This document shows positions 1-64,000 of a DNA stretch of 64,000 bases, piece after piece. Below the pieces are notes generated by a model that saw nothing but the letters and a program-made list of their open reading frames with translations, searched no databases and was not told the origin of the DNA. The position numbers were made by a program, and so were the translations under genes. Location of the stretch: positions 124,001 to 188,000 of the forward strand of contig NZ_FNVY01000004.1 in assembly GCF_900104595.1 (NCBI RefSeq), read 5' to 3'. The stretch's first letter is position 1; each line of letters opens with the position of its first letter. This stretch comes from Enterococcus timonensis (GTDB lineage: Bacteria; Bacillota; Bacilli; Lactobacillales; Enterococcaceae).

Positions 1-1
1 C

Positions 2-232
2 TTTATGGACTCAACAACCGGCTTTAAATTTTTGTCCGGCTCTACCAAAAAATCTAACGAAACCGTTGAATGGGAAGATGGCAACACTTATCCATTGATC
101 CGTGTCGAAGTAACTAGCGACTCTCATCCATTCTACACCGGCCGTCAAAAATTCACCCAAGCCGATGGACGTGTCGACCGTTTCAACAAAAAATACGGTC
201 TCAAAGACGACAACGCTCAAGCAGCAGAATAA
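2..232 (+). CDS. rpmE2: 50S ribosomal protein L31 type B (5' end outside window)
   Basis: Structural protein of the large ribosomal subunit. The visible 77 residues run from a Phe-Met-Asp-Ser-Thr-Thr segment to a C-terminal tail rich in Asp, Ala and Gln. The core [19 protein letters not shown] and [11 protein letters not shown] are typical of the type B (zinc-independent) L31 family. The reading frame is open to the left edge, so about a dozen N-terminal residues are missing and the Met at base 5 is internal, not the start. A strong terminator follows directly. Type B copies usually lack the zinc-binding cysteines, and none is seen here. Confidence 0.93.
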
Positions 233-267
233 TCAAAATATCGTTTCGGCGATGTTTAATTTTAAAG

Positions 268-304
268 AAGACAGACCACAGAAAATTGTGGTCTGTCTTT
301 TTTG
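268..304. terminator. Bidirectional intrinsic terminator between rpmE2 and MFS gene
   Basis: A perfect 13-base stem (AAGACAGACCACA paired with its complement) with a short GAAAAT-type loop is followed by a T-run. A-rich sequence on the other side would serve the convergent MFS gene. Confidence 0.85.
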
Positions 305-307
305 TTA

Positions 308-1633
308 CTATTTTTTTTCGACATCTTCTATCAGTAATTTTTTCCGTTGTAAAATAATTAAAAACAAATTTGAAAAAACGAGTAGGACGAGGCCACTATT
401 AATAAAAATTGGGGAGGTGGCGAAATGGTCAAATAAAAAGCCGAAAACTAAAGTACCTAGGGGCATCAGAATCATGCTAATGGTACCGACTAATGAAAAA
501 ATGCGGCCTTGCATTTGAACAGGGACTTGTTTTTGCATAAAGGTGTAAGTTGGCGTGTTAATGAAGACAAGAATCACGCCGTTTGCCAGATTGAGTAAGA
601 AAAAGAAAATAGTATTAGCATAATTGGTCCAATTAAATAGGGCCGGTACTCCAGTCAAAACCAGAATGACGGAAAGTAAGATAATATTTCTAACGGAAAC
701 TTTGATCGGATGGCTTTTTAAGACGAGACGGCTAAGTAATAAGCCGCCAAAAAACATGCCAAGAGCAAAACCTGACTCGGTTAGGCCGTATTGTTGGTCA
801 TTGATTTTCAAAACTTCGACTAATAAAAATGGTTGGCCAACATTGACGGCTCCGAAGATAAAGTTGATGCTCGGCGTAAAAATCATTAAAGCTAGCAGCA
901 ATTTTTGTGACCTCATGTATTTGAAGCCGGCGCTAAAATTTGACCAGACGGATTCTTTTTCTAGTAACGCGGAGTCTGATGTTACTTGGTTTCTTGCAGT
1001 ATTTTCCATTGCGTCAATTACAACGGGACCATTTTCAGGTACGGAAATTTCAGTCAAATCAAACCGCAAACGCAAAACCGCCCACAATGCCAGAAGTTCG
1101 AAAATTATTTCCAAAAGGGCAAAGGTGTCAATGGGCACCCAAGTGTAAATTACGGCGCCAATAATCGGAGCTAAAAAAACGGCCAACGATTGAACGGATT
1201 GGTTTAAAGAATTTACTTGTTGCAGTTGTTCAGGATCGAATAATTGTACGAGGCTGGCGGTTAAAGCGGTGCTTAAAAAATTATCCGTCACTTGCAACAC
1301 AATAATTAGCCCGATTAATTCAGGATAATAATGTTGGGGCATCGCCTTAAATAACCCAGCAAAAAGAAGGAGACCGAGGCTGGTGGCTATTTGGGCGGTG
1401 ATAATAATTTTGCGGCGATTTTTGGTATCCACTAAAAAACCGACAAATGGCGTCAAAACCAAAGCAACAACGGGGCCGGTAATCATGGGAATACCCATAC
1501 TTAAAGCCGATCCTGTTTGGCGCAAAATATATAAACCAATCGCAAAATTTAACATACCGGAGCCAAAAGTCCCGGCGAATTTTAAAATTAACATATAAAT
1601 CATTTGAGGGGACCAATTTTTAGGGTGGATCAT
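308..1633 (-). CDS. MFS transporter, drug-efflux (DHA3/macrolide-efflux) type
   Basis: Predicted polytopic membrane protein of 441 residues with about twelve hydrophobic segments, the usual length for the family. The loop after segment 2 contains GFLVDTKNRRK, the MFS loop 2-3 signature region, and the N-terminal half resembles macrolide/multidrug exporters such as MefA-like proteins. It probably exports a small hydrophobic compound by proton antiport; the substrate cannot be read from sequence. A charged cytoplasmic loop near residues 190-230 separates the two six-helix halves. The ATG has only a weak ribosome binding site (AAAGTGACG). It is monocistronic, convergent with rpmE2 and shares its terminator. 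Confidence 0.8.
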   Translation of the reverse strand: MIHPKNWSPQMIYMLILKFAGTFGSGMLNFAIGLYILRQTGSALSMGIPMITGPVVALVLTPFVGFLVDTKNRRKIIITAQIATSLGLLLFAGLFKAMPQHYYPELIGLIIVLQVTDNFLSTALTASLVQLFDPEQLQQVNSLNQSVQSLAVFLAPIIGAVIYTWVPIDTFALLEIIFELLALWAVLRLRFDLTEISVPENGPVVIDAMENTARNQVTSDSALLEKESVWSNFSAGFKYMRSQKLLLALMIFTPSINFIFGAVNVGQPFLLVEVLKINDQQYGLTESGFALGMFFGGLLLSRLVLKSHPIKVSVRNIILLSVILVLTGVPALFNWTNYANTIFFFLLNLANGVILVFINTPTYTFMQKQVPVQMQGRIFSLVGTISMILMPLGTLVFGFLFDHFATSPIFINSGLVLLVFSNLFLIILQRKKLLIEDVEKK

Positions 1634-1712
1634 TTTACGTCACTTTCTTTCTGACCGGTGTTGGCCTGGTAGTTAAGGATTGCAAAGTTAGGCATTGTAA
1701 AATTCGTGAAAA

Positions 1713-2591
1713 TTAGATATAGTGGATGACAATTTCGGCGACTTTTAAACGACCGGTTAAATATAAATGCGGGCCGGTTGCTGCAAGTTTGGGCGCATTT
1801 TTTTCGCTAAAATCAATCACGGAACTTTCCAACTGATTTTCAATTTGCCAATGATGAGGAACGTAAAGATCAATTTGTCCCACCAGACCGTTAATTTCTA
1901 ATTGCGCGGAATCTTGGCTAATTGTGGTGGCATCAAAAAATATTTTAATTTCGCCAATGAACAGATTTACGTTGCCATAGCGAAAGTCATCGGATTGAAT
2001 GTAACGAGTGGTGCTGCCGAAACGTTGGCTGATTTCAATAGTTTGTCCGTCAGCTGTTCTAGTACTTTTAAATTTTTTCTTGGCGCTAGTCGAGAATGTC
2101 TGATCGAATTGGGTCCAGTCATCATTATCGTCGTCGTCTTTTTGCATGAAATCCTCATCGAAAACATCATCGAAATCTCCATCATCTTCGTCGTCAATAA
2201 ACTCATCCTCATCTTCTACTTCATGATGGGAAACACTAGCGACAAATTGGTGGCGATTTTTAGATTGTCTTTTGCGTTTAAGTGGTGCAAAAAGTAAATT
2301 CAAACCGACAGCCACCAGTAAAGCGGCCAAAAGAATTGTCCACGGCACTAAATTTTCAATGCCCAAGTTTTTTGCGTGTAAAATTGCCAAAAATCCAAGT
2401 GAAAAGCTAAAGCCACCAAAGTTTAGATGGAATAGACTTTTTAAAGTCGTTGTTGCCAGAATTAAAGTCAATAATCCAGTCCAAAAACCAATTTTCAAAT
2501 CAAACCAATCAAGTTGTTGGCCGACTAGAACAATGGCGCTAGCCACCAAAAAGATGCCCAAAAACCAATTGTCCGCTGTTTTATTTTTCAT
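1713..2591 (-). CDS. LiaF-like membrane protein (cell-wall stress response type)
   Basis: A 292-residue protein with four hydrophobic segments in residues 8-105, then a highly acidic linker (Asp/Glu-rich, about residues 125-160), then a beta-rich C-terminal domain. That domain (GNVNLFIGEIKIFF, GQIDLYVPHHW, RLKVAEIVIHYI) resembles the LiaF C-terminal cell-wall-active antibiotic response domain. LiaF proteins repress LiaRS-type sensors in Firmicutes, but no LiaRS pair is nearby. Instead the gene overlaps the preceding LytTR regulator by 11 bases, so the two are translationally coupled and the membrane protein probably modulates that regulator. The function is inferred from context. Confidence 0.7.
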   Translation of the reverse strand: MKNKTADNWFLGIFLVASAIVLVGQQLDWFDLKIGFWTGLLTLILATTTLKSLFHLNFGGFSFSLGFLAILHAKNLGIENLVPWTILLAALLVAVGLNLLFAPLKRKRQSKNRHQFVASVSHHEVEDEDEFIDDEDDGDFDDVFDEDFMQKDDDDNDDWTQFDQTFSTSAKKKFKSTRTADGQTIEISQRFGSTTRYIQSDDFRYGNVNLFIGEIKIFFDATTISQDSAQLEINGLVGQIDLYVPHHWQIENQLESSVIDFSEKNAPKLAATGPHLYLTGRLKVAEIVIHYI

Positions 2592-3033
2592 TTAATTGCC
2601 TTCTTTCTTCTGATTTTTCCCGAAATGCACGATAGTATCGACGTGCCACGTAAATTTGTTTGTGGCTATTTTGAAACGAAACCAAACAATTGGAAAGAGA
2701 ACGAGTGATGGCAGAAACTTGCGGCAAAGAAACGAGAGCAGATTTTGAAATCTGCATGAAAGTTCCCGGCAGTTGATCGGCCATTTTATAAAGTGGCAGG
2801 CGACTTTCATAAATCGCTTCACGAGTGTGCACATTTAGCCGACGCTCGTTCGTTTCAATAAAGAGGATCTCACTTATCGGCAAAAAATATTCCCGTTCAT
2901 TTAAAAAAACAGCGATTGTTTGCGGAGTTTTCACTGGCGAATAAATTTCAGAAAGGTGCGGGTTATTGGGATGGACGTGGAGGATAATGTCATTGGGCGG
3001 GATAGTTTCATCTAAAATAATTTCAACACTCAT
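2581..3033 (-). CDS. LytTR-domain DNA-binding regulator
   Basis: A 150-residue protein whose C-terminal about 95 residues form a LytTR DNA-binding domain (EREYFLPISEILFIETNERRLNVH, then LPLYKMADQLPGTFMQISKSALV and the closing YVARRYYRAFREK, in short segments). There is no response-receiver domain; the first about 45 residues are a short separate N-terminal part. Such stand-alone LytTR proteins are usually encoded with a membrane partner that holds them inactive, which fits the overlapping LiaF-like gene. A strong AAAGGAGG site lies seven bases before the ATG. It probably autoregulates this two-gene operon. Confidence 0.82.
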   Translation of the reverse strand: MSVEIILDETIPPNDIILHVHPNNPHLSEIYSPVKTPQTIAVFLNEREYFLPISEILFIETNERRLNVHTREAIYESRLPLYKMADQLPGTFMQISKSALVSLPQVSAITRSLSNCLVSFQNSHKQIYVARRYYRAFREKSEERRQLNEK

Positions 3034-3055
3034 TTTTTCTCCTCCTTTAATAAGT

Positions 3056-3084
3056 ATTAAACGCTAAAATAACGGCCTTGACAA
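3056..3084 (-). promoter_or_regulatory. Promoter of LytTR/LiaF-like operon
   Basis: On the minus strand TTGTCA and TTTAAT are separated by 17 bases, and the regulator start codon follows after the AAAGGAGG site. A near-consensus sigma-A promoter by inspection only. Confidence 0.55.
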
Positions 3085-3132
3085 TAGGCTACGTCCCAAC
3101 GGTCAAAAAATCCGCGTGAAAGGTTCACCAAA

Positions 3133-3175
3133 TAAAAATACACCGACCAAATGACTTCGGCGGGGTGTATTTAAA
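3133..3175 (-). terminator. Terminator of toxin-antitoxin operon
   Basis: Minus-strand stem AAATACACC with GGTGTATTT, loop of about 18 bases, followed by T-rich sequence. It lies downstream of the toxin gene. Confidence 0.6.
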
Positions 3176-3224
3176 GTTTGCTTATAGCTAGCATTAATCT
3201 AGCGTTAATGGCTGTTTTCTTCTT

Positions 3225-3569
3225 TTATTTAGCTCCGTAAAAGGCCTTAATAAATAGAGCCAGGTGTTCTTGATCATTTATTGAGAGCTGGCCAATTTTT
3301 TTAATTTTTAATTGGTTCAAGTCAATTGTTTTAGCAGCACCAATATCAATCCATGATTTCTTTTTCAAGCCAGCTTCTTCCCAATTTTGGATTTGATAAT
3401 ATTGTTTTTTAATGTGTTTCGATTTGCTTTCATACTGAGAAGTTATTTTAAAAACATGGACTAATTCGTTCTCTTTGGCAATGAGCAGAACAGGCCGTAT
3501 CTTTCCTGTATTCAGCTGATTTGAAAAGGGAAGATAGCCGATAAAGATGTCATTTTTATTCATCATCAT
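3225..3569 (-). CDS. Type II toxin, PemK/MazF family
   Basis: A 114-residue small protein with the PemK/MazF fold signature: an N-terminal NDIFIGYLPF strand, then GKIRPVLLIAKENE, matching the family KxRP-hxhh motif. Members are mRNA-cleaving endoribonucleases neutralised by the upstream antitoxin. It overlaps the antitoxin gene by 14 bases with no separate ribosome binding site; the start lies in a run of three ATG codons, so the exact start is uncertain by one or two codons. The pairing with a RelB/DinJ-like rather than MazE-like antitoxin is noted as a finding. RNA target specificity cannot be predicted. Confidence 0.82.
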   Translation of the reverse strand: MMMNKNDIFIGYLPFSNQLNTGKIRPVLLIAKENELVHVFKITSQYESKSKHIKKQYYQIQNWEEAGLKKKSWIDIGAAKTIDLNQLKIKKIGQLSINDQEHLALFIKAFYGAK

Positions 3570-3834
3570 CGAGCCAGTCGTTAAGTTCCTCTAAGCTATG
3601 TGCATGAGTTGTTGGTACTAACTCGATAGCAGAAGCTAGCTGAAGCGTAATTTTTTCTTCTTTAGTCAGCGCCAAATCAAAGGGAATCGCGCCTTTTGCG
3701 GCTACACGTTTATAAAGTGCCGTAATGAGAACAGTGGGGTTCATTCCTAAAGATTTTAGAACGCTATCTACATCAGATGCTAAAGTTCGATCGATATTTA
3801 CTTGAATTTTTTTCTTTTTTTCTTTTGTTTCCAT
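3556..3834 (-). CDS. Type II antitoxin, RelB/DinJ family
   Basis: A 92-residue antitoxin. The N-terminal ribbon-helix-helix region (KKIQVNIDRTLASDVDSVLKSLGMNPTVLITALYKRV, in parts) is typical of RelB/DinJ DNA-binding dimers; the C-terminus (ELNDWLDDDE) is acidic, as in toxin-binding tails. The METKEKK start is chosen because AGAGGTGA lies five bases upstream; a GTG nine bases earlier falls inside that ribosome binding site. It is first gene of a two-gene operon and should repress its own promoter, complexed with the toxin. Confidence 0.82.
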   Translation of the reverse strand: METKEKKKKIQVNIDRTLASDVDSVLKSLGMNPTVLITALYKRVAAKGAIPFDLALTKEEKITLQLASAIELVPTTHAHSLEELNDWLDDDE

Positions 3835-3854
3835 AACAATCACCTCTTACTCAT

Positions 3855-3883
3855 ATTATACTCCTAAAGAGATGCTTTTTGAA
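3855..3883 (-). promoter_or_regulatory. Promoter of toxin-antitoxin operon
   Basis: Minus-strand TTCAAA and TATAAT with a 17-base spacer, ending about 20 bases before the antitoxin ATG. Confidence 0.65.
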
Positions 3884-3960
3884 TGAAAATAGCTTAAATA
3901 AATTATTTTTATAGTTTAGTTTTTAAGACATCGTTGAAAAAACATTCTATCAGAGCACAC

Positions 3961-4000
3961 CAAAAAACGCCTACCGTCTGGAATCGGTGGGCGTTTTTAT
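3961..4000 (-). terminator. Terminator of the 49-residue small gene
   Basis: Stem AAAAACGCCTACCG with CGGTGGGCGTTTTT (one wobble pair), eight-base loop, T-run on both strands. It follows the small gene on the minus strand. Confidence 0.8.
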
Positions 4001-4033
4001 AAGCAGTAATCATTCATTGGTGAAACTCACTCC

Positions 4034-4183
4034 TTAAGCAAATTTTTTTAATGCGCGAACTGCTTGTTCAATGGTAATACCTGAGGCGGATTTGGCTTCG
4101 TCGTTTTTATCTAATACGATAAAAAGATTATTTGCTAAATCGAACATCACACGGTATTCCAAAAGATTGTTTTTAAAAGTCAT
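4034..4183 (-). CDS. Small conserved-looking protein, 49 residues, function unknown
   Basis: Short gene supported by a full expression unit: a TTGAAT/TATACT promoter with 17-base spacer, a GAAAGGAG ribosome binding site seven bases before ATG, and a terminator after the stop. The protein begins MTFKNNLLEYRVMFDLANNL, continues with a charged turn (LDKNDEAKSASG) and ends in a helix (ITIEQAVRALKKFA). It has no membrane segment or signal peptide. It is not a family I recognise. The leader between promoter and start carries three closely spaced CGTTA repeats. Confidence 0.68.
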   Translation of the reverse strand: MTFKNNLLEYRVMFDLANNLFIVLDKNDEAKSASGITIEQAVRALKKFA

Positions 4184-4246
4184 CTTAAATCTCCTTTCTA
4201 GTGTTTCGAAAGGTAACGATAACGTTCATAACGAAATTCCTTAATC

Positions 4247-4275
4247 AGTATAGCACATTTGTTCGCCTAATTCAA
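4247..4275 (-). promoter_or_regulatory. Promoter of the 49-residue small gene
   Basis: TTGAAT and TATACT on the minus strand with a 17-base spacer. The leader of about 60 bases contains the motif CGTTA three times (CGTTATGAACGTTATCGTTA), possibly a binding site. Confidence 0.65.
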
Positions 4276-4314
4276 ATGGAGCCAACAAAGTGTCGTTTAA
4301 CTTAAGAAAAAAGC

Positions 4315-4347
4315 AAAGACTCGACAGATTTTCTGCCGAGTCTTCCT
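4315..4347 (-). terminator. Terminator downstream of pepQ
   Basis: Stem AAGACTCGGCAGA with TCTGTCGAGTCTT (one wobble), short A-rich loop, then a T-rich tract on the minus strand. A palindromic repeat lies between it and the pepQ stop codon. Confidence 0.75.
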
Positions 4348-4471
4348 ACAACTTGATTGACGGTGTCTCAGGAGCAACGGCTAGGAAAATAGATAAAACT
4401 TCCGGCGAATTTTCAATTCGTCCTCGGTTTTTCTAATTTTCTACGCCGTTACCGCTCCTTTGACATCCTTA
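4344..4471 (+). repeat. Palindromic repeat copy R1 (type A apex)
   Basis: Copy of the dispersed hairpin family. Outer arms: GGTGTCTCAGGAGC with GCTCCTTTGACATCC, then ACGGC with GCCGT. Conserved inner blocks CTAGGAAAATAGAT and CTAATTTTCTAC flank an apical stem CGAATT/AATTCG. Its right end TTA is the complement of the pepQ TAA stop codon. Confidence 0.85.
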
Positions 4472-5569
4472 TCCAAAGATTTGTAGTGCTTTTGGTGTTT
4501 TAGTAAATGGAATGCAGCCATCTTTTGTGACGGTGACGCAATCTTCAATCCGCACGCCAACTTTACCGGGGATGTAAATGCCTGGTTCTAGTGAGAAGCA
4601 CATGCCTTCTTCTAAAACTAAATCATTTCCTTCTACTAAAGAGGGAAATTCATGAACAGTAGTCCCGATGCCGTGGCCGAGGCGGTGATTGAAATATTCA
4701 CCATAGCCGTACGAGTCAATCGTATTGCGGGCTACTTGATCTAATTTTTCTGCAGTAATGCCTGGCCGAACAGCGGCTTGGGCATTGAGTTGTGCTTCAA
4801 GACAAATTTGGTGAATTTTCCGGTCAAAATCATTTGGTTCTTTAAAACTAACGGTCCGCGTAGCATCACTACAATAACCTTTCCAAACAACCCCAAGATC
4901 AAACAAGACAAATTTATTTTCTTCTAGGACGGTGCTGCCAGGATTGCCGTGAGGTTTAGCCGCGTTGGCACCACTTAAAACAATCGTGTCAAAGCTCATT
5001 TGAGCGACACCGCGTTTTTTCAGTTGATATTCAATTTCAGCTACAACTTCGCTTTCGGTGGCACCGGCTTTAATCGCTGAAAAACCAATTTCAAAGGCGA
5101 CGTCGGCCCATGATCCAGCTTCCAATAATAAAGAAATTTCTTCTGGCGTTTTCACCAATTGTAATTTTTGAATAACCGGCGTCAGATCTGCTGAAAAATC
5201 GGCGGAAAAATAACTGGTGAACAATTCGTAGTTTTTCAAAGTCAGTGAACCTTTTTCAAAGGCAAATTTATTTAAAAAATGGCTCCGTTTTTTAATGGTA
5301 TCGGCAATGATTTGATATGGATTTTCAGAATCGAGATAACCGAAAATTTCATAAGGCCAACCACTTTCGCCTGCCGCTTCAACTTCTAAAGCCGGTGTGA
5401 ACAAGAAAGGCTCGCCTAGTTGGGGCACAAAGAGGGCCAAAATCCGTTCATGGGGTTCAGAATGATAGCCGGAAAAATAAGCAATGTGACCAGGATCGCT
5501 CAAGTAAGCCCAGTCAATTTCATTGGCTCGTAAATGTGCCTGCAGTTCATTTAATTTATTTTGATTCAT
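4469..5569 (-). CDS. pepQ: Xaa-Pro dipeptidase (prolidase), M24 family
   Basis: Cytoplasmic metallopeptidase of 366 residues that releases X-Pro dipeptides or N-terminal residues before proline. The C-terminal pita-bread domain carries the five metal ligands: Asp in FDLGVVWKGYCSDATRTV (two), His in RLGHGIGTTVHEFP, Glu in EEGMCFSLEPGIY and Glu in GVRIEDCVTV. An N-terminal creatinase-like domain precedes it. The ATG is preferred over the TTG one codon upstream because AGGAGG then lies seven bases away. It is divergent from ccpA, the classical lactic acid bacteria arrangement. The TAA stop codon is the first part of repeat R1. Confidence 0.9.
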   Translation of the reverse strand: MNQNKLNELQAHLRANEIDWAYLSDPGHIAYFSGYHSEPHERILALFVPQLGEPFLFTPALEVEAAGESGWPYEIFGYLDSENPYQIIADTIKKRSHFLNKFAFEKGSLTLKNYELFTSYFSADFSADLTPVIQKLQLVKTPEEISLLLEAGSWADVAFEIGFSAIKAGATESEVVAEIEYQLKKRGVAQMSFDTIVLSGANAAKPHGNPGSTVLEENKFVLFDLGVVWKGYCSDATRTVSFKEPNDFDRKIHQICLEAQLNAQAAVRPGITAEKLDQVARNTIDSYGYGEYFNHRLGHGIGTTVHEFPSLVEGNDLVLEEGMCFSLEPGIYIPGKVGVRIEDCVTVTKDGCIPFTKTPKALQIFG

Positions 5570-5680
5570 CAAAAGACCTCCTGATTTTTTATGGTGATAA
5601 AATATGTCTTAAGCATAGCACTTTTTCATAAATTTGCCGAAAAAAATGGGCGGAAATATGAATTTTTTCTGAAAACGACA

Positions 5681-5717
5681 TAAAGCGCTTGCGAAAACGG
5701 TTCTTTTTTGTTACTAT
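5681..5717 (+). promoter_or_regulatory. ccpA promoter with cre-like site
   Basis: TTGCGA and TACTAT with a 17-base spacer give a sigma-A promoter for ccpA. The sequence TAAAGCGCTTGCG overlapping the -35 hexamer matches the core of a catabolite-responsive element (AAAGCGCTT), although the ends deviate. This suggests autoregulation by CcpA. Confidence 0.6.
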
Positions 5718-5770
5718 TTTCATTGAAAGAAACTTTCAGAAATCATTTTCAAGTAGAGGAGAAAAGAAAG

Positions 5771-6778
5771 ATGATTGATAAACAAACTATAACTATTTAT
5801 GACGTTGCTCGTGAAGCTGGCGTGTCCATGGCCACTGTATCGCGCGTGGTCAACGGCAACCCTAATGTGAAACCAGCGACACGCAAAAAAGTATTAGACG
5901 TAATTGAACGTTTAGATTACCGGCCAAATGCGGTAGCTCGGGGACTAGCCAGCAAAAAAACTACGACTGTCGGCGTATTAATTCCAGATGTTTCCAATAT
6001 GTTTTTTGCTTCATTGGCGCGGGGGATTGACGACGTGGCTACCATGTACAAATACAATATTATTTTAGCTAACTCAGATTCTAACGATGAAAAAGAAATC
6101 AACGTGTTGAACACGTTATTAGCTAAACAAGTGGATGGAATTATTTACATGGGCCATCACATCACTGACCAATTGCGCTCAGAATTTTCCCGTTCTCGGA
6201 CGCCGGTTGTTTTGGCTGGAACGGTTGATCCTAAAAATGAATTAGGTTCAGTTAACATTAATTACGAAACAGCGACTAGCGATGCGATTAATCTTTTGGC
6301 TGACAATGGCAATAAAAAAATTGCTTTTGTTTGCGGCGAATTAGCTGATCCAATTAATCATGAAAGTCGTTTAATTGGTTATAAAAATGCTTTAGCTAGC
6401 AAAAATTTGGAATACGATGATGCTTTAGTTTTTGAAAGTTCATTAACTTTTAAAGATGGTGTAAAACTATCTGAACAAATTTTAGCAAGTGGCGCAACGG
6501 CGGCATTTATCACTGATGATGAGTTGGCTTTAGGCGTGCTAGACGGCGTGTTAGACAAAGGCGTGAAAGTGCCAGAAGAATTCGAAGTAATTACTTCCAA
6601 CAATTCCTTGTTAACCGAAGTCTCACGTCCAAAAATGACTTCCATCACGCAACCTTTGTATGACTTAGGTGCCGTATCGATGCGTTTGTTAACAAAATTA
6701 ATGAACAAAGAAGAGACCGACGAAAATGTCGTTGTCTTACCTTACGGATTAGAAGAAAAAGGATCAACGAAAAAATAA
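5771..6778 (+). CDS. ccpA: Catabolite control protein A
   Basis: LacI/GalR-family global carbon regulator of 335 residues that binds cre sites together with HPr(Ser-P). The N-terminal helix-turn-helix reads TIYDVAREAGVSMATVSRVV, followed by the hinge RPNAVARGLASKKT and the periplasmic-binding-protein-like sensor domain. The ATG with AGAGGAG nine bases upstream is chosen; the frame stays open further 5' but into the promoter. Divergence from pepQ supports the ccpA assignment over other LacI members. Candidate targets in this window are cre sites near the pectin genes. The stop codon abuts repeat R2 and a strong terminator follows. Confidence 0.93.
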   Translation: MIDKQTITIYDVAREAGVSMATVSRVVNGNPNVKPATRKKVLDVIERLDYRPNAVARGLASKKTTTVGVLIPDVSNMFFASLARGIDDVATMYKYNIILANSDSNDEKEINVLNTLLAKQVDGIIYMGHHITDQLRSEFSRSRTPVVLAGTVDPKNELGSVNINYETATSDAINLLADNGNKKIAFVCGELADPINHESRLIGYKNALASKNLEYDDALVFESSLTFKDGVKLSEQILASGATAAFITDDELALGVLDGVLDKGVKVPEEFEVITSNNSLLTEVSRPKMTSITQPLYDLGAVSMRLLTKLMNKEETDENVVVLPYGLEEKGSTKK

Positions 6779-6908
6779 GGTTGTCAAAAAAGCGGGTTGC
6801 CTCGTAGGAAAATAGTAAAATGGTGAATGATTGCAACGCAATCAGAAGGCATTTTGTCTTTTTCCCTAGAGGCAGCTCTTTTGACACCGTCAATAAGATT
6901 GTTGAAAA
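6776..6908 (-). repeat. Palindromic repeat copy R2 (minus orientation)
   Basis: Same family, inverted. Read on the minus strand it starts GACGGTGTCAAAAG, has inner blocks CTAGGGAAAAAGAC and TATTTTCCTAC, an apical stem TGATTGC/GCAATCA with CTTC and TTCACC side bulges, and ends in TTTTGACAACCTTA. The last three bases pair with the ccpA TAA codon. It lies between the ccpA stop codon and its terminator. Confidence 0.82.
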
Positions 6909-6910
6909 AT

Positions 6911-6952
6911 AAAAAATCCATCACTGGAATTTCTGGTGATGGATTTTTTTTA
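6911..6952 (+). terminator. ccpA terminator
   Basis: Stem AAAATCCATCAC with GTGATGGATTTT and a nine-base loop, followed by a T-run. Confidence 0.85.
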
Positions 6953-6972
6953 AAAATTTTAAGATTAAAAGG

Positions 6973-7013
6973 TTTACATTCTTTAGTAAAAGTTTTACAA
7001 TAAGTTTACTAAA
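6973..7013 (+). promoter_or_regulatory. galK promoter with GalR-type operator
   Basis: TTTACA and TACAAT are 17 bases apart. Between them lies the near-palindrome GTAAAAGTTTTAC. A perfect nine-base inverted repeat TTTAGTAAA / TTTACTAAA (14-base spacer) spans the -10 region. The layout fits repression by the LacI-family GalR encoded at the end of the cluster. Confidence 0.65.
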
Positions 7014-7033
7014 TAAATTTAAGAGGTGACATG

Positions 7034-8194
7034 ATGAAAGATTTACAAGAAATTTTCACAGCAAGATTTGGAGAAGGATCAAAACCAACAGATTTTTTCT
7101 CGCCAGGACGAATTAATTTAATTGGCGAACACACAGATTACAATGGCGGTCACGTTTTTCCAGCGGCGATTACTTTAGGCACTTATGGTGTGGCGCGTCG
7201 TCGTGACGATCAAAAGATTCGTTTGTACTCAGAAAATTTTGCTGATCTTGGCGTGATTGAATTTTCTTTAGACGATTTAAATTACAAAAAAGAAGACAAC
7301 TGGGCAAATTATGCTAAAGGAATGGTAAAATATTTACTAAGCGACGATTTTGCCATCGACTCCGGTTTTGAAGTGGCATTATGGGGCAATATTCCAAACG
7401 GTGCCGGCCTTTCGTCATCGGCTTCACTTGAATTATTAATCGGCGTGATTTTGCAAGAATTATTCGTTCTTCCTACTACGCGCTTGCAATTAATTTTAAC
7501 TGGGAAACGAGTTGAAAATGAATTTATCGGCGTGAATTCCGGTATTATGGATCAATTTGCCATTGGTATGGGCAAAGCAAACCACGGAATTTTTCTTGAC
7601 ACCAATACGCTGGATTATGAAATGGTACCGGTGGAACTTGGCGAGTATGTCGTTTGCATTATGAATACTAACAAGCGTCGCGAGTTGGCCGATTCCAAAT
7701 ACAATCAACGTCGCGCCGAATGTGAAGAAGCGCTGAAACGTCTGAAAAAAGAATTGCCGATTGATTCTCTTGGTGCTTTAGATGAAGAAACGTTTGAAAA
7801 AAATACCGGCTTAATCGGGGATGAAGTTTTAATCAAACGGGCTCGTCATGCCGTTTACGAAAATCAACGGACCATTCAAGCAAAAAATGCTTTAACTTCT
7901 GGCGATTTGGAAACATTTGGCAAATTATTAAATGAATCCCACGCTTCTTTGAAAAATGATTACGAGGTGACCGGCTTAGAATTAGACACATTAGCTGAAA
8001 CCGCACAAAAAGTTCCTGGCGTTTTAGGCGCGCGGATGACCGGCGCTGGATTTGGCGGGTGCGCCATTGCTTTAGTTCATCACGATCACTATCAAGATTT
8101 AACTGACGCAGTTGGCAAAAAATATTTGGATACAGTCGGTTATGCGGCTGATTTTTATGAAGCAAAAATTGGCGATGGCACCAAAAAGTTGTAA
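7034..8194 (+). CDS. galK: Galactokinase
   Basis: GHMP kinase of 386 residues that phosphorylates alpha-D-galactose at C1, the first committed Leloir step. The galactokinase signature [15 protein letters not shown] is at about residue 27, the ATP-binding [12 protein letters not shown] motif at about 120, and [16 protein letters not shown] near the C-terminus. Two adjacent ATG codons exist; the second has better spacing from AGAGGTGA. It is first gene of the gal cluster behind a promoter with an operator-like palindrome. More than 400 bases holding three tandem palindromic repeats separate it from galE, so downstream expression may be reduced or uncoupled. Confidence 0.94.
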
Positions 8195-8233
8195 GATAAA
8201 TTGAATGAAAGATCTTAAACAATGTTTGAATGA

Positions 8234-8350
8234 TAGACGGTGTGTTTTGAACAATGACTAGGAAAATAGATACCATGACTTCTGCCTGCTTGGCAGTCAT
8301 ACACCATGGTCCTAATTTTCTACGTCATTAACCGTTCAAAACACAACCTT
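8234..8350 (+). repeat. Palindromic repeat copy R3 (first of tandem triplet)
   Basis: Outer arms GGTGTGTTTTGAAC and GTTCAAAACACAACC are complementary with one bulged base; the second stem is ATGAC/GTCAT. Inner blocks CTAGGAAAATAGAT and CCTAATTTTCTAC are conserved. The apex is ACCATG / CATGGT enclosing CTGCC...GGCAG. The arm sequence differs fully from R4 and R5. Confidence 0.85.
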
Positions 8351-8471
8351 ATTCACGGTGTCTCAGGCGCAATGGTTAGGAGATTAGATAAAATTTTTAA
8401 AAATCCGAGTTCGGGATTTTCGAAAAATTTTCCTAAATCTCTACACCATTAAGCGCGCCTTTGACAACCTT
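8351..8471 (+). repeat. Palindromic repeat copy R4
   Basis: A 121-base unit nearly identical to R5. Outer arms GGTGTCTCAGGCGC and GCGCGCCTTTGACAACC; second stem AATGG/CCATT; inner blocks GGAGATTAGAT and CCTAAATCTCTAC; apex of AAAATTTTT and AAAAATTTT around a small ATCC/GGAT stem. Confidence 0.85.
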
Positions 8472-8592
8472 ATTCACGGTGTCTCAGGCGCAATGGTTAG
8501 GAGATTAGATAAAATTTTTAAAAATCCAAGTTCAGGATTTTCGAAAAATTTTCCTAAATCTCTACACCATTAATCGCGCCTTCGACAACCTT
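8472..8592 (+). repeat. Palindromic repeat copy R5
   Basis: A 121-base unit that differs from R4 at only a few positions, evidence of recent tandem duplication. Its right end GACAACCTT is followed after four bases by the galE ribosome binding site AGAGGAGG. Confidence 0.85.
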
Positions 8593-8610
8593 ATTAGAGG
8601 AGGAATTATT

Positions 8611-9603
8611 TTGACAATTTTAGTATTGGGTGGGGCTGGGTATATTGGTTCACACGCTGTGGATCAATTGATCGGCAAAAATTATGATGTAGCGGTTATC
8701 GACAATCTCGTGACTGGTCATCGCAAAGCAATCAACAAAAAAGCGCGCTTTTATGAAGGGGATATTCGCGACAAGACCTTTATGCAAAAAGTTTTCTCAA
8801 CAGAAAAAATTGAAGCTGTGATGCATTTTGCAGCATTTTCTTTAGTTGGCGAATCTGTAGATAAACCTTTAAAATATTTCAACAACAATGTTTACGGGAT
8901 GCAAATTTTGCTAGAAGTGATGAAAGAATTCGAAGTTAAAAATATTATTTTCTCGTCAACGGCGGCAACTTACGGCGAACCAACGGAAAATCCAATTACC
9001 GAATTAACACCAACTAATCCGAAAAATCCTTATGGCGAATCAAAATTAATGATGGAAAAAATGATGAAGTGGTCCCACTTGGCATATGGCATGAATTATG
9101 TTGCCTTGCGTTATTTCAACGTGGCTGGCGCCAAAGCCGACTCAACAATTGGGGAAGATCACGATCCAGAAACCCATCTTGTTCCGATTATTTTGCAAAC
9201 AGCATTAGGCCAACGTTCCGTCATGAAAATTTTCGGGGACGATTATGATACGCCAGATGGCACTTGCATTCGTGATTATGTGCAAGTTACTGATTTAATT
9301 GCGGCTCATATTTTAGCGCTAGAATATTTGAAAAATGGTGGCGAATCGACTGCCTTTAATCTTGGCAGCGCCCAAGGTTACTCCGTAAAAGAAATGGTGG
9401 AAGCTGCACGCGAAGTCACTGGTAGAGAAATTCCAGTGGAAATCGTTGCTCGCCGTGCCGGAGATCCGAGTCGTTTAGTGGCTAGTCCTAAAAAAGCGAA
9501 AGAAATTTTAGGATGGAAACCTGAGTATCAAGACGTTAAAGATATTATTCAAACCGCTTGGAATTGGCATTTGTCACACCCAGCCGGCTACGATGATAAA
9601 TAG
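8611..9603 (+). CDS. galE: UDP-glucose 4-epimerase
   Basis: Short-chain dehydrogenase-type epimerase of 330 residues interconverting UDP-galactose and UDP-glucose with bound NAD. The N-terminal Rossmann motif GGAGYIGSH, the catalytic Tyr-Lys pair in [13 protein letters not shown] and the serine/threonine of SSTAATYG are visible. It starts at TTG, with AGAGGAGG seven bases upstream. The upstream region is repeat R5, so no own promoter is obvious. It is followed after 13 bases by galT. Confidence 0.93.
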
Positions 9604-9616
9604 GAAGGAAGATTTC

Positions 9617-11107
9617 ATGTCCATTAGTCAAACGATCGCCGATTTTGTAACCGTCGCTATTGAAAATGGCGGCTATATGGAAATGGATCGACTTTATTTA
9701 CAAAATAAAGTGCTAGGTCTGATCGGTGAAACAACTTTTGAACCCAGCCAACCAAAAGGCGCTGGCGTGGAAGTTGCGCCATTAATTACTGCATTATTAA
9801 ATCAAGCTATCGAAAATAAAGTCGTCGGAAAAACGGCGAGCGCCCAAGATGTTTTGGTCGCGCAACTGACTGACCTTATGACGCCGCCACCTTCTGTTGT
9901 GAATGCTTTATTTGCTGAACATTATCACCATTCACCGGAAGACGCCACGAATTATTTCTTCGATTTATCCCAGAAAAATGATTACATTAAAACTGCGGCG
10001 ATTGCTAAAAATATTATTTTTCCAGCAAAAACAGAATACGGCGACCTTGAAATTACAATTAATTTGTCGAAACCTGAAAAAGACCCTAAAGAAATCGCCG
10101 CAGCCAAAACGGCGCCGGCTCATGTCTATCCAAAATGTCTTTTATGTATGGAAAATGAAGGCTATTTAGGTGGCGGAGCAGCCAATTATCCGGCCCGCAC
10201 AAATCACCGCTTGATCCGGTTGAATTTGCAAGGGGAGAGTTGGGGTTTCCAGTATTCGCCCTATGCTTATTACAACGAGCATTGCATTATCTTGGCCGAA
10301 GAGCATCGCCCAATGAAAATTAACGAAGACACTTTCCGTCGCTTACTGGAAATTGTCCAAGTTTTTCCTCATTATTTTGTGGGTTCTAACGCTGATTTGC
10401 CGATTGTGGGCGGATCAATTCTTAGCCACGATCATTATCAAGGGGGCCATCATGAGTTTCCAATGCAAAAAGCTGCAGCCGAAAAAAGTTATACTTTGAC
10501 GGAATTTCCTGATGTTTCTTTAGAAAAAGTTCGCTGGCCCATGAGTGTCTTGCGCCTCCGTTCTGAAAATAAAGACCATCTGATTCAAGTGGCTAGCCAT
10601 ATTTTAACCAAATGGAAAAATTATTCTGATCCATCTGTCGACGTTCGGGCTTATTCTGGCGATGGCACCCGCCATCACACGGTCACACCGATTGCTCGCA
10701 AAGTTGGTAAGAATTTTGAAATGGATATTGTCTTGCGGGACAATAATATTTCGGCGGAATTTCCTGATGGGATTTTCCATCCACATCCTGACGTGCAACA
10801 TATTAAAAAAGAAAATATCGGCCTAATTGAAGTGTTAGGACTGGCTATTTTGCCACCGCGTTTGAAAGATGAATTAGCTGAAGTGGAAAAATATTTACTA
10901 AGTGAAAAAAATCAAATCGCCGCAATCCATGTACCATGGGCGGAAGAAATTTCCAAAAAATACGCGACGATTACTTCAGAAAATGTTGAAAAAATTGTTC
11001 AAGCTGAAGTGGGCGCAGTCTTTTGCCGCGTCTTAGAAGATGCCGGCGTCTTTAAACGCGATGAACAAGGTGAAGCTGCTTTTGAAAAATTCATTGCAAC
11101 ACTGTAA
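9617..11107 (+). CDS. galT: UDP-glucose-hexose-1-phosphate uridylyltransferase, class II
   Basis: A 496-residue enzyme that transfers UMP from UDP-glucose to galactose-1-phosphate. The length and the motifs SHDHYQGGHHEFPM and FHPHPDVQHIKKENIGLIE are those of the Gram-positive class II family rather than the shorter zinc-type class I. The ATG with GGAAGGAAG upstream is chosen; an in-frame ATG eight codons earlier would overlap the galE stop. It lies between galE and galR, about 30 bases before galR. Confidence 0.93.
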   Translation: MSISQTIADFVTVAIENGGYMEMDRLYLQNKVLGLIGETTFEPSQPKGAGVEVAPLITALLNQAIENKVVGKTASAQDVLVAQLTDLMTPPPSVVNALFAEHYHHSPEDATNYFFDLSQKNDYIKTAAIAKNIIFPAKTEYGDLEITINLSKPEKDPKEIAAAKTAPAHVYPKCLLCMENEGYLGGGAANYPARTNHRLIRLNLQGESWGFQYSPYAYYNEHCIILAEEHRPMKINEDTFRRLLEIVQVFPHYFVGSNADLPIVGGSILSHDHYQGGHHEFPMQKAAAEKSYTLTEFPDVSLEKVRWPMSVLRLRSENKDHLIQVASHILTKWKNYSDPSVDVRAYSGDGTRHHTVTPIARKVGKNFEMDIVLRDNNISAEFPDGIFHPHPDVQHIKKENIGLIEVLGLAILPPRLKDELAEVEKYLLSEKNQIAAIHVPWAEEISKKYATITSENVEKIVQAEVGAVFCRVLEDAGVFKRDEQGEAAFEKFIATL

Positions 11108-11113
11108 AAATAA

Positions 11114-12123
<1,010 letters not shown>

Positions 12124-12124
<1 letters not shown>

Positions 12125-12170
12125 AAAAAATCGCTAGATGACGAAAATTGTCATTTAGCGATTTTTTTAT
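12124..12170 (+). terminator. gal cluster terminator
   Basis: Stem AAATCGCTAGATGAC with GTCATTTAGCGATTT (one wobble), loop GAAAATT, followed by T-run. Confidence 0.85.
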
Positions 12171-12187
12171 CGGGTTGCGCTTATTTT

Positions 12188-12305
12188 AACGGGCAAATTT
12201 CTTGCAAGGTCTAGGGAAAAAGACAATCCCCATCAATAATCAAAAAGCGATTATCAACGGGGATTTCTATTTTCCTACGCCCTTAAGCGCAAAAAATTGC
12301 CCCTA
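12188..12305 (+). repeat. Palindromic repeat copy R6 (divergent arms)
   Basis: Arms GGGCAAATTTCTTGC and GCGCAAAAAATTGCCC, second stem AAGG/CCTT, inner blocks CTAGGGAAAAAGAC and CTATTTTCCTAC, apex ATCCCC...GGGGAT around ATAATC/GATTAT. The right end CTA is the complement of the clpP TAG stop codon. Confidence 0.75.
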
Positions 12306-12896
12306 TTTTTTCAAGTTGTTGTTTTCCATGACGGCGTCGATTAGGCCGTAATCTTTGGCTTGTTGGGCGGTCATGTAGTTGTCGCGGTCGGTATCTTTTT
12401 CGATAACTTCTAGCGGTTGGCCAGTTTGTTCAGCCAAAATTTTATTCAAACGTTCCCGTGTTTCTAAAATATGTTTGGCAGCAATTTCAATTTCGGCTGC
12501 TTGACCTTGGGCACCGCCCATTGGTTGGTGAATCATAATTTCAGCATTTGGCAAGGCGAACCGTTTCCCTTTGGCACCGGCTGTGAGTAAGAAGCTTCCC
12601 ATCGAAGCGGCCATGCCAAGTACGATCGTTTGGACATCGGCTTTAATAAAATTCATCGTGTCAAAAATCGCCAGACCGGCTGAAACTGAACCACCTGGTG
12701 AGTTGATGTACAAGAAAATATCTTTTTCAGAATCTTGAGCATCTAAGAATAATAATTGGGCAATCAAACTGTTGGCCACATCATCGTCGATGGCACCAGA
12801 CAGCATAATAATCCGATCTTTTAATAGGCGCGAATAAATATCATAAGCCCGTTCGCCGCGGGAAGACTGTTCAATGACTGTGGGAATTAAATTCAT
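12303..12896 (-). CDS. clpP: ATP-dependent Clp protease proteolytic subunit
   Basis: Serine protease of 197 residues that forms two heptameric rings and works with Clp ATPases in protein quality control. The catalytic triad is visible: Ser in [11 protein letters not shown] (about residue 97), His in [10 protein letters not shown] (about 122) and Asp in DTDRDNYM (about 171). Strong TAGGAGG ribosome binding site eight bases before the ATG. The promoter carries a CtsR operator, so heat-shock control is expected. The TAG stop codon is also the terminal triplet of repeat R6. Confidence 0.95.
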
Positions 12897-12966
12897 AAGT
12901 TTTTCCTCCTAATGTTCAACTGACTTCTTAGCTATTTTAGCATAAAAAGAAATCATCTACGAAAAA

Positions 12967-12996
12967 AGTATACTGAATTGGTCAAGAAAGGTCAAA
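12967..12996 (-). promoter_or_regulatory. clpP promoter with CtsR operator
   Basis: Minus-strand promoter TTGACC / TATACT with 17-base spacer. On the plus strand GGTCAAGAAAGGTCAAA matches the CtsR heptad-repeat consensus (GGTCAAANANRGTCAAA) at all but one defined position and covers the -35 region. Confidence 0.85.
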
Positions 12997-13064
12997 TTAT
13001 TTGCGCTGAGAATTCATTTTGTCGTAAGCTATTTTATACAAGCAGATTATAGTAAGTAAAAAGT

Positions 13065-13094
13065 TTGTAAAGTATCTATCATAGTGTATACTTT
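13065..13094 (+). promoter_or_regulatory. mazEF promoter and operator palindrome
   Basis: TTGTAA and TATACT with a 16-base spacer. The inverted repeat AAAGTAT...ATACTTT spans the -10 region and spacer, in the position expected for autorepression by the antitoxin. Confidence 0.6.
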
Positions 13095-13110
13095 GCTTGG
13101 GGTGATTAGA

Positions 13111-13365
13111 ATGGAAAAAATCGATACAATTAAAAAATGGGGAAACGGAAATGCCATACGAATCACAAAAGATTTGCTACTTGTGGCCCAATTTTCGGAA
13201 TCTGAACCGATTGAAATCACAGCAACAAAAGGACAAATTGTTATTGTCAAACGAAATAGGAAAACGGTGCAAGAACTACTAGAAGATTATGATGGTTTCT
13301 ATGAACCAAATAAAGAAGGTCAAGAATGGTTGGATATGAAACCGGTGGGAGAAGAAATTAAATGA
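13111..13365 (+). CDS. mazE: MazE-type antitoxin (AbrB/SpoVT fold)
   Basis: An 84-residue antitoxin with the swapped-hairpin AbrB domain: KWGNGNAIRITKDLL is the MazE signature, followed by a beta hairpin (PIEITATKGQIVIVKR) and a flexible C-terminus that should wrap the toxin. The ATG with GGGGTGATT upstream is preferred over the longer open frame, which would run back through the promoter. It overlaps the toxin gene by four bases. Second toxin-antitoxin pair in the window, unrelated in antitoxin type to the first. Confidence 0.85.
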   Translation: MEKIDTIKKWGNGNAIRITKDLLLVAQFSESEPIEITATKGQIVIVKRNRKTVQELLEDYDGFYEPNKEGQEWLDMKPVGEEIK

Positions 13366-13700
13366 AAAATTATTCTCCCGAAATTGGCGATATTATTTTG
13401 ATGGATTTCAGTCCATCATTAGGCCATGAACAAAAAGGAAGGCGACCAGGGTTAATTGTTAGCAGCAATATCTTATCCAAAACTTCTACATTTGCTTGGA
13501 TCATTCCCATCAGCTCGGGTCCGTTTGAATATCCGCTTCATGTAAAATTGGATAATCGAACCAAAACTTCCGGAACGATTTACGTGGAACGGCTGACGTC
13601 CATTGATTATAAAGCAAGAAATGTCCTATTTTTGGAGAAATTACCCAATGATTTGTTAGAAGAAGTTTTATTAAGAATACACGAGATGACGCAAGTATAG
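13362..13700 (+). CDS. mazF: MazF-type endoribonuclease toxin
   Basis: A 112-residue toxin of the MazF/ChpB/PemK family. PEIGDIILMDFSPSLGHEQKGRRPGLIVSS contains the family N-terminal motif (given in outline: DIIxxDF, GHEQKGRRPGLIVS), and the downstream strand GTIYVERLTSIDYKAR carries the second conserved block. It is translationally coupled to mazE (ATGA overlap). It should cleave mRNA at short sites unless bound by MazE. There is no terminator between it and the next gene, 34 bases downstream. Confidence 0.88.
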   Translation: MKNYSPEIGDIILMDFSPSLGHEQKGRRPGLIVSSNILSKTSTFAWIIPISSGPFEYPLHVKLDNRTKTSGTIYVERLTSIDYKARNVLFLEKLPNDLLEEVLLRIHEMTQV

Positions 13701-13734
13701 TCAATCTAGAATTCTAAATTTTTTCCGAGAGGAC

Positions 13735-14934
13735 GTGAAGAAAACGAAAAAAGTGGGTCGTAAAGCAAAAGTTGGTATTGGCTTAGGGATTGCATTTGCC
13801 ATCGTTATTGGGATTTCAATTGTAGCTGCCAACAACAATCATCAAAGTGCTGTGAAAAAATATCAAGCGCAACTGACGCAAGAGACGCAGCGCTTAAGCG
13901 GGCTAAAACAAGAGGTGGACAAATTATATCTTAATGATCAAAAAGATTTTTTAGCTCAAGAGGTCACTGGCGAAAAATTAACAGCTATGGAAATGAAAAT
14001 CAATCAAAATTTTGCTATCCAGGACAAATACGCTAAAGATTCGCAAGTAGGGCAAGCAACAGCTGAAATGGCCAACTTAAAAAATGAACTGCAAGCTGAT
14101 TTTTTGGTCATTAATTTAAAATACAACTTTCAAGAAAAAGCCAATAGTGGTTTTGAAAAAGAGGTTCTTTTAAGTGATGCCTATAATCCAGAGATTGCGG
14201 TAAAAGGCGACAACGATGAAAGTTTCTTCACGACACTTAAAGAAGATTTTTCGAATGATTTTCCAGTAGAAAATGATGCTTGGGTGTCTTCCATGAACAA
14301 AATTATTGCCAATGGAGAAACGCAACTGGCTGATCTAACGACGGCTCAAGAGAAAGTTTCCGCTCTATTAATCGGTGATAAAGCTAAAGAAAATGTGAAC
14401 CGTGCTAGCTACGACGAGGCCAACGAACTTTTAGGCAAGGTGAAAGATAGCGCCACAAAAACAAAACTTGTGAATCATTTGAAAATTGTTTTAGCCAAAG
14501 TGGATCAAGTAGAAAAAGAATTATCTAAGTCTCAAGCTGAAAAAAAGGCGCTAGAACTAGGCGGCGTGGTGGCCGAAAATCCGGACGGGACTTTTACAGT
14601 GAAAGTAGTGGACGGCAGTGAATATTTGGCTGACAAAAATGGGAATATCACGCAAACTGTTGTCGCCAAAGTTCCAGAAGAACCGACGCCGACAACGCCA
14701 CCGGTTTCAAATCCCAATCAACCGACTGAAACAGAAATTCCATACGCCCTTATTCCTTATACAGGCTTTGGCGAATTATTTTATGATTTTGGTCAGGCCG
14801 CCACCACCGCTCAGGAACGAATCGACAAATGGCACGAAAGTTACTACGGTTCAGCGAGTTACACGATCGTTCCAGAACAGTGGAGCGACGGAACAAAAAG
14901 GTATTATTTGGAAATCACTTATAAAAAATATTAA
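13735..14934 (+). CDS. Membrane-anchored extracellular protein, function unknown
   Basis: A 399-residue protein with a basic N-terminus (KKTKKVGRKAK), one membrane segment at residues 12-32, then an outward-facing region: coiled-coil-prone helices (residues 40-290), a short beta-like block (NPDGTFTVKVVDGSEYLADKN), a Pro/Thr-rich linker (about 318-340) and a C-terminal globular tail ending in LEITYKKY. The bitopic layout resembles cell-surface or division proteins, but I do not recognise the family. The start is a GTG only two bases after GAGAGG, which is unusually close; a GTG six codons later is an alternative. It could be co-transcribed with mazEF. Confidence 0.6.
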   Translation: MKKTKKVGRKAKVGIGLGIAFAIVIGISIVAANNNHQSAVKKYQAQLTQETQRLSGLKQEVDKLYLNDQKDFLAQEVTGEKLTAMEMKINQNFAIQDKYAKDSQVGQATAEMANLKNELQADFLVINLKYNFQEKANSGFEKEVLLSDAYNPEIAVKGDNDESFFTTLKEDFSNDFPVENDAWVSSMNKIIANGETQLADLTTAQEKVSALLIGDKAKENVNRASYDEANELLGKVKDSATKTKLVNHLKIVLAKVDQVEKELSKSQAEKKALELGGVVAENPDGTFTVKVVDGSEYLADKNGNITQTVVAKVPEEPTPTTPPVSNPNQPTETEIPYALIPYTGFGELFYDFGQAATTAQERIDKWHESYYGSASYTIVPEQWSDGTKRYYLEITYKKY

Positions 14935-15081
14935 AAATCTAGCGGCGGGTTGGCAGATTTTGCTTGGCTTTTTTAAAAAATCGGCAAAAAACGCAAAATA
15001 AAATAAATTATCGAAAGTCATGTATAATAAGGATAAGTGATTTTGGCAATCATTACTTGAAGAAAATTAGAGGTGAAGTAG

Positions 15082-15600
15082 ATGGAAAATGTGTCTTGGA
15101 TTATTACAGGTGGAGCAGGGTTAGCGGGTGTTGTTGTTGGTGCACTCTTAGTTTTAGCGGCGATAAAATCTCAACGAAAATGGCAAGAGCGCCAAGAAAA
15201 TAAAAAAGAAGAGATGAAAAGAGTCACTGAAGAAATTGATGTTTTACTTTTGCTGAACAAAAAAATCAATGAAATTTTGATGAAACGAAATTTGCTTTTG
15301 CCAAAATATGTTAGTTTCGATGCTTTTGACGACTGTTTTATTACAATTGACGATTATGTCTATTTGCAAAGTTTCGCGGCCCAAAATCATTTTTTGCTGC
15401 CTAATTATTTGGTGGAAGAATTTTTCAAAAATATTGCGGTGCGGCAAGTGGTATTATCACCCGAAGAAACGACTGATATCGGGGGCTACACGTATAAAGG
15501 TGGCCGGCTACTGGTGGAACAATTTTCCGACAACTTAATCTCAATTATTGAAGATCGCAAAATTCAATTAAAAAAAATGAAAAATAATGACGTGAAATAA
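15082..15600 (+). CDS. Bitopic membrane protein, 172 residues, function unknown
   Basis: The N-terminal membrane segment (residues 7-28, Gly/Val/Leu-rich) is followed by a positively charged KSQRKWQERQENKKEE stretch and a cytoplasmic or surface domain of about 125 residues with several aromatic-rich strands (FDDCFITIDDYVYLQSF). No known motif is recognised. AGAGGTGAAG lies before the ATG and a TATAAT box about 50 bases upstream suggests its own promoter. An intrinsic terminator lies about 75 bases after the stop. It is adjacent to the other unrecognised membrane-anchored gene, in the same direction. Confidence 0.65.
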   Translation: MENVSWIITGGAGLAGVVVGALLVLAAIKSQRKWQERQENKKEEMKRVTEEIDVLLLLNKKINEILMKRNLLLPKYVSFDAFDDCFITIDDYVYLQSFAAQNHFLLPNYLVEEFFKNIAVRQVVLSPEETTDIGGYTYKGGRLLVEQFSDNLISIIEDRKIQLKKMKNNDVK

Positions 15601-15672
15601 AGTTAAAAAAAGTTTTGAAAAAATGTACGGAAAAAAGTACGAAAAAAAATTACCGTAAAATAGCAACCAGTT

Positions 15673-15699
15673 AAGGAGGCATTTATTGCTTCCTTTTTT
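15673..15699 (+). terminator. Terminator of the 172-residue membrane protein gene
   Basis: Stem AAGGAGGCA with TGCTTCCTT (one mismatch or wobble), loop TTTAT, T-run. Confidence 0.65.
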
Positions 15700-15700
15700 A

Positions 15701-15751
15701 ATTAAAAAAATTGGCATTGGACTAAAACTAAAGTCCAACGCCAATTCTTTT
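15701..15751 (-). terminator. Terminator of VOC-family gene
   Basis: Minus-strand stem ATTGGCGTTGGACT with AGTCCAATGCCAAT (one wobble), followed by a run of T. A-rich sequence on the other side may make it bidirectional. Confidence 0.8.
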
Positions 15752-15762
15752 AATCATTCTTT

Positions 15763-16665
15763 TTATTCTTCTTTTAATTCTTCTTCGTAAACATTGGCTT
15801 CAATTTCTGCCCGTTGTTTTTGTAAAAATGGTGGCAAGGCAAAGCTTTCGCCTAATGTTTCTAGCGGTTCGTCAATGGTGAACCCTGGTTGTAAAGTGGC
15901 AAATTCCACCCGATTGCCGCCGGGTTCGCGAATATATAAGCTCTTGAAATAGCCGCGAGAAATCATTTTTTCAATATTCCAGCCTTGCTCTTTAGCCTTG
16001 TCATGGAGCGCTCTTAAGGCTTCGTCGTCTTTAACGGCAAAGGCCACGTGATCCATTGAGCCGCGACCCATATGACTTTTTTCATCAGAATTACTTTGAG
16101 TAATCGTAATAAATTCTGTCTCGTTAAAAATAATTTTATCGCCAGTCATCTTCCAGCCGAGCAATTTTTCAAAAAAGTCAGCAGTTTGCACTACATCAGG
16201 TACGTGAAATTCAGTCGAGGCTAGTCCGATGATTTGTTTGTCTTGCGGAATATCGGTGTGAGTGGCGACTTTTTCATCAGTTAAAGGGGGCAAAGTTGTT
16301 TCATTTAAAAAGACTTTCACATTATCTTCATCGAAAAATTGTAAAGTATGGTTATTTTTTTCAAAAGAAATGCCGGCGTCATTTAAACGATTTTCCCAAA
16401 AACTTAGGGAGTTTACTGGAAGTTTTAAGCCAATCGTTTGTAACGAATTTTTATTATCTTGGCGCGCACCAAGGCGCGGGACGACAAAAAAAGTCACCAC
16501 TGAACCGGGACTGCCTGTGTAATCACCATAATACCAGTGGAGCATGCGGTGGTTATCTTGATTGACGGTATTTTTAACAAAACGGAGACCTAAAAGTTCC
16601 GTATAAAAGTTTTTATTGTCGTTAGCGTAGCGAGTTAAAAGTGAAACGTGATGAAATGCATTCAT
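15763..16665 (-). CDS. VOC-superfamily ring-cleaving-dioxygenase-like/glyoxalase protein
   Basis: A 300-residue protein with two vicinal-oxygen-chelate modules: residues about 4-130 (FHHVSLLTRYANDNKNFYTELLG in outline) and about 148-265 (GLASTEFHVPDVVQTADFFEKLLG). Metal ligand candidates are His6, His in MDHVAFAV and Glu in GNRVEFATL. Annotated relatives are often called ring-cleaving dioxygenase or YkcA-like; the true substrate in lactic acid bacteria is unknown. It is monocistronic, with its own promoter and terminator. AGAAGG lies before the ATG. Confidence 0.82.
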   Translation of the reverse strand: MNAFHHVSLLTRYANDNKNFYTELLGLRFVKNTVNQDNHRMLHWYYGDYTGSPGSVVTFFVVPRLGARQDNKNSLQTIGLKLPVNSLSFWENRLNDAGISFEKNNHTLQFFDEDNVKVFLNETTLPPLTDEKVATHTDIPQDKQIIGLASTEFHVPDVVQTADFFEKLLGWKMTGDKIIFNETEFITITQSNSDEKSHMGRGSMDHVAFAVKDDEALRALHDKAKEQGWNIEKMISRGYFKSLYIREPGGNRVEFATLQPGFTIDEPLETLGESFALPPFLQKQRAEIEANVYEEELKEE

Positions 16666-16703
16666 TACAAAACCTTCTTTCGATTTATTACTTACTAAAA
16701 ATA

Positions 16704-16732
16704 AGTATAATAGCTGAAGGAAATTTCGTCAA
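16704..16732 (-). promoter_or_regulatory. Promoter of VOC-family gene
   Basis: Minus-strand TTGACG and TATACT with a 17-base spacer, close to the sigma-A consensus. Confidence 0.75.
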
Positions 16733-16815
16733 CTATTTGTGTTTGCCTAAAATTCTGGTGTACAATAAGGCAAGATTATAGAAAATGTGGCAAGATTTTA
16801 GAAAAGAGGAGAATC

Positions 16816-17847
16816 ATGTTAAGCACGGAAGATTTTGATTTTAATTTACCTGAAGAACTTATTGCGCAAACGCCATTGGAAGATCGCTCCAGCTCGCGCC
16901 TGTTGGTCTTAGATCACAAAACGGGCGAAGTTACCGATCAACATTTTACCCAAATTATTGACCAATTAAATCCAGGCGATGCGCTAGTCATGAATAATAC
17001 CCGCGTTCTGCCGGCACGATTGTACGGCGTAAAACCGGACACTGGCGGACATTTGGAAGTGTTGCTTTTAAATAATACCAACGGCGACACTTGGGAAACA
17101 TTAATTAAACCGGCCAAACGGGCCAAAGTTGGCACCGAAATTGATTTTGGCGAAGGAAAATTAAAAGCGGTCGTTACAGAAGAATTAGAACACGGCGGCC
17201 GAATGATTGAATTTTCTTATGACGGCATCTTTTTAGAAATTCTTGAATCACTTGGCGAAATGCCGTTACCTCCATACATTAAAGAACATTTGGAAGATCC
17301 CGAACGCTATCAAACTGTTTACGCCAAGGAAAATGGATCCGCCGCTGCTCCCACAGCCGGTTTGCATTTTACAAAAGAATTATTAGCCCAAATCGAAAAT
17401 AAAGGCGTTCATCTTGTGTATTTAACTTTGCACGTCGGTCTTGGCACTTTCCGACCAGTCTCAGTGGAAAATATCGCCGAACACCACATGCACTCTGAAT
17501 TTTATAACTTAAGTGAAGAAAGTGCGCAAAAATTAAATGAAGTTCGGGCTAGTGGTGGCCGAATTGTCGCTGTTGGAACGACTTCGATTCGGACGTTAGA
17601 AACGATTGGCACGAAATTTGATGGAAAAATTCAAGCCGACAGTGGTTGGACGGAAATTTTCATTAAACCAGGGTATCAATTTAAAGTTGTCGATGCTTTT
17701 TCCACGAATTTTCATTTGCCAAAATCAACTTTAGTGATGCTGGTGTCGGCCTTTGCTGGTCGGGAAAATGTTTTAAATGCTTATCAACACGCCATTGACG
17801 AACGTTATCGCTTCTTTAGTTTCGGCGATGCGATGTTTGTTAAATAA
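16816..17847 (+). CDS. queA: tRNA preQ1(34) S-adenosylmethionine ribosyltransferase-isomerase
   Basis: A 343-residue enzyme that adds the ribosyl-derived epoxycyclopentane ring of queuosine to preQ1 in anticodon position 34. Family motifs are near the N-terminus ([24 protein letters not shown]), in the middle ([22 protein letters not shown]) and at the end ([24 protein letters not shown]). The length is standard. AAGAGGAG lies six bases before the ATG. It is followed after 39 bases by an rRNA methyltransferase-like gene. tgt is not in the window. Confidence 0.95.
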
Positions 17848-17886
17848 AAAATTTGCACAATTGACTAGCGAAAGGAGGGCTACGAC

Positions 17887-18645
17887 ATGATTACCGCCAA
17901 AGATAATCCAAAAATCAAGCAGCTGAAAAAACTGCATTTACGGAAAAATCGCACGAAATTTCAACAATATATCATTGAAGGCTTTCATTTAGTGGAAGAA
18001 GCTCATTTTGCTCAGGCCAAAATTGAAGAAATTTATGTGACGGAAGATTTTTTACAAATAGCACCTGCTTGGCTCAGCGATTATTCTGTGCAAATTGTGG
18101 CAGAAAATATTTTACAACTGGCCTCACAATTACCCACAACACCAGGGATCATTGCTTTAGTTAAAAAAAATCCACCAGCAACAATCGCAACTCTTTCTGG
18201 TGGATTTTTATTGTTGGACCGCATTCAAGATCCTGGTAATCTCGGCACGATGATTCGCTCAGCCGATGCCTTTGGTTTGTCTGGCGTTGTGTTAGGTTCA
18301 GGGACGGTTGATTTATATGATCAAAAAGTGCTCCGGGCACTGCAAGGCTCACTTTATCATTTGCCAATTTTTGAAGGGGATTTGAACACTTGGATCCAAA
18401 AAGCCCAAGGACAAAATATTCCAGTTTACGGCACAGAATTGAATGAACAAGCGATTCCTTTGCGAAAAGTTGTCCCGACAGAAAATTTTCTAGTAATCTT
18501 AGGCAATGAAGGTCAAGGAGTGGACGAGGCGCTGTTAAAACAAACGAATGAAAATATTTATATCGAAATGAATGGCCAAGCCGAATCATTAAATGTTGGG
18601 GTAGCTTGCGGTATTGTTTTATATCATTTGTGTCAAAAGTTTTAA
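17887..18645 (+). CDS. TrmH/SpoU-family RNA 2'-O-methyltransferase
   Basis: A 252-residue SPOUT methyltransferase. An N-terminal substrate-binding domain (residues 1-95, L30e-like, IIEGFHLVEEA) precedes the catalytic knot with the three SpoU motifs: DRIQDPGNLGTMIRSADAFG, LGNEGQGVDEAL and MNGQAESLNVGVACGIVLYH. It probably methylates 23S rRNA or tRNA ribose; the exact target is not clear from sequence. AAAGGAGGG is a strong ribosome binding site. It is read in the same direction as queA. Confidence 0.88.
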   Translation: MITAKDNPKIKQLKKLHLRKNRTKFQQYIIEGFHLVEEAHFAQAKIEEIYVTEDFLQIAPAWLSDYSVQIVAENILQLASQLPTTPGIIALVKKNPPATIATLSGGFLLLDRIQDPGNLGTMIRSADAFGLSGVVLGSGTVDLYDQKVLRALQGSLYHLPIFEGDLNTWIQKAQGQNIPVYGTELNEQAIPLRKVVPTENFLVILGNEGQGVDEALLKQTNENIYIEMNGQAESLNVGVACGIVLYHLCQKF

Positions 18646-18766
18646 GAATCAGTAAAACTCACAAGAAATTTTTTTAATCCCTAGGTTTTTGAAAATTGCC
18701 GTGCTATACTTGCGGAGTTGACAGTTTGTATTATAAAATTCTAGCCAGCCAAAAGGGGAACACTGA

Positions 18767-19267
18767 ATGACAAAAAATTGGGAAAATGATGCAGAATACT
18801 GCGCTTTAGTTGAGGATTTACTAGCAACACCAGAAGTCCAAAAACTTGCTAATTATAAACAACATATTCACTCGAATCGTTTGGAACATTCTATTTCCGT
18901 TTCTTACCGTTCTTATTTATGGGCCAAAAAATGGCACGTGGATGCCAGTGCTTGTGGTCGGGCGGGGTTGTTGCACGATTTATTTTACTACGATTGGCAC
19001 ACTACCAAGTTTGATGAAGGCAGTCATGCCTACATGCATCCACGGATTGCTTGTAAAAATGCGGAAAAAATTACTACATTAAACAAAGTTGAAAAAGATA
19101 TTATTATTAAACATATGTGGGGCGCCACTTTGGCCATGCCTCGGTATAAAGAAAGCTACATTGTGACGCTGGTGGACAAATATTGCGCCATTCAAGAATC
19201 AATGGCACCATTTAGCCAAAATCTGCGCAAAAAATGGCACCATATGTTTGCTAAACAAAGTGTTTAA
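18767..19267 (+). CDS. HD-domain phosphohydrolase-like protein
   Basis: A 166-residue single-domain HD protein. Metal ligand candidates are His in SNRLEHSISVSYRSYLWAK, the HD pair in AGLLHDLFYYDW, and the Asp in VTLVDKYCAI. HD proteins of this size hydrolyse nucleotides or other phosphoesters; substrate unknown. AAAAGGGG-type ribosome binding site upstream. A weak stem-loop and T-run follow before truB. Confidence 0.8.
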   Translation: MTKNWENDAEYCALVEDLLATPEVQKLANYKQHIHSNRLEHSISVSYRSYLWAKKWHVDASACGRAGLLHDLFYYDWHTTKFDEGSHAYMHPRIACKNAEKITTLNKVEKDIIIKHMWGATLAMPRYKESYIVTLVDKYCAIQESMAPFSQNLRKKWHHMFAKQSV

Positions 19268-19394
19268 ATAAAATCATTTAAATTTAAGAAAAGTTGTGCT
19301 AAAAAGAATCTTTCTTTTAACATGGCTTTTTTTGTTTGGGCAAAAATTGAATTATGCTATAATGGAAAAGTTGAAAACATCAAGGAGGTAAGGC

Positions 19395-20321
19395 ATGGAA
19401 GGAATACTAGGTGTTTGGAAAGAAGCTGGCATGACAAGCTTTGATGTCGTTTTTAAATTACGAAAAATTTTACATATGAAAAAAATTGGCCACGCCGGCA
19501 CATTGGATCCCGAAGTTTCTGGGGTGTTGCCGATTTGTTTAGGGACCGCCACAAAAATGGTAGAATTTCTGCAAGATTCCGGGAAAATTTACACCGGTTC
19601 AGTGACATTAGGAAGTACCACGACTACCGAAGATGCTCAAGGAGAAGTCGTTGAAGAATTATTTTTGACAGAAAAACAAGTTCCAGTGGAAGACGTAATC
19701 GATGAAGCTATGCGTTCATTTCTCGGAGAAATCACGCAAATTCCACCTATGTATTCGGCAGTAAAAGTCAACGGTCGCCGTTTATATGAATACGCCCGGG
19801 CCGGAGAAACGGTGGAGCGCCCGCAACGTAAAGCACAAATTACTGAATTTGTCCGGACCAGTCCATTACGTTACGATGCTGAAAAAGGAACCGTAACTTT
19901 TGATTTTCGCGTGCAGTGCGGCAAAGGAACTTACGTGCGCACTTTGGCTGTAGACTTAGGCGCTAAGCTGGGATTTCCTAGTCATATGAGCGCACTAGTT
20001 CGCCAAATGGCTGGCGGAATTACTAAAGAAAATTGTTTAACCCTTGATGAAATTCGCGAAAAAATGGCCGATGACACGTTAGCCTCGCATTTACTGCCGT
20101 TTGAATTTGCCTTAAAAGATTTTCCAAGGCAAAATATCTCGCCGGAAATTTTTGCAAAAATTAAAAATGGCGCTGTTTTGACAAATCAAGAATTGAACAC
20201 GTCAGAAGAAGTGCTGGCTTTATTTTACCAAGATCAATTAATGAGTTTGTATCATCGTCACCCTGAAAAAAAAGGATATTATAAACCACTGAAAGTATTT
20301 AGAACGGAGTTGTCCTCTTGA
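19395..20321 (+). CDS. truB: tRNA pseudouridine(55) synthase
   Basis: A 308-residue enzyme that converts U55 of tRNA T-loops to pseudouridine. The catalytic Asp lies in GHAGTLDPEVSGVLPICLG, and the family strands VKVNGRRLYEYARAG and FRVQCGKGTYVRTLAVDLG are present. AAGGAGG lies seven bases before ATG and a TATAAT box about 25 bases further upstream. The TGA stop overlaps the TTG start of ribF, the usual truB-ribF pairing of Firmicutes. Confidence 0.95.
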   Translation: MEGILGVWKEAGMTSFDVVFKLRKILHMKKIGHAGTLDPEVSGVLPICLGTATKMVEFLQDSGKIYTGSVTLGSTTTTEDAQGEVVEELFLTEKQVPVEDVIDEAMRSFLGEITQIPPMYSAVKVNGRRLYEYARAGETVERPQRKAQITEFVRTSPLRYDAEKGTVTFDFRVQCGKGTYVRTLAVDLGAKLGFPSHMSALVRQMAGGITKENCLTLDEIREKMADDTLASHLLPFEFALKDFPRQNISPEIFAKIKNGAVLTNQELNTSEEVLALFYQDQLMSLYHRHPEKKGYYKPLKVFRTELSS

Positions 20322-21253
20322 AAATCATTCATTTGCACCATCCATATCAAAAGTCAGAAATCCCTGACGGTCCTGTTGTCTTAGTGCTAGGTTTTTTTGA
20401 CGGACTGCATCGGGGCCATCAAAAAGTTATTGACGCCGGTCGCACTGAGGCTAAAGAAAAAAATGTGCCGCTAGCTTTAATGACTTTTAATCAACATCCT
20501 TCCATCGTTTTCCAAAAATTAAATCGCGAGATTACGCAATATTTAACAAATTTACCAGAAAAAGAGCGGCTCCTAGCTGATTTTGGAATCGATATATTAT
20601 ATGTGGTGGAATTTACATCGGCCTTTGCCGCTTTGCCGCCGCAACAATTTGTCGATGATTATTTAGTCGGACTCCATGCGCAAAGTGTGGTGACTGGTTT
20701 TGATTACACGTACGGACCAAAAAATATTGCCGACGTGGACCATTTGCCAGATTATAGTCAAGGTCGTTTTAAAATGATTACAGTCCCAAGTCTTGATGAA
20801 GAAGGAAAAAAAGTCAGTTCCACCCGGATTCGTGCCGATTTAGCTCAAGGGGCGATGGATGAAGTGACCGAATTATTAGGTCGGCCGTATCAAGTGCGGG
20901 GAATCGTGGTTCATGGCGATGCTCGCGGCCGTTTGTTAGGTTATCCTACAGCGAATTTAGAAATTGAAAAAGATGTTCGTTTGCCAATGGAAGGCGTGTA
21001 CGTCACTAAAATTTTTGTTAACGATCAGTGGTATGAGGCGATGACTTCAGTAGGTCACAACGATACTTTTGGTGAAGGACGTAAGCTGACCGTGGAGGCA
21101 AATATTTTAAATTTTGCCGGCGATATTTACGGCGAACAAGTTTTGTTGGAATTTTACCATCTGATTCGCAAACAAGTTAAATTTAATTCAGCCGATGAAT
21201 TAATTGAACAATTGGCCGCCGATGCTGTAGTCACGCAAAAATATTTTGGATAA
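20318..21253 (+). CDS. ribF: Bifunctional riboflavin kinase/FAD synthetase
   Basis: A 311-residue enzyme that makes FMN and FAD from riboflavin. The N-terminal adenylyltransferase domain has LGFFDGLHRGHQ and KKVSSTRIR; the C-terminal flavokinase domain has LLGYPTANLEI and a final YGEQVLLEFYHLIRKQ. Start is TTG, overlapping the truB TGA stop, with an ACGGAG site upstream. A strong intrinsic terminator follows directly and then repeat R7. Confidence 0.94.
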   Translation: MKIIHLHHPYQKSEIPDGPVVLVLGFFDGLHRGHQKVIDAGRTEAKEKNVPLALMTFNQHPSIVFQKLNREITQYLTNLPEKERLLADFGIDILYVVEFTSAFAALPPQQFVDDYLVGLHAQSVVTGFDYTYGPKNIADVDHLPDYSQGRFKMITVPSLDEEGKKVSSTRIRADLAQGAMDEVTELLGRPYQVRGIVVHGDARGRLLGYPTANLEIEKDVRLPMEGVYVTKIFVNDQWYEAMTSVGHNDTFGEGRKLTVEANILNFAGDIYGEQVLLEFYHLIRKQVKFNSADELIEQLAADAVVTQKYFG

Positions 21254-21254
21254 T

Positions 21255-21303
21255 AAAAAAGACACAAACAAAAAGGAGAAATTTTTGTTTGCGTCTTTTT
21301 TTT
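21255..21303 (+). terminator. truB-ribF terminator
   Basis: Stem AAAGACACAAACAAAAA with TTTTTGTTTGCGTCTTT (one wobble), short loop, long T-run. Confidence 0.88.
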
Positions 21304-21307
21304 TGAT

Positions 21308-21437
21308 CTTTGACAACCTTGCTTTACGGTGTCTCAAAGGCAACTGCTAGGAAAATAGATAAAACTTCCGGCGAATGTTCCATTCGTCCTCAGTTTTCCT
21401 AATTTTCTACGCAGTTAAGCGCCTTTTCGACAACCTT
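21308..21437 (+). repeat. Palindromic repeat copy R7 (type A apex)
   Basis: Preceded by TTTGACAACCTT (a terminal direct repeat). Outer arms GGTGTCTCAAAGGC and GCGCCTTTTCGACAACC, second stem ACTGC/GCAGT, inner blocks identical to R1, apex CGAATG/CATTCG. The right end lies two bases from the telA TAA codon. Confidence 0.85.
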
Positions 21438-21439
21438 GT

Positions 21440-22624
21440 TTATTGTGTTAGTTCTAGTAATTTTTGTTTTAACTGGTCTTCCATTTGGGCTAGTTGGCCT
21501 TCTGCGTCGCGGCGTTTGGTTTTGCCTTCTTGTTGGATGCGCAACGTTTCTTGAATAGTTTCCACGAGATCGTCTTGGGTTTTTTGCAAGGTTTCGATAT
21601 CGACAATGCCGCGTTCGTTTTCTTTGGCAGTTTCAATAGCAGAAATTTTTAGCATCTCAGAATTTTTCTTCAAAAGTTCATTAGTCGTCTCAGATACTTG
21701 GCGTTGGGCAGTGACGGCGTCTTTTTGGCGCAGTAAAGTCAAAGCAATCACCACTTGGTTTTTCCAAAGGGGAATCGCCGTATTAATCGAAGCCTGAATT
21801 TTTTCAGCCAGCGCTTGGTTGGTATTTTGAATGAGGCGAATTTGTGGTGCTTGTTGAATAGTAATTTCGCGCGCCAATTTTAAATCGTAAGTTCGTTTGT
21901 CGAGGCGATCTAAAAATTGTGTATAGTCATTAGCGATTTGAACATCCATTTGGTCGCCAGATTGTTGGGCTTTTTGCATCGCTTGGGGAATAATTGTCGT
22001 TTGGAGTTCTTCCATTTTTAATTCGCCCGCGGCAATGTAAATATTTAAAGCATCGAAATAATCTTTATTTTTATGATAAAGTTGCTCCAACATCAGATTA
22101 TCTTTCAAAAGACCATCTTTTTCGTGGTCGAGTTTGACGGCGATTTTATCTATTTGAGCGCCGACTTTTTGATATTTGGCAGTCACTTCATAAATACTTT
22201 GCTTCACTTTGCCGAAAACACGTTTGAAAATATTATTTTCTTGGGCCCGTAATTCTTCGGGGTCGGCGGCGTTCAGCTGGTACATCAGTTCATTTAATGA
22301 ATCGCCAACTGGTCCGATGTCTTGAATTTGGACGGCGTTAAGCATCGTTTGGGAAAATTCGCTCAGTTTTTCTTGAGCGATGGCCCCGTAACTTAAGACT
22401 GCCTGGGCGTCACTTGTATCGATTTTTCCGGCTAATTCCCGAGCTTGTTGTTGATAGTCGGCTGGTAATTTGTCAAAAACGCGGGGGGCTGTTTTTTGAG
22501 CTTTTAAGGCGTTAATTTCTGTTTGTTGGGTGGAAGTTAGGGCGTCCACCGGTGTTTGGTAAGGGCTATTTAATAAATCGTCTAACGTGTTGTTAGCTGT
22601 TGTGGCGGGTTTATTATTATCCAT
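21440..22624 (-). CDS. TelA-like toxic anion resistance family protein
   Basis: A 394-residue, mostly helical cytoplasmic protein of the TelA (tellurite/toxic anion resistance) family. Recognisable blocks include [20 protein letters not shown]-type sequence near residue 85, the central coiled coils, and [17 protein letters not shown] at about 285. Family members in Firmicutes are linked to resistance to cell-envelope agents, though a molecular function is not established. It lies downstream of the xpaC-like gene, 33 bases away, as is usual. AAAGAGGAG precedes the ATG. The stop codon is adjacent to R7. Confidence 0.85.
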
Positions 22625-22657
22625 AAAGATCTCCTCTTTATTAATTTTTTTTGAAAA

Positions 22658-23311
22658 TTATTTTTTCTCGGAGCTATTTTTTTCTAAACTTTGCTTAGCA
22701 ATGGAAATTTCTACATCTAAATCATCTAGATCATCAGACACTAAAAATTGGTAATCTTTTAGGATTAGTTGGGCTACTTGCTCAATAATTTGTGTTGTTT
22801 CGGCCAGTGATTCATAGGTTTCTTTGTCTTTAATCGGGCGACTAGAAATTTCTAAGAATTTATCCGTCAACCCGACTAGATTTGGCAAATGGGTGTATAA
22901 AAAGTGATTGGCAATATGCAACTTTTGCGGATCTTTAACAATTTGTTGGAAAATACTTTTAGAAGCTTTGACCGTTTGATGCCGTAAGTCAATGGCTTTT
23001 AACTTGGCCGAACCATTGATATTTTTCTCCAAATGCAAAATAGCTAATTTTGTTTGGGCCATTGTTTCTCTGAAAAATTCAATATCTTCTTTTTGCAATC
23101 CTTCTTCTTGATAGTGGGATAATTTTTTAGCGGTCAGTTGCGGCAAATCGGCTGGTGTTTCCGGGGCGCGTTTGAACAAAGAAATCACCACAGCGACAAT
23201 CCCTAAAACCATAGCGATTCTTAATAACGAATTGTCCACTTGAAACAAGATACCGACTAATACTAAAAGTAATCCAATTTTCATGAATAAATTTTTTTTC
23301 AAATGTTCCAA
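22658..23311 (-). CDS. XpaC-like membrane protein
   Basis: A 217-residue protein with two short N-terminal membrane segments (residues 9-25 and 28-44) and a helical cytoplasmic domain (residues 55-217) like the 5-bromo-4-chloroindolyl phosphate hydrolysis family XpaC/YceG. It pairs with telA in an operon, the common arrangement. The start is a TTG behind repeated AAGG units (AGGAAGGAAGG); a second in-frame TTG three codons later is also possible. The biochemical role is unclear despite the historical family name. Confidence 0.75.
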   Translation of the reverse strand: MEHLKKNLFMKIGLLLVLVGILFQVDNSLLRIAMVLGIVAVVISLFKRAPETPADLPQLTAKKLSHYQEEGLQKEDIEFFRETMAQTKLAILHLEKNINGSAKLKAIDLRHQTVKASKSIFQQIVKDPQKLHIANHFLYTHLPNLVGLTDKFLEISSRPIKDKETYESLAETTQIIEQVAQLILKDYQFLVSDDLDDLDVEISIAKQSLEKNSSEKK

Positions 23312-23478
23312 CCTTCCTTCCTTCCTAACCCTCTTTTATTTTAGCATAGTCAATGATTTTTGCGGTCGGTCTAAAGTTGGATTTTAGATTCTTACAAAAT
23401 TCATTAAAAAAGCACGAATTACTTTTTCATTTCGCCAAAAATCTGCTAGAATAAAGGCCAGTAGGAAGGATGTATATA

Positions 23479-24051
23479 ATGCTAGAAGATGATTTAATGT
23501 TACAAATGGAAGAAAAAACAATCAAACGAGAAACTATTTTTAAAGGAAAAATGATTGATCTTTATTTAGATACTGTCGCCTTACCTGCAGGAGGCACAGC
23601 GACGCGGGAACTGGTTTTCCATCCGGGGGCCGTGGCGATTGTGGCCATTAACGACGAGGATCGGATTATTTTAGTGAAGCAATTTCGCAAACCAGTGGAG
23701 CAAATTTTATTAGAAATTCCCGCTGGTAAAATAGATGACCGTGACCACGATTCACCAGAAGAAACAGCTTTGCGGGAATTGGAAGAGGAAACAGGATTTA
23801 CAACGGATCATTTGGAATTGGTGAGTGCAGGCTTTATGTCACCAGGTTTTTCAAATGAACGCTTATGGATTTATTTTACCGACCGATTGCAAAAAGTCGA
23901 GCATCCACGCCCCCAAGACGACGATGAAGTGTTGGCTGTTTCCACTTATTCATTAGAAGAAATACTAGAATTAATGGCTGCTGGTGAAATTGTCGACGCC
24001 AAAACGGTGATTGGCTTGCAATACTGGCAATTGAAAAAACAGAAAGGATGA
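23479..24051 (+). CDS. nudF: ADP-ribose pyrophosphatase, Nudix hydrolase
   Basis: A 190-residue Nudix enzyme expected to hydrolyse ADP-ribose to AMP and ribose 5-phosphate. The Nudix box GX5EX7REUXEEXGU is complete in GKIDDRDHDSPEETALRELE and the following EETGF. The N-terminal strand region (IFKGKMIDLYLDTVALP) is typical of the ADPRase subfamily. The second ATG is used because AGGAAGG is too close to the first. It is followed after four bases by a small membrane protein gene. Confidence 0.9.
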   Translation: MLEDDLMLQMEEKTIKRETIFKGKMIDLYLDTVALPAGGTATRELVFHPGAVAIVAINDEDRIILVKQFRKPVEQILLEIPAGKIDDRDHDSPEETALRELEEETGFTTDHLELVSAGFMSPGFSNERLWIYFTDRLQKVEHPRPQDDDEVLAVSTYSLEEILELMAAGEIVDAKTVIGLQYWQLKKQKG

Positions 24052-24055
24052 TCAA

Positions 24056-24355
24056 ATGACCGAAAGTCGAAAATCCCGGAAAAATATGCGAGATGCGCCA
24101 GACAATCGAGAAGATATCCAACTTTCTAAAAAAGATGTGGCCAAAGTTCAGCGTGCGCTAGCCAAAGTTGAAGCGCAAGAAAATCGACAAATTGATAAAA
24201 AATATGAAAAAATTGAAAAGAATAGGCCGACGATTAAAAAGTCTCGTTTTCAACAACAAGAGAACAGTCGCAAAAGAAACCATTCATTAAATGTAGCAAT
24301 TGCGGTGGTGGTTGTTTTACTAGCTGTGTTGGTGTATTTAGTTTTCAATTGGTAA
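24056..24355 (+). CDS. Small tail-anchored membrane protein, function unknown
   Basis: A 99-residue protein whose first 75 residues are very rich in Lys, Arg, Glu and Asp (helical, likely coiled coil) and whose C-terminal segment (about 79-97, Val/Leu-rich) is a single membrane helix ending in VFNW. The N-terminus should therefore be cytoplasmic. It sits between nudF and mtnN with spacings of 4 and 10 bases, so it is translated from the same mRNA. The family is not recognised beyond its recurrent position in this gene order. Confidence 0.72.
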   Translation: MTESRKSRKNMRDAPDNREDIQLSKKDVAKVQRALAKVEAQENRQIDKKYEKIEKNRPTIKKSRFQQQENSRKRNHSLNVAIAVVVVLLAVLVYLVFNW

Positions 24356-24365
24356 GGAGATCCTG

Positions 24366-25055
24366 GTGAAAATTGGAATTATCGGCGCAATGGCCGAAGA
24401 AATTTTATTATTGCAAGAAACGTTGCAAGATGTTGCTACAATCGATGTGTTAGGTCGGAATTATTTTACCGGTCAATATTTGCAACATGAAATTATTTTT
24501 GTCGAATCTGGGATTGGCAAAGTGATGTCCGCGGTAACGACAACGATTTTAGTAGAAAAATTTGGCGCAGAATTAATTATTAATACCGGTTCTGCCGGCG
24601 GAATCGGAGCAGGTCTACAAGTCGGTGACGTGGTAATTGCTGAAAAATTGGCCTACTTTGATGCCGATGTGACGGGATTTGGTTATGCTTATGGGCAAAT
24701 GCCCGGCCAACCGCTTTACTACGAGACGGCGCAAAATATTTTGCAAAAAGCTCAAATAGCCGCCAAAGCAGTAGGACAAAATGTTCGCTCTGGTTTAATT
24801 GTCACCGGCGATTCTTTTGTAGATCATCCAGAAAAAATTACGGTCATTCAAAAACATTTTCCCGAAGCTTTAGCTTGTGAAATGGAAGGAGCCGCCATAG
24901 CGCAAGCGGCTAGTTCTTTGCATGTGCCTCATTTGGTGATTCGGGCCATTAGTGACACCGCCGACCACGAGGCAACCGTCAGCTTTGACGAATTTATTAT
25001 CACAGCGGGGAAAAAATCTGCTACCATGGTCTTAACTTTGCTAGGGGAACTTTAA
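24366..25055 (+). CDS. mtnN: 5'-methylthioadenosine/S-adenosylhomocysteine nucleosidase
   Basis: A 229-residue enzyme that cleaves MTA and SAH to adenine plus the thioribose, recycling methyl-cycle products and feeding LuxS. Motifs: IGIIGAMAEEILLL at the N-terminus, GSAGGIGAGLQVGDVV, the substrate Glu of CEMEGAAIAQ and catalytic Asp of AISDTADHE. The start is GTG with AAGGAGA upstream. A terminator follows that overlaps the end of the convergent DUF488 gene. Confidence 0.94.
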   Translation: MKIGIIGAMAEEILLLQETLQDVATIDVLGRNYFTGQYLQHEIIFVESGIGKVMSAVTTTILVEKFGAELIINTGSAGGIGAGLQVGDVVIAEKLAYFDADVTGFGYAYGQMPGQPLYYETAQNILQKAQIAAKAVGQNVRSGLIVTGDSFVDHPEKITVIQKHFPEALACEMEGAAIAQAASSLHVPHLVIRAISDTADHEATVSFDEFIITAGKKSATMVLTLLGEL

Positions 25056-25080
25056 AAATTTTATTTTTAATGAAAATGGA

Positions 25081-25120
25081 GATGCTGGCTAAAATTTTGG
25101 CTAGTATCTTATTTTTTTTC
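25081..25120 (+). terminator. mtnN terminator
   Basis: Stem GATGCTGGC with GCTAGTATC (two wobble pairs), loop TAAAATTTTG, T-run. The T-run extends into the last codons of the convergent gene. Confidence 0.7.
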
Positions 25121-25456
25121 TTGAAGAATATGTTGTAAGACAACAGCATTATTGTGCGCTTCATCTTTGGCGGCAAATAACAAAGTAACCACTGGCTCTT
25201 TTTTGACAATTTCTTTTAATTGTTTTAAAGCTGGATTGGCGCTAAGTTCTCCTTGATATTTTTTTTCAAATTCAGGAAATTTTTCAACATCGTGGTTAAA
25301 CCATTTGCGTAAATCTGTCGTTGGACCGATTTCTTTTAGCCATAAATCAAGCTGCGCTTCTTCTTTACTTTTTCCGCGGGGCCAAAGTCGATCGACTAAA
25401 ATTCGATAGCCGTCGCCATGTTGAGCCGCTTGATAAATCCGTTTGATTTTTAACAT
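25109..25456 (-). CDS. DUF488 family protein
   Basis: A 115-residue protein of the DUF488 family. The typical opening is IKRIYQ...GYRILVDRLWPRGKSKEEA, followed by LWLKEIGPTTDLRKWFNHD and the C-terminal VTLLFAAKDEAHNNAVVL strand-helix. The family is widespread but without a settled function. The internal ATG is preferred (AGAGGTGA upstream) over the ATG three codons earlier. Monocistronic and convergent with mtnN. Confidence 0.85.
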   Translation of the reverse strand: MLKIKRIYQAAQHGDGYRILVDRLWPRGKSKEEAQLDLWLKEIGPTTDLRKWFNHDVEKFPEFEKKYQGELSANPALKQLKEIVKKEPVVTLLFAAKDEAHNNAVVLQHILQEKK

Positions 25457-25605
25457 GATAATCACCTCTGAATATAGTCTAGCGCAAAAGTAAAAATTTA
25501 GCTAAAGGTGGCTATTCGGCGCTTATTTTTCTAATTCTATGCTAAAATAATGGTACGATAAAAAGTAGTAAACAATAAAAAATCGAAAAAAATAATAGGT
25601 GAATG

Positions 25606-26868
25606 ATGAAAAAAATAGTAATTCAAGGCGGCCGTCCGCTAAAAGGTGAGCTGACAATTTCTGGGGCTAAAAATTCGGCGGTGGCACTAATTCCAGCAGC
25701 TATTTTAGCTGACGATGTAGTGACTTTAGAAGGTGTGCCGGTTATTCAAGATGTCCACTCCCTAATTGAAATTTTAAATATTATGGGGGTCAAGACTAAT
25801 TTTATTGGTGAAACTTTAACGATTGATTCTCGTCAAATGATTTCCATTCCTATGCCCAGTGGGAAAATTAATTCTTTGCGCGCTTCTTATTATTTTATGG
25901 GGGCACTTTTAGGAAGATTTGGCGAAGGGGTGGTGGGTCTTCCCGGGGGATGTTATCTCGGTCCGCGGCCAATTGATTTACATATTAAAGGGTTCAGAGC
26001 GCTAGGGGCCACCGTGGATAATGAATTAGGAGCGATGTATTTGCGGACGCCTGCAGGTTTAAATGGCGCGCGAATTTTTTTGGATAATGTGTCTATTGGA
26101 GCGACGATTAATATTATGTTTGCTGCTGTGAAAGCACAAGGCGTCACTGTGATTGAAAATGCCGCCAAGGAGCCAGAAATTATTGACGTGGCAACTTTGT
26201 TAAATAATATGGGGGCTTCAGTTCGCGGTGCGGGAACAGATGTGATCCGAATTACTGGCGTTTCAAAACTTCACGGAACACATCATGCTATGATTCCTGA
26301 TCGAATTGAGGCGGGTACTTATTTGGCGATGGCCGCAGCGTGTGGACAGGGGATTCGCCTTAAAAATGTGATTTACGAACACCTCGATAGTTTTATTGCC
26401 AAACTCACTGAGATGGGAGTGGATTTGACGATTTCTGAAGACGAAATTTTTGTTAAACAAAGTGATAATTTGCTGCCGGTTAATATTCGCACTGCACCTT
26501 ATCCAGGTTTTGCGACGGATTTACAGCAACCTATCACCCCTTTATTATTGAAAGCTTCTGGTGAGTCGGAAATTATCGATACTATTTATCCGCAGCGAGT
26601 GAATCATGTTCCCGAAATGGTTCGGATGGGAGCAGATATTTCAGTGGAAGGCGCAACCATTGTGATTAATGGACGAAAAGATGTTAAACTTGGCGGCGCT
26701 GAAGTTATGGCTAGTGATTTGCGGGCTGGCGCGGGCTTAGTATTGGCCGGCTTAATGGCCAGCGGAGAGACGACTATTTATAATGTCGATTACATTTTAC
26801 GCGGCTATGATCATTTGATTGAAAAATTAAGAAATTTAGGGGCAGAGATTTCTTTAGTGGAAGAATAA
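25606..26868 (+). CDS. murA: UDP-N-acetylglucosamine 1-carboxyvinyltransferase
   Basis: A 420-residue enolpyruvyl transferase for the first committed peptidoglycan step and the target of fosfomycin. The N-terminal [16 protein letters not shown] block with Lys22, the Cys-containing loop [19 protein letters not shown] (the fosfomycin-reactive Cys position) and C-terminal [16 protein letters not shown] are present. Of two near-adjacent ATG codons the second has better spacing to AGGTGA. Low-G+C bacteria usually carry two MurA paralogues; which one this is was not determined. Terminator about 50 bases after the stop. Confidence 0.94.
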
Positions 26869-26920
26869 GCTCAGTGCACGTCTAGTTTTTAAGTAGAAAT
26901 AAAAATAAAAAATAATTAGC

Positions 26921-26952
26921 AAAAAACGTGGCCCAAGTGCTCGCGTTTTTTT
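26921..26952 (+). terminator. murA terminator
   Basis: Stem AAAAACGTG with CGCGTTTTT (one wobble), loop of about 11 bases, then T-rich sequence. Confidence 0.75.
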
Positions 26953-26957
26953 GTTTT

Positions 26958-27284
26958 TATTGGCAATAAAAAAATTTTTGGTAAAGATAAAGGTTTTGCA
27001 GTTTAGTAAGGTTAATTGTTACAAAAAGATTACTAAAGCATTTCAATAACGATTGTTTTATAAAAATTTACGCAAAAAACGTCGACCTGACAAAGTTCCA
27101 ACAGTGATGCGCTCTGCAAGTTAAATAACAGACGTTGTTTATTTCAGAAATTTTACATTTTAAATTTTGATGTAAAATAACGAGGATATTTCTTTTTTTC
27201 TGAGAAATTCGGCGTATTATATTTATTGTAGGGGAAAATCATGTGGGTTACCTTAATAAAAGTACAGCGGAGAGGAAGCTAAAA
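26958..27284 (+). promoter_or_regulatory. Long upstream region of the sigma-factor pair, with two inverted repeats
   Basis: No gene is visible. The region holds TTTAGTAA / TTACTAAA (positions 27002-27009 and 27030-27037) and a perfect nine-base inverted repeat ATTTTACAT / ATGTAAAAT (27150-27158 and 27170-27178). A TATTAT-type box lies about 70 bases before the start codon. Its length and the repeats suggest a regulated promoter. Confidence 0.45.
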
Positions 27285-27854
27285 ATGCATAACTGGATTC
27301 AAGATGTTCGACAAGGCGATGAAGATGCTTTAGTAGACAATTATCGTAAATATCATCCGTTAGTATTACGTTTGCGCAGTAGTTATTATTTACGTTTTTT
27401 TGATTTAGATGATTGGCTGCAAGAAGGATTGATTTTATTTCATCGTTCCGTTATGAACTATGACGATTCTCTGGGCGTGACATTCGGTTTGTATTTTAAA
27501 AAAAATTTCACTCGCCATATCATAAGTATTCTACGTAAAGAACAGGCTTTAAAACGGCGCGGTGATCTACAAGCAGCAAGTTTTGAAGCTGAGTTGGAAT
27601 TAGGAGAGATGAATATGAAAATGAATAATTATCAAAATATTAACGACTATGCCGATATGCTCCATGTTGCTGAACAAGTTCGGAGTTTTTATCAAGTGTT
27701 AACCCCAATTGAAATGAAAATTGCTGACTTCCATTTTTCAGGCTTTGATGCACCTGAATTGGCGCTACTCTTTGGTATTACGGATGATGAAGCTAAAAAG
27801 AAAATTAAATCAATTCATAAAAAATTTCGGCAGCGGTTACGTGGAGATATTTAA
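27285..27854 (+). CDS. Sigma-70-like factor, ComX/SigH type (first of tandem pair)
   Basis: A 189-residue protein with a sigma-70 region 2-like block (NYRKYHPLVLRLRSSYYLRF, then DLDDWLQEGLILFHRSVMNY, then FGLYFKKNFTRHIISILRKE) and a C-terminal region 4-like helix-turn-helix (LTPIEMKIADFHFSGFDAPE, then LALLFGITDDEAKKKIKSIH). This is the layout of ComX/SigH-type alternative sigma factors, which drive competence genes in streptococci. The ATG is chosen for its GGAGAGGAAG site; the frame is open 14 codons further upstream. It is followed after 60 bases by a related gene. Confidence 0.72.
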   Translation: MHNWIQDVRQGDEDALVDNYRKYHPLVLRLRSSYYLRFFDLDDWLQEGLILFHRSVMNYDDSLGVTFGLYFKKNFTRHIISILRKEQALKRRGDLQAASFEAELELGEMNMKMNNYQNINDYADMLHVAEQVRSFYQVLTPIEMKIADFHFSGFDAPELALLFGITDDEAKKKIKSIHKKFRQRLRGDI

Positions 27855-27914
27855 AGAAAGAAGAATTGAAAAAAATTAAAAAAAATAAAAGCAATACGAA
27901 AGGAACAAAGCTAA

Positions 27915-28448
27915 ATGACGTTATGGATCGAGGAAATCAAAGCTGGGAACACGGAACTTTTATTAGAAAAATATGTGCAACATTTCACTATTGTTAATCA
28001 ACTGCGGCGAAGTTTTTACATTCAAGCTTGGGATTATTCAGATTGGCTAGATCAAGGCTTGACCGTTTTTCATGAGTCTATTCAACATTTTTCTGACCAA
28101 CGAGTCATGAACTTTGAACTTTATTTTGAAAAAAGATTAAAACGAGTTGTGGTCAACCAGTTACGTAATGAAATCATCCAAAATTGGGAAAATGATCAAC
28201 AATTAGATCTATTTGAAGTAGGAGAAGAGCCAGGATGCGAATCCACCCAGCTGGAACAATGGCCGCAAGAACTCCCGAAAAATTTACATCTTCATCGGAT
28301 GCTAACAAATTTCGAAAAAAATATTATCGACTTTTATGTAAATGGAGTTCAAGTAGAAAAAATTGCTGCCGCTTTTTCTTGTAAAGAAGAAAAAATCCAC
28401 GGTGCGCTGCAAAAAATAACTGAGAAATTCAGAAGATTAGACGACTGA
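27915..28448 (+). CDS. Second ComX/SigH-like sigma factor (paralogue)
   Basis: A 177-residue protein colinear with the preceding product: both start with a WI.{2}(I/V) segment, then LR.S(F/Y)Y, DWL.{2}GL..FH.S and a basic LYF.K...R helix. The C-terminal part (LTNFEKNIIDFYVNGVQVEK, then IAAAFSCKEEKIHGALQKIT) again looks like a region 4 helix-turn-helix. Divergence is strong, so this is an old duplication. GAAAGGAAC lies before the ATG. A terminator follows. Either a second sigma factor or a modulator of the first. Confidence 0.65.
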   Translation: MTLWIEEIKAGNTELLLEKYVQHFTIVNQLRRSFYIQAWDYSDWLDQGLTVFHESIQHFSDQRVMNFELYFEKRLKRVVVNQLRNEIIQNWENDQQLDLFEVGEEPGCESTQLEQWPQELPKNLHLHRMLTNFEKNIIDFYVNGVQVEKIAAAFSCKEEKIHGALQKITEKFRRLDD

Positions 28449-28511
28449 AAAATAAGACATACTAAAATAAATAAAGGACAAAAGACTGGTAATAAGTGTA
28501 AGTGAAGCAAA

Positions 28512-28541
28512 AAAAGAGGCATTTTTATGCTTCTTTTTTTT
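28512..28541 (+). terminator. Terminator of sigma-factor pair
   Basis: Stem AAGAGGCAT with ATGCTTCTT (one wobble), TTTT loop, long T-run. Confidence 0.78.
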
Positions 28542-28680
28542 GGTTCAAACGTCAAGGCATTCTTTTTAAAGTGCCAAAAGCTAATCAAGTTTCCTATTTA
28601 TATAAAACGAATTTTTTTTTGAAAACCTCGTCCTTTTTTTTGCCGTTAAAAGTATGCTATAATCCAAGTAAATCAACAAA

Positions 28681-28711
28681 ATAAAAAAAGATGCCATCGA
28701 AATGACATCCT
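28681..28711 (-). terminator. tRNA-Arg terminator
   Basis: Minus-strand stem GATGTCAT with ATGGCATC (one wobble) around TTCG, followed by a run of seven T residues; 16 bases after the tRNA 3' end. Confidence 0.82.
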
Positions 28712-28726
28712 AAATTGTGCTATAAA

Positions 28727-28798
28727 CGCGCCCTGAGGGAATCGAACCCCCGTCGCAAGAACCGGAATCTTACGTGATATCCACTACACTAAGGGCGC
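28727..28798 (-). tRNA. tRNA-Arg, anticodon CCG
   Basis: A 72-base cloverleaf on the minus strand. The acceptor stem is GCGCCCT with AGGGCGC, the discriminator base G. The anticodon arm pairs TAAGA with TCTTG around loop TTCCGGT, giving anticodon CCG (codon CGG, Arg). The T-arm contains GGTTCGATTCC. The CCA end is not encoded. It has its own downstream terminator and is antisense to the neighbouring genes. Confidence 0.93.
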
Positions 28799-28873
28799 AA
28801 TGCAATATTTACTTTATACTATTTTCGGAAAAAAGACAAGGAAAATTTGAAAAAAATTTTCAAGGAGACGAAC

Positions 28874-30178
28874 ATGAGTCAGGAATTGAATTTCAGCCAA
28901 AAATTAAAACAAGGCCAAAAACTGGCCATGAATTTACAAATGCAACAATCGATTGCCTTATTGCAAAAAAATCAAGAAGAGCTTACTGATTTTGTAATGG
29001 AAAAAGCCAATGAAAATCCGCTGCTGGAAGTTGTGCGGACGATTGGACCAGTACCTGAGTCTGGCAGTAGCGCTGGAACTGGGACTGATTTTCAAACGGT
29101 GCCTGATCAATATACTTCTTTATTTGAGTATTTAATTGATCAAGTTCATCTCAATTATCGCGATACACCGATTCGCCGGGCGATGCTTTTTTTAGTGGAA
29201 TATATTGACTCTAATGGTTATCTGGCCATGACCACCGCTGAGGCGATGGAAAAAACGGGCGCCGATTATTTGGTTGTACTCGATGCTCTAACGCTCTTGC
29301 AGCAATTGGATCCGGCCGGAATTGGCGCCCGCAACTTGCAAGAATGTCTAATGTTACAAACCGAGCGCGACCCAGAAGCACCGACGCTTACTTATGTAAT
29401 TTTAGAAGAATGTTTTGAACAGCTAGCCAGTCGACTTTGGAATGAAATTGCCACCCGCTATAAAATAACTTTAGCCGACGTGCAACAAATTATGGATTAC
29501 GTCCAAACCTTATCGCCAGCGCCTGGTGCTCACTTTGGTCAAATCGAACGCCTTTTTATCATCCCCGAAATTGAGGTCCAAGTGAAAAATGGTGAATTAA
29601 ATTTAACTTATTTGCAGACAGGATTGCCGAAATTAAAATTTCAAGAAAATTATTTTAACCAAATGTCTAAAGTCGATGATCCCGAGGTTCAGGAGTACTT
29701 AAAAGAAAAAAAGCAAGAATTTCAGTGGCTGAAAAAAACTTTAGACCAAAGAAAAAATACCATTTTTGAAGTAGGACAGGCAATAATTGACTATCAAGCA
29801 GACTTTTTCTTAAAAAAAGAGCATCCGTTAAAACCATTGACTTTAAAAATGATTGCCCAAAAAGTAAATCTCCACGAATCTACCATTTCCCGAACTGTAA
29901 ATGGGAAGTATTTAAAAACGGATTTTGGCATTTTTGAATTGCGGACTTTTTTTGCGTCGGCCATCGCGGGTCAAAGTACGTCCAACCAAGAAATTAAAAA
30001 ACGTCTGATTGAATTGATTCAACAAGAAGATAAAACTCACCCCCATGCGGATGATAAATTAGCCGAACTTTTTGCCGATGAAGAGGTAAAAATTTCTCGG
30101 CGAACCGTCGCTAAATATCGAGAACAGTTAGGAATTCCCACTTCTAGCAAAAGAAAACGGTACGAAACAAAAGCGTAA
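28874..30178 (+). CDS. rpoN: RNA polymerase sigma-54 factor
   Basis: A 434-residue sigma-54. Region I activator-interacting sequence (LAMNLQMQQSIALLQKNQEE) is at the N-terminus, the core-binding region follows (LDPAGIGARNLQECL), the helix-turn-helix is LTLKMIAQKVNLHESTISRT, and the RpoN box reads SRRTVAKYREQLGIP, near-identical to the canonical ARRTVAKYRE motif. The ATG behind AAGGAGA is chosen. In Firmicutes such sigma-54 factors act with LevR/ManR-type activators on PTS operons; none is encoded here. A hairpin about 50 bases downstream may end its transcript. Confidence 0.94.
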   Translation: MSQELNFSQKLKQGQKLAMNLQMQQSIALLQKNQEELTDFVMEKANENPLLEVVRTIGPVPESGSSAGTGTDFQTVPDQYTSLFEYLIDQVHLNYRDTPIRRAMLFLVEYIDSNGYLAMTTAEAMEKTGADYLVVLDALTLLQQLDPAGIGARNLQECLMLQTERDPEAPTLTYVILEECFEQLASRLWNEIATRYKITLADVQQIMDYVQTLSPAPGAHFGQIERLFIIPEIEVQVKNGELNLTYLQTGLPKLKFQENYFNQMSKVDDPEVQEYLKEKKQEFQWLKKTLDQRKNTIFEVGQAIIDYQADFFLKKEHPLKPLTLKMIAQKVNLHESTISRTVNGKYLKTDFGIFELRTFFASAIAGQSTSNQEIKKRLIELIQQEDKTHPHADDKLAELFADEEVKISRRTVAKYREQLGIPTSSKRKRYETKA

Positions 30179-30196
30179 AATTTTTGGGTGCTTTGC

Positions 30197-30225
30197 TTGT
30201 CAGACAACTCATTTAGTGCTATTAT
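30197..30225 (+). promoter_or_regulatory. Candidate cggR-gap promoter
   Basis: TTGTCA and TATTAT with a 17-base spacer, 118 bases upstream of cggR. It lies before, not after, a terminator-like hairpin. Confidence 0.5.
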
Positions 30226-30229
30226 AATA

Positions 30230-30284
30230 ATCGTGAATGGCAGTTGAAAAGTAAATTTTCTAGCAAGTTCACGATTTTTTTTGG
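30230..30284 (+). terminator. Hairpin with T-run (rpoN terminator or cggR leader attenuator)
   Basis: Stem ATCGTGAA with TTCACGAT encloses about 30 bases that can form a second GAAAA/TTTTC stem; a run of eight T residues follows. It begins at the predicted start of transcription of the cggR promoter. Confidence 0.65.
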
Positions 30285-30290
30285 GCTTGA

Positions 30291-30326
30291 TGGGTCGTTA
30301 TCAGTCTTAGTTGGACATAAAGTGCC
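30291..30326 (+). promoter_or_regulatory. CggR operator
   Basis: GGGTCGTTATCAGTC followed after four bases by TGGACATAAAGTGCC: two direct repeats matching, in sequence and spacing, the B. subtilis CggR operator pattern (GGGAC-N6-TGTC-N4 twice). It lies in the leader 18 bases before the cggR start, ahead of AAAGGAGG. Confidence 0.75.
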
Positions 30327-30343
30327 CAGCAAAGGAGGCTCTT

Positions 30344-31378
30344 ATGGAGCAAGAGTGGAAACTTTTTGAAATGATCGCCCCGGAGCTCACCCGCACAGTG
30401 CTGGAGCGTTATACGATTTTACGTAATCTTTATTGGATGCAACCGGTTGGTCGGCGACTTCTCGCTGAAAAAATCGGCGTCACTGAAAGAAGTTTGCGGA
30501 CCGACACTGACAGTCTTAGACAACACGGACTTTTGACCGTTACTAAGTCGGGGATGCAGTTAACAGATGCTGGGACGAAAGTTTTTCATGGCTTGGAAAA
30601 TTTGATGGATACCATTGCTGGTCGCAATCAGATGGAACAACGTTTAGAAAAATTTTTCAACATTCAACAATGCGTGATTGTAGCTGGCAATTGTGATACT
30701 GAAAAAAAAGTGTTGGCTGAGTTTGGAAAAATGGTCGGACAGTTATTGGACAATCATTTACCTCACAAAGACAACGTGATTGCTGTGATGGGTGGTACAA
30801 CTATGGCTAGTGTGGCTGAAAATTTGCCAGCATTAGAACATGATCGGCATAATATTTTTGTGCCCGCTCGTGGTGGAATTGGTGAATTAGTCAATATTCA
30901 AGCCAATGCCATTTCGTCAGTGATGGCTCAAAAATCTGGTGGCAGTTATCGGGCGCTTTATGTTCCGGAACAAGTCAGTCCAGAAACCGCCGAATCATTA
31001 ACGAAAGAGCCAACGATTCAATCTGTGTTACAATTGATTGACCAATCCGATGCCGTGATTTATAGTATTGGTAAAGCGATGCATATGGCCGCTAGACGGA
31101 AAATGCAGGCGCAAGAACTTTCCATGTTAAAAGCTAAAAACGCCGTTGCCGAATCATTCGGGTATTTTTTCAACGAGCAAGGGGAAGTTGTTTACAAAAT
31201 TCCTCGTTTAGGATTGCAACTGGAAGACATTCAACGGATCCCTTTAGTGATTGCCGTCGCTGGTGGCAAATCAAAAGGCAAAGCCGTCAAAGCGTATATG
31301 AAAAATGCGCCGCACCACACACGCCTCGTCACAGATGTTGCGTGTGCAACAGAGATTTTAAGAGGGGCAACCCTTTAA
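30344..31378 (+). CDS. cggR: Central glycolytic genes regulator
   Basis: A 344-residue SorC/DeoR-type repressor. The N-terminal helix-turn-helix ([20 protein letters not shown]) is followed by a sugar-phosphate-binding domain ([40 protein letters not shown]). CggR in Bacillus represses the gap operon unless fructose-1,6-bisphosphate is bound; the same gene order and an operator-like repeat here support the same role. The ATG with AAAGGAGG six bases upstream is chosen over a longer open frame that would run into the operator. Confidence 0.93.
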
Positions 31379-31421
31379 AATAAAAAAACTTTTTCGATTT
31401 TCTAAAGGAGGAAATCTGCAC

Positions 31422-32423
31422 ATGACAGTAAAAGTAGGGATTAACGGTTTCGGACGTATTGGACGTTTAGCATTTCGTCGGATTCAAGACGTTGAAGGAA
31501 TTGAAGTAGTAGCTATCAACGACTTAACGGATACCGCTCAATTAGCACATTTATTAAAATATGATACAACACAAGGTCGTTTCAACGGAACAGTTGAAGT
31601 TCACGACGGATTTTTCACAGTAAATGGTAACGACGTAAAAGTTTTAGCTAACGCTAAACCTGAAGAATTACCTTGGGGCGAATTAGGTGTTGATATCGTC
31701 TTAGAATGTACTGGTTTCTTTACTTCAAAAGAAAAAGCTGAATTGCATTTAAAAGCTGGCGCAAAACGCGTTGTTATTTCTGCTCCTGGTGGAGACGATG
31801 TTCCAACAATCGTTTATAACGTTAACCATGAAATCTTGACTGGTGACGAAACAGTTATCTCTGGTGCTTCATGTACGACTAACTGCTTAGCTCCTATGGC
31901 TAAAGTTTTAAATGACGAATTTGGTATCGTTGAAGGTTTAATGACAACAATTCACGCTTATACTGGTGACCAAAATACGTTAGATGCTCCTCATAAAAAA
32001 GGCGATCTTCGTCGTGCCCGGGCTGCTGCTCAAAGCATTATCCCTAACACAACTGGTGCTGCTAAAGCAATCGGCTTAGTTATTCCTGAATTAAAAGGTA
32101 AATTAGACGGAGCTGCTCAACGTGTTCCTGTTCCAACTGGTTCATTAACTGAATTAGTAACTGTTCTTGAAAAAACAGTAACAGCTGACCAAATCAATGC
32201 TGCAATGAAAGCTGCAAGCAATGAATCTTATGGTTACAACGTTGACGAAATCGTTTCTGCTGATATTATCGGCATGACTTACGGTTCATTATTTGACGAA
32301 ACTTTAACTAAAGTTTTAACCGTTGGCGACAAACAATTAGTTAAAACTGTTGCTTGGTACGATAACGAAATGAGCTATACTGCTCAATTAGTTCGTACTT
32401 TGGAATACTTTGCTAAACTATAA
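31422..32423 (+). CDS. gap: Glyceraldehyde-3-phosphate dehydrogenase, type I
   Basis: A 333-residue glycolytic enzyme oxidising glyceraldehyde-3-phosphate with NAD and phosphate. NAD-binding [14 protein letters not shown] at the N-terminus, catalytic Cys in [15 protein letters not shown] and C-terminal [19 protein letters not shown] are canonical. Codon choice is strongly biased, as expected for a highly expressed gene. AAAGGAGG site upstream, 43 bases after cggR. A strong hairpin separates it from pgk, which may set different transcript levels. Confidence 0.97.
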
Positions 32424-32451
32424 TATTGATTTTTAGCAACTGTTAAAAATG

Positions 32452-32485
32452 AAAAGCGGGAAAGAAATTTTTCCCGCTTTTTTAA
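32452..32485 (+). terminator. Terminator or partial terminator between gap and pgk
   Basis: Stem AAAAGCGGGAAA with TTTCCCGCTTTT, short loop, T-run. No convincing promoter lies between it and pgk, so some read-through is likely. Confidence 0.8.
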
Positions 32486-32527
32486 ATATTTTTTTAAATG
32501 AATTTTTAAAATGAGGAGGAATTTTTC

Positions 32528-34494
<1,967 letters not shown>

Positions 34495-34519
34495 TCCGCG
34501 GGAAAATTTGCTTTTTTAG

Positions 34520-35890
<1,371 letters not shown>

Positions 35891-35904
35891 TCTTTAAACA
35901 AAAC

Positions 35905-35946
35905 GAAAGCGTCGCTACTCTTCATTGGGTAGCGACGCTTTTTTCG
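35905..35946 (+). terminator. eno terminator
   Basis: Stem AAAGCGTCGCTAC with GTAGCGACGCTTT, loop of about ten bases, T-run. Confidence 0.88.
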
Positions 35947-35954
35947 TATTTTGA

Positions 35955-36315
35955 ATTGTTAAATTAAGCGCAACGGTACTCCGAAAATTACCTCATAAAG
36001 ATTTTTCCAGTTTAAACATTTTCTTGGTCGTAAATTTAATTTCTTAAGGTAATTGTTGTATGTTCAGAGATATGGTTCATTGACCTTGCCGTTGGTAAAT
36101 ACTCTCTTAATAGACCATTCGTATTCTCGATGAGCTAATTTTTTCTCAATCTTGCCACCTAATAAATATCTAGTTTTTAAATCAGTAAGGGTTAATAAAC
36201 ATGCACCCCCATCTTACTAGCTACGGTATCTGCCTGCCAATGTATGATTTTTAGAACAAGTATCCGAAGCCTCTGACCGTTCATGAATAGTGGGTGTTCC
36301 ACTTAAAGTTTAAAT
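35955..36315 (-). pseudogene. Degenerate IS30-family transposase fragment
   Basis: No intact gene, but the minus strand reads as pieces of an IS30 transposase in shifted frames: GTPTIHERSEASD, then WQADTVASKMG, then LLTLTDLKTRYLLGGKIEKK, and near the end a RPRKCLNWKNLYEVIFGVPL segment (cf. family ...NRPRKCLxWKTPYEVF...) before the final stop. Several frameshifts and an internal deletion of part of the catalytic core are needed to explain it, and the N-terminal half is absent. It is an old remnant filling the 480-base space between eno and kup. Confidence 0.7.
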
Positions 36316-36322
36316 TTAAGGG

Positions 36323-36355
36323 ATAAAAAAACTGATCAAAATAATGATCAGCTTT
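36323..36355 (-). terminator. kup terminator
   Basis: Minus-strand stem CTGATCA with TGATCAG around a short loop, followed by a run of T. Confidence 0.7.
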
Positions 36356-36377
36356 AAAATGGTTTGCTAAATATTGA

Positions 36378-38399
36378 TTAATGATCAGAGCTGGGCCTTT
36401 TCTTTTCATCTTTACGTCGTTCTTTTAGTTTGGTCTTTTTGACGCGGCCAATGGTTAGAGGGACGGTTTCGTATAAGACGTCAGAATATTCTAGCCCGAA
36501 CCAATTTTCCGGTTGCATCGTGTGTTCTTTAATGAAGAGTTTGGCTTGCATGACTTGGCGATCCCATTTGCTTAAGACGGTATTGCTGGATAGAGATTCT
36601 TTAATCACAACAAATTGGAAATCGCCCACCTCGCGTCCTGGGGTGATGGAATAAGTTTGCGGTTGTTTTGGTAAACGGTGATATTTCATTAAGTCATGGA
36701 TGATTTGGTGTAAGTAGACATTGACTTCTTGTTTGACGCGGAAGCCTAAAAATAATTTTACTTTGACAATAAAATCGGTGTCCATCATATCAATTTCAAA
36801 TTCTTGGGTGTAAGGTTCGTCGGTGACCACAACATTGACAAACCAGTAGACTTTCGCCCGTTTCGGCCGTTTATCTAAAATTGAATATAAAAATTGGCGG
36901 CCAATATAATCGCCATCCATTTTAGGAACTAGAAAAACGACATTGGTTTGATACATCGGTAAACTTTCATCATCTTTTAATTGTTCCAGTTGTGGAATTT
37001 GCCCCCGCAAGTTCATATCAACAGCGGCGCGTTCTTGGATGCGATTGCCCCATTCCCAAACCACCATGAAAAATAAAATTACTAAAGCAATAGCTACGGC
37101 AACAAAACCGCCATGGAAAAATTTGGCAACACTGGAAATAAAGAAGACTGATTCGATCACGGCAAAAAATCCGGTAATCAAAAAGGAAATAATTTTTGGT
37201 TGACCACTTTTAATTAAGTAGAAAAACAGTAGGAAAGTAGTCATTAACATAGTGACGGTAATGGACAGCCCGTATGCTGCTTCCATCCGGGAACTAGTCC
37301 GGAAAGCTACCACAATTAAAGAACAAGCAATCCATAAAATCATATTGATACTTGGAATATACATTTGACCAATGGATGTTCCAGGATACATAATTTTTAA
37401 GCGCGGTAAAAGTTTCAGCTTAATTGCTTCAGATACTAAAGTGAACGATCCGGAAAGTAAAGCTTGACTGGCAATTACAGCCGCAACTGTGGCAAAAATA
37501 ACGCCAAAAATCATAAGATTATTCGGGATAATTTGGAAAAAAGGATTGAGTTGTTCGATTTGTTGTAATTGAGGATTTTGGTAAGCATTCATTAACCAAG
37601 CGGCTTGGCCAAAATAATTCAGCATTAAACAAATTTTGACATAAGGCCAGGAGATGCGGATATTTAATTTGCCTACGTGGCCCATATCAGAATACAACGC
37701 CTCAGCACCGGTAGTCGCTAGAAAAATATTTCCTAAAATAAAAATGCCTAACTTGTTATCAGGACTGAACAAAACTTTGATGGCGTAGTACGGATTTAAG
37801 GCGCGAATGACTGAAAAATCTTGGGCAAAATTTACAAAACCGATAACGCCGATAAAGGTGAACCATAAAAACATCACAGGTCCAAACGCTTTACCCACCA
37901 TATCCGTGCCAAAGCGTTGCAAGGAAAATAAAATTAGCAAGATGACTAAGGTGATAATCACAATCACATTTTGATTCATGGCAAAGCGATCAAAGAAAGC
38001 CGGAATTCCTCGCAGTCCTTCAATGGCGGTGGTGACAGTAACCGCCGGCGTCAACACACCATCGGCCAGTAAAGCCGCGCCACCAATCATGGCGGGGATA
38101 ATGAGAAACTTTCCACCTTTGCGAACTAAGGTGTATAAAGAAAAAATTCCTCCTTCGCCGTGGTTATCGGCATTTAAAGCAATGGTGACATATTTAATCG
38201 TTGTTAAAAGAGTTAAAGTCCAAAAAATTAAAGAGACCGTGCCAATCACAAAATCAGGATCCATTTGAGCTAAGCCGCCATTGCCAGCGACAATCGCCTT
38301 CATTACGTATAACGGGCTCGTACCAATATCGCCGTAAACGACGCCCATGGCAATTAAAAGCCCGGCGGCAGTATATTTTTGGCGCACATCTTTTTTCAT
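36378..38399 (-). CDS. kup: KUP-family potassium uptake transporter
   Basis: A 673-residue membrane protein with about twelve N-terminal membrane segments (residues 10-460) and a cytoplasmic C-terminal domain of about 200 residues. The KUP signature [20 protein letters not shown] is at residues 17-36; [17 protein letters not shown] and [21 protein letters not shown] follow. It imports K+ with protons. The ATG behind TTGGAGG is chosen; the frame is open 17 codons upstream but without a binding site. Regulation by c-di-AMP is known for some relatives at the protein level, not shown here. Confidence 0.93.
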
Positions 38400-38512
38400 T
38401 TTTTTCCTCCAAGTGTGTGATAATTTACCGCAAATATCTTTTGCAAGCAAATTTCCATTTATTCAAGTGTAGCATGATGCACTTATTTAGGCTAAGAAAG
38501 CCAACGAAAGCT

Positions 38513-38541
38513 ATTATCACTAGTTTTCATACTTTTGTCAA
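38513..38541 (-). promoter_or_regulatory. kup promoter
   Basis: Minus-strand TTGACA and GATAAT with a 17-base spacer, about 115 bases before the start codon. Confidence 0.65.
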
Positions 38542-38564
38542 ATAAATACGCAAAAAAAATAAGA

Positions 38565-38597
38565 TCCCAAAAAATCCGGTGGAAATTGGATTTTTTG
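38565..38597 (+). other. Hairpin interrupted at its 3' edge by ISL3 insertion
   Basis: CCCAAAAAATCC pairs with GGATTTTTTGGG, but the final GG after the left target repeat belongs to the insertion sequence; on the other side of the element the original continuation GGGAC resumes. The element thus inserted in a palindromic terminator-like target. Confidence 0.6.
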
Positions 38598-38728
38598 GGC
38601 TCTATAATTTATTGGACTGATAGAATAAAAATTCTATCGGTCCCTATTTGTATAAAAAAACAAGAAAACATACAAATTTTCCGTTAGAATAGAATCACCA
38701 TCATCACATTCTGGGGAGGAAAATTTGT

Positions 38729-40015
38729 ATGTTCGAATTAAATGATATCAAAAAATTGCTTAGAATAAAAGACTCAAATATTGAAATTCATAGTGTTGAG
38801 GAAGAAAGGGACAAAAAAGGTGGGCATCTCGTCGTCTAGGCTTCTTTAATAAATCAGGTTTCACGCTGTCCTGAGTGTGGTCAGGCGGATAAAAAAACGA
38901 TTGTTAAAAATGATGGAAAACAGTCTCGAATCCTTTTGAATTCTGCGGGCAACCAGAGGACTTATCTCAATCTCAAGAAACAAAGATATCTCTGTCGCAA
39001 CTGCCATAGTTATTTTACCGCCAAAACGTACCTAGTGGATCGCTTTTGCTTTATTGCTAAACAAGTATTTTACAAGGCCTTTGAGGAGCTCACTGAAAAA
39101 AATACGGCTAAAAATATCGCCAAACATTGTTTTGTTTCCAGTTCTACTTTACAAAAATCAATCGACTTATTAGCTCATGAAATCAACATTAAAAAGAATT
39201 GGTTGCCCAAATGTTTACTATTTGACGAATTTCGTTCTTTAACCACTTACAAAGGAAAATTTGCTTTTTCTTGTATGGATGGTGATACGGGCAAACTGTT
39301 TGATATTCTTCCTAGCCGCAGAAAGAACGACCTAGTGGATTATTTTATGAGCTTTGATCGACAGGCCCGGCACAGTGTTCGTTACGTGGTGTCGGATATG
39401 AATGCCCCGTATCTAAAAGTTGTTAAAATCTGTTTCCCTAACGCTAAGCTTATCATTGACCGATTTCATATTGTCCAGCACATGAACCGTTGCTTTGATA
39501 ACCTGCGGGTCAGAGTGATGAAAAGCCTCAATCAAAACGATCCCGAACAGGCCAAACAATACCGGCAATTAAAAAAGCTCAATCGTCTCCTTTTAATGAG
39601 TCACGATAAATTAGATTTTCAAACATTTAAAAAAAGAGCCAATTTTAGTTGGAGCTACTTAACACAAACCGAAATCGTGGACCGACTTTTAACCATTTCT
39701 GAGGATCTTTCCCTGGGCTACAACTACTACCAAGATTTGATTTACGCCTTCAATCATAAGGATGGCGGCGAATTTTATCGTCTTTTAAGTGAGATGCCTG
39801 AAGAAATTCCCGCCGAACTACAAATATTAAAACGTACTTTCCGTAAACATGAAGCAGGCATTCGCCTGTCCTTAGAAAAATCCTATTCCAATGCGAAACT
39901 AGAAAATATTCACACCCATATAAAAGTCCTCAAAAGAGTCGCTTACGGTTATCGAAACTTCTCCAACATGCGCGCCCGTATCTTCTTAACTAACAACCTT
40001 ATTTCTATTAAATAA
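38729..40015 (+). pseudogene. ISL3-family transposase interrupted by an in-frame TAG
   Basis: From the ATG (GGGGAGG site upstream) the frame runs 36 codons to a TAG at 38837-38839 and continues open in the same frame to 40015, 428 codons in all. The N-terminal part after the stop has the zinc-finger-like RCPECGQADKK and CRNCHSYF; the ISL3 catalytic region has the Asp of CLLFDEFRSL and YVVSDMNAPY and the C-terminal Glu in NAKLENIHTHIKVLKRVAYG. A single substitution explains the defect. Unless the TAG is read through, or a downstream TTG start gives a shortened protein, the element is non-autonomous. Confidence 0.85.
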
Positions 40016-40062
40016 AAAAACAGCCAAAGCAGAAAATACATTCTGCCTTAACTGTTTTAAAT
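40016..40062 (+). terminator. Terminator of ISL3 transposase
   Basis: Nested stem: AACAG with CTGTT outside and GCAGAA with TTCTGC inside, followed by a short T-run. Confidence 0.6.
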
Positions 40063-40118
40063 AATCCTATCAGTCCGATTTGACATTGAGCCATTTTTTG
40101 GGACTTGTTTTGAAGTGT

Positions 40119-40250
40119 TTTTGACAACCTTTTTAACGGTGTCTCAAGCGCAGCGGTTAGGAGAAAAGATAAAATCATTTAAAATCCAAAAGCGTGATTT
40201 TAATGATTTTCCTATTTCTCTACACCGCTAAACGCGCTTTTGACAACCTT
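40119..40250 (+). repeat. Palindromic repeat copy R8 (first of second triplet)
   Basis: Starts with TTTTGACAACCTTTTT. Arms GGTGTCTCAAGCGC and GCGCTTTTGACAACC (with extra loop bases), second stem AGCGGT/ACCGCT, inner blocks TAGGAGAAAAGAT and CCTATTTCTCTAC, apex AAAATCATT/AATGATTTT. Confidence 0.85.
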
Positions 40251-40369
40251 TTTGACGGTGTCTTTTGGGTTGCACTTAGAGAAAAAGAGAGAATACTTCC
40301 AGAGCGCTTCACGCTCTTACACCATTCTCCTATTTTCTTACAGTGCAGAACACCCAAAAGACAACATTG
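40251..40369 (+). repeat. Palindromic repeat copy R9 (different arm type)
   Basis: Arms GGTGTCTTTTGGGTTGCACT and AGTGCAGAACACCCAAAAGA then CAAC: complementary but unrelated to R8 and R10. Inner blocks TAGAGAAAAAGAG and CCTATTTTCTTAC, apex AGAGCG/CGCTCT with CTTC and TACACC side bulges. Confidence 0.85.
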
Positions 40370-40487
40370 TTTCGGTGTCTCAAGCGCAGCGGTTAGGAGA
40401 AAAGATAAAATCATTTAAAATCCAAAAGCGTGATTTTTAATGATTTTCCTATTTCTCTACACTGCTAAGCGCGCTTTCGACAACCTT
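40370..40487 (+). repeat. Palindromic repeat copy R10
   Basis: Nearly identical to R8 over its whole length although R9 lies between them. The right end GACAACCTT lies three bases from the TAA stop of the ABC exporter gene. Confidence 0.85.
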
Positions 40488-40490
40488 GTT

Positions 40491-42251
40491 TTACAATTGG
40501 AGTTGTTTTAGTTGGTAAAAGGCGCCTTTTTTAGTGATTAGTTCGTCGTAGGTACCAAATTCTACAATGGTGCCGTGGGAGACGACGGCGATTTTATCGG
40601 CGTCACGAATTGTTGAGAGGCGATGGGCGACAATTAAAGTGGTGCGATCTTTAGTTAAATGTTGGAGCGCTTCTTGAATTTTTTTCTCAGAAACATTATC
40701 TAAAGCACTAGTGGCCTCATCTAAAATAATCACGTCAGGATGGCGAATCAAAGCGCGAGCAATGGAAACGCGCTGGCGCTGACCGCCGGACAATTTATCA
40801 CCATGTTCGCCAATCATCGTTTCTAATCCTTCTGGCAGTTGCTGAATCATTTCAGATAAATTGCTAGCTTTTAAAATTGTCTGAAGTTCCTCAGAGGAAA
40901 CATTTGGCAGGCCGTAAGTAATATTGTCTTGAATCGTCCCGGAAAATAAAATGGTGTTTTGCGGCACAACGGCGATTTTTTTACGGAAAGTGCGCATGTC
41001 GATTTTTGTGCTATCTTGATCATCTAAGAAAATTTTTCCTTTAGTCGGAGCAATAAAACCAATTACTAAATTAACTAAAGTAGATTTCCCAGAACCAGAT
41101 TCACCGACAAAAGCAATCGTTTCACCAGGATCAATCGTTAAATTAAGATCTTGAATAATATCTTTTTCACTTTTAGGATAACGATAAGAAACGGCGCGAA
41201 ATTCTATTTTCCCGCGAACAAGTTTCAGCTTAGTTTTATTTTTATAATCTTCCACTTCACCGGCATTAAGAATTTCGCCAATCGAACTGACGGACTCCAT
41301 TCCTTTAGCAATGGTGGGAATTAAGGTGATAATGCTGGAAACGGCATTGACAATCGTCGTAAAATACGTCTGATACATAACGACGTCCCCCGGCAAAATT
41401 TGTCCTTTTAAAGCCAATGCGCCGGTAAAAACAAGACAAATAATTTGGAAATATTGAAAACTTGCCCAACTGACGGAACCAAAAACTGATTGTAAAACAT
41501 CTAAATGAAATCCTTTTTCGTAAATTTGGTAGAAGTGATCATTCAGGCGATTGATTTCTTGCTTTTCTAAGTTGTGCGCCCGGGCAATCGGGGCTAGTTC
41601 GATGACCTCAATTACTTTAGCGCTAGTTTCTTCCATTTCCTTACGAAAATCTTGGTTGCGGGTTTTAATCCGTCGCCGGAAAAAAACGATAATTAAAGCC
41701 GCAATCGGAACGGTCAACAAGAAAAACATAAAAACTAGCGGACTTTTATACAAAGTGATGGCTAAAGCGACAATTAAGTTAATGGCGATGTTTAAACTAC
41801 TAGTGAATACTTGTGAGGACAAAGTTTGTACCGCCTCAACATCCCGCATAATTTTTGATTGCAGGCGGCCGGATTGTAAATCTTTTTGGTAAGGAATGGA
41901 AAGCTCCTGTAATTTTTTAATTAAGCTACCTCGGAGCCCGGCTTCCACTTTGCGAATGGCGCGGCTTTGAAATTTCACGTAAAAATAATTAGTTAATAAA
42001 TTTTGCAACACTAAGACTGCCATCAAAACGGCATTAAAATAAATAGTGCTTAACTGATTGAGATCTTTAGTAGTTGCGGCATTGATAACATTGGCAATTG
42101 TGATGGGCATTACCCAAGAAGGAATGTGTTTAATAGTAAAAAAGAGCGTCGAAAGGGCGAGATTGCTATAGTTGCCCCGATAAAGTCCTAATAAAGTTTT
42201 AAAGGTCGATTGAGGATTTTTGCGGTAACTTTCTTCAACAATTTTTTCCAT
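40491..42251 (-). CDS. ABC exporter, fused membrane and ATPase domains
   Basis: A 586-residue half-transporter: six membrane segments in residues 25-310, then an ATPase domain with Walker A GESGSGKSTL, signature LSGGQRQRVSIARAL, Walker B DVIILDEATSALD and switch His in IVAHRLSTI. It should work as a homodimer and export a lipid, peptide or drug-like compound. Last gene of the minus-strand galacturonate operon (eight bases after the sugar isomerase gene), an unusual partner for catabolic genes. Its stop codon is beside repeat R10. Substrate unknown. Confidence 0.87.
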   Translation of the reverse strand: MEKIVEESYRKNPQSTFKTLLGLYRGNYSNLALSTLFFTIKHIPSWVMPITIANVINAATTKDLNQLSTIYFNAVLMAVLVLQNLLTNYFYVKFQSRAIRKVEAGLRGSLIKKLQELSIPYQKDLQSGRLQSKIMRDVEAVQTLSSQVFTSSLNIAINLIVALAITLYKSPLVFMFFLLTVPIAALIIVFFRRRIKTRNQDFRKEMEETSAKVIEVIELAPIARAHNLEKQEINRLNDHFYQIYEKGFHLDVLQSVFGSVSWASFQYFQIICLVFTGALALKGQILPGDVVMYQTYFTTIVNAVSSIITLIPTIAKGMESVSSIGEILNAGEVEDYKNKTKLKLVRGKIEFRAVSYRYPKSEKDIIQDLNLTIDPGETIAFVGESGSGKSTLVNLVIGFIAPTKGKIFLDDQDSTKIDMRTFRKKIAVVPQNTILFSGTIQDNITYGLPNVSSEELQTILKASNLSEMIQQLPEGLETMIGEHGDKLSGGQRQRVSIARALIRHPDVIILDEATSALDNVSEKKIQEALQHLTKDRTTLIVAHRLSTIRDADKIAVVSHGTIVEFGTYDELITKKGAFYQLKQLQL

Positions 42252-42259
42252 ATTAACGA

Positions 42260-43099
42260 CTAGGCTTCCTGATATTTTTGCAAAATAAAAGAGCGGCTTT
42301 GTTCCAATTGATCTTCTTTGACCCCTTCAAGAGAGGCAAACATCAAAGGGCGCTGCGTTTTCATAAATTGCAATAATGGCGTGTAGTCCATTAGACCGGT
42401 GCCCACGGGAACGATTTTCACTTGATTATTTTCCATTACAAAATCTTTTAAATGAACAGCAGCAATCGCATCGCCAAAATGATCCAGCGCATCGGTGGTA
42501 AATTTCACTTGGTCTTTAAAATTATCCGGACGCACGAGATTGGCAGGATCAAAAATAATTTTCAAATTAGGACTTTGGACGTCTTGTAATAAGCGTTCAA
42601 TCCGTTGCCAAGTGTGAAGGGGATGATTCAATCCGCCTTCAATGCCGACTGTAACGCCGAGTTTCTCAGCGGTTTCCACCATTTCTATTACCGAGTTTCG
42701 GGCGGTGATATAGGCTTCTTCGGTGAAATTTTTTTCAGTGTAGCCTGTTTCAACGCTACCAGTTTCCGTGCCTACTACAGTTGCACCAAAGTCGCGGGCC
42801 AAAGTTAAATGATGTTTGAATTGGACTAAAGCTTCGCGGCGAATTTCAGGATTAGCTGAAGAAATATTAACATAACAACCAAGGACCGAAATTTTAATTT
42901 GTGAAGCTCGTAATGTGTCACCTAAAAAACTAGCTGCACCAGGCGTAATTGCAGATAAAGTTGGCGCAAGTTCTGGAAAAGATTTTTTTACTGCTAATTG
43001 AATGTGGGTCATTTGAGATTGATTTAATTTTTGAGTCAGCTCGTTGATATCTTTAGCCACCAGATCATGGGCGCGGATACCTAAATTTAAGGGAATCAT
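42260..43099 (-). CDS. Sugar phosphate isomerase/epimerase-like TIM barrel protein
   Basis: A 279-residue AP endonuclease 2-type TIM barrel. Metal ligand candidates are Glu in GTETGSVETGY, Glu in VGIEGGLNHP, Asp/His in IIFDPANLV and AAVHLKDFVM, and the C-terminal Glu in FASLEGVKED. Members isomerise or epimerise keto sugars. Within the uxa operon it might act on a uronate or a rhamnogalacturonan-derived sugar; the substrate cannot be fixed from sequence. AAGGAG-type site upstream; 19 bases after the acetylesterase gene. Confidence 0.78.
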   Translation of the reverse strand: MIPLNLGIRAHDLVAKDINELTQKLNQSQMTHIQLAVKKSFPELAPTLSAITPGAASFLGDTLRASQIKISVLGCYVNISSANPEIRREALVQFKHHLTLARDFGATVVGTETGSVETGYTEKNFTEEAYITARNSVIEMVETAEKLGVTVGIEGGLNHPLHTWQRIERLLQDVQSPNLKIIFDPANLVRPDNFKDQVKFTTDALDHFGDAIAAVHLKDFVMENNQVKIVPVGTGLMDYTPLLQFMKTQRPLMFASLEGVKEDQLEQSRSFILQKYQEA

Positions 43100-43118
43100 C
43101 TTATCTCCTTAGTAAAAT

Positions 43119-43790
43119 TTATTTTAAAAAATTTTTTAGTTCGCCAGCCGATTTTTTAAGCTCTTCAATAACAAGCGCGGCATTTTGTTGGGCGCCTTTT
43201 TCATTGGAATGGGTATTATCCATCACGCCATCTGGATAATTGGGATGTTGGCCAGGTTGCAACTGCAAGAAAAATTGACGGCTCGTAGCATCATCGAATT
43301 GATTGAGAAAATCAATTGTCGCTTGATGAAGATCTAAGCAAACCAAATTATTTTTTTTCGCCGTTTCCATGGCGGCTGCCGGATAATCTCCTAAAAGGGT
43401 CGGGTCAATTTGTCCATTGAGATACTGGCGGCGCGTTACGGAAGTTAACATGATCGGTGTCACTTGGTGGGCGCGACAAACATCAATCATTTGCTGCAAA
43501 TTTTCTTGATAAGTTGAAAAAGGTAGCGTCCCACGTTCCGGACTTTCTAATTTTTGATCATTATGACCAAATTGTAAAAATGAAAAATCTCCTGGCACCA
43601 TTTCTTTAGCCAATTGAATTAAATAACCATCGGTAATAAAACTTTTGGTGCTGCGGCCGTTTTTAGCGTAATTGACCACGAGAACTTCAGGGACGAAAAA
43701 GTCTTGTAAATATTCACCCCAACCAGCTTCAGGTCGCTTATTTTCCGCTTTGTTAGCAGCAGTGGAATCGCCGGCAATAAAAATTTTCAT
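43119..43790 (-). CDS. SGNH-type rhamnogalacturonan acetylesterase (CE12-like)
   Basis: A 223-residue GDSL/SGNH hydrolase. Block I IFIAGDSTAANK with nucleophile Ser, block II NYAKNGRSTKSF, block III LQFGHNDQK and the catalytic His in DNTHSNEKGAQ are all present; the GDST and GHND forms are those of the rhamnogalacturonan acetylesterases YesT/RhgT. It removes acetyl groups from pectic rhamnogalacturonan. No signal peptide, so it acts on imported oligosaccharides. It starts one base after the end of the next gene upstream in the operon. Confidence 0.87.
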   Translation of the reverse strand: MKIFIAGDSTAANKAENKRPEAGWGEYLQDFFVPEVLVVNYAKNGRSTKSFITDGYLIQLAKEMVPGDFSFLQFGHNDQKLESPERGTLPFSTYQENLQQMIDVCRAHQVTPIMLTSVTRRQYLNGQIDPTLLGDYPAAAMETAKKNNLVCLDLHQATIDFLNQFDDATSRQFFLQLQPGQHPNYPDGVMDNTHSNEKGAQQNAALVIEELKKSAGELKNFLK

Positions 43791-44519
43791 TTATTTTCTT
43801 CTTTCTAATAACCAATTTTGGGCTAACTTCACCCATTGAAACGTGTGGGGGACTTCAGGGAGCATCCCTAAACCGTGATGACCTTGCGGGAAAATGTGAA
43901 GTTCAAAAGGAACTCCAGCGTCAGCGTAGGCTTTAGCCAATAGCAAACTATTAGCTACGGGAACGGCTTGATCGGCGGCGGTATGCCAAATAAAAGCCGG
44001 TGGTGTTTGTTTAGTAATTGCATTTTCTAAAGAGAATTTTTTTTCAGTTTCTAGATTTTGACGAGCACCTAAAAAGTTTTCCGCCGAACCTGAATGGGCA
44101 AAAGGCGGGCTAAAAGTAACCACCGGATAACAATAAAGCGTGCCGGCAATTTTTTCATGATGAAGGGCACTAAAAAGTCCTGCTAAATGAGCACCTGCTG
44201 AAAAACCCATCACAAAAATTTCGCCCACTTCTTTTTGGCTTTGTAAAAAATCAAGCACTTCAGAAATTTCCACCAGCAAGTTTTCAGTTTCAACCGGATT
44301 TACTTGGTAAGCTAAAACCGCCGCATGAAAATCCAAACTTTCTGCCCATTTAGCAATCGTTGAGCCTTCCTTTTCTCCAGATAAATGCGCATACCCGCCA
44401 CCAGGTAAAATTAAGAGCAACGGTTTTTTTTCAGATGAGTTAAAGCGATAAAACAATGTGGAGTGCGTCGGGGACATTTGACTAGTTAACGTATTAAATT
44501 GATCGACAATTTTTTCCAT
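43791..44519 (-). CDS. Alpha/beta-hydrolase esterase
   Basis: A 242-residue BD-FAE/acetyl-esterase-like hydrolase. Oxyanion motif ILPGGGYAHLS, nucleophile elbow MGFSAGAHLAG, acid Asp in HTAADQAVPV and catalytic His in QGHHGLG. No signal peptide is seen. Probably deacetylates sugar oligomers, together with the neighbouring SGNH esterase. It follows uxaC after 75 bases that hold a strong hairpin. Confidence 0.8.
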   Translation of the reverse strand: MEKIVDQFNTLTSQMSPTHSTLFYRFNSSEKKPLLLILPGGGYAHLSGEKEGSTIAKWAESLDFHAAVLAYQVNPVETENLLVEISEVLDFLQSQKEVGEIFVMGFSAGAHLAGLFSALHHEKIAGTLYCYPVVTFSPPFAHSGSAENFLGARQNLETEKKFSLENAITKQTPPAFIWHTAADQAVPVANSLLLAKAYADAGVPFELHIFPQGHHGLGMLPEVPHTFQWVKLAQNWLLERRK

Positions 44520-44535
44520 CTTACACCTTTTCTAA

Positions 44536-44582
44536 TACCGGAAAAGAGCGAAGCGTCATCGTTGCGCTTCACTCTTTTCTTT
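44536..44582 (-). other. Strong hairpin inside the uxa operon
   Basis: GAAAAGAGTGAAGCG pairs with CGCTTCGCTCTTTTC (one wobble) around a nine-base loop. On the coding (minus) strand it is not followed by a T-run, so it looks like an RNA processing or stability element instead of a full terminator. Confidence 0.65.
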
Positions 44583-44594
44583 GTTTTTTATTGC

Positions 44595-45983
44595 TTAAAA
44601 TTTGAAATAATGTTCAGCGTTATTGTAAGAAATAGCTTCGACTAAATCGCCAAGTAATTTTTCATCTTCAGGCGCTTCGCCACGTTCCACCATTTCACCG
44701 ATAAATTCGCACAACACGCGACGGAAATATTCATGACGCGTATAGCTTAAGAAGCTACGAGAATCAGTTAACATTCCGACAAAATGTTTCAAAACAGAAC
44801 CATCAGCAAATAACGTCAATTGATTGCGCATGCCAGCTCTAGTATCGTTATACCACCAGCCAGAACCAAGTTGCATTTTACCAGCGACATCTTTTTGGTA
44901 ACAACCCATTAAAGCAACAAGGGCAGGGAAGTCGTTAGGATTTAAGGAATACAAAATCGTTTGTGGCAGATCATCGGTCATTTCAGCGCGGTCTAATAAT
45001 TGTTGCAACTGAATCGTTAAACTCAAATCATTAATGCCATCGTAACCTGTGTCAGCGCCTAATTTTTCAAAAGCCGGCGTGTTTGTGTTGCGGTAAGCGT
45101 GAATGTGCAGTTGCATCGTCCAGTCATGTTCTTTGTAGAAATGGAATAAAGCAACTAAAATTTCTGTCCGATATTGATGAATTTCTTTTTGAGTTAATTT
45201 TTCACCAGCGAGTGCTTTAGTGAAAATAGCATCCAAAGTATCGACATCGGCTGCTTCATAAACTAAAACATCTAACGCATGGTCAGATAAACGGCCGCCA
45301 TTTTGATGGAAATAATCGACACGATCGCCTAAAGCCGCAGCCATTTCAGCAAAATTCGTAATGGGTTGTTCCACTACTTCGCTCAAATGTTTTACATAGT
45401 TCGCAAAATCAGGTTTATCGATATTCATTGCTTTATCAGGACGATAGGAAGGCAAGACTTTAAAACGCGTCTCTTCGTCAGCTAATAATTGATGGTAATG
45501 CAAATCATCAGCAGGATCATCAGTAGTGCAGACAACTTTTACATTGGAATTGGCGATAATATTGCGTTTTTTGAAATCTTTGCTAGCTAATTTTTCATTA
45601 ACGGCATCCCAAATAGCTTTCGCATTTTCAGGATTGACTAAAAGATCAACGCCGAAGAAACGTTTCAATTCAAGATGAGTCCAAGTGTATAAAGGATTGC
45701 CGACAGTATTAGGAACTGTTTGGCACCATGCGTAAAATTTATCCCAGTCAGAAGCTGAACCAGTAATTTTTTCTTCAGGAACGCCATTTGCCCGCAATAA
45801 ACGCCATTTGTAATGGTCGCCGCCAAGCCAAGCTTCCGTCAAATTTTTAAATTGGCCATTGTCATAAATTTCTTTGGGATCTAGATGGCAGTGGTAATCG
45901 ATAATTGGCATTTTAGATGCATGATCGTGGAATAATTTTTTAGCCCATGGTGTTGATAGTAAGAAATCGTCATTTAAAAACAA
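44595..45983 (-). CDS. uxaC: Glucuronate/galacturonate isomerase
   Basis: A 462-residue enzyme converting D-galacturonate to D-tagaturonate (and glucuronate to fructuronate). The opening FLNDDFLLSTPWAKKLFHD and IIDYHCHLDPKEIYDN, then TDDPADDL, and the late LGSGWWYNDTRAGMRNQLT are family marks. The frame is open 20 codons upstream into uxaA; the TTG start with AAAGGATGGG upstream is chosen because it gives the usual family N-terminus. It is third in the operon uxaB-uxaA-uxaC. Confidence 0.92.
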   Translation of the reverse strand: MFLNDDFLLSTPWAKKLFHDHASKMPIIDYHCHLDPKEIYDNGQFKNLTEAWLGGDHYKWRLLRANGVPEEKITGSASDWDKFYAWCQTVPNTVGNPLYTWTHLELKRFFGVDLLVNPENAKAIWDAVNEKLASKDFKKRNIIANSNVKVVCTTDDPADDLHYHQLLADEETRFKVLPSYRPDKAMNIDKPDFANYVKHLSEVVEQPITNFAEMAAALGDRVDYFHQNGGRLSDHALDVLVYEAADVDTLDAIFTKALAGEKLTQKEIHQYRTEILVALFHFYKEHDWTMQLHIHAYRNTNTPAFEKLGADTGYDGINDLSLTIQLQQLLDRAEMTDDLPQTILYSLNPNDFPALVALMGCYQKDVAGKMQLGSGWWYNDTRAGMRNQLTLFADGSVLKHFVGMLTDSRSFLSYTRHEYFRRVLCEFIGEMVERGEAPEDEKLLGDLVEAISYNNAEHYFKF

Positions 45984-46026
45984 GTAAATCCCATCCTTTA
46001 TAAATAAATTTTTTGTTGTAAACAGA

Positions 46027-47526
46027 TTATAAGGTAACGCCATTTTTGAAAATAGCTACTTCCCGCACATCATTTTCTTCGTTACGGGTAGGTTTGCCAG
46101 AAGCCACATCGATAATAGTTTGGATAAATTCTTCCAAAACATCAGCTAACGGACGATCCAACAGTTGACCGGCGTTGAAATCCATCCAGTGACCTTTCTT
46201 TTCAAAAATTTGATTATTGGTGGCCACTTTAACTGTTGGCACATAAGCTCCAAACGGCGTGCCGCGTCCAGTGGTGAAAAGAACCATTTGGCAATCAGAA
46301 GAAGCTAAAGCAGAAGCTGCTACCAGATCATTTCCTGGTGATTGCAAAAGTGATAAACCTTTTGTACGGATTTTTTCACCGTATTGCAAGACATCAACTA
46401 CCGCTGATGTACCGGATTTTTGCGTACAACCAAGACTTTTATCTTCCAAAGTCGTAATCCCGCCTGCTTTATTGCCAGGTGATGGATTTTCATAAACAGG
46501 TTCGCCGTAACTCATAAAGTAATGTTTGAAATTATTAATTAAATGAACAATTTCGTCAAATACTTTTTCATCTTTAGCGCGAGCCATTAACATTTGTTCA
46601 GCGCCAAACATTTCTGGTACTTCGGTTAGAATAGTCGAACCGCCTTGAGCAATAAGAAAATCAGAGAAGGCACCTAGTAATGGATTGGCAGTAATTCCAG
46701 AAAAACCATCGGATCCGCCACATTTTAAACCAATATTTAATTCAGAAATAGGAACAGATTGGCGCACATCATCTTTAGCAGTTTGGGCCAATTCTTCTAA
46801 TAACGCTACGCCAGCTTCCACTTCATCGTCGACTTCTTGAGCAATTAAAAATTTCACCCGATTAGGATCGACTGGACCAAGTTTTTCTTTAAATTCAGTG
46901 ACTGTATTATTTTCACAACCTAAACCAAAGACTAAAACACCACCAGCATTAGGATGTTTCACCGCATCAATTAACACCGAACGAGTATTGGCATGATCGT
47001 CGCCTAATTGTGAGCAACCATAAGGATGTTTTAAAATCGTAATATTATCAAATGGTCCAAGGTCTGGATGAAGACGAGAAAATTCTCGCAACATTAGTTC
47101 GGCCATACCATTGACACAACCAACTGTAGGCACAATTAGTAAATCGTTACGAATTCCGACTTTGCCATTGTCCCGCACGTAACCTTCAAAAGTTAAGTCG
47201 CGTTTATCATAATGCACTTGATGAGATAAATCAGGTGCATACGTATATTCCAACTCGCCATCTAAATTCGTTTTTAAATTATGGGTATGCAACCAATCAC
47301 CAGCGACAGCATCAGCAATCGTGTGACCGATCGGAAAACCATATTTAATTACATTAGAATTAAGCGGCAAATCAACTAAAGCAATTTTGTGACCTTGGGG
47401 AATTTCTTGATTAGCAACAACCGTAAAATCACCAATCGTCAGTTTTTCTCCTTGTTCAATGGGGCGTAAAGCAACCGCCACATTATCGCGTTTATTTAAA
47501 CGCATCAGAGTTTGTGTCTTTTCCAT
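46027..47526 (-). CDS. uxaA: Altronate dehydratase
   Basis: A 499-residue iron-dependent dehydratase turning D-altronate into 2-keto-3-deoxy-D-gluconate. The short N-terminal SAF-like domain (residues 1-100) joins the large catalytic part, with VPTVGCVNGMAELMLREF, KHPYGCSQLGDDHANTR and the conserved LKCGGSDGFSGITANPLLG and SCTQKSGTSAVVDVLQYG-like segments. Full length, domains fused. It starts three bases after uxaB stops. Confidence 0.93.
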   Translation of the reverse strand: MEKTQTLMRLNKRDNVAVALRPIEQGEKLTIGDFTVVANQEIPQGHKIALVDLPLNSNVIKYGFPIGHTIADAVAGDWLHTHNLKTNLDGELEYTYAPDLSHQVHYDKRDLTFEGYVRDNGKVGIRNDLLIVPTVGCVNGMAELMLREFSRLHPDLGPFDNITILKHPYGCSQLGDDHANTRSVLIDAVKHPNAGGVLVFGLGCENNTVTEFKEKLGPVDPNRVKFLIAQEVDDEVEAGVALLEELAQTAKDDVRQSVPISELNIGLKCGGSDGFSGITANPLLGAFSDFLIAQGGSTILTEVPEMFGAEQMLMARAKDEKVFDEIVHLINNFKHYFMSYGEPVYENPSPGNKAGGITTLEDKSLGCTQKSGTSAVVDVLQYGEKIRTKGLSLLQSPGNDLVAASALASSDCQMVLFTTGRGTPFGAYVPTVKVATNNQIFEKKGHWMDFNAGQLLDRPLADVLEEFIQTIIDVASGKPTRNEENDVREVAIFKNGVTL

Positions 47527-47529
47527 TTC

Positions 47530-48945
47530 TTAATGAGCTCCTTTATTTAGATCTTTAACAATTTCCCGAGCGCCTTTTGTTTGCAGCTGATCGATAAACT
47601 GTTGGACATCGCTCGTCAATCCTTTAACTTGCGTTAAATCTTGGCCCCAAAGTTGGCTACTAGCTAAAATTGTTTCGACAACCGTACTTGGATTTTTCCA
47701 AGCCTCAGCAAAAATTTCTTTAACTTCTGGATCATCATGGACTTCAAATTCATCGCCACGGTAAGCCAAAATCGTTGAAGCAAGAGCTAAAGTAATATAA
47801 GGGGGATTGGTGCCGTTGGTTTCATTAAAACGTAATAAAATTGGCAAAATCCGCGCCCGATATTTAGAAATACTATTTAAAGCGATGCTTGCTAGTTCAT
47901 GTTTAACAAAAGGATTTTTAAACCGTTCTTTAATTTGTTCAGCATAAGCTGTCAGTTCAGCTTCTGGTAAAGAAAGCATTGGAATTAATTCTTGAGTAAA
48001 TAATTGATCCACTAAAACGGAAAAATCAGGATCTTCCATGACTTCACCGACTGTTTCAAGTCCTGCTAAACGGGCGGTTTCTACCATAGTCGTGTGCGGT
48101 CCATTAAGCAAATGCACTTTGCGTTCACGATAAGGCGTCATATCGTCAGTCACCACAACATTTAAGCCAATTTTTTCTAAAGGCAATAATTCTTTAACCG
48201 ATTGTGGTCCTTCAATGACCCAAAGTAAAAATGGTTCCGCTTTGACCATCAGATTATCTACGTAGCCATGTTTTTCATTTAACTCAGCGGCCCGATCACG
48301 AGGGTATCCAGGAACAATCCGGTCAACAAGTGAGCAGCAGAAAGTATTTTCATTTTCTAGCCAAGTAATAAAGTCTGCTGATAAATTCCATTCTTTAGCG
48401 TAACGCTCCACAAGTTGTTGCAGTTTTTCACCGTTACGATCAATGAGTTCGCAAGGAATAATCGTAAATCCTTTTTTGCCAAGTTCAAAACGACGATATA
48501 AAAGAGCCGTCAATTTAGCAGGATAACTTACAGGAGGGGTGTCATTTAATTGGTCACCAGCGTGATAACTGATCCCAGCTTCTGTTGTATTAGAAACAAT
48601 TATTTCTAAATCATCATTTTCAGCAAGCTGCAAATAACTTTGATAATCTTCATAAGGATTGATCACCCGTGAGACAGTAGTAATAATTTCAGAGGTGGCA
48701 ACCGTTTGACCATCCAAGAGGCCTTCTAAAATAACGGTGTATAAATTATCTTGTTCAGCGAGCATTTTGCCAAGACCTTGGGCGATGGGTTGAACGACAA
48801 CAGCCGAACCTAAAAATTCGCCGTGATTATTCAGTTGTTGCAGTTGCCAATCTACAAAGGCCCGCAAGAAATTGCCTTCACCAAATTGAATGACTTTTTC
48901 CGGATAATAGGTAAAGTCGGACCATTTTTTTGATAATTGTTCCAA
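47530..48945 (-). CDS. uxaB: Tagaturonate reductase (altronate oxidoreductase)
   Basis: A 471-residue mannitol-dehydrogenase-family enzyme reducing D-tagaturonate to D-altronate with NADH. The opening VIQFGEGNFLRAFVDWQL is the UxaB-type nucleotide region; NTTEAGISY, IPCELIDRNGEKL and KVHLLNGPHTTMVETARLAG (catalytic Lys/His region) are present. First gene of the minus-strand operon, behind a promoter with a palindrome that could bind the LacI-type repressor encoded next to it. GAAAGGAG site. Confidence 0.92.
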   Translation of the reverse strand: MEQLSKKWSDFTYYPEKVIQFGEGNFLRAFVDWQLQQLNNHGEFLGSAVVVQPIAQGLGKMLAEQDNLYTVILEGLLDGQTVATSEIITTVSRVINPYEDYQSYLQLAENDDLEIIVSNTTEAGISYHAGDQLNDTPPVSYPAKLTALLYRRFELGKKGFTIIPCELIDRNGEKLQQLVERYAKEWNLSADFITWLENENTFCCSLVDRIVPGYPRDRAAELNEKHGYVDNLMVKAEPFLLWVIEGPQSVKELLPLEKIGLNVVVTDDMTPYRERKVHLLNGPHTTMVETARLAGLETVGEVMEDPDFSVLVDQLFTQELIPMLSLPEAELTAYAEQIKERFKNPFVKHELASIALNSISKYRARILPILLRFNETNGTNPPYITLALASTILAYRGDEFEVHDDPEVKEIFAEAWKNPSTVVETILASSQLWGQDLTQVKGLTSDVQQFIDQLQTKGAREIVKDLNKGAH

Positions 48946-48985
48946 AGTTGTGCTCCTTTCCGTATGCTTTTTTGCACACGTAAAA

Positions 48986-49016
48986 ATTATATTTAAACCT
49001 TAAAAAAGGTTTGTAA
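48986..49016 (-). promoter_or_regulatory. uxaB operon promoter with palindromic operator
   Basis: On the minus strand TTACAA and TATAAT are separated by 19 bases; the spacer contains AAACCTTTTTTAAGGTTT, an 18-base near-perfect palindrome (48995-49012). It fits a LacI-family repressor site blocking RNA polymerase. Confidence 0.55.
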
Positions 49017-49048
49017 CGAATGTTATGGAAAATAAATTAAAAATAAGA

Positions 49049-50035
49049 TTACAACGATTGCCGAAAAATTAAACGGGTAGCTAATAATTGTTGCGGCTCT
49101 TCAATATATTTGTGTTGCAACAATTTTAAAAGCATTTCCGTGCCCACTTGAGCTATTTCAAAAATCGGTTTTGCTACTGTCGTTAAAGCAGGGGTTGTAT
49201 AGCTGGCAAATAAAATATTATCAAAGCCGACAATCGCCACTTCTTCCGGCACTTTTTTATTCATGGCCGAGCAAGCTTTTAGTGCACCGATGGCCATTTC
49301 ATCATTGGCACAAAAAATTGCGGTGGGCGGTTTAGCTAGTGAAAGTAATTTTTCTGCTGACGTGCGGCCAGATTCAATCGAATAATCTCCAGGGACAAAA
49401 TAAGCGGGATTTTCTGACAGGCGCGCGTTTTTTAAAGCAGAAGTGTAGCCTTTTTTCCGTTCACTCGAAGAAAAGAAGCCAACCTTGCCGCCAATCATGG
49501 CAATTTTTTTATGCCCGCGAGAAACTACTGCTTCAATGGCTAGTTGCACGCCTTGTCGGTCATTACTGGCCACATTATAAATATCAGGTTGATTTAACTG
49601 GCGATTCAAGACGACAAAGGGAATATTGATTTCTTTTAAAAAGGCAATAAAGGGATCGTCATCTTCACTTTGACTCATAATAATAATTCCGTCGTAAAGC
49701 TCCGGGCGAATTGCCGTAAAGCTGACAAAATTATCGAGACCATTCACCGATAACGTATATTGATTGCTCAAACGAGCGTTAATTCCTTTAATAACTTCCA
49801 CTAGAAAAGAAGCGCTCGTCCCTTGATCAATACTTGAAAAAAACAAACCAATTCGGAAGCTTCGTTGACTAACCAAACTTTTGGCTGAAAAATTCGGCAC
49901 ATAATGTAATTCTTCGGCCAAAGTTTTAATTTTTTCTTTCGTTTCATCTTTAATGAGGGGCGAGTCATTTAAAGCGCGAGAAACGGTGGTATGGGAGACC
50001 CCAGCCAGCCGGGCAATGTCTTTTATTGTAACCAT
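49049..50035 (-). CDS. LacI-family transcriptional repressor of the uronate genes (inferred)
   Basis: A 328-residue regulator with N-terminal helix-turn-helix TIKDIARLAGVSHTTVSRAL, hinge YVPNFSAKSLVSQRS and a sugar-binding core (IVGFDNILFASYTTPALTTV). Located between the uxa operon and the YesS-like regulator; context suggests a ligand such as galacturonate or an oligogalacturonide. The promoter contains a good cre site, so it is also under carbon control. AAGGAGTG site upstream. Confidence 0.83.
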   Translation of the reverse strand: MVTIKDIARLAGVSHTTVSRALNDSPLIKDETKEKIKTLAEELHYVPNFSAKSLVSQRSFRIGLFFSSIDQGTSASFLVEVIKGINARLSNQYTLSVNGLDNFVSFTAIRPELYDGIIIMSQSEDDDPFIAFLKEINIPFVVLNRQLNQPDIYNVASNDRQGVQLAIEAVVSRGHKKIAMIGGKVGFFSSSERKKGYTSALKNARLSENPAYFVPGDYSIESGRTSAEKLLSLAKPPTAIFCANDEMAIGALKACSAMNKKVPEEVAIVGFDNILFASYTTPALTTVAKPIFEIAQVGTEMLLKLLQHKYIEEPQQLLATRLIFRQSL

Positions 50036-50057
50036 TGTGTTTTTTTACACTCCTTAT

Positions 50058-50099
50058 TGATTTCGTTTTCAGATTACGCCAAATTTTTAAGAAAGTCAA
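50058..50099 (-). promoter_or_regulatory. LacI-type regulator promoter with cre site
   Basis: Minus-strand TTGACT and TAATCT with a 17-base spacer. TGAAAACGAAATCA directly after the -10 hexamer matches the cre consensus TGWAANCGNTNWCA at 13 of 14 positions. Confidence 0.75.
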
Positions 50100-50135
50100 T
50101 AGCAAATGGATTGTTCACGTGAAAAATATTTTTCT

Positions 50136-50172
50136 TGGAAACGGTGACAATCACTTTTAAATATGGTAAAAT
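50136..50172 (+). promoter_or_regulatory. Promoter with cre site for the YesS-like regulator
   Basis: TGGAAACGGTGACA matches the cre consensus at 13 of 14 positions and overlaps the -35 GTGACA; TAAAAT follows after 17 bases. CcpA binding here would block initiation. Confidence 0.75.
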
Positions 50173-50210
50173 TAAAAATGTGAGGAAATGATCATGGTTT
50201 TATAGGGGGA

Positions 50211-52436
50211 GTGGAGTATTTGTTTAAGAAAAGGTCTAGCTTTTTTTATAGGATTTTTTTGCCAGTCATTTTAATTGGGGTATTTTTGATTGGTAGTTTT
50301 AGTTTGTATATTTACCGAAACACTTACAATAATGTTTTAGGAAATTTAATTGAAGATAAGCAAAATTTTACTCGGCAAATTAAAAATAACTTGGAGCAAA
50401 AAGTGCGGACGGTGGAATATGCTTTTACTACTTATTCAGCCACCAGTGATTTTAAAAAAATTATCGAAAAGCCGCTAGATTTTCATAACTATGCCGAGGT
50501 GAAAGAAGTCAGCTCAGAATTAGCTTATATTGGCATTATGGGAATTGAAAATACCGATTATTCGCTTATTTCTTTGAGTCAAAATTGGCGCATTCGGGGA
50601 GGTGGTCTCGAGCAACTTTCAGAAAGTCAAACGGAAAGTTATCAAAAATTAATTAGTCAAGCTGAAGAAAATTTATTGTGGCTACCTGAAGAAGACAAAA
50701 TTCAAATGTTAGTTTCCTTGCCGATTTTTTCCCAGAACCGCTCAGGTCTTGGGATGGTGGAAATTTCTCAAAGTGTGATTACCGATTTAATTGGAGAGAC
50801 CGAGGATCGTTTTTTTGATATTTATAATAGTCAAGGGGATTTATTGTATCAACATGGAGCAATGATTCCTAAAGAAATTGCCGCCACGGTGCAAAATCAA
50901 GCGAGCGAAACATTTAATCAAGTGAAGGCCAAAAATGGCGATGTTTATTTATTTCAACGGGCCAATTATAATCAATGGCTGTACGTTTCGCGTTTGCCAA
51001 AAAGTGTGATTCAACAAGCAACTTCGGGATTAAAAACCGGATTAATTGTGATTGCTTTAGTAGCGCTCATTTTATTAGTTTTATTAGCCTATATTGTCGC
51101 CGATCGCTCGGTGCGACCCTTTGCCCAAATCAAAGACCGACTATCTAAAGCTCATGGTGTTTCGGGTAAACAAGTGGAATTAACGGAAATTTTATCAGGC
51201 ATCGAAAATATCGTCACTGAAAATGAAACTTTATCCACCCGCGTTCAGCGCCAAAAACCAGAACTCGAGCAATTATTTATTTTTAATTTATTTCGCGGGC
51301 GAGTCGATCGCGCTGATTTAAATGGACGATTGCAACAATTTAATTATCATTTTACTCATCAACGCTTTGTGACCATGCTCATTCAAATTGATGATCTAGG
51401 CGATCTGCGAGAAGAAAGCGCGCGGGATTTATTTTTATTGTCGATTGAAAAAGTAGTGGAAGATATTGTCCCACCGGAACACCGGATGCGTCCGATTATT
51501 TTAAATGCTGAAACGCAAAGTACGATTTTAGTTTTTGGCGAAAATGAAGACTGGCACAAAATGACCTTAGATTATGCTAATCAATTGCAGGAAACTTGTC
51601 GAAAGTTTTTGAAAGTGAAAATTAGTGTCGGGCTTTCCCACGACTATATCGATTTATCCATGAGCAAGCAGGCGGTAGACAATGCCAAAGAGGCACTGCA
51701 TTTCCGGATTAATTTGGGGACGGAAGCTATTATTTTTTATAGTGAAATTGCTAGTCAACTCAATGAAACGGCGGTCCTTAAATATCCTAAAGCTGAAGAA
51801 AGTGCCTTGTTAGATGCGATTCGCGCCGGCGATGAAAAAGATCTACGAGAAAATTTCTGCCTTGTCTTAAATAAAATTTTTTCAGAAAATCATAATCCTT
51901 TATCGGTGGAAACAGCGATTTTGAAACTAACGAATAATGTGGTGCAACTAGGGCAACTATTAGGCGCCGACTTTGAGATTTTCCAACATAATCGCCATAT
52001 TTATTCCGATGTCTTAAATGTCGACGATCCTAAAAAAATTGAAAAAATCTTGTATCATTCCCTGATTTTGCCAATTGTTGATACGATTCAAGATAAAACT
52101 GATCGCCAATTGAAAAGTTTATCAGAAAAAATTGTTCATATTGTCCACCAAAAATACGACGAAGACTTGTCGCTAGAAAGTATTGCCGACATGTTGCACT
52201 ACAATCCCAATTACTTGAGTTCCGTTTTTAAAAAAGAATTTGGTTCAAATTTTGGCGATTATTTACAAAATTATCGTTTGGAGATTGCTAAAAAATGGTT
52301 ATTAGAAACCAATATGACGGTAAAAGAAATTTCCCAACGTCTCCAATACAATAATCCGCAAAACTTTATTCGCTTCTTTAAGAAAAAAGACGGCATCACC
52401 CCCGGCGAATTCCGGCGTGAACATACAGCAGAATAA
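50211..52436 (+). CDS. Membrane-bound AraC-type regulator, YesS-like
   Basis: A 741-residue one-component sensor-regulator. Membrane segment at about residues 13-33, an extracellular sensor domain to about 280, a second membrane segment (LIVIALVALILLVLLAYIVA), a cytoplasmic helical domain, and a C-terminal double helix-turn-helix of AraC/XylS type (LSLESIADMLHYNPNYLSSV; VKEISQRLQYNNPQNFIRFF). This is the layout of B. subtilis YesS, which activates rhamnogalacturonan genes. Start is GTG behind AGGGGGAG. It probably senses extracellular pectic sugars and activates the plus-strand operon downstream. Confidence 0.87.
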   Translation: MEYLFKKRSSFFYRIFLPVILIGVFLIGSFSLYIYRNTYNNVLGNLIEDKQNFTRQIKNNLEQKVRTVEYAFTTYSATSDFKKIIEKPLDFHNYAEVKEVSSELAYIGIMGIENTDYSLISLSQNWRIRGGGLEQLSESQTESYQKLISQAEENLLWLPEEDKIQMLVSLPIFSQNRSGLGMVEISQSVITDLIGETEDRFFDIYNSQGDLLYQHGAMIPKEIAATVQNQASETFNQVKAKNGDVYLFQRANYNQWLYVSRLPKSVIQQATSGLKTGLIVIALVALILLVLLAYIVADRSVRPFAQIKDRLSKAHGVSGKQVELTEILSGIENIVTENETLSTRVQRQKPELEQLFIFNLFRGRVDRADLNGRLQQFNYHFTHQRFVTMLIQIDDLGDLREESARDLFLLSIEKVVEDIVPPEHRMRPIILNAETQSTILVFGENEDWHKMTLDYANQLQETCRKFLKVKISVGLSHDYIDLSMSKQAVDNAKEALHFRINLGTEAIIFYSEIASQLNETAVLKYPKAEESALLDAIRAGDEKDLRENFCLVLNKIFSENHNPLSVETAILKLTNNVVQLGQLLGADFEIFQHNRHIYSDVLNVDDPKKIEKILYHSLILPIVDTIQDKTDRQLKSLSEKIVHIVHQKYDEDLSLESIADMLHYNPNYLSSVFKKEFGSNFGDYLQNYRLEIAKKWLLETNMTVKEISQRLQYNNPQNFIRFFKKKDGITPGEFRREHTAE

Positions 52437-52448
52437 GATAGAGAACAG

Positions 52449-52486
52449 AAAAAGACCAGACGAAAAATCGTCTGGTCTTTGTTTTT
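52449..52486 (+). terminator. Terminator of the YesS-like gene
   Basis: Stem AAAGACCAGACGA with TCGTCTGGTCTTT, AAAA loop, T-rich tail. Confidence 0.85.
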
Positions 52487-52508
52487 ATTTTTATCTTTGA
52501 AGATGAAC

Positions 52509-52641
52509 ACTTCAAACTTCACCTATTTAACGGGAAATTTGGAGTAACTCCTAGGAAAAAAGATAAATTTTCCGGTGAATCTGTGATTCATCCTCAAATT
52601 TCCTATTTTTCTACGGAGCTAACCACTCCAAACTTCACCTA
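52509..52641 (+). repeat. Palindromic repeat copy R11 (most divergent arms)
   Basis: Arms GGGAAATTTGGAG and CTCCAAACTTCACC, second stem ACTCC/GGAGC-type, inner blocks CTAGGAAAAAAGAT and CCTATTTTTCTAC, apex of type A (CCGGTGAATC/GATTCATCC). A second copy of the end motif CTTCAAACTTCACC lies on the left. The last triplet CTA is the complement of the TAG stop of the permease gene. Confidence 0.8.
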
Positions 52642-53556
52642 TCCTTTAACTGATCCGACCATGGCGCCTTTGACGAAGTATTTTTGGACGAATGGGTAAA
52701 CGATAAGCATTGGTAAGGTGGCGATGACGATAACGGCCATTTTCACCGATTGGGCTGGTGGGATGACGTCGACTGATGCGGCGTCGGCATTCATACCGGA
52801 GCTGACGATAACAATTTGGCGCAGCAATACTTGAACGGGCCATTTGCTGGAATCATTTAAATATAAAATGGCTGATTGATACGTGTTCCAATAGTTAACG
52901 GCATAAAATAAGGAAATGGTCGCAATGGAAGGAAGACTTAGCGGCAAAATAATTCTGAAGAAAATGCCTAAAGTAGAGCAGCCGTCCATTTTCGCAGATT
53001 CTTCTAAAGAATCAGGAATACCTTGGAAAAAGTTACGCATAATAATCAAATTATAAGCTGAAATGGATCCTGGTAAAATCAGTGCCCAGAGGCTATTCAT
53101 CAAGCCAAGGCTATTGACCAAGATAAATCCGGGAATCATGCCGCCGGAAAATAACATGGTGAAAACAACAATAAAGTTTAAAATGCCGCGGCCGTGCAAG
53201 TAGCGGCGAGATAATCCGTACGCCATAAAACTCGTTAGGACCATGGAAACAAAAGTCCCAATCACCGTTACAAAAATCGAAACTCCGACAGATTTAAAAA
53301 TCGTTGGCGTTGATAAAATGTAGCGATAAGCATCTATTGTAAAGGTGCGAGGAATTAAAATAAATGGCCGGGTAGAAATTTCTCCAGAAGTGGCAAATGA
53401 AGAGGCCACAATATTAATAAAAGGTAGGAGACACATAAGAGTGAATATAGATAGGAAGATAATAATAAGGATGTGAATCACCCGTTCACTTTTGGTAATG
53501 GGACGATGATGGACTTTGGCTTTTTTCTTTCGTCCGAGAATTGTTTTTTCTGACAT
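52639..53556 (-). CDS. Carbohydrate ABC transporter permease, LplC/YtcP type
   Basis: A 305-residue inner membrane permease with six predicted segments (first at about residues 27-47). The EAA loop reads ESAKMDGCSTLGIFFRIILP, the contact site for a shared ATPase. C-terminal VQKYFVKGAMVGSVKG is typical of the LplC group importing oligosaccharides. The ATG behind TTGGAGG is chosen over a 14-codon longer frame that includes the cre-like site. It is divergent from its partner permease gene, which is unusual. Confidence 0.88.
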   Translation of the reverse strand: MSEKTILGRKKKAKVHHRPITKSERVIHILIIIFLSIFTLMCLLPFINIVASSFATSGEISTRPFILIPRTFTIDAYRYILSTPTIFKSVGVSIFVTVIGTFVSMVLTSFMAYGLSRRYLHGRGILNFIVVFTMLFSGGMIPGFILVNSLGLMNSLWALILPGSISAYNLIIMRNFFQGIPDSLEESAKMDGCSTLGIFFRIILPLSLPSIATISLFYAVNYWNTYQSAILYLNDSSKWPVQVLLRQIVIVSSGMNADAASVDVIPPAQSVKMAVIVIATLPMLIVYPFVQKYFVKGAMVGSVKG

Positions 53557-53583
53557 AATAACCTCCAAATTTTTTTCTGACGT

Positions 53584-53597
53584 TAAAAACGTTTGCA
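53584..53597 (-). promoter_or_regulatory. cre-like site upstream of LplC-type permease
   Basis: TAAAAACGTTTGCA matches the cre consensus at 12 of 14 positions; it lies between a TATACT box about 40 bases upstream and the ribosome binding site, so it would act as a roadblock. Confidence 0.55.
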
Positions 53598-53739
53598 TAA
53601 TTAGCTTAGCATGCTCCTTTTATGAAGTATATAATCAGATTTTCACATTCAAAAAAAACGCGGATTTTTGTAAAAAAGAATTTTTTATTTAAAATAGGAA
53701 AGAAAAAAAGAAAAACCGCTTTTACGCAAAATCCTTTGT

Positions 53740-53765
53740 TGTTGGCGTTTTCAGTACTAGTGAAA
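53740..53765 (+). promoter_or_regulatory. cre-like site and palindrome upstream of LplB-type permease
   Basis: TGTTGGCGTTTTCA matches the cre consensus at 12 of 14 positions. Overlapping it, TTTCAGTACTAGTGAAA is a 17-base palindrome (one central asymmetry), a possible activator or repressor site. A TATAGA box follows. Confidence 0.5.
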
Positions 53766-53834
53766 TGATTATAGACGTAATTTTAACTTCTCGGTAGACT
53801 GAAAGTAATCAAAAAACAAAAGGAGGAGTTTGCT

Positions 53835-54791
53835 GTGGAGAACGCGTTACCGCAACGTACTGCTAAAGAAACCAAAGCTCGTGCCAAAAAGAAAAAATGG
53901 GCCCAAATAAAAGGAAATCATGGTTTATATTTAATGATTTTACCAGGCCTACTATATTTTATCGTCTTTAAATACATTCCCATGGGCGGTCTAGTCATTG
54001 CCTTTCAAGATTATCAACCGTTCCTGGGTATCATGGGTTCACCAATGGTAGGAATGAAACACTTTATCCGACTTTTCGGCGATCCGGTCTTTATTCAACT
54101 TATTAGAAATACTTTAGTAATTTTCGGCTTAAATATTGTTTTTTCATTTCCATTTCCAATTATTTTAGCGCTGATGCTTAACGAGATCCGCAGCGTGAAA
54201 TTTAAAAAAGCAGTCCAAACCATTATTTATTTGCCCCATTTCATGTCTTGGGTAATTGTTGTTTCCATTTTCTATGTGTTGTTAACAACGGAAGGTGGGG
54301 TCATCAATAATATTATTGAACAGCTAGGTGGCACGCGGATTTCATTTCTGACGAGTACGACTTGGCTGCGTCCGATGTATATTTTTCAACAAATTTGGAA
54401 AGGTGCCGGGTGGGGCACGATTGTTTATTTAGCGGCGATTACTAATGTCGATGAGCAGTTATATGAAGCGGCTGAAATGGATGGCGCTGGAAAACTAGCC
54501 AAAATGTGGCACGTGACGTTGCCTTGCATTCGGCCAACGATTGTTACTTTATTTATTTTAAAAATTGGCGATATCTTAGAGTTAGGTTTTGAGCAAATGT
54601 TCTTATTAATGAACTCTTTGAACCGCGAAGTTGCCCAAATTTTTGATACCTTTGTTTATACATCCGGGATTCAAAATGGTCAGTTGAGTTATTCGACGGC
54701 GGTGGGGTTATTCAAAGGCTTAGTTGGTTTAGTCTTAGTTGTGATGGCCAATAAATTAGCGAAAAAAGTTGGCGAGGACGGCGTTTATTAA
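53835..54791 (+). CDS. Carbohydrate ABC transporter permease, LplB type
   Basis: A 318-residue permease with six membrane segments; YLMILPGLLYFIVFKYIPMG is the characteristic first segment of the LplB/YtcP group. The EAA loop is LYEAAEMDGAGKLAKMWHVT. With LplC- and LplA-like proteins it would form an importer for pectic oligosaccharides driven by an ATPase encoded elsewhere (MsmX type, inferred). Start is GTG behind AAAGGAGGAG. First gene of the plus-strand pectin operon. Confidence 0.9.
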   Translation: MENALPQRTAKETKARAKKKKWAQIKGNHGLYLMILPGLLYFIVFKYIPMGGLVIAFQDYQPFLGIMGSPMVGMKHFIRLFGDPVFIQLIRNTLVIFGLNIVFSFPFPIILALMLNEIRSVKFKKAVQTIIYLPHFMSWVIVVSIFYVLLTTEGGVINNIIEQLGGTRISFLTSTTWLRPMYIFQQIWKGAGWGTIVYLAAITNVDEQLYEAAEMDGAGKLAKMWHVTLPCIRPTIVTLFILKIGDILELGFEQMFLLMNSLNREVAQIFDTFVYTSGIQNGQLSYSTAVGLFKGLVGLVLVVMANKLAKKVGEDGVY

Positions 54792-54827
54792 ACGTTAAAC
54801 GCCAAAGCAAGAATTGAGGGAAAAGTA

Positions 54828-55454
54828 ATGACCATGGATAAAATAAACAAAATCAATGATGTTTTGATTTTGATGTTAAAAATTGCTTATCTAAATCTGA
54901 TTTGGCTAGGAATAACGATTCTTGGTCTAGGAATTTTTTCAGTCGGTCCGGCAAGTTATGCGCTAATGAAATATTATGATCAAACGTTGCGCTTAAAAAA
55001 TGAATTGCCGGTCTTGCGGACTTTTTGGCAATATTTTAAAGAACGATATCGGCAAAGTGTTTTGATTTCCTGGATTTATCTAGCAGTCTGCGCAGTGTTT
55101 ATCGTTAACATTTTCTTCAATCGGGTTTGGTCGTTGCAGATTATCAATGTCTTGATGTTGATTTTGGTTTTGTTTTCTTTCACCCATGTCTATACTTTGA
55201 TGGCCGCCACCAAGTACGAGAAAATTTCTGAGCTGTTAAAAGGCGCTGCGTTACTAGGTTTTGGTTATTTACATTATTCGATTATTACGTGGACTATCTT
55301 AGGCGTCAGTTATTTTCTCGCCGCTCGTTTTGCGCCGGCTTTACTTTTCCTGTTTGGTTTTTCGTTTGCGGGATTCTTATTTGCTATGGCTGGCCGAAAA
55401 ATTTTAAAAGAATTTTTACCAATTGAAAATGAAAACAAACCGCGAGAGATTTGA
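54828..55454 (+). CDS. YesL-like DUF624 membrane protein
   Basis: A 208-residue protein with about five hydrophobic segments and the DUF624 opening (LKIAYLNLIWLGITILGLGIFSVGPA in outline, then YDQTLRLKNELPVLRTFWQYF). DUF624 proteins such as YesL accompany LplBC-type transporters in rhamnogalacturonan clusters; role unknown. GAGGG lies seven bases before ATG, 36 bases after the permease gene. The stop codon lies within the stem-loop of its own terminator. Confidence 0.82.
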   Translation: MTMDKINKINDVLILMLKIAYLNLIWLGITILGLGIFSVGPASYALMKYYDQTLRLKNELPVLRTFWQYFKERYRQSVLISWIYLAVCAVFIVNIFFNRVWSLQIINVLMLILVLFSFTHVYTLMAATKYEKISELLKGAALLGFGYLHYSIITWTILGVSYFLAARFAPALLFLFGFSFAGFLFAMAGRKILKEFLPIENENKPREI

Positions 55455-55473
55455 CTTCTCGCGGTTTTTTCTA
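55437..55473 (+). terminator. Terminator overlapping the YesL-like stop codon
   Basis: Stem AAACCGCGAGA with TCTCGCGGTTT; the loop contains the TGA stop codon; T-run follows. It starts inside the last codons. Confidence 0.85.
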
Positions 55474-55505
55474 GTTAAAAAGTGGCTCGTGGCTAAAAAT
55501 GATTA

Positions 55506-55534
55506 TTTACGTAACCGGTAAAAAGGGCTACTCT
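55506..55534 (+). promoter_or_regulatory. Promoter of the GH105 operon
   Basis: TTTACG and TACTCT with a 17-base spacer; the spacer contains TAACCGGTAA. It lies directly after the terminator, so the hydrolase genes have their own start. Confidence 0.45.
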
Positions 55535-55562
55535 TAAGTTAATAAACACACAAGGAGGCACT

Positions 55563-56672
55563 ATGGAAAAAATGTGGCAACAAGCCCTCGACACGTTAGA
55601 CAAGCGTTATGGTAAGCTGACTGATCTTCCGTATTATCACAATAAATGGTCCTATGATTTAGGTGTTGTTTTAAATGGCGTCAAGCTGGCCTATGAGTTG
55701 ACCGGCGAAGAAAAATATTTTCATTACCTCAAGACGTCGCTCGATTATTTTATTGATGCAGACGGCACGATTCGTTTTTACGATCAAGAAAAATTTAATT
55801 TGGATTTTATCAACAATGGCAAATTATTATTTTTACTATTTGAAAAAACAGGAGATACTCGCTATAAAAAAGCGATGGATACTTTATACCAACAACTTTT
55901 GCTGCAGCCACGGACTAAACTTGGTGGTTTTTGGCATAAGAAAATTTACCCTGAACAAATGTGGCTAGACGGTCTTTATATGGCGGAACCTTTTTATGCT
56001 GAATATTTGGTGACTTTTAAAGATGGTCAGGGCCTGGAAGATGTTTTAAAACAATTTCAATTGGCTTATGCCGGCTGTCTTGATGAAAAAACCGGCTTAT
56101 TATTCCATGCTTACGACGAAGAGAAAAAGCAACCTTGGGCCGATGCCACAACGGGTCACTCGCCGCATTTCTGGGGGCGGGCTGTAGGTTGGTATTTATT
56201 AGGACTCGCCGACACAATGAAAATTGTCCAAGACTTCCCGGAAATTTATCAAGGACTAGCAGAAATTTTTGAAAAAACTTGGGCGGCGGTGAAAAAAGTC
56301 CAAGATCCGCAAAGTCGCTGCTGGTATCAAGTCTTAGACCAAGGAGCGCGTCATGGGAATTATTTGGAAGCTAGTTGTTCGGCGATGTTTTTAGCGGCTA
56401 GTGCCAAAGCTTATACACTCGGTCTTATCCCTGATGAAAAAATTTTTATCGCCGAAAGTTTTGCCGGCTTTAATCAAGAATTTGTGCTGCACACTAAAGA
56501 AAATTACTTAAATGTGATTCGCAATTGCCAAGTTGCCGGGCTCGGTGGCGATGACAGTCGGGACGGGAGTTTTGTTTATTATATTTCTGAACCGATTATT
56601 ACTAATGATTTTAAGGGCTATGGCGCTTATATCCAAGCCAGCTTGCTGATTGAAAATTTTATTACGATTTGA
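55563..56672 (+). CDS. Unsaturated rhamnogalacturonyl hydrolase, GH105 (YteR/YesR-like)
   Basis: A 369-residue (alpha/alpha)6-barrel hydrolase that hydrates and removes the unsaturated uronic acid left by rhamnogalacturonan lyases. Catalytic Asp region EQMWLDGLYMAEPFYA, then TGHSPHFWGRAVGWYLLGL, LEASCSAMFLAASAKAY and the C-terminal RDGSFVYYISEPIITNDFKG are as in YteR. No signal peptide, so cytoplasmic. AAGGAGG site. First gene of a run of six co-directional genes. Confidence 0.92.
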   Translation: MEKMWQQALDTLDKRYGKLTDLPYYHNKWSYDLGVVLNGVKLAYELTGEEKYFHYLKTSLDYFIDADGTIRFYDQEKFNLDFINNGKLLFLLFEKTGDTRYKKAMDTLYQQLLLQPRTKLGGFWHKKIYPEQMWLDGLYMAEPFYAEYLVTFKDGQGLEDVLKQFQLAYAGCLDEKTGLLFHAYDEEKKQPWADATTGHSPHFWGRAVGWYLLGLADTMKIVQDFPEIYQGLAEIFEKTWAAVKKVQDPQSRCWYQVLDQGARHGNYLEASCSAMFLAASAKAYTLGLIPDEKIFIAESFAGFNQEFVLHTKENYLNVIRNCQVAGLGGDDSRDGSFVYYISEPIITNDFKGYGAYIQASLLIENFITI

Positions 56673-56696
56673 AAACGAGAGAGGAAGAATAAAAAT

Positions 56697-58031
56697 ATGT
56701 ATGAATATCTAATTACTGATTTTGGGGCGACACCAGATGGTCGTTTAGTTACTGAAGAAATCCAAAAAACCATTGACGCTGCAGCAAAAGACGGTGGCGG
56801 ACGCGTAGTGATTCCTAGTGGCACGTTTTACACGAGTGCGCTCTTTTTAAAAGATCATATTGAACTGCATTTAACACCAGGCGCAGTTTTGAAATTTTCC
56901 GATAACCAAGACGATTATCCAGTAGTAACTTCACGCTGGGAAGGGGTGAAACGGGAAGTTTATGCTTCTTGTTTGTATGCTGAAAACGTGAAAAATATTT
57001 CTGTAACCGGTTTTGGTTTACTAGATGGGAATGGGAAAAATTGGTGGCATTTGCAACGTAATGACTTGGCTAGTTTGAAATATCCACGGCCAAAATTAGT
57101 CAGCTTTGATTCCTGTGAGCACGTGACTTTAAAAGATTTTTCAGTCATCGATTCACCTAGTTGGACGATTAATCCGATTTTGTGTGAGAACGTAACGGTG
57201 GATAATATTAATATTAAAAATCCTGCCGACTCACCAAATACAGACGGGATTGATCCTGAATCTTGTAAAAATGTCCGGATTGCCAATTGCTCTATTGACG
57301 TGGGCGATGATTGTATTGCGATTAAAGCCGGGACTGAAGATACGGCAAGGCGCGTGGCTTGTGAAAATGTAACGATTACTAACTGTACGATGGTTCATGG
57401 TCATGGTGGCGTCGTTTTAGGCAGTGAAATGTCTGGTTCGATTCGTAATGTGACAATTTCTAATTGTGTTTTCCAAGATACGGATCGTGGGATTCGTTTG
57501 AAATCTCGCCGCGGTCGTGGTGGTATTGTGGAAGATATTCGAATTGATAATATTGTGATGGATCGTGTGATGTGTCCGATTATTTTAAATTTATATTATT
57601 TCTGTGGACCAAAAGGGAAGGAAAAATATGTTTGGGATAAAAATCCTTACCCAATTACTGAAGAAACGCCAAATTTCCGGCGCATTCATTTTGCCAATTT
57701 AACAGCACGCAACGTTCAAGCAGCGGCTGGATTTATTTATGGCTTACCTGAAGAATGTGTTTCAGAAATTACGTTTGACAATATCGCCATTGAAATGGAT
57801 CCAGAAGCTGTAGCCGGAAAACCTGCCATGATGACGGGGATTGAAGAGATGAAACAGCAAGGATTTTATGTAGGAAATGCGCGGGATATTTTATTTAACC
57901 GTGTTTCAGTGACTGGACATACCGGTCCGGCGTTTCATTTGGAATATAGTGAAGGCATTGAACTAAGTCATTGCCGCTCAAAAACTTTAACGGGTGAAGA
58001 GAATTTAGTTGAGAAAGTGGATGTAAAATAA
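56697..58031 (+). CDS. Polygalacturonase-type glycoside hydrolase, GH28
   Basis: A 444-residue parallel beta-helix enzyme. The GH28 motifs are complete: SPNTDGIDPESC with its catalytic Asp, VGDDCIAIKAG (Asp-Asp), VHGHGGVVLGSEMSG (His) and RGIRLKSRRGRGG (substrate Arg/Lys). It cleaves alpha-1,4-galacturonan or rhamnogalacturonan links, probably as an exo-enzyme. It has no signal peptide (starts MYEYLITDFGATPDG), so it should act on imported oligomers. GAGAGGAAG site; the next gene starts at the base after its stop. Confidence 0.93.
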   Translation: MYEYLITDFGATPDGRLVTEEIQKTIDAAAKDGGGRVVIPSGTFYTSALFLKDHIELHLTPGAVLKFSDNQDDYPVVTSRWEGVKREVYASCLYAENVKNISVTGFGLLDGNGKNWWHLQRNDLASLKYPRPKLVSFDSCEHVTLKDFSVIDSPSWTINPILCENVTVDNINIKNPADSPNTDGIDPESCKNVRIANCSIDVGDDCIAIKAGTEDTARRVACENVTITNCTMVHGHGGVVLGSEMSGSIRNVTISNCVFQDTDRGIRLKSRRGRGGIVEDIRIDNIVMDRVMCPIILNLYYFCGPKGKEKYVWDKNPYPITEETPNFRRIHFANLTARNVQAAAGFIYGLPEECVSEITFDNIAIEMDPEAVAGKPAMMTGIEEMKQQGFYVGNARDILFNRVSVTGHTGPAFHLEYSEGIELSHCRSKTLTGEENLVEKVDVK

Positions 58032-58922
58032 ATGGATTCACGCCAGCAATTGACCGCCTTACTGGGAAAAAATGAGGCGGTGCAAGTGGAAGGGTCAGTC
58101 ATTGCCCGCCGCGAGTTTGATAATTATGTGGTGGAAGAATTAATGCTGACCTTAAACACAATTGAAACAGTTCCCGGAATTTTTGCTTATCCGAAAAATG
58201 TCTTAGGACCTGTTCCAGTGGTTCTTTTCAATCATTCTCATGGCGGAAATTTTCAAAATGGCAAGCAAGAATTATTTCAAAGTACGCCTTATTTGCAAGC
58301 AGAAAGTTTTGGCGAAACCTTATTAGACATGGGTTATGCAGTGGCGGCGATTGATCATTTTTCATTTGGCCAACGCGCCGGGAAAAAAGAAAGCGAACTG
58401 GTGAAAGAATTTTTACTCACCGGCCGCACATTGTGGGGGATGCGGATTTTTGATAGTTTGCATTTTCTAGAATATTTAGAAACGCGCGTGGAAGTGGATG
58501 ATACCAGGATAGCGACGATTGGCATGTCCATGGGTGGCATGATGAGTTGGTGGCTGGCGGCGCTGAGTGAAAAAATTTCCGTCTGTGTAGATATTGCCGG
58601 TCAAGGGGATTTGGAAACGTTAATTGCCGAGCGTGGCCTTGATCACCACGGTTTTTATTATTATGTCCCGCATTTATTGGAATTTTTTACTACTGGCGAG
58701 ATTCAAAAATTAATTGCACCGCGTCCACGTTTAAGTTTAACGGGGAAAGATGATTTGCTTTGCCCAGCTCATGGGGTAGAAAAACTAGCCAAATATCTAA
58801 CGGAAGTTTATAAAAATACTGGTGTGCCAGATGATTTTCAAAGTTTCAATCTCACTGGCGGCCATCAAGAAACAAAGGAGATGCGAGTTTTATGGCAGAA
58901 ATTTCTCCAAGAAAAATTATAA
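58032..58922 (+). CDS. Alpha/beta-hydrolase family esterase
   Basis: A 296-residue dienelactone-hydrolase/acetyl-xylan-esterase-like protein. Oxyanion region VVLFNHSHGGNFQNG, nucleophile in IGMSMGGMMSWW, Asp in TGKDDLLCPAHG and His in LTGGHQETKEM. Cytoplasmic. It probably removes ester groups from oligogalacturonides. It is immediately adjacent to the GH28 gene and overlaps the pectinesterase gene by 31 bases, so translation is coupled. Exact substrate not determinable. Confidence 0.8.
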   Translation: MDSRQQLTALLGKNEAVQVEGSVIARREFDNYVVEELMLTLNTIETVPGIFAYPKNVLGPVPVVLFNHSHGGNFQNGKQELFQSTPYLQAESFGETLLDMGYAVAAIDHFSFGQRAGKKESELVKEFLLTGRTLWGMRIFDSLHFLEYLETRVEVDDTRIATIGMSMGGMMSWWLAALSEKISVCVDIAGQGDLETLIAERGLDHHGFYYYVPHLLEFFTTGEIQKLIAPRPRLSLTGKDDLLCPAHGVEKLAKYLTEVYKNTGVPDDFQSFNLTGGHQETKEMRVLWQKFLQEKL

Positions 58923-59809
58923 AAAAAATAACAGTCGGTTCAGCGGATTTTTGTGATTTTGTTGATTTGAAACAAGCCTTTCAACAGCTAGAACCAGATT
59001 TTGCTTATGAAATAACTATTTTACAAGGAACTTATCAAGGTAATCTTTATTTGTATCATGATGATGTTTCGATTATCGGTCTCGGCGTAGTTAAGATTAT
59101 CGCCGGAAAATACGCCCAACAAAAAGAAGACGGTCAAGCAATCGGCACTTTTCAAACCGCAACGTTTTTGATTAATGCTCAGAACATTCAGCTAGAAAAT
59201 CTGATGATTGAAAATAACGCTGGACCTGGGGAAATCGTTGGTCAAGCGGTGGCTCTTTACTTAGAAGGAACGGAAATTTCCGTGAAAAATTGTCAGCTGC
59301 GGGCCCATCAAGATACTCTTTGTCTTGGGCCATTACCAAAATTAAATAAAGATGCCACCATTATGGAAAGTATTTTTCGCAAACGAACTTTCCTTGAACA
59401 AATTAGCACTTTTGAAAATTGTTTTATTGAAGGGACCATTGATTTTATTTTTGGGGGCGGCACGGCGACATTTTTCAATTGCGAATTATTTTCAAAAAAA
59501 CGACCCGAAAATAGTAGCGCGAATTTTCTAACTGCGCCTTCTACTGCGGAACATCAAACAGGACTTATTTTTGTGAATTGTCTAATTCACGGGGATCATC
59601 CATATTATCTCGGGCGACCTTGGCGCGAATTTGGCCAGGCGACTTTTTCCGATTGTCATTTCGATGCGCACTTAGAAGTTTCCGGTTGGGACGATTGGGG
59701 AAAACCCAATAATCAAAAAACCGCCCGCTTCATAGAAAAAAATAATTATTACCAAGAAACGCCACAACGGGATTCTTGGATTTCATTTAACGAAAAGGAG
59801 CGGCTATGA
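58892..59809 (+). CDS. Pectin methylesterase, CE8
   Basis: A 305-residue beta-helix pectinesterase that demethylates galacturonosyl residues. Family motifs: QAVALYLEGTEISVKNCQLR, catalytic AHQDTLCLG and GTIDFIFGGGTATFF (two Asp), and YLGRPWREFGQATF (Arg/Trp). No signal peptide, unusual for pectinesterases but consistent with cytoplasmic trimming of imported oligomers. Starts inside the preceding esterase gene; AAAGGAGATG is the likely binding site. Overlaps the next gene by four bases. Confidence 0.9.
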   Translation: MAEISPRKIIKKITVGSADFCDFVDLKQAFQQLEPDFAYEITILQGTYQGNLYLYHDDVSIIGLGVVKIIAGKYAQQKEDGQAIGTFQTATFLINAQNIQLENLMIENNAGPGEIVGQAVALYLEGTEISVKNCQLRAHQDTLCLGPLPKLNKDATIMESIFRKRTFLEQISTFENCFIEGTIDFIFGGGTATFFNCELFSKKRPENSSANFLTAPSTAEHQTGLIFVNCLIHGDHPYYLGRPWREFGQATFSDCHFDAHLEVSGWDDWGKPNNQKTARFIEKNNYYQETPQRDSWISFNEKERL

Positions 59810-60228
59810 ATCGCAAACTCGAACAAATATTAGGCATTATCGGAGCGGCAGCCGTCCTACTTTTTCTTGGTGGCTTCACGGTGGTCACTAACGGTCTTGA
59901 AGAGGCCACATTTGCTGAAAAATACGCCGACACTTTTGCGACACTGATCGATGGCCTTGGCGTTGAAGAAGGTTTAACTGTCTTGAAAACGTTAGGCGCT
60001 TGGTTTGGCGTGACTGTATTTATCGTCTTGATTTTAGTTGCATTAGCAACTTTTTTCATCCATCACAATCGCTATCCAAAAATAGCTGGCCTTTTTTATT
60101 TATTGGCAGGCTTAGTGACGCTTTTCGGCTCGCAGTTGGTGGCTTATCCGTTGGCGTTTATCTTTTTTGTTGTAGCAGCTTTATGTTTTTTAAGAAAGGA
60201 CGGGGCAAATGTTTCCAGTGAAAATTAA
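59806..60228 (+). CDS. Small membrane protein, DUF4064-like
   Basis: A 140-residue protein with four hydrophobic segments (about residues 9-29, 66-85, 92-108, 110-127) and a short exposed loop after the first. The pattern resembles DUF4064 proteins of enterococci; function unknown. It overlaps the pectinesterase gene by four bases and the GH43 gene by 20, so it is an integral part of the operon although its link to pectin use is not evident. AAAAGGAG site. Confidence 0.68.
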   Translation: MNRKLEQILGIIGAAAVLLFLGGFTVVTNGLEEATFAEKYADTFATLIDGLGVEEGLTVLKTLGAWFGVTVFIVLILVALATFFIHHNRYPKIAGLFYLLAGLVTLFGSQLVAYPLAFIFFVVAALCFLRKDGANVSSEN

Positions 60229-61759
60229 AAATCCAATTTTACCAGGCTTTAATCCTGATCCAAATATTTTAAAAGTGGGCGATATTTTTTATATTGCTGT
60301 TTCTAGTTTTGAATGGTTGCCGGGTGTTCGCGTTTATACTTCCAAAGATTTAATCAATTGGCAGCATGAAACAGATATTTTAACCACCCAAGTCAATCTC
60401 CTTGGTAATCCGGAAAATGCTAGCATTTGGGCGCCACAAATTAGTTTTAGCAATAATCAATTTTATTGTCTGTACACTGACGTAAAATCTACCCATCGAC
60501 CATTTAAGGATTGCCATAATTATTTAATAACGGCTCCTGACATCAATGGGCCATGGTCGGACCCGGTTTATCTTAATTCTTCTGGCTTTGATCCAAGTTT
60601 ATTTCATGCGCCAAATGGCAAAAAATATCTTTTGAATGAACTGTGGGACTATCGCATGACTACCGGGAATAAATCTTGTGGCATTGTGCTTCAAGAATAC
60701 GATGAAAAAACCCAAGAGTTAATAGGGGAAGTTCATAAAATTTTTGATGGCACCTCTTTAGCCAAAACAGAAGCCTCACATCTTTATGTTCACGATGACT
60801 TTTATTATTTGATTACGGCAGAAGGCGGGACCGGGCGCGATCACAGTGTGACGGTGGCCCGCAGTAAAAATATTTTTGGACCATATGAAGTAGATCCAGA
60901 AAGTTTGCTGACGGCCCGCGATAAACCAGCCTCGCCTTTGCAATGCTCCGGGCATGCTAGTTTGGTGGAACATCTTGGACATTGGTATATCGCTTATCTC
61001 ACCACCCGTCCTTTGCTAGGAAAAGCGGCAATTCTTGGTCGGGAAACCGCGATTCAAGAAGTCGTCTGGCAAGATGGTTGGCTGCGTCTAGCTGACGGCA
61101 CTAATGGACCTGCCGAAATAACAGAAATTTTTGCCGAGAAAGAAATTATTCAAGAAAAAAATACTGACTTTCACGATGATTTCTCAGAAAGATTGAAAAA
61201 AGAATGGAATACTTTGCGACAAATGCCTGGAGCTTGGGCGGATCTTTCAAGTCGACCTGGCTATTTACGCCTGGAAAGTGGCGAGTCATTACAAAGTTTG
61301 TTTGACCAACATTTACTAGCAATTCGTCAAAAAGATTTTGTTTTCTCAGCGGCCACCAATGTAACTTTTGAAGCCCAAACTTTTAATCAAATGGCTGGCC
61401 TAACGCTTTATTTAAACGATCAAAATTATTTGTTTACTTATCTGACTTTTGACGAGGAAAAAGGACAAGTTTTACGGTTGATGCAATGCGTTGAAGGGGA
61501 ATTTACTTTATTTCCTGAAATTATTCCATTGGCCTCTGATAGTATTTGTCTAAAAGTCAACGTCGATGGACCATGTGGTAAATTTTATTTCCGAGAAACA
61601 GCTAAAGAAAATTGGCAACAAATCGGTCCAGTTTTCGATCTATTATTTTTAGCTGGCGGGTTTACTGGAAATTTTGTCGGGATTACGGTAATTGATATGG
61701 ATAAAAAAGCCGGTTGCTCCGCTGATTTTGATTTCTTCGAATACCATGGGAAAGATTAA
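60209..61759 (+). CDS. Glycoside hydrolase GH43 (beta-xylosidase/arabinofuranosidase type)
   Basis: A 516-residue two-domain enzyme. The five-bladed propeller starts with NPILPGFNPDPNILKVGDIF, giving the base Asp; SSGFDPSLFH holds the pKa Asp; KTEASHLYVHDDFYYLITAE the acid Glu. A C-terminal beta-sandwich (residues about 320-516) is like that of XynB-type GH43. It should release xylose or arabinose from side chains of pectin or xylan. No signal peptide. Overlaps the previous gene by 20 bases; ends the operon before a terminator. Confidence 0.88.
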   Translation: MFPVKIKNPILPGFNPDPNILKVGDIFYIAVSSFEWLPGVRVYTSKDLINWQHETDILTTQVNLLGNPENASIWAPQISFSNNQFYCLYTDVKSTHRPFKDCHNYLITAPDINGPWSDPVYLNSSGFDPSLFHAPNGKKYLLNELWDYRMTTGNKSCGIVLQEYDEKTQELIGEVHKIFDGTSLAKTEASHLYVHDDFYYLITAEGGTGRDHSVTVARSKNIFGPYEVDPESLLTARDKPASPLQCSGHASLVEHLGHWYIAYLTTRPLLGKAAILGRETAIQEVVWQDGWLRLADGTNGPAEITEIFAEKEIIQEKNTDFHDDFSERLKKEWNTLRQMPGAWADLSSRPGYLRLESGESLQSLFDQHLLAIRQKDFVFSAATNVTFEAQTFNQMAGLTLYLNDQNYLFTYLTFDEEKGQVLRLMQCVEGEFTLFPEIIPLASDSICLKVNVDGPCGKFYFRETAKENWQQIGPVFDLLFLAGGFTGNFVGITVIDMDKKAGCSADFDFFEYHGKD

Positions 61760-61766
61760 GAAAATA

Positions 61767-61803
61767 AACAGAGGCGTTGAAATTTTTCAGCGCTTTTTGT
61801 GTG
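61767..61803 (+). terminator. Terminator of GH105-GH43 operon
   Basis: Stem AGGCGTTGAAA with TTTCAGCGCTT (two wobbles), TT loop, T-run. Confidence 0.75.
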
Positions 61804-61811
61804 CCACATAA

Positions 61812-61871
61812 TCAAAGGAAGTGATTACTTTCGTGCGCATTTCCTTTGAACTAGCAACTAAAGCGCTTTTT
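61812..61871 (+). promoter_or_regulatory. Inverted repeat and cre-like site upstream of LplA-like gene
   Basis: TCAAAGGAA and TTCCTTTGA form a perfect nine-base inverted repeat with a 19-base spacer. Nine bases downstream AAAGCGCTTT (61860-61869) is the palindromic core of a cre site, although the outer cre positions do not match. Both lie about 140 bases before the lipoprotein start codon. Confidence 0.45.
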
Positions 61872-62007
61872 TAAAAGACTAATAAAGTGATTATGGACAT
61901 TTTTTCATTTAAGCATTACATTACAGGTGTTCTTGAATTCGTTTTCTAGAAACGGGTTCCTAATAAATTTTTTAAAAAAGAATAGAAAGAAATTGGAGGG
62001 TATCCAA

Positions 62008-63543
62008 ATGAAGAAAGGTAAAAAAATTAGTTTAGTAGCAGGTTTGTTAGTAGCCGGAGTTGTCTTAGCTGCGTGTGGGGGAGATTCAAAGGCAGCGAGT
62101 GATAAAGGGGGAAGCGAAAGTAGCGGCGATAACAAAACAGAAGAAAAAAGCGACAAAACATCTGTTTCTTGGATGACCATGTTGCACACCCCAACGCCAC
62201 CATCAGGCGATGTGGAAAAACAATTAGAAGATTATACTGGGATGGATATTGAATTTAACTGGATTCCAGCTGCTTCTACAGATGAACGGATTAACGCCGC
62301 TTTAGCTTCACAAACATTAGCTGATATTGTTTCTTTGACGCAAATTTCTAGTACAACCGTCCGAAGTGCACTGGCTTCAGGTATGTTCTGGGATGTGGAA
62401 CCTTATTTAAAAGATTATCCTAATTTAAAAAATATTTCTGCAGATCGATTAGAATCTTCACGGATTGACGGAAAAGTTTATGGTGTGCCTTTCCAAAAAC
62501 CAATTGCCCGTTATGGTGTATTAGTTCGTCAAGATTGGTTGGACAATTTAAGCTTAGATGTGCCACATACTTATGATGATTTGAAAAAAGTTGCCCAAGC
62601 ATTTAGTGAAGACGACCCTGATGGAAATGGAACAGACGATACAGTAGGTTTTGTTGATCGTCAAGAATCATATAGTGTTGGCTTTAAAGCAATTGCAGTC
62701 AACTTTGGCGCAGGAAATTTATTTGCCGTTGAAGATGGAAAAGTAATTCCTTCATTTATGCAAGATGAATACAAAGAAGCTATGGAATGGTACCGCGAAA
62801 TTTACGAAAATGGTTGGATGAACTCTGACTTTACAGTTATGGCTAAAGCCGATCAAAAAGATTATATTGTTCAAGGCAAAGGTGGTATCGTTCTTTCTGG
62901 ATTGTTTGATGGCCGTAATTATAAATCAGCCGCTAAAGGAACAGCCCAAGAAGATCAAGAATGGGTTTTGATTAATGATATTACAGCAGGTGACGTGGAA
63001 CGCCGCACCGTTTCTGATACCAATGGTGGTATGGGTGGTTGGCTCGCTATTCCTAAACAAAATATTGAATCAGAAGCTGATTTGAAAGTTGTTTTGCAAT
63101 TTATTAATGATTTAATGGATGAAGAACCATTTAATTTAATGACTAATGGGATCGAAGGAAAACATTATGAAATTACTGCTGATGGAGCTTATGAACGGAC
63201 TGATGATACGGCTTGGCAACAAGAAGTGCAACCATTTGCTGGCTCTCGTCCTTCTGAATTAGTTGAAACATATAAAACAACTGATGAATTACAAAATGAA
63301 TCCAATGAATTGATTGCTGATAACGAAGCATATGCAGTAATTAATCCAGCACAACCATTATCTTCTGAAACTTACGACACGCAATGGTCTACTTTAGTCG
63401 AAGGAATTGAAGATGCCTACTATAAATATATGATGGGTGAAATTGATATGGACGGCTTTGATGCTGCAGTTGAAAATTGGCAAAAAGCTGGCGGCGATCA
63501 AATTATTAAAGAATTTACCGAAAGCTACGAAAAAAATAAATAA
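62008..63543 (+). CDS. Oligosaccharide-binding lipoprotein, LplA-like
   Basis: A 511-residue extracellular solute-binding lipoprotein. The signal peptide (KKGKKISLVAGLLVAGVVLA) ends at lipobox LAAC, so the mature protein begins with Cys and is anchored outside. A Ser/Gly/Lys-rich linker follows, then a substrate-binding domain (WMTMLHTPTPPSGD, FNWIPAASTDERINAALASQ) of the LplA/family-1 type. It would feed the LplB- and LplC-like permeases. The ATG behind TTGGAGGG is chosen over a longer frame that lacks a signal sequence. High-quality codon use suggests strong expression. Confidence 0.92.
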   Translation: MKKGKKISLVAGLLVAGVVLAACGGDSKAASDKGGSESSGDNKTEEKSDKTSVSWMTMLHTPTPPSGDVEKQLEDYTGMDIEFNWIPAASTDERINAALASQTLADIVSLTQISSTTVRSALASGMFWDVEPYLKDYPNLKNISADRLESSRIDGKVYGVPFQKPIARYGVLVRQDWLDNLSLDVPHTYDDLKKVAQAFSEDDPDGNGTDDTVGFVDRQESYSVGFKAIAVNFGAGNLFAVEDGKVIPSFMQDEYKEAMEWYREIYENGWMNSDFTVMAKADQKDYIVQGKGGIVLSGLFDGRNYKSAAKGTAQEDQEWVLINDITAGDVERRTVSDTNGGMGGWLAIPKQNIESEADLKVVLQFINDLMDEEPFNLMTNGIEGKHYEITADGAYERTDDTAWQQEVQPFAGSRPSELVETYKTTDELQNESNELIADNEAYAVINPAQPLSSETYDTQWSTLVEGIEDAYYKYMMGEIDMDGFDAAVENWQKAGGDQIIKEFTESYEKNK

Positions 63544-63626
63544 TATAAAACCTGTAAAATTTTATATTTAGTTTTACGTTAGAGCTTAATAAATAATCCA
63601 ATTTGAAAATCCCCTTTTCAAATAAA

Positions 63627-63662
63627 GAAAACTTCCTAGAAAAAATTCTAGGAAGTTTTTTG
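63627..63662 (+). terminator. Terminator of LplA-like gene
   Basis: Stem AAACTTCCTAGAA with TTCTAGGAAGTTT, AAAA loop, T-run. Confidence 0.88.
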
Positions 63663-63664
63663 TA

Positions 63665-63893
63665 TAGATAACGTATTCATAAAATATCTTTTGTTATTTA
63701 ATTTACGACAGATTCAGAAAACATAAAAAGATTATATAAAAAGTGAACAAACGTTGAATATCTCAGGTTTGCACGGATTTTTCCTTCATTAAAAATGATT
63801 ATCGACTTTTTTTCGCGGATTGGTACGATTAAATTGTAATCGGATTCGGTTTTTGCCGGATCAAAAAACAAAATCGAAAAGGAGAATTAAATC
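63665..63893 (+). promoter_or_regulatory. Upstream region of second lipoprotein gene
   Basis: A-T rich leader with no gene. CGATTAAATTGTAATCG (63826-63842) is an imperfect palindrome about 50 bases before the AAAAGGAG site; a clear sigma-A promoter could not be fixed. Confidence 0.35.
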
Positions 63894-64000
63894 ATGAAAA
63901 AGTCGAAAAAAATGGGTATCATCGCCGGACTCTTACTTTCTGGAGTTATGTTGGCAGCTTGTGCATCAGGTTCAACGAACAATGCAGGAAATGCTGCAGG
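63894..64000 (+). CDS. Lipoprotein, 3' end outside window (probably ABC solute-binding)
   Basis: Only 35 residues are visible: KKSKKMGIIAGLLLSGVMLA followed by lipobox Ala-Ala-Cys and a Ser/Thr/Asn/Gly-rich linker. This is a lipoprotein signal peptide like that of the preceding LplA-like protein, so a second solute-binding protein is likely. AAAAGGAG site nine bases upstream of the ATG. The gene is truncated by the window edge. Confidence 0.75.
   Translation, partial: MKKSKKMGIIAGLLLSGVMLAACASGSTNNAGNAA

Follow-up and report, generated by a model that had tools for sequence, protein, structure and literature searches.

A dispersed hairpin repeat adjoining stop codons in Enterococcus timonensis, with an atypically placed tandem array between galK and galE

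The three hairpins that separate galK from galE in Enterococcus timonensis are members of a dispersed genomic family of more than 100 copies, here in an atypical position, and not a device specific to the gal operon. The triplet is probably a tandem array of a high-copy mobile palindromic repeat, similar to the REP and EFAR elements, that has spread through the genome. In the window (the whole stretch of DNA analyzed, 64,000 nucleotides), the end of galK and the start of galE (Table 1) leave an intergenic gap of 416 bp, most of which consists of three hairpins of about 115 nt each, denoted R3, R4 and R5; galE is followed by galT and then by the gene for a LacI-type regulator.

The first-pass annotation had reported three hairpin units filling most of this gap, two of them almost identical and the third with unrelated arms, the last unit ending a few bases ahead of the galE ribosome-binding site (RBS), and no visible separate promoter for galE. 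All these observations hold. The coordinates agree, and the folds are far beyond chance, with predicted energies of -43 to -45 kcal/mol versus -18 to -22 kcal/mol for dinucleotide shuffles (z-scores from -6.5 to -8.1; no equally stable sequence among 200 shuffles of each unit). R4 and R5 are identical at all but 4 of their 115 positions; the arms and the apical hairpin of R3 are unlike those of either. The single promoter-like match in front of galE (9 of 12 positions) overlaps the RBS and the start codon, so that a separate galE promoter is not visible. A reading of the hairpins as intrinsic terminators of the galK-galE mRNA is rejected, given that the array contains no terminator-like site on either strand and no U-tract. 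Strong structures in the galK-galE mRNA are certain on sequence grounds, but the gal-specific regulatory role that had been suggested for them finds no support: the element recurs after dozens of other genes, those of pepP, ccpA and clpP type among them, and no relative read carries it in the galK-galE gap.

Table 1. Hairpin units and adjacent features in the window
Feature	Position	Strand	Details
Unit behind pepP-like gene	4361..4469	+	gene on -; 0 nt to TAA; 101.0 bits
Unit behind ccpA	6778..6889	-	0 nt to stop; terminator 25 nt on; 111.2 bits
galK	7031..8194
Hairpin unit R3	8238..8349	+	arm GTTTTGAAC/GTTCAAAAC; apical type iii; fold -45.0 kcal/mol, z -7.6; CM R1 113.1 bits
Linker TATTCA	8350..8355	+	reads TTATTCA if last base of R3 is included; R4-R5 linker identical
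Hairpin unit R4	8356..8470	+	arm CTCAGGCGC/GCGCCTTTG; apical type i; fold -44.6 kcal/mol, z -6.5; CM R1 107.7 bits
Hairpin unit R5	8477..8591	+	3' end (AGG, other strand) toward galE RBS; fold -42.8 kcal/mol, z -8.1; CM R1 111.0 bits
galE ribosome-binding site GAGGAGG	8597..8603	+	sequence
galE	8611..9603
Diverged unit behind clpP-like gene	12190..12304	+	gene on -; distance -1, TAG shared with element; 74.9 bits
Unit 4 nt behind stop codon	21327..21436	+	gene on -; 109.3 bits
Three-unit tandem, 5 nt behind stop codon	40137..40486	+	gene on -; 110.2, 97.9, 111.4 bits
Unit flush with stop codon	52531..52640	+	gene on -; distance -1; 93.0 bits

A BLAST search of the gal region against its own genome yielded 57 matches, and a covariance model applied to the respective loci produced 104 rows that correspond to 103 units (one row being a unit read again on the opposite strand), organized in 49 arrays, each containing one to four units; the DNA searched consisted of the loci around the matches, so that the copy number is at least 103. 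A scan of the complete window detected 11 units at seven places. Units were selected with a strict sequence pattern and the covariance model, and a looser pattern that produced false positives in coding sequences was dropped. The strict pattern identified 68 units, all with the same layout: the 5' half reads CGGTGT, a 9-nt arm, a 5-nt arm, Y, TAG, a 6-nt arm, AGAT and the apical hairpin, and the 3' half continues with CCTA, a 6-nt arm, TAC, R, a 5-nt arm, NNNC, a 9-nt arm and ACAACCT. Each unit, 109-116 nt long, is one long hairpin with a single stem of five stacked helices: an outer helix of about 14 bp, a 4-nt NNNC bulge on the 3' side, a 6-bp helix, the TAG/TAC internal loop, another 6-bp helix, the AGAT/CCTA loop and the apical hairpin.

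In 66 aligned copies, standard pairs account for 91.6% of the 2441 pair cells, and two-sided changes were detected in 562 cells and at 33 of the 37 pairs. None of 500 shuffles matched the observed values of pairing, two-sided change or covariation, and a shift of the partner by one to three columns lowered pairing to 39-50%. The arms vary in sequence among the copies with complementarity maintained, and the unpaired motifs TAG, AGAY, CCTA, TAC and the last C of the bulge are nearly invariant. Arms and apical hairpins recur in varied combinations, so that the units appear modular. The diverged unit on the clpP side has a longer apical hairpin and is scored by the model on both strands. A search of Rfam with positions 6000-13000 of the window (E-values up to 1) left the hairpins unmatched, except for a SAM-II match over this clpP-side unit that, at 23.2 bits, is below the cut-off of 44; for eight loci of other genomes (E-values up to 0.01), the hairpins had no match at all.

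The placement of the arrays follows a simple rule. For 44 of the 49 arrays, the AGG end, in the sense of the mRNA, is found at a distance of -1 to 16 nt downstream of a stop codon, a count that considers ORFs with 60 codons or more and that might be biased by the selection of loci for similarity to the gal array; the distance is -1 to 2 nt for 30 arrays, and 43 arrays are located within 14 nt, inside the 15 nt applied to REP-like repeats, with one more at 16 nt. Among the AGG trinucleotides of the window, only 51 of 975 are found within the same 16 nt, and six of the seven loci from the whole-window scan conform to the rule. All conforming arrays have the same orientation relative to the upstream gene, and an intrinsic terminator is present within 140 nt past the far end of 35 of the 49 arrays, compared to 26 of 400 random stretches. 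The normal order is thus coding sequence, stop codon, hairpin array, short spacer and terminator. The gal array breaks this rule: it is inverted, with its AGG end toward the galE RBS. Another array (L017) is inverted in the same manner, its AGG end facing the RBS side, and the remaining exceptions are L019, one of the arrays in L132, and L007, at 32 nt. At the distal, terminator-side ends of L006, L010, L012, L016 and L018, a truncated unit (AATAAGGTTGTC and one outer arm) is present; such a truncated unit was seen at this end of many arrays, as if units had been lost by deletion between direct repeats.

Relatives were compared at the gal site. A genome of the same genus (G002) encodes pepP, ccpA, galK, galE, galT and the regulator in this order, with a galK-galE junction of 12 bp; immediately after its ccpA stop codon come a short spacer and a terminator, with no hairpin, and the unit behind ccpA in the window occupies exactly this empty boundary between the stop codon and the spacer-terminator. 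No hairpins were found in the galK-galE gap of the other relatives read, where the gap is short whenever galK precedes galE; in several relatives, galE resides in a different gene context. The gal array, being absent from all the relatives read, is therefore lineage-specific.

The linkers between units provide a hint of how the arrays might grow. Inter-unit linkers are array-specific. In this genome, the first linker of an array is on average closer to the flank on the gene side of that array than to those of other arrays (mean common suffix 2.94 versus 1.52 in permutations, p = 5e-5), and consecutive linkers also tend to match one another (4.73 versus 2.03, p = 5e-5). Such a pattern would arise if units were added on the gene side, each with a short duplication like that of a target site, but tandem recombination homogenizing the linkers would also fit it. 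We infer from these features that the element is mobile: an enzyme would move or copy the units in the form of folded palindromes, and new units would join at the gene-side end, with a few flanking bases duplicated. A mobilizer of the RAYT/IS200 or TnpB-like type was rejected, as the respective domains were not found: PF01797 (Y1, RAYT/IS200-type transposase) has no match in this genome, which is 95% complete, compared to 5 of 14 controls with a match, and TnpB-like domains, also sought in this genome, are absent.

Beyond E. timonensis, the model matched 32 (E-value at most 0.01) of a set of 78 genomes drawn mainly from the same family and order. Among 151 genomes of the class, seven had matches at E-values of at most 1e-5, namely the genome itself, five of one genus, which the named hits suggest to be Streptococcus, and one from another order; in the latter (L147:1300-1840), the tandem arrays have similar ends (AGGCTGTCGA...GAGACGCCG) and a different core, and may represent a wider superfamily. 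The strict core pattern was found in Enterococcus moraviensis, E. termitis, E. crotali, E. quebecensis, E. ureilyticus and E. plantarum, in Streptococcus anginosus, S. infantis, S. orisratti, S. ictaluri and S. cuniculipharyngis, in Lactococcus reticulitermitis and L. hodotermopsidis, and in Streptococcaceae MAGs; viral contigs contained no match to it. In the E. moraviensis group, the arrays end 17-34 nt before the start codon in the orientation of the gal array, and several arrays in other genomes adjoin stop codons; in both the 5' and the 3' placement, the same end of the element is directed toward the coding sequence. Some streptococci carry hairpins that share this core within their rRNA operons, placed between the genes for tRNA-Ala and 23S rRNA (L095:1016-1093; L113:5048-5124); S. 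anginosus has several identical copies of these.

The EFAR repeats of Enterococcus faecalis comprise several sequence types and are inserted at stem-loop targets. The present element shares with EFAR and Efa-1 the palindromic structure, high copy number, intergenic location and presence in Enterococcaceae. EFAR-type repeats have been assigned to MITEs in Enterococci (PMC3733652), and Efa-1 consists of 163 bp with a pair of adjacent stem-loops (PMC2267715); compared by description only, a two-stem-loop unit of 163-170 bp differs from tandem single hairpins of 109-116 nt. REP/BIME elements, likewise high-copy extragenic palindromes, are mostly located downstream of coding regions, many of them within 15 nt of the stop codon (PMC3733652, PMC12306157), and E. 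coli REPs at this distance have been reported to stall ribosomes (PMC12306157). Whereas REPs are 20-40 bp long, carry a GTAG or CGTC tag and are associated with RAYT, the element described here is about 115 nt long, combines fixed loops with divergent arms, lacks a conserved tag (the flanks preceding CGGTGT vary among TTGA, TTCA, TTAT and TTAG), and resides in a genome without a Y1/RAYT transposase domain. Bacterial MITEs in general are non-coding, palindromic, gene-adjacent and transcribed, and can alter mRNA stability (PMC3733652, PMC2229807). RUP, NEMIS/Correia, ERIC and YPAL are similar as non-coding palindromes next to genes, but their arms are conserved; in the present element, the arms vary between copies, and of the transposase types with which terminal inverted repeats might be shared, the two sought (Y1 and TnpB-like) have no domain in the genome. 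Integron attC sites are hairpins with conserved unpaired bases and variable arms that occur in tandem arrays. The likeness to attC in these features is only an analogy: by eye, the element lacks the attC core-site sequences, and no cassette genes are located between the units. The element thus behaves like REP and EFAR repeats but departs from REPs in size, tag and transposase and from Efa-1 in the described two-stem-loop structure, and we found no description of it in the literature on EFAR, small repeats and hairpins of lactic-acid bacteria.

Several other readings have to be weighed against a spreading mobile repeat. The hairpins could be elements of RNA processing or stability, such as RNase III sites or exonuclease barriers, that are selected in place, with the loops serving as protein-binding sites; this we consider possible but doubtful. 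The locations in untranslated regions (behind stop codons or, in certain streptococci and in the E. moraviensis group, just ahead of the RBS) and in streptococcal rRNA operons are compatible with this reading, as is the mild excess of G.U over A.C on the mRNA strand in the 3'-UTR context (67 versus 38, p = 0.006), but the 5'-UTR set shows no such excess (22 versus 28). Furthermore, wobble is rare on the modeled strand (41 G.T and 95 A.C cells among 3256 Watson-Crick cells) compared to tRNA stems in the same DNA (51 G.U versus 0 A.C in 639 pairs), which implies that pairing is kept nearly Watson-Crick on both strands and weakens the case for selection on RNA structure alone. This argument is tempered by the stems of intrinsic terminators, which are similarly low in wobble (32 G.T and 16 A.C of 1040, at most one non-Watson-Crick pair being allowed per stem), so that low wobble is no proof of a constraint at the DNA level; near-Watson-Crick pairing by itself cannot separate DNA-level copying from RNA-level selection.

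It is also conceivable, if somewhat unlikely, that the arrays are neutral debris, a palindromic mobile repeat surviving where it is harmless and affecting neither gal nor other genes. The high copy number, the unrelated genes in front of the arrays and the presence of one and two model matches in two incomplete genomes of the same genus (each only about 76-77% complete) would all agree with this, but neutral insertions are expected between terminators and promoters as well, whereas 44 of the 49 arrays are at stop codons in one orientation, and both the paired arms and the unpaired motifs are conserved. The original suggestion, an attenuator or processing site in the gal operon selected for the galK:galET ratio, draws on the strong intercistronic mRNA structure and the lack of a visible galE promoter; it appears improbable given an element that recurs behind dozens of other genes, with the gal array as the odd one out, no such array at this site in any relative read, and no U-tract for termination. 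Returning to the mobile repeat, we regard as rather unlikely a more specific version, in which the mobile form is a hairpin of folded single-stranded DNA, recognized by an enzyme through the fixed unpaired nucleotides rather than the arms and spread across Lactobacillales, with its register set by translation signals, the same end facing the stop codon in one lineage and the RBS in another.

By analogy with REPs, the position of the element close to stop codons may be linked to translation. At the usual site, the hairpin would begin inside the footprint of the terminating ribosome, and may slow termination or block 3'-to-5' decay; the effect on ribosomes is proposed because REPs within 15 nt of stop codons are reported to stall ribosomes and most of the arrays described here are closer. 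Within gal, the close coupling of galK and galE is probably lost through the array, which may also set a boundary for mRNA processing or stability without acting as an intrinsic terminator; an effect on expression is likely. A shifted galK:galET balance is plausible because the array widens the junction from 12 bp, as in the relative of the same genus, to 416 bp. One odd operon gap thus led to a genome-wide rule of swappable arms, invariant loops and docking within 1-2 bases of stop codons, which raises the questions of which enzyme copies or inserts such palindromes and whether post-stop structure is a general means of controlling termination, mRNA decay or ribosome rescue in lactic-acid bacteria. 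It also calls for caution: intercistronic hairpins should be checked genome-wide before operon-specific regulation is inferred.

Two minor observations concern individual loci. The genome encodes a reverse transcriptase of 352 aa (L149:700-2364; C1 ~567800-571400) after a gene with a repeated 3' end; the downstream repeat contains adenine-rich differences of a variable/template-like kind, and the locus is apparently a diversity-generating retroelement. It is the only reverse transcriptase found, and we rejected it as a mobilizer of the hairpins, no link to them being visible. In five Streptococcus loci (L078, L079, L101, L104 and L109), copies of the element are located just 5' of the start codons of parC-, purN- and purE-like genes, so named from the protein starts only, and these copies carry an additional small CGGC..GCCG hairpin on the 3' side.
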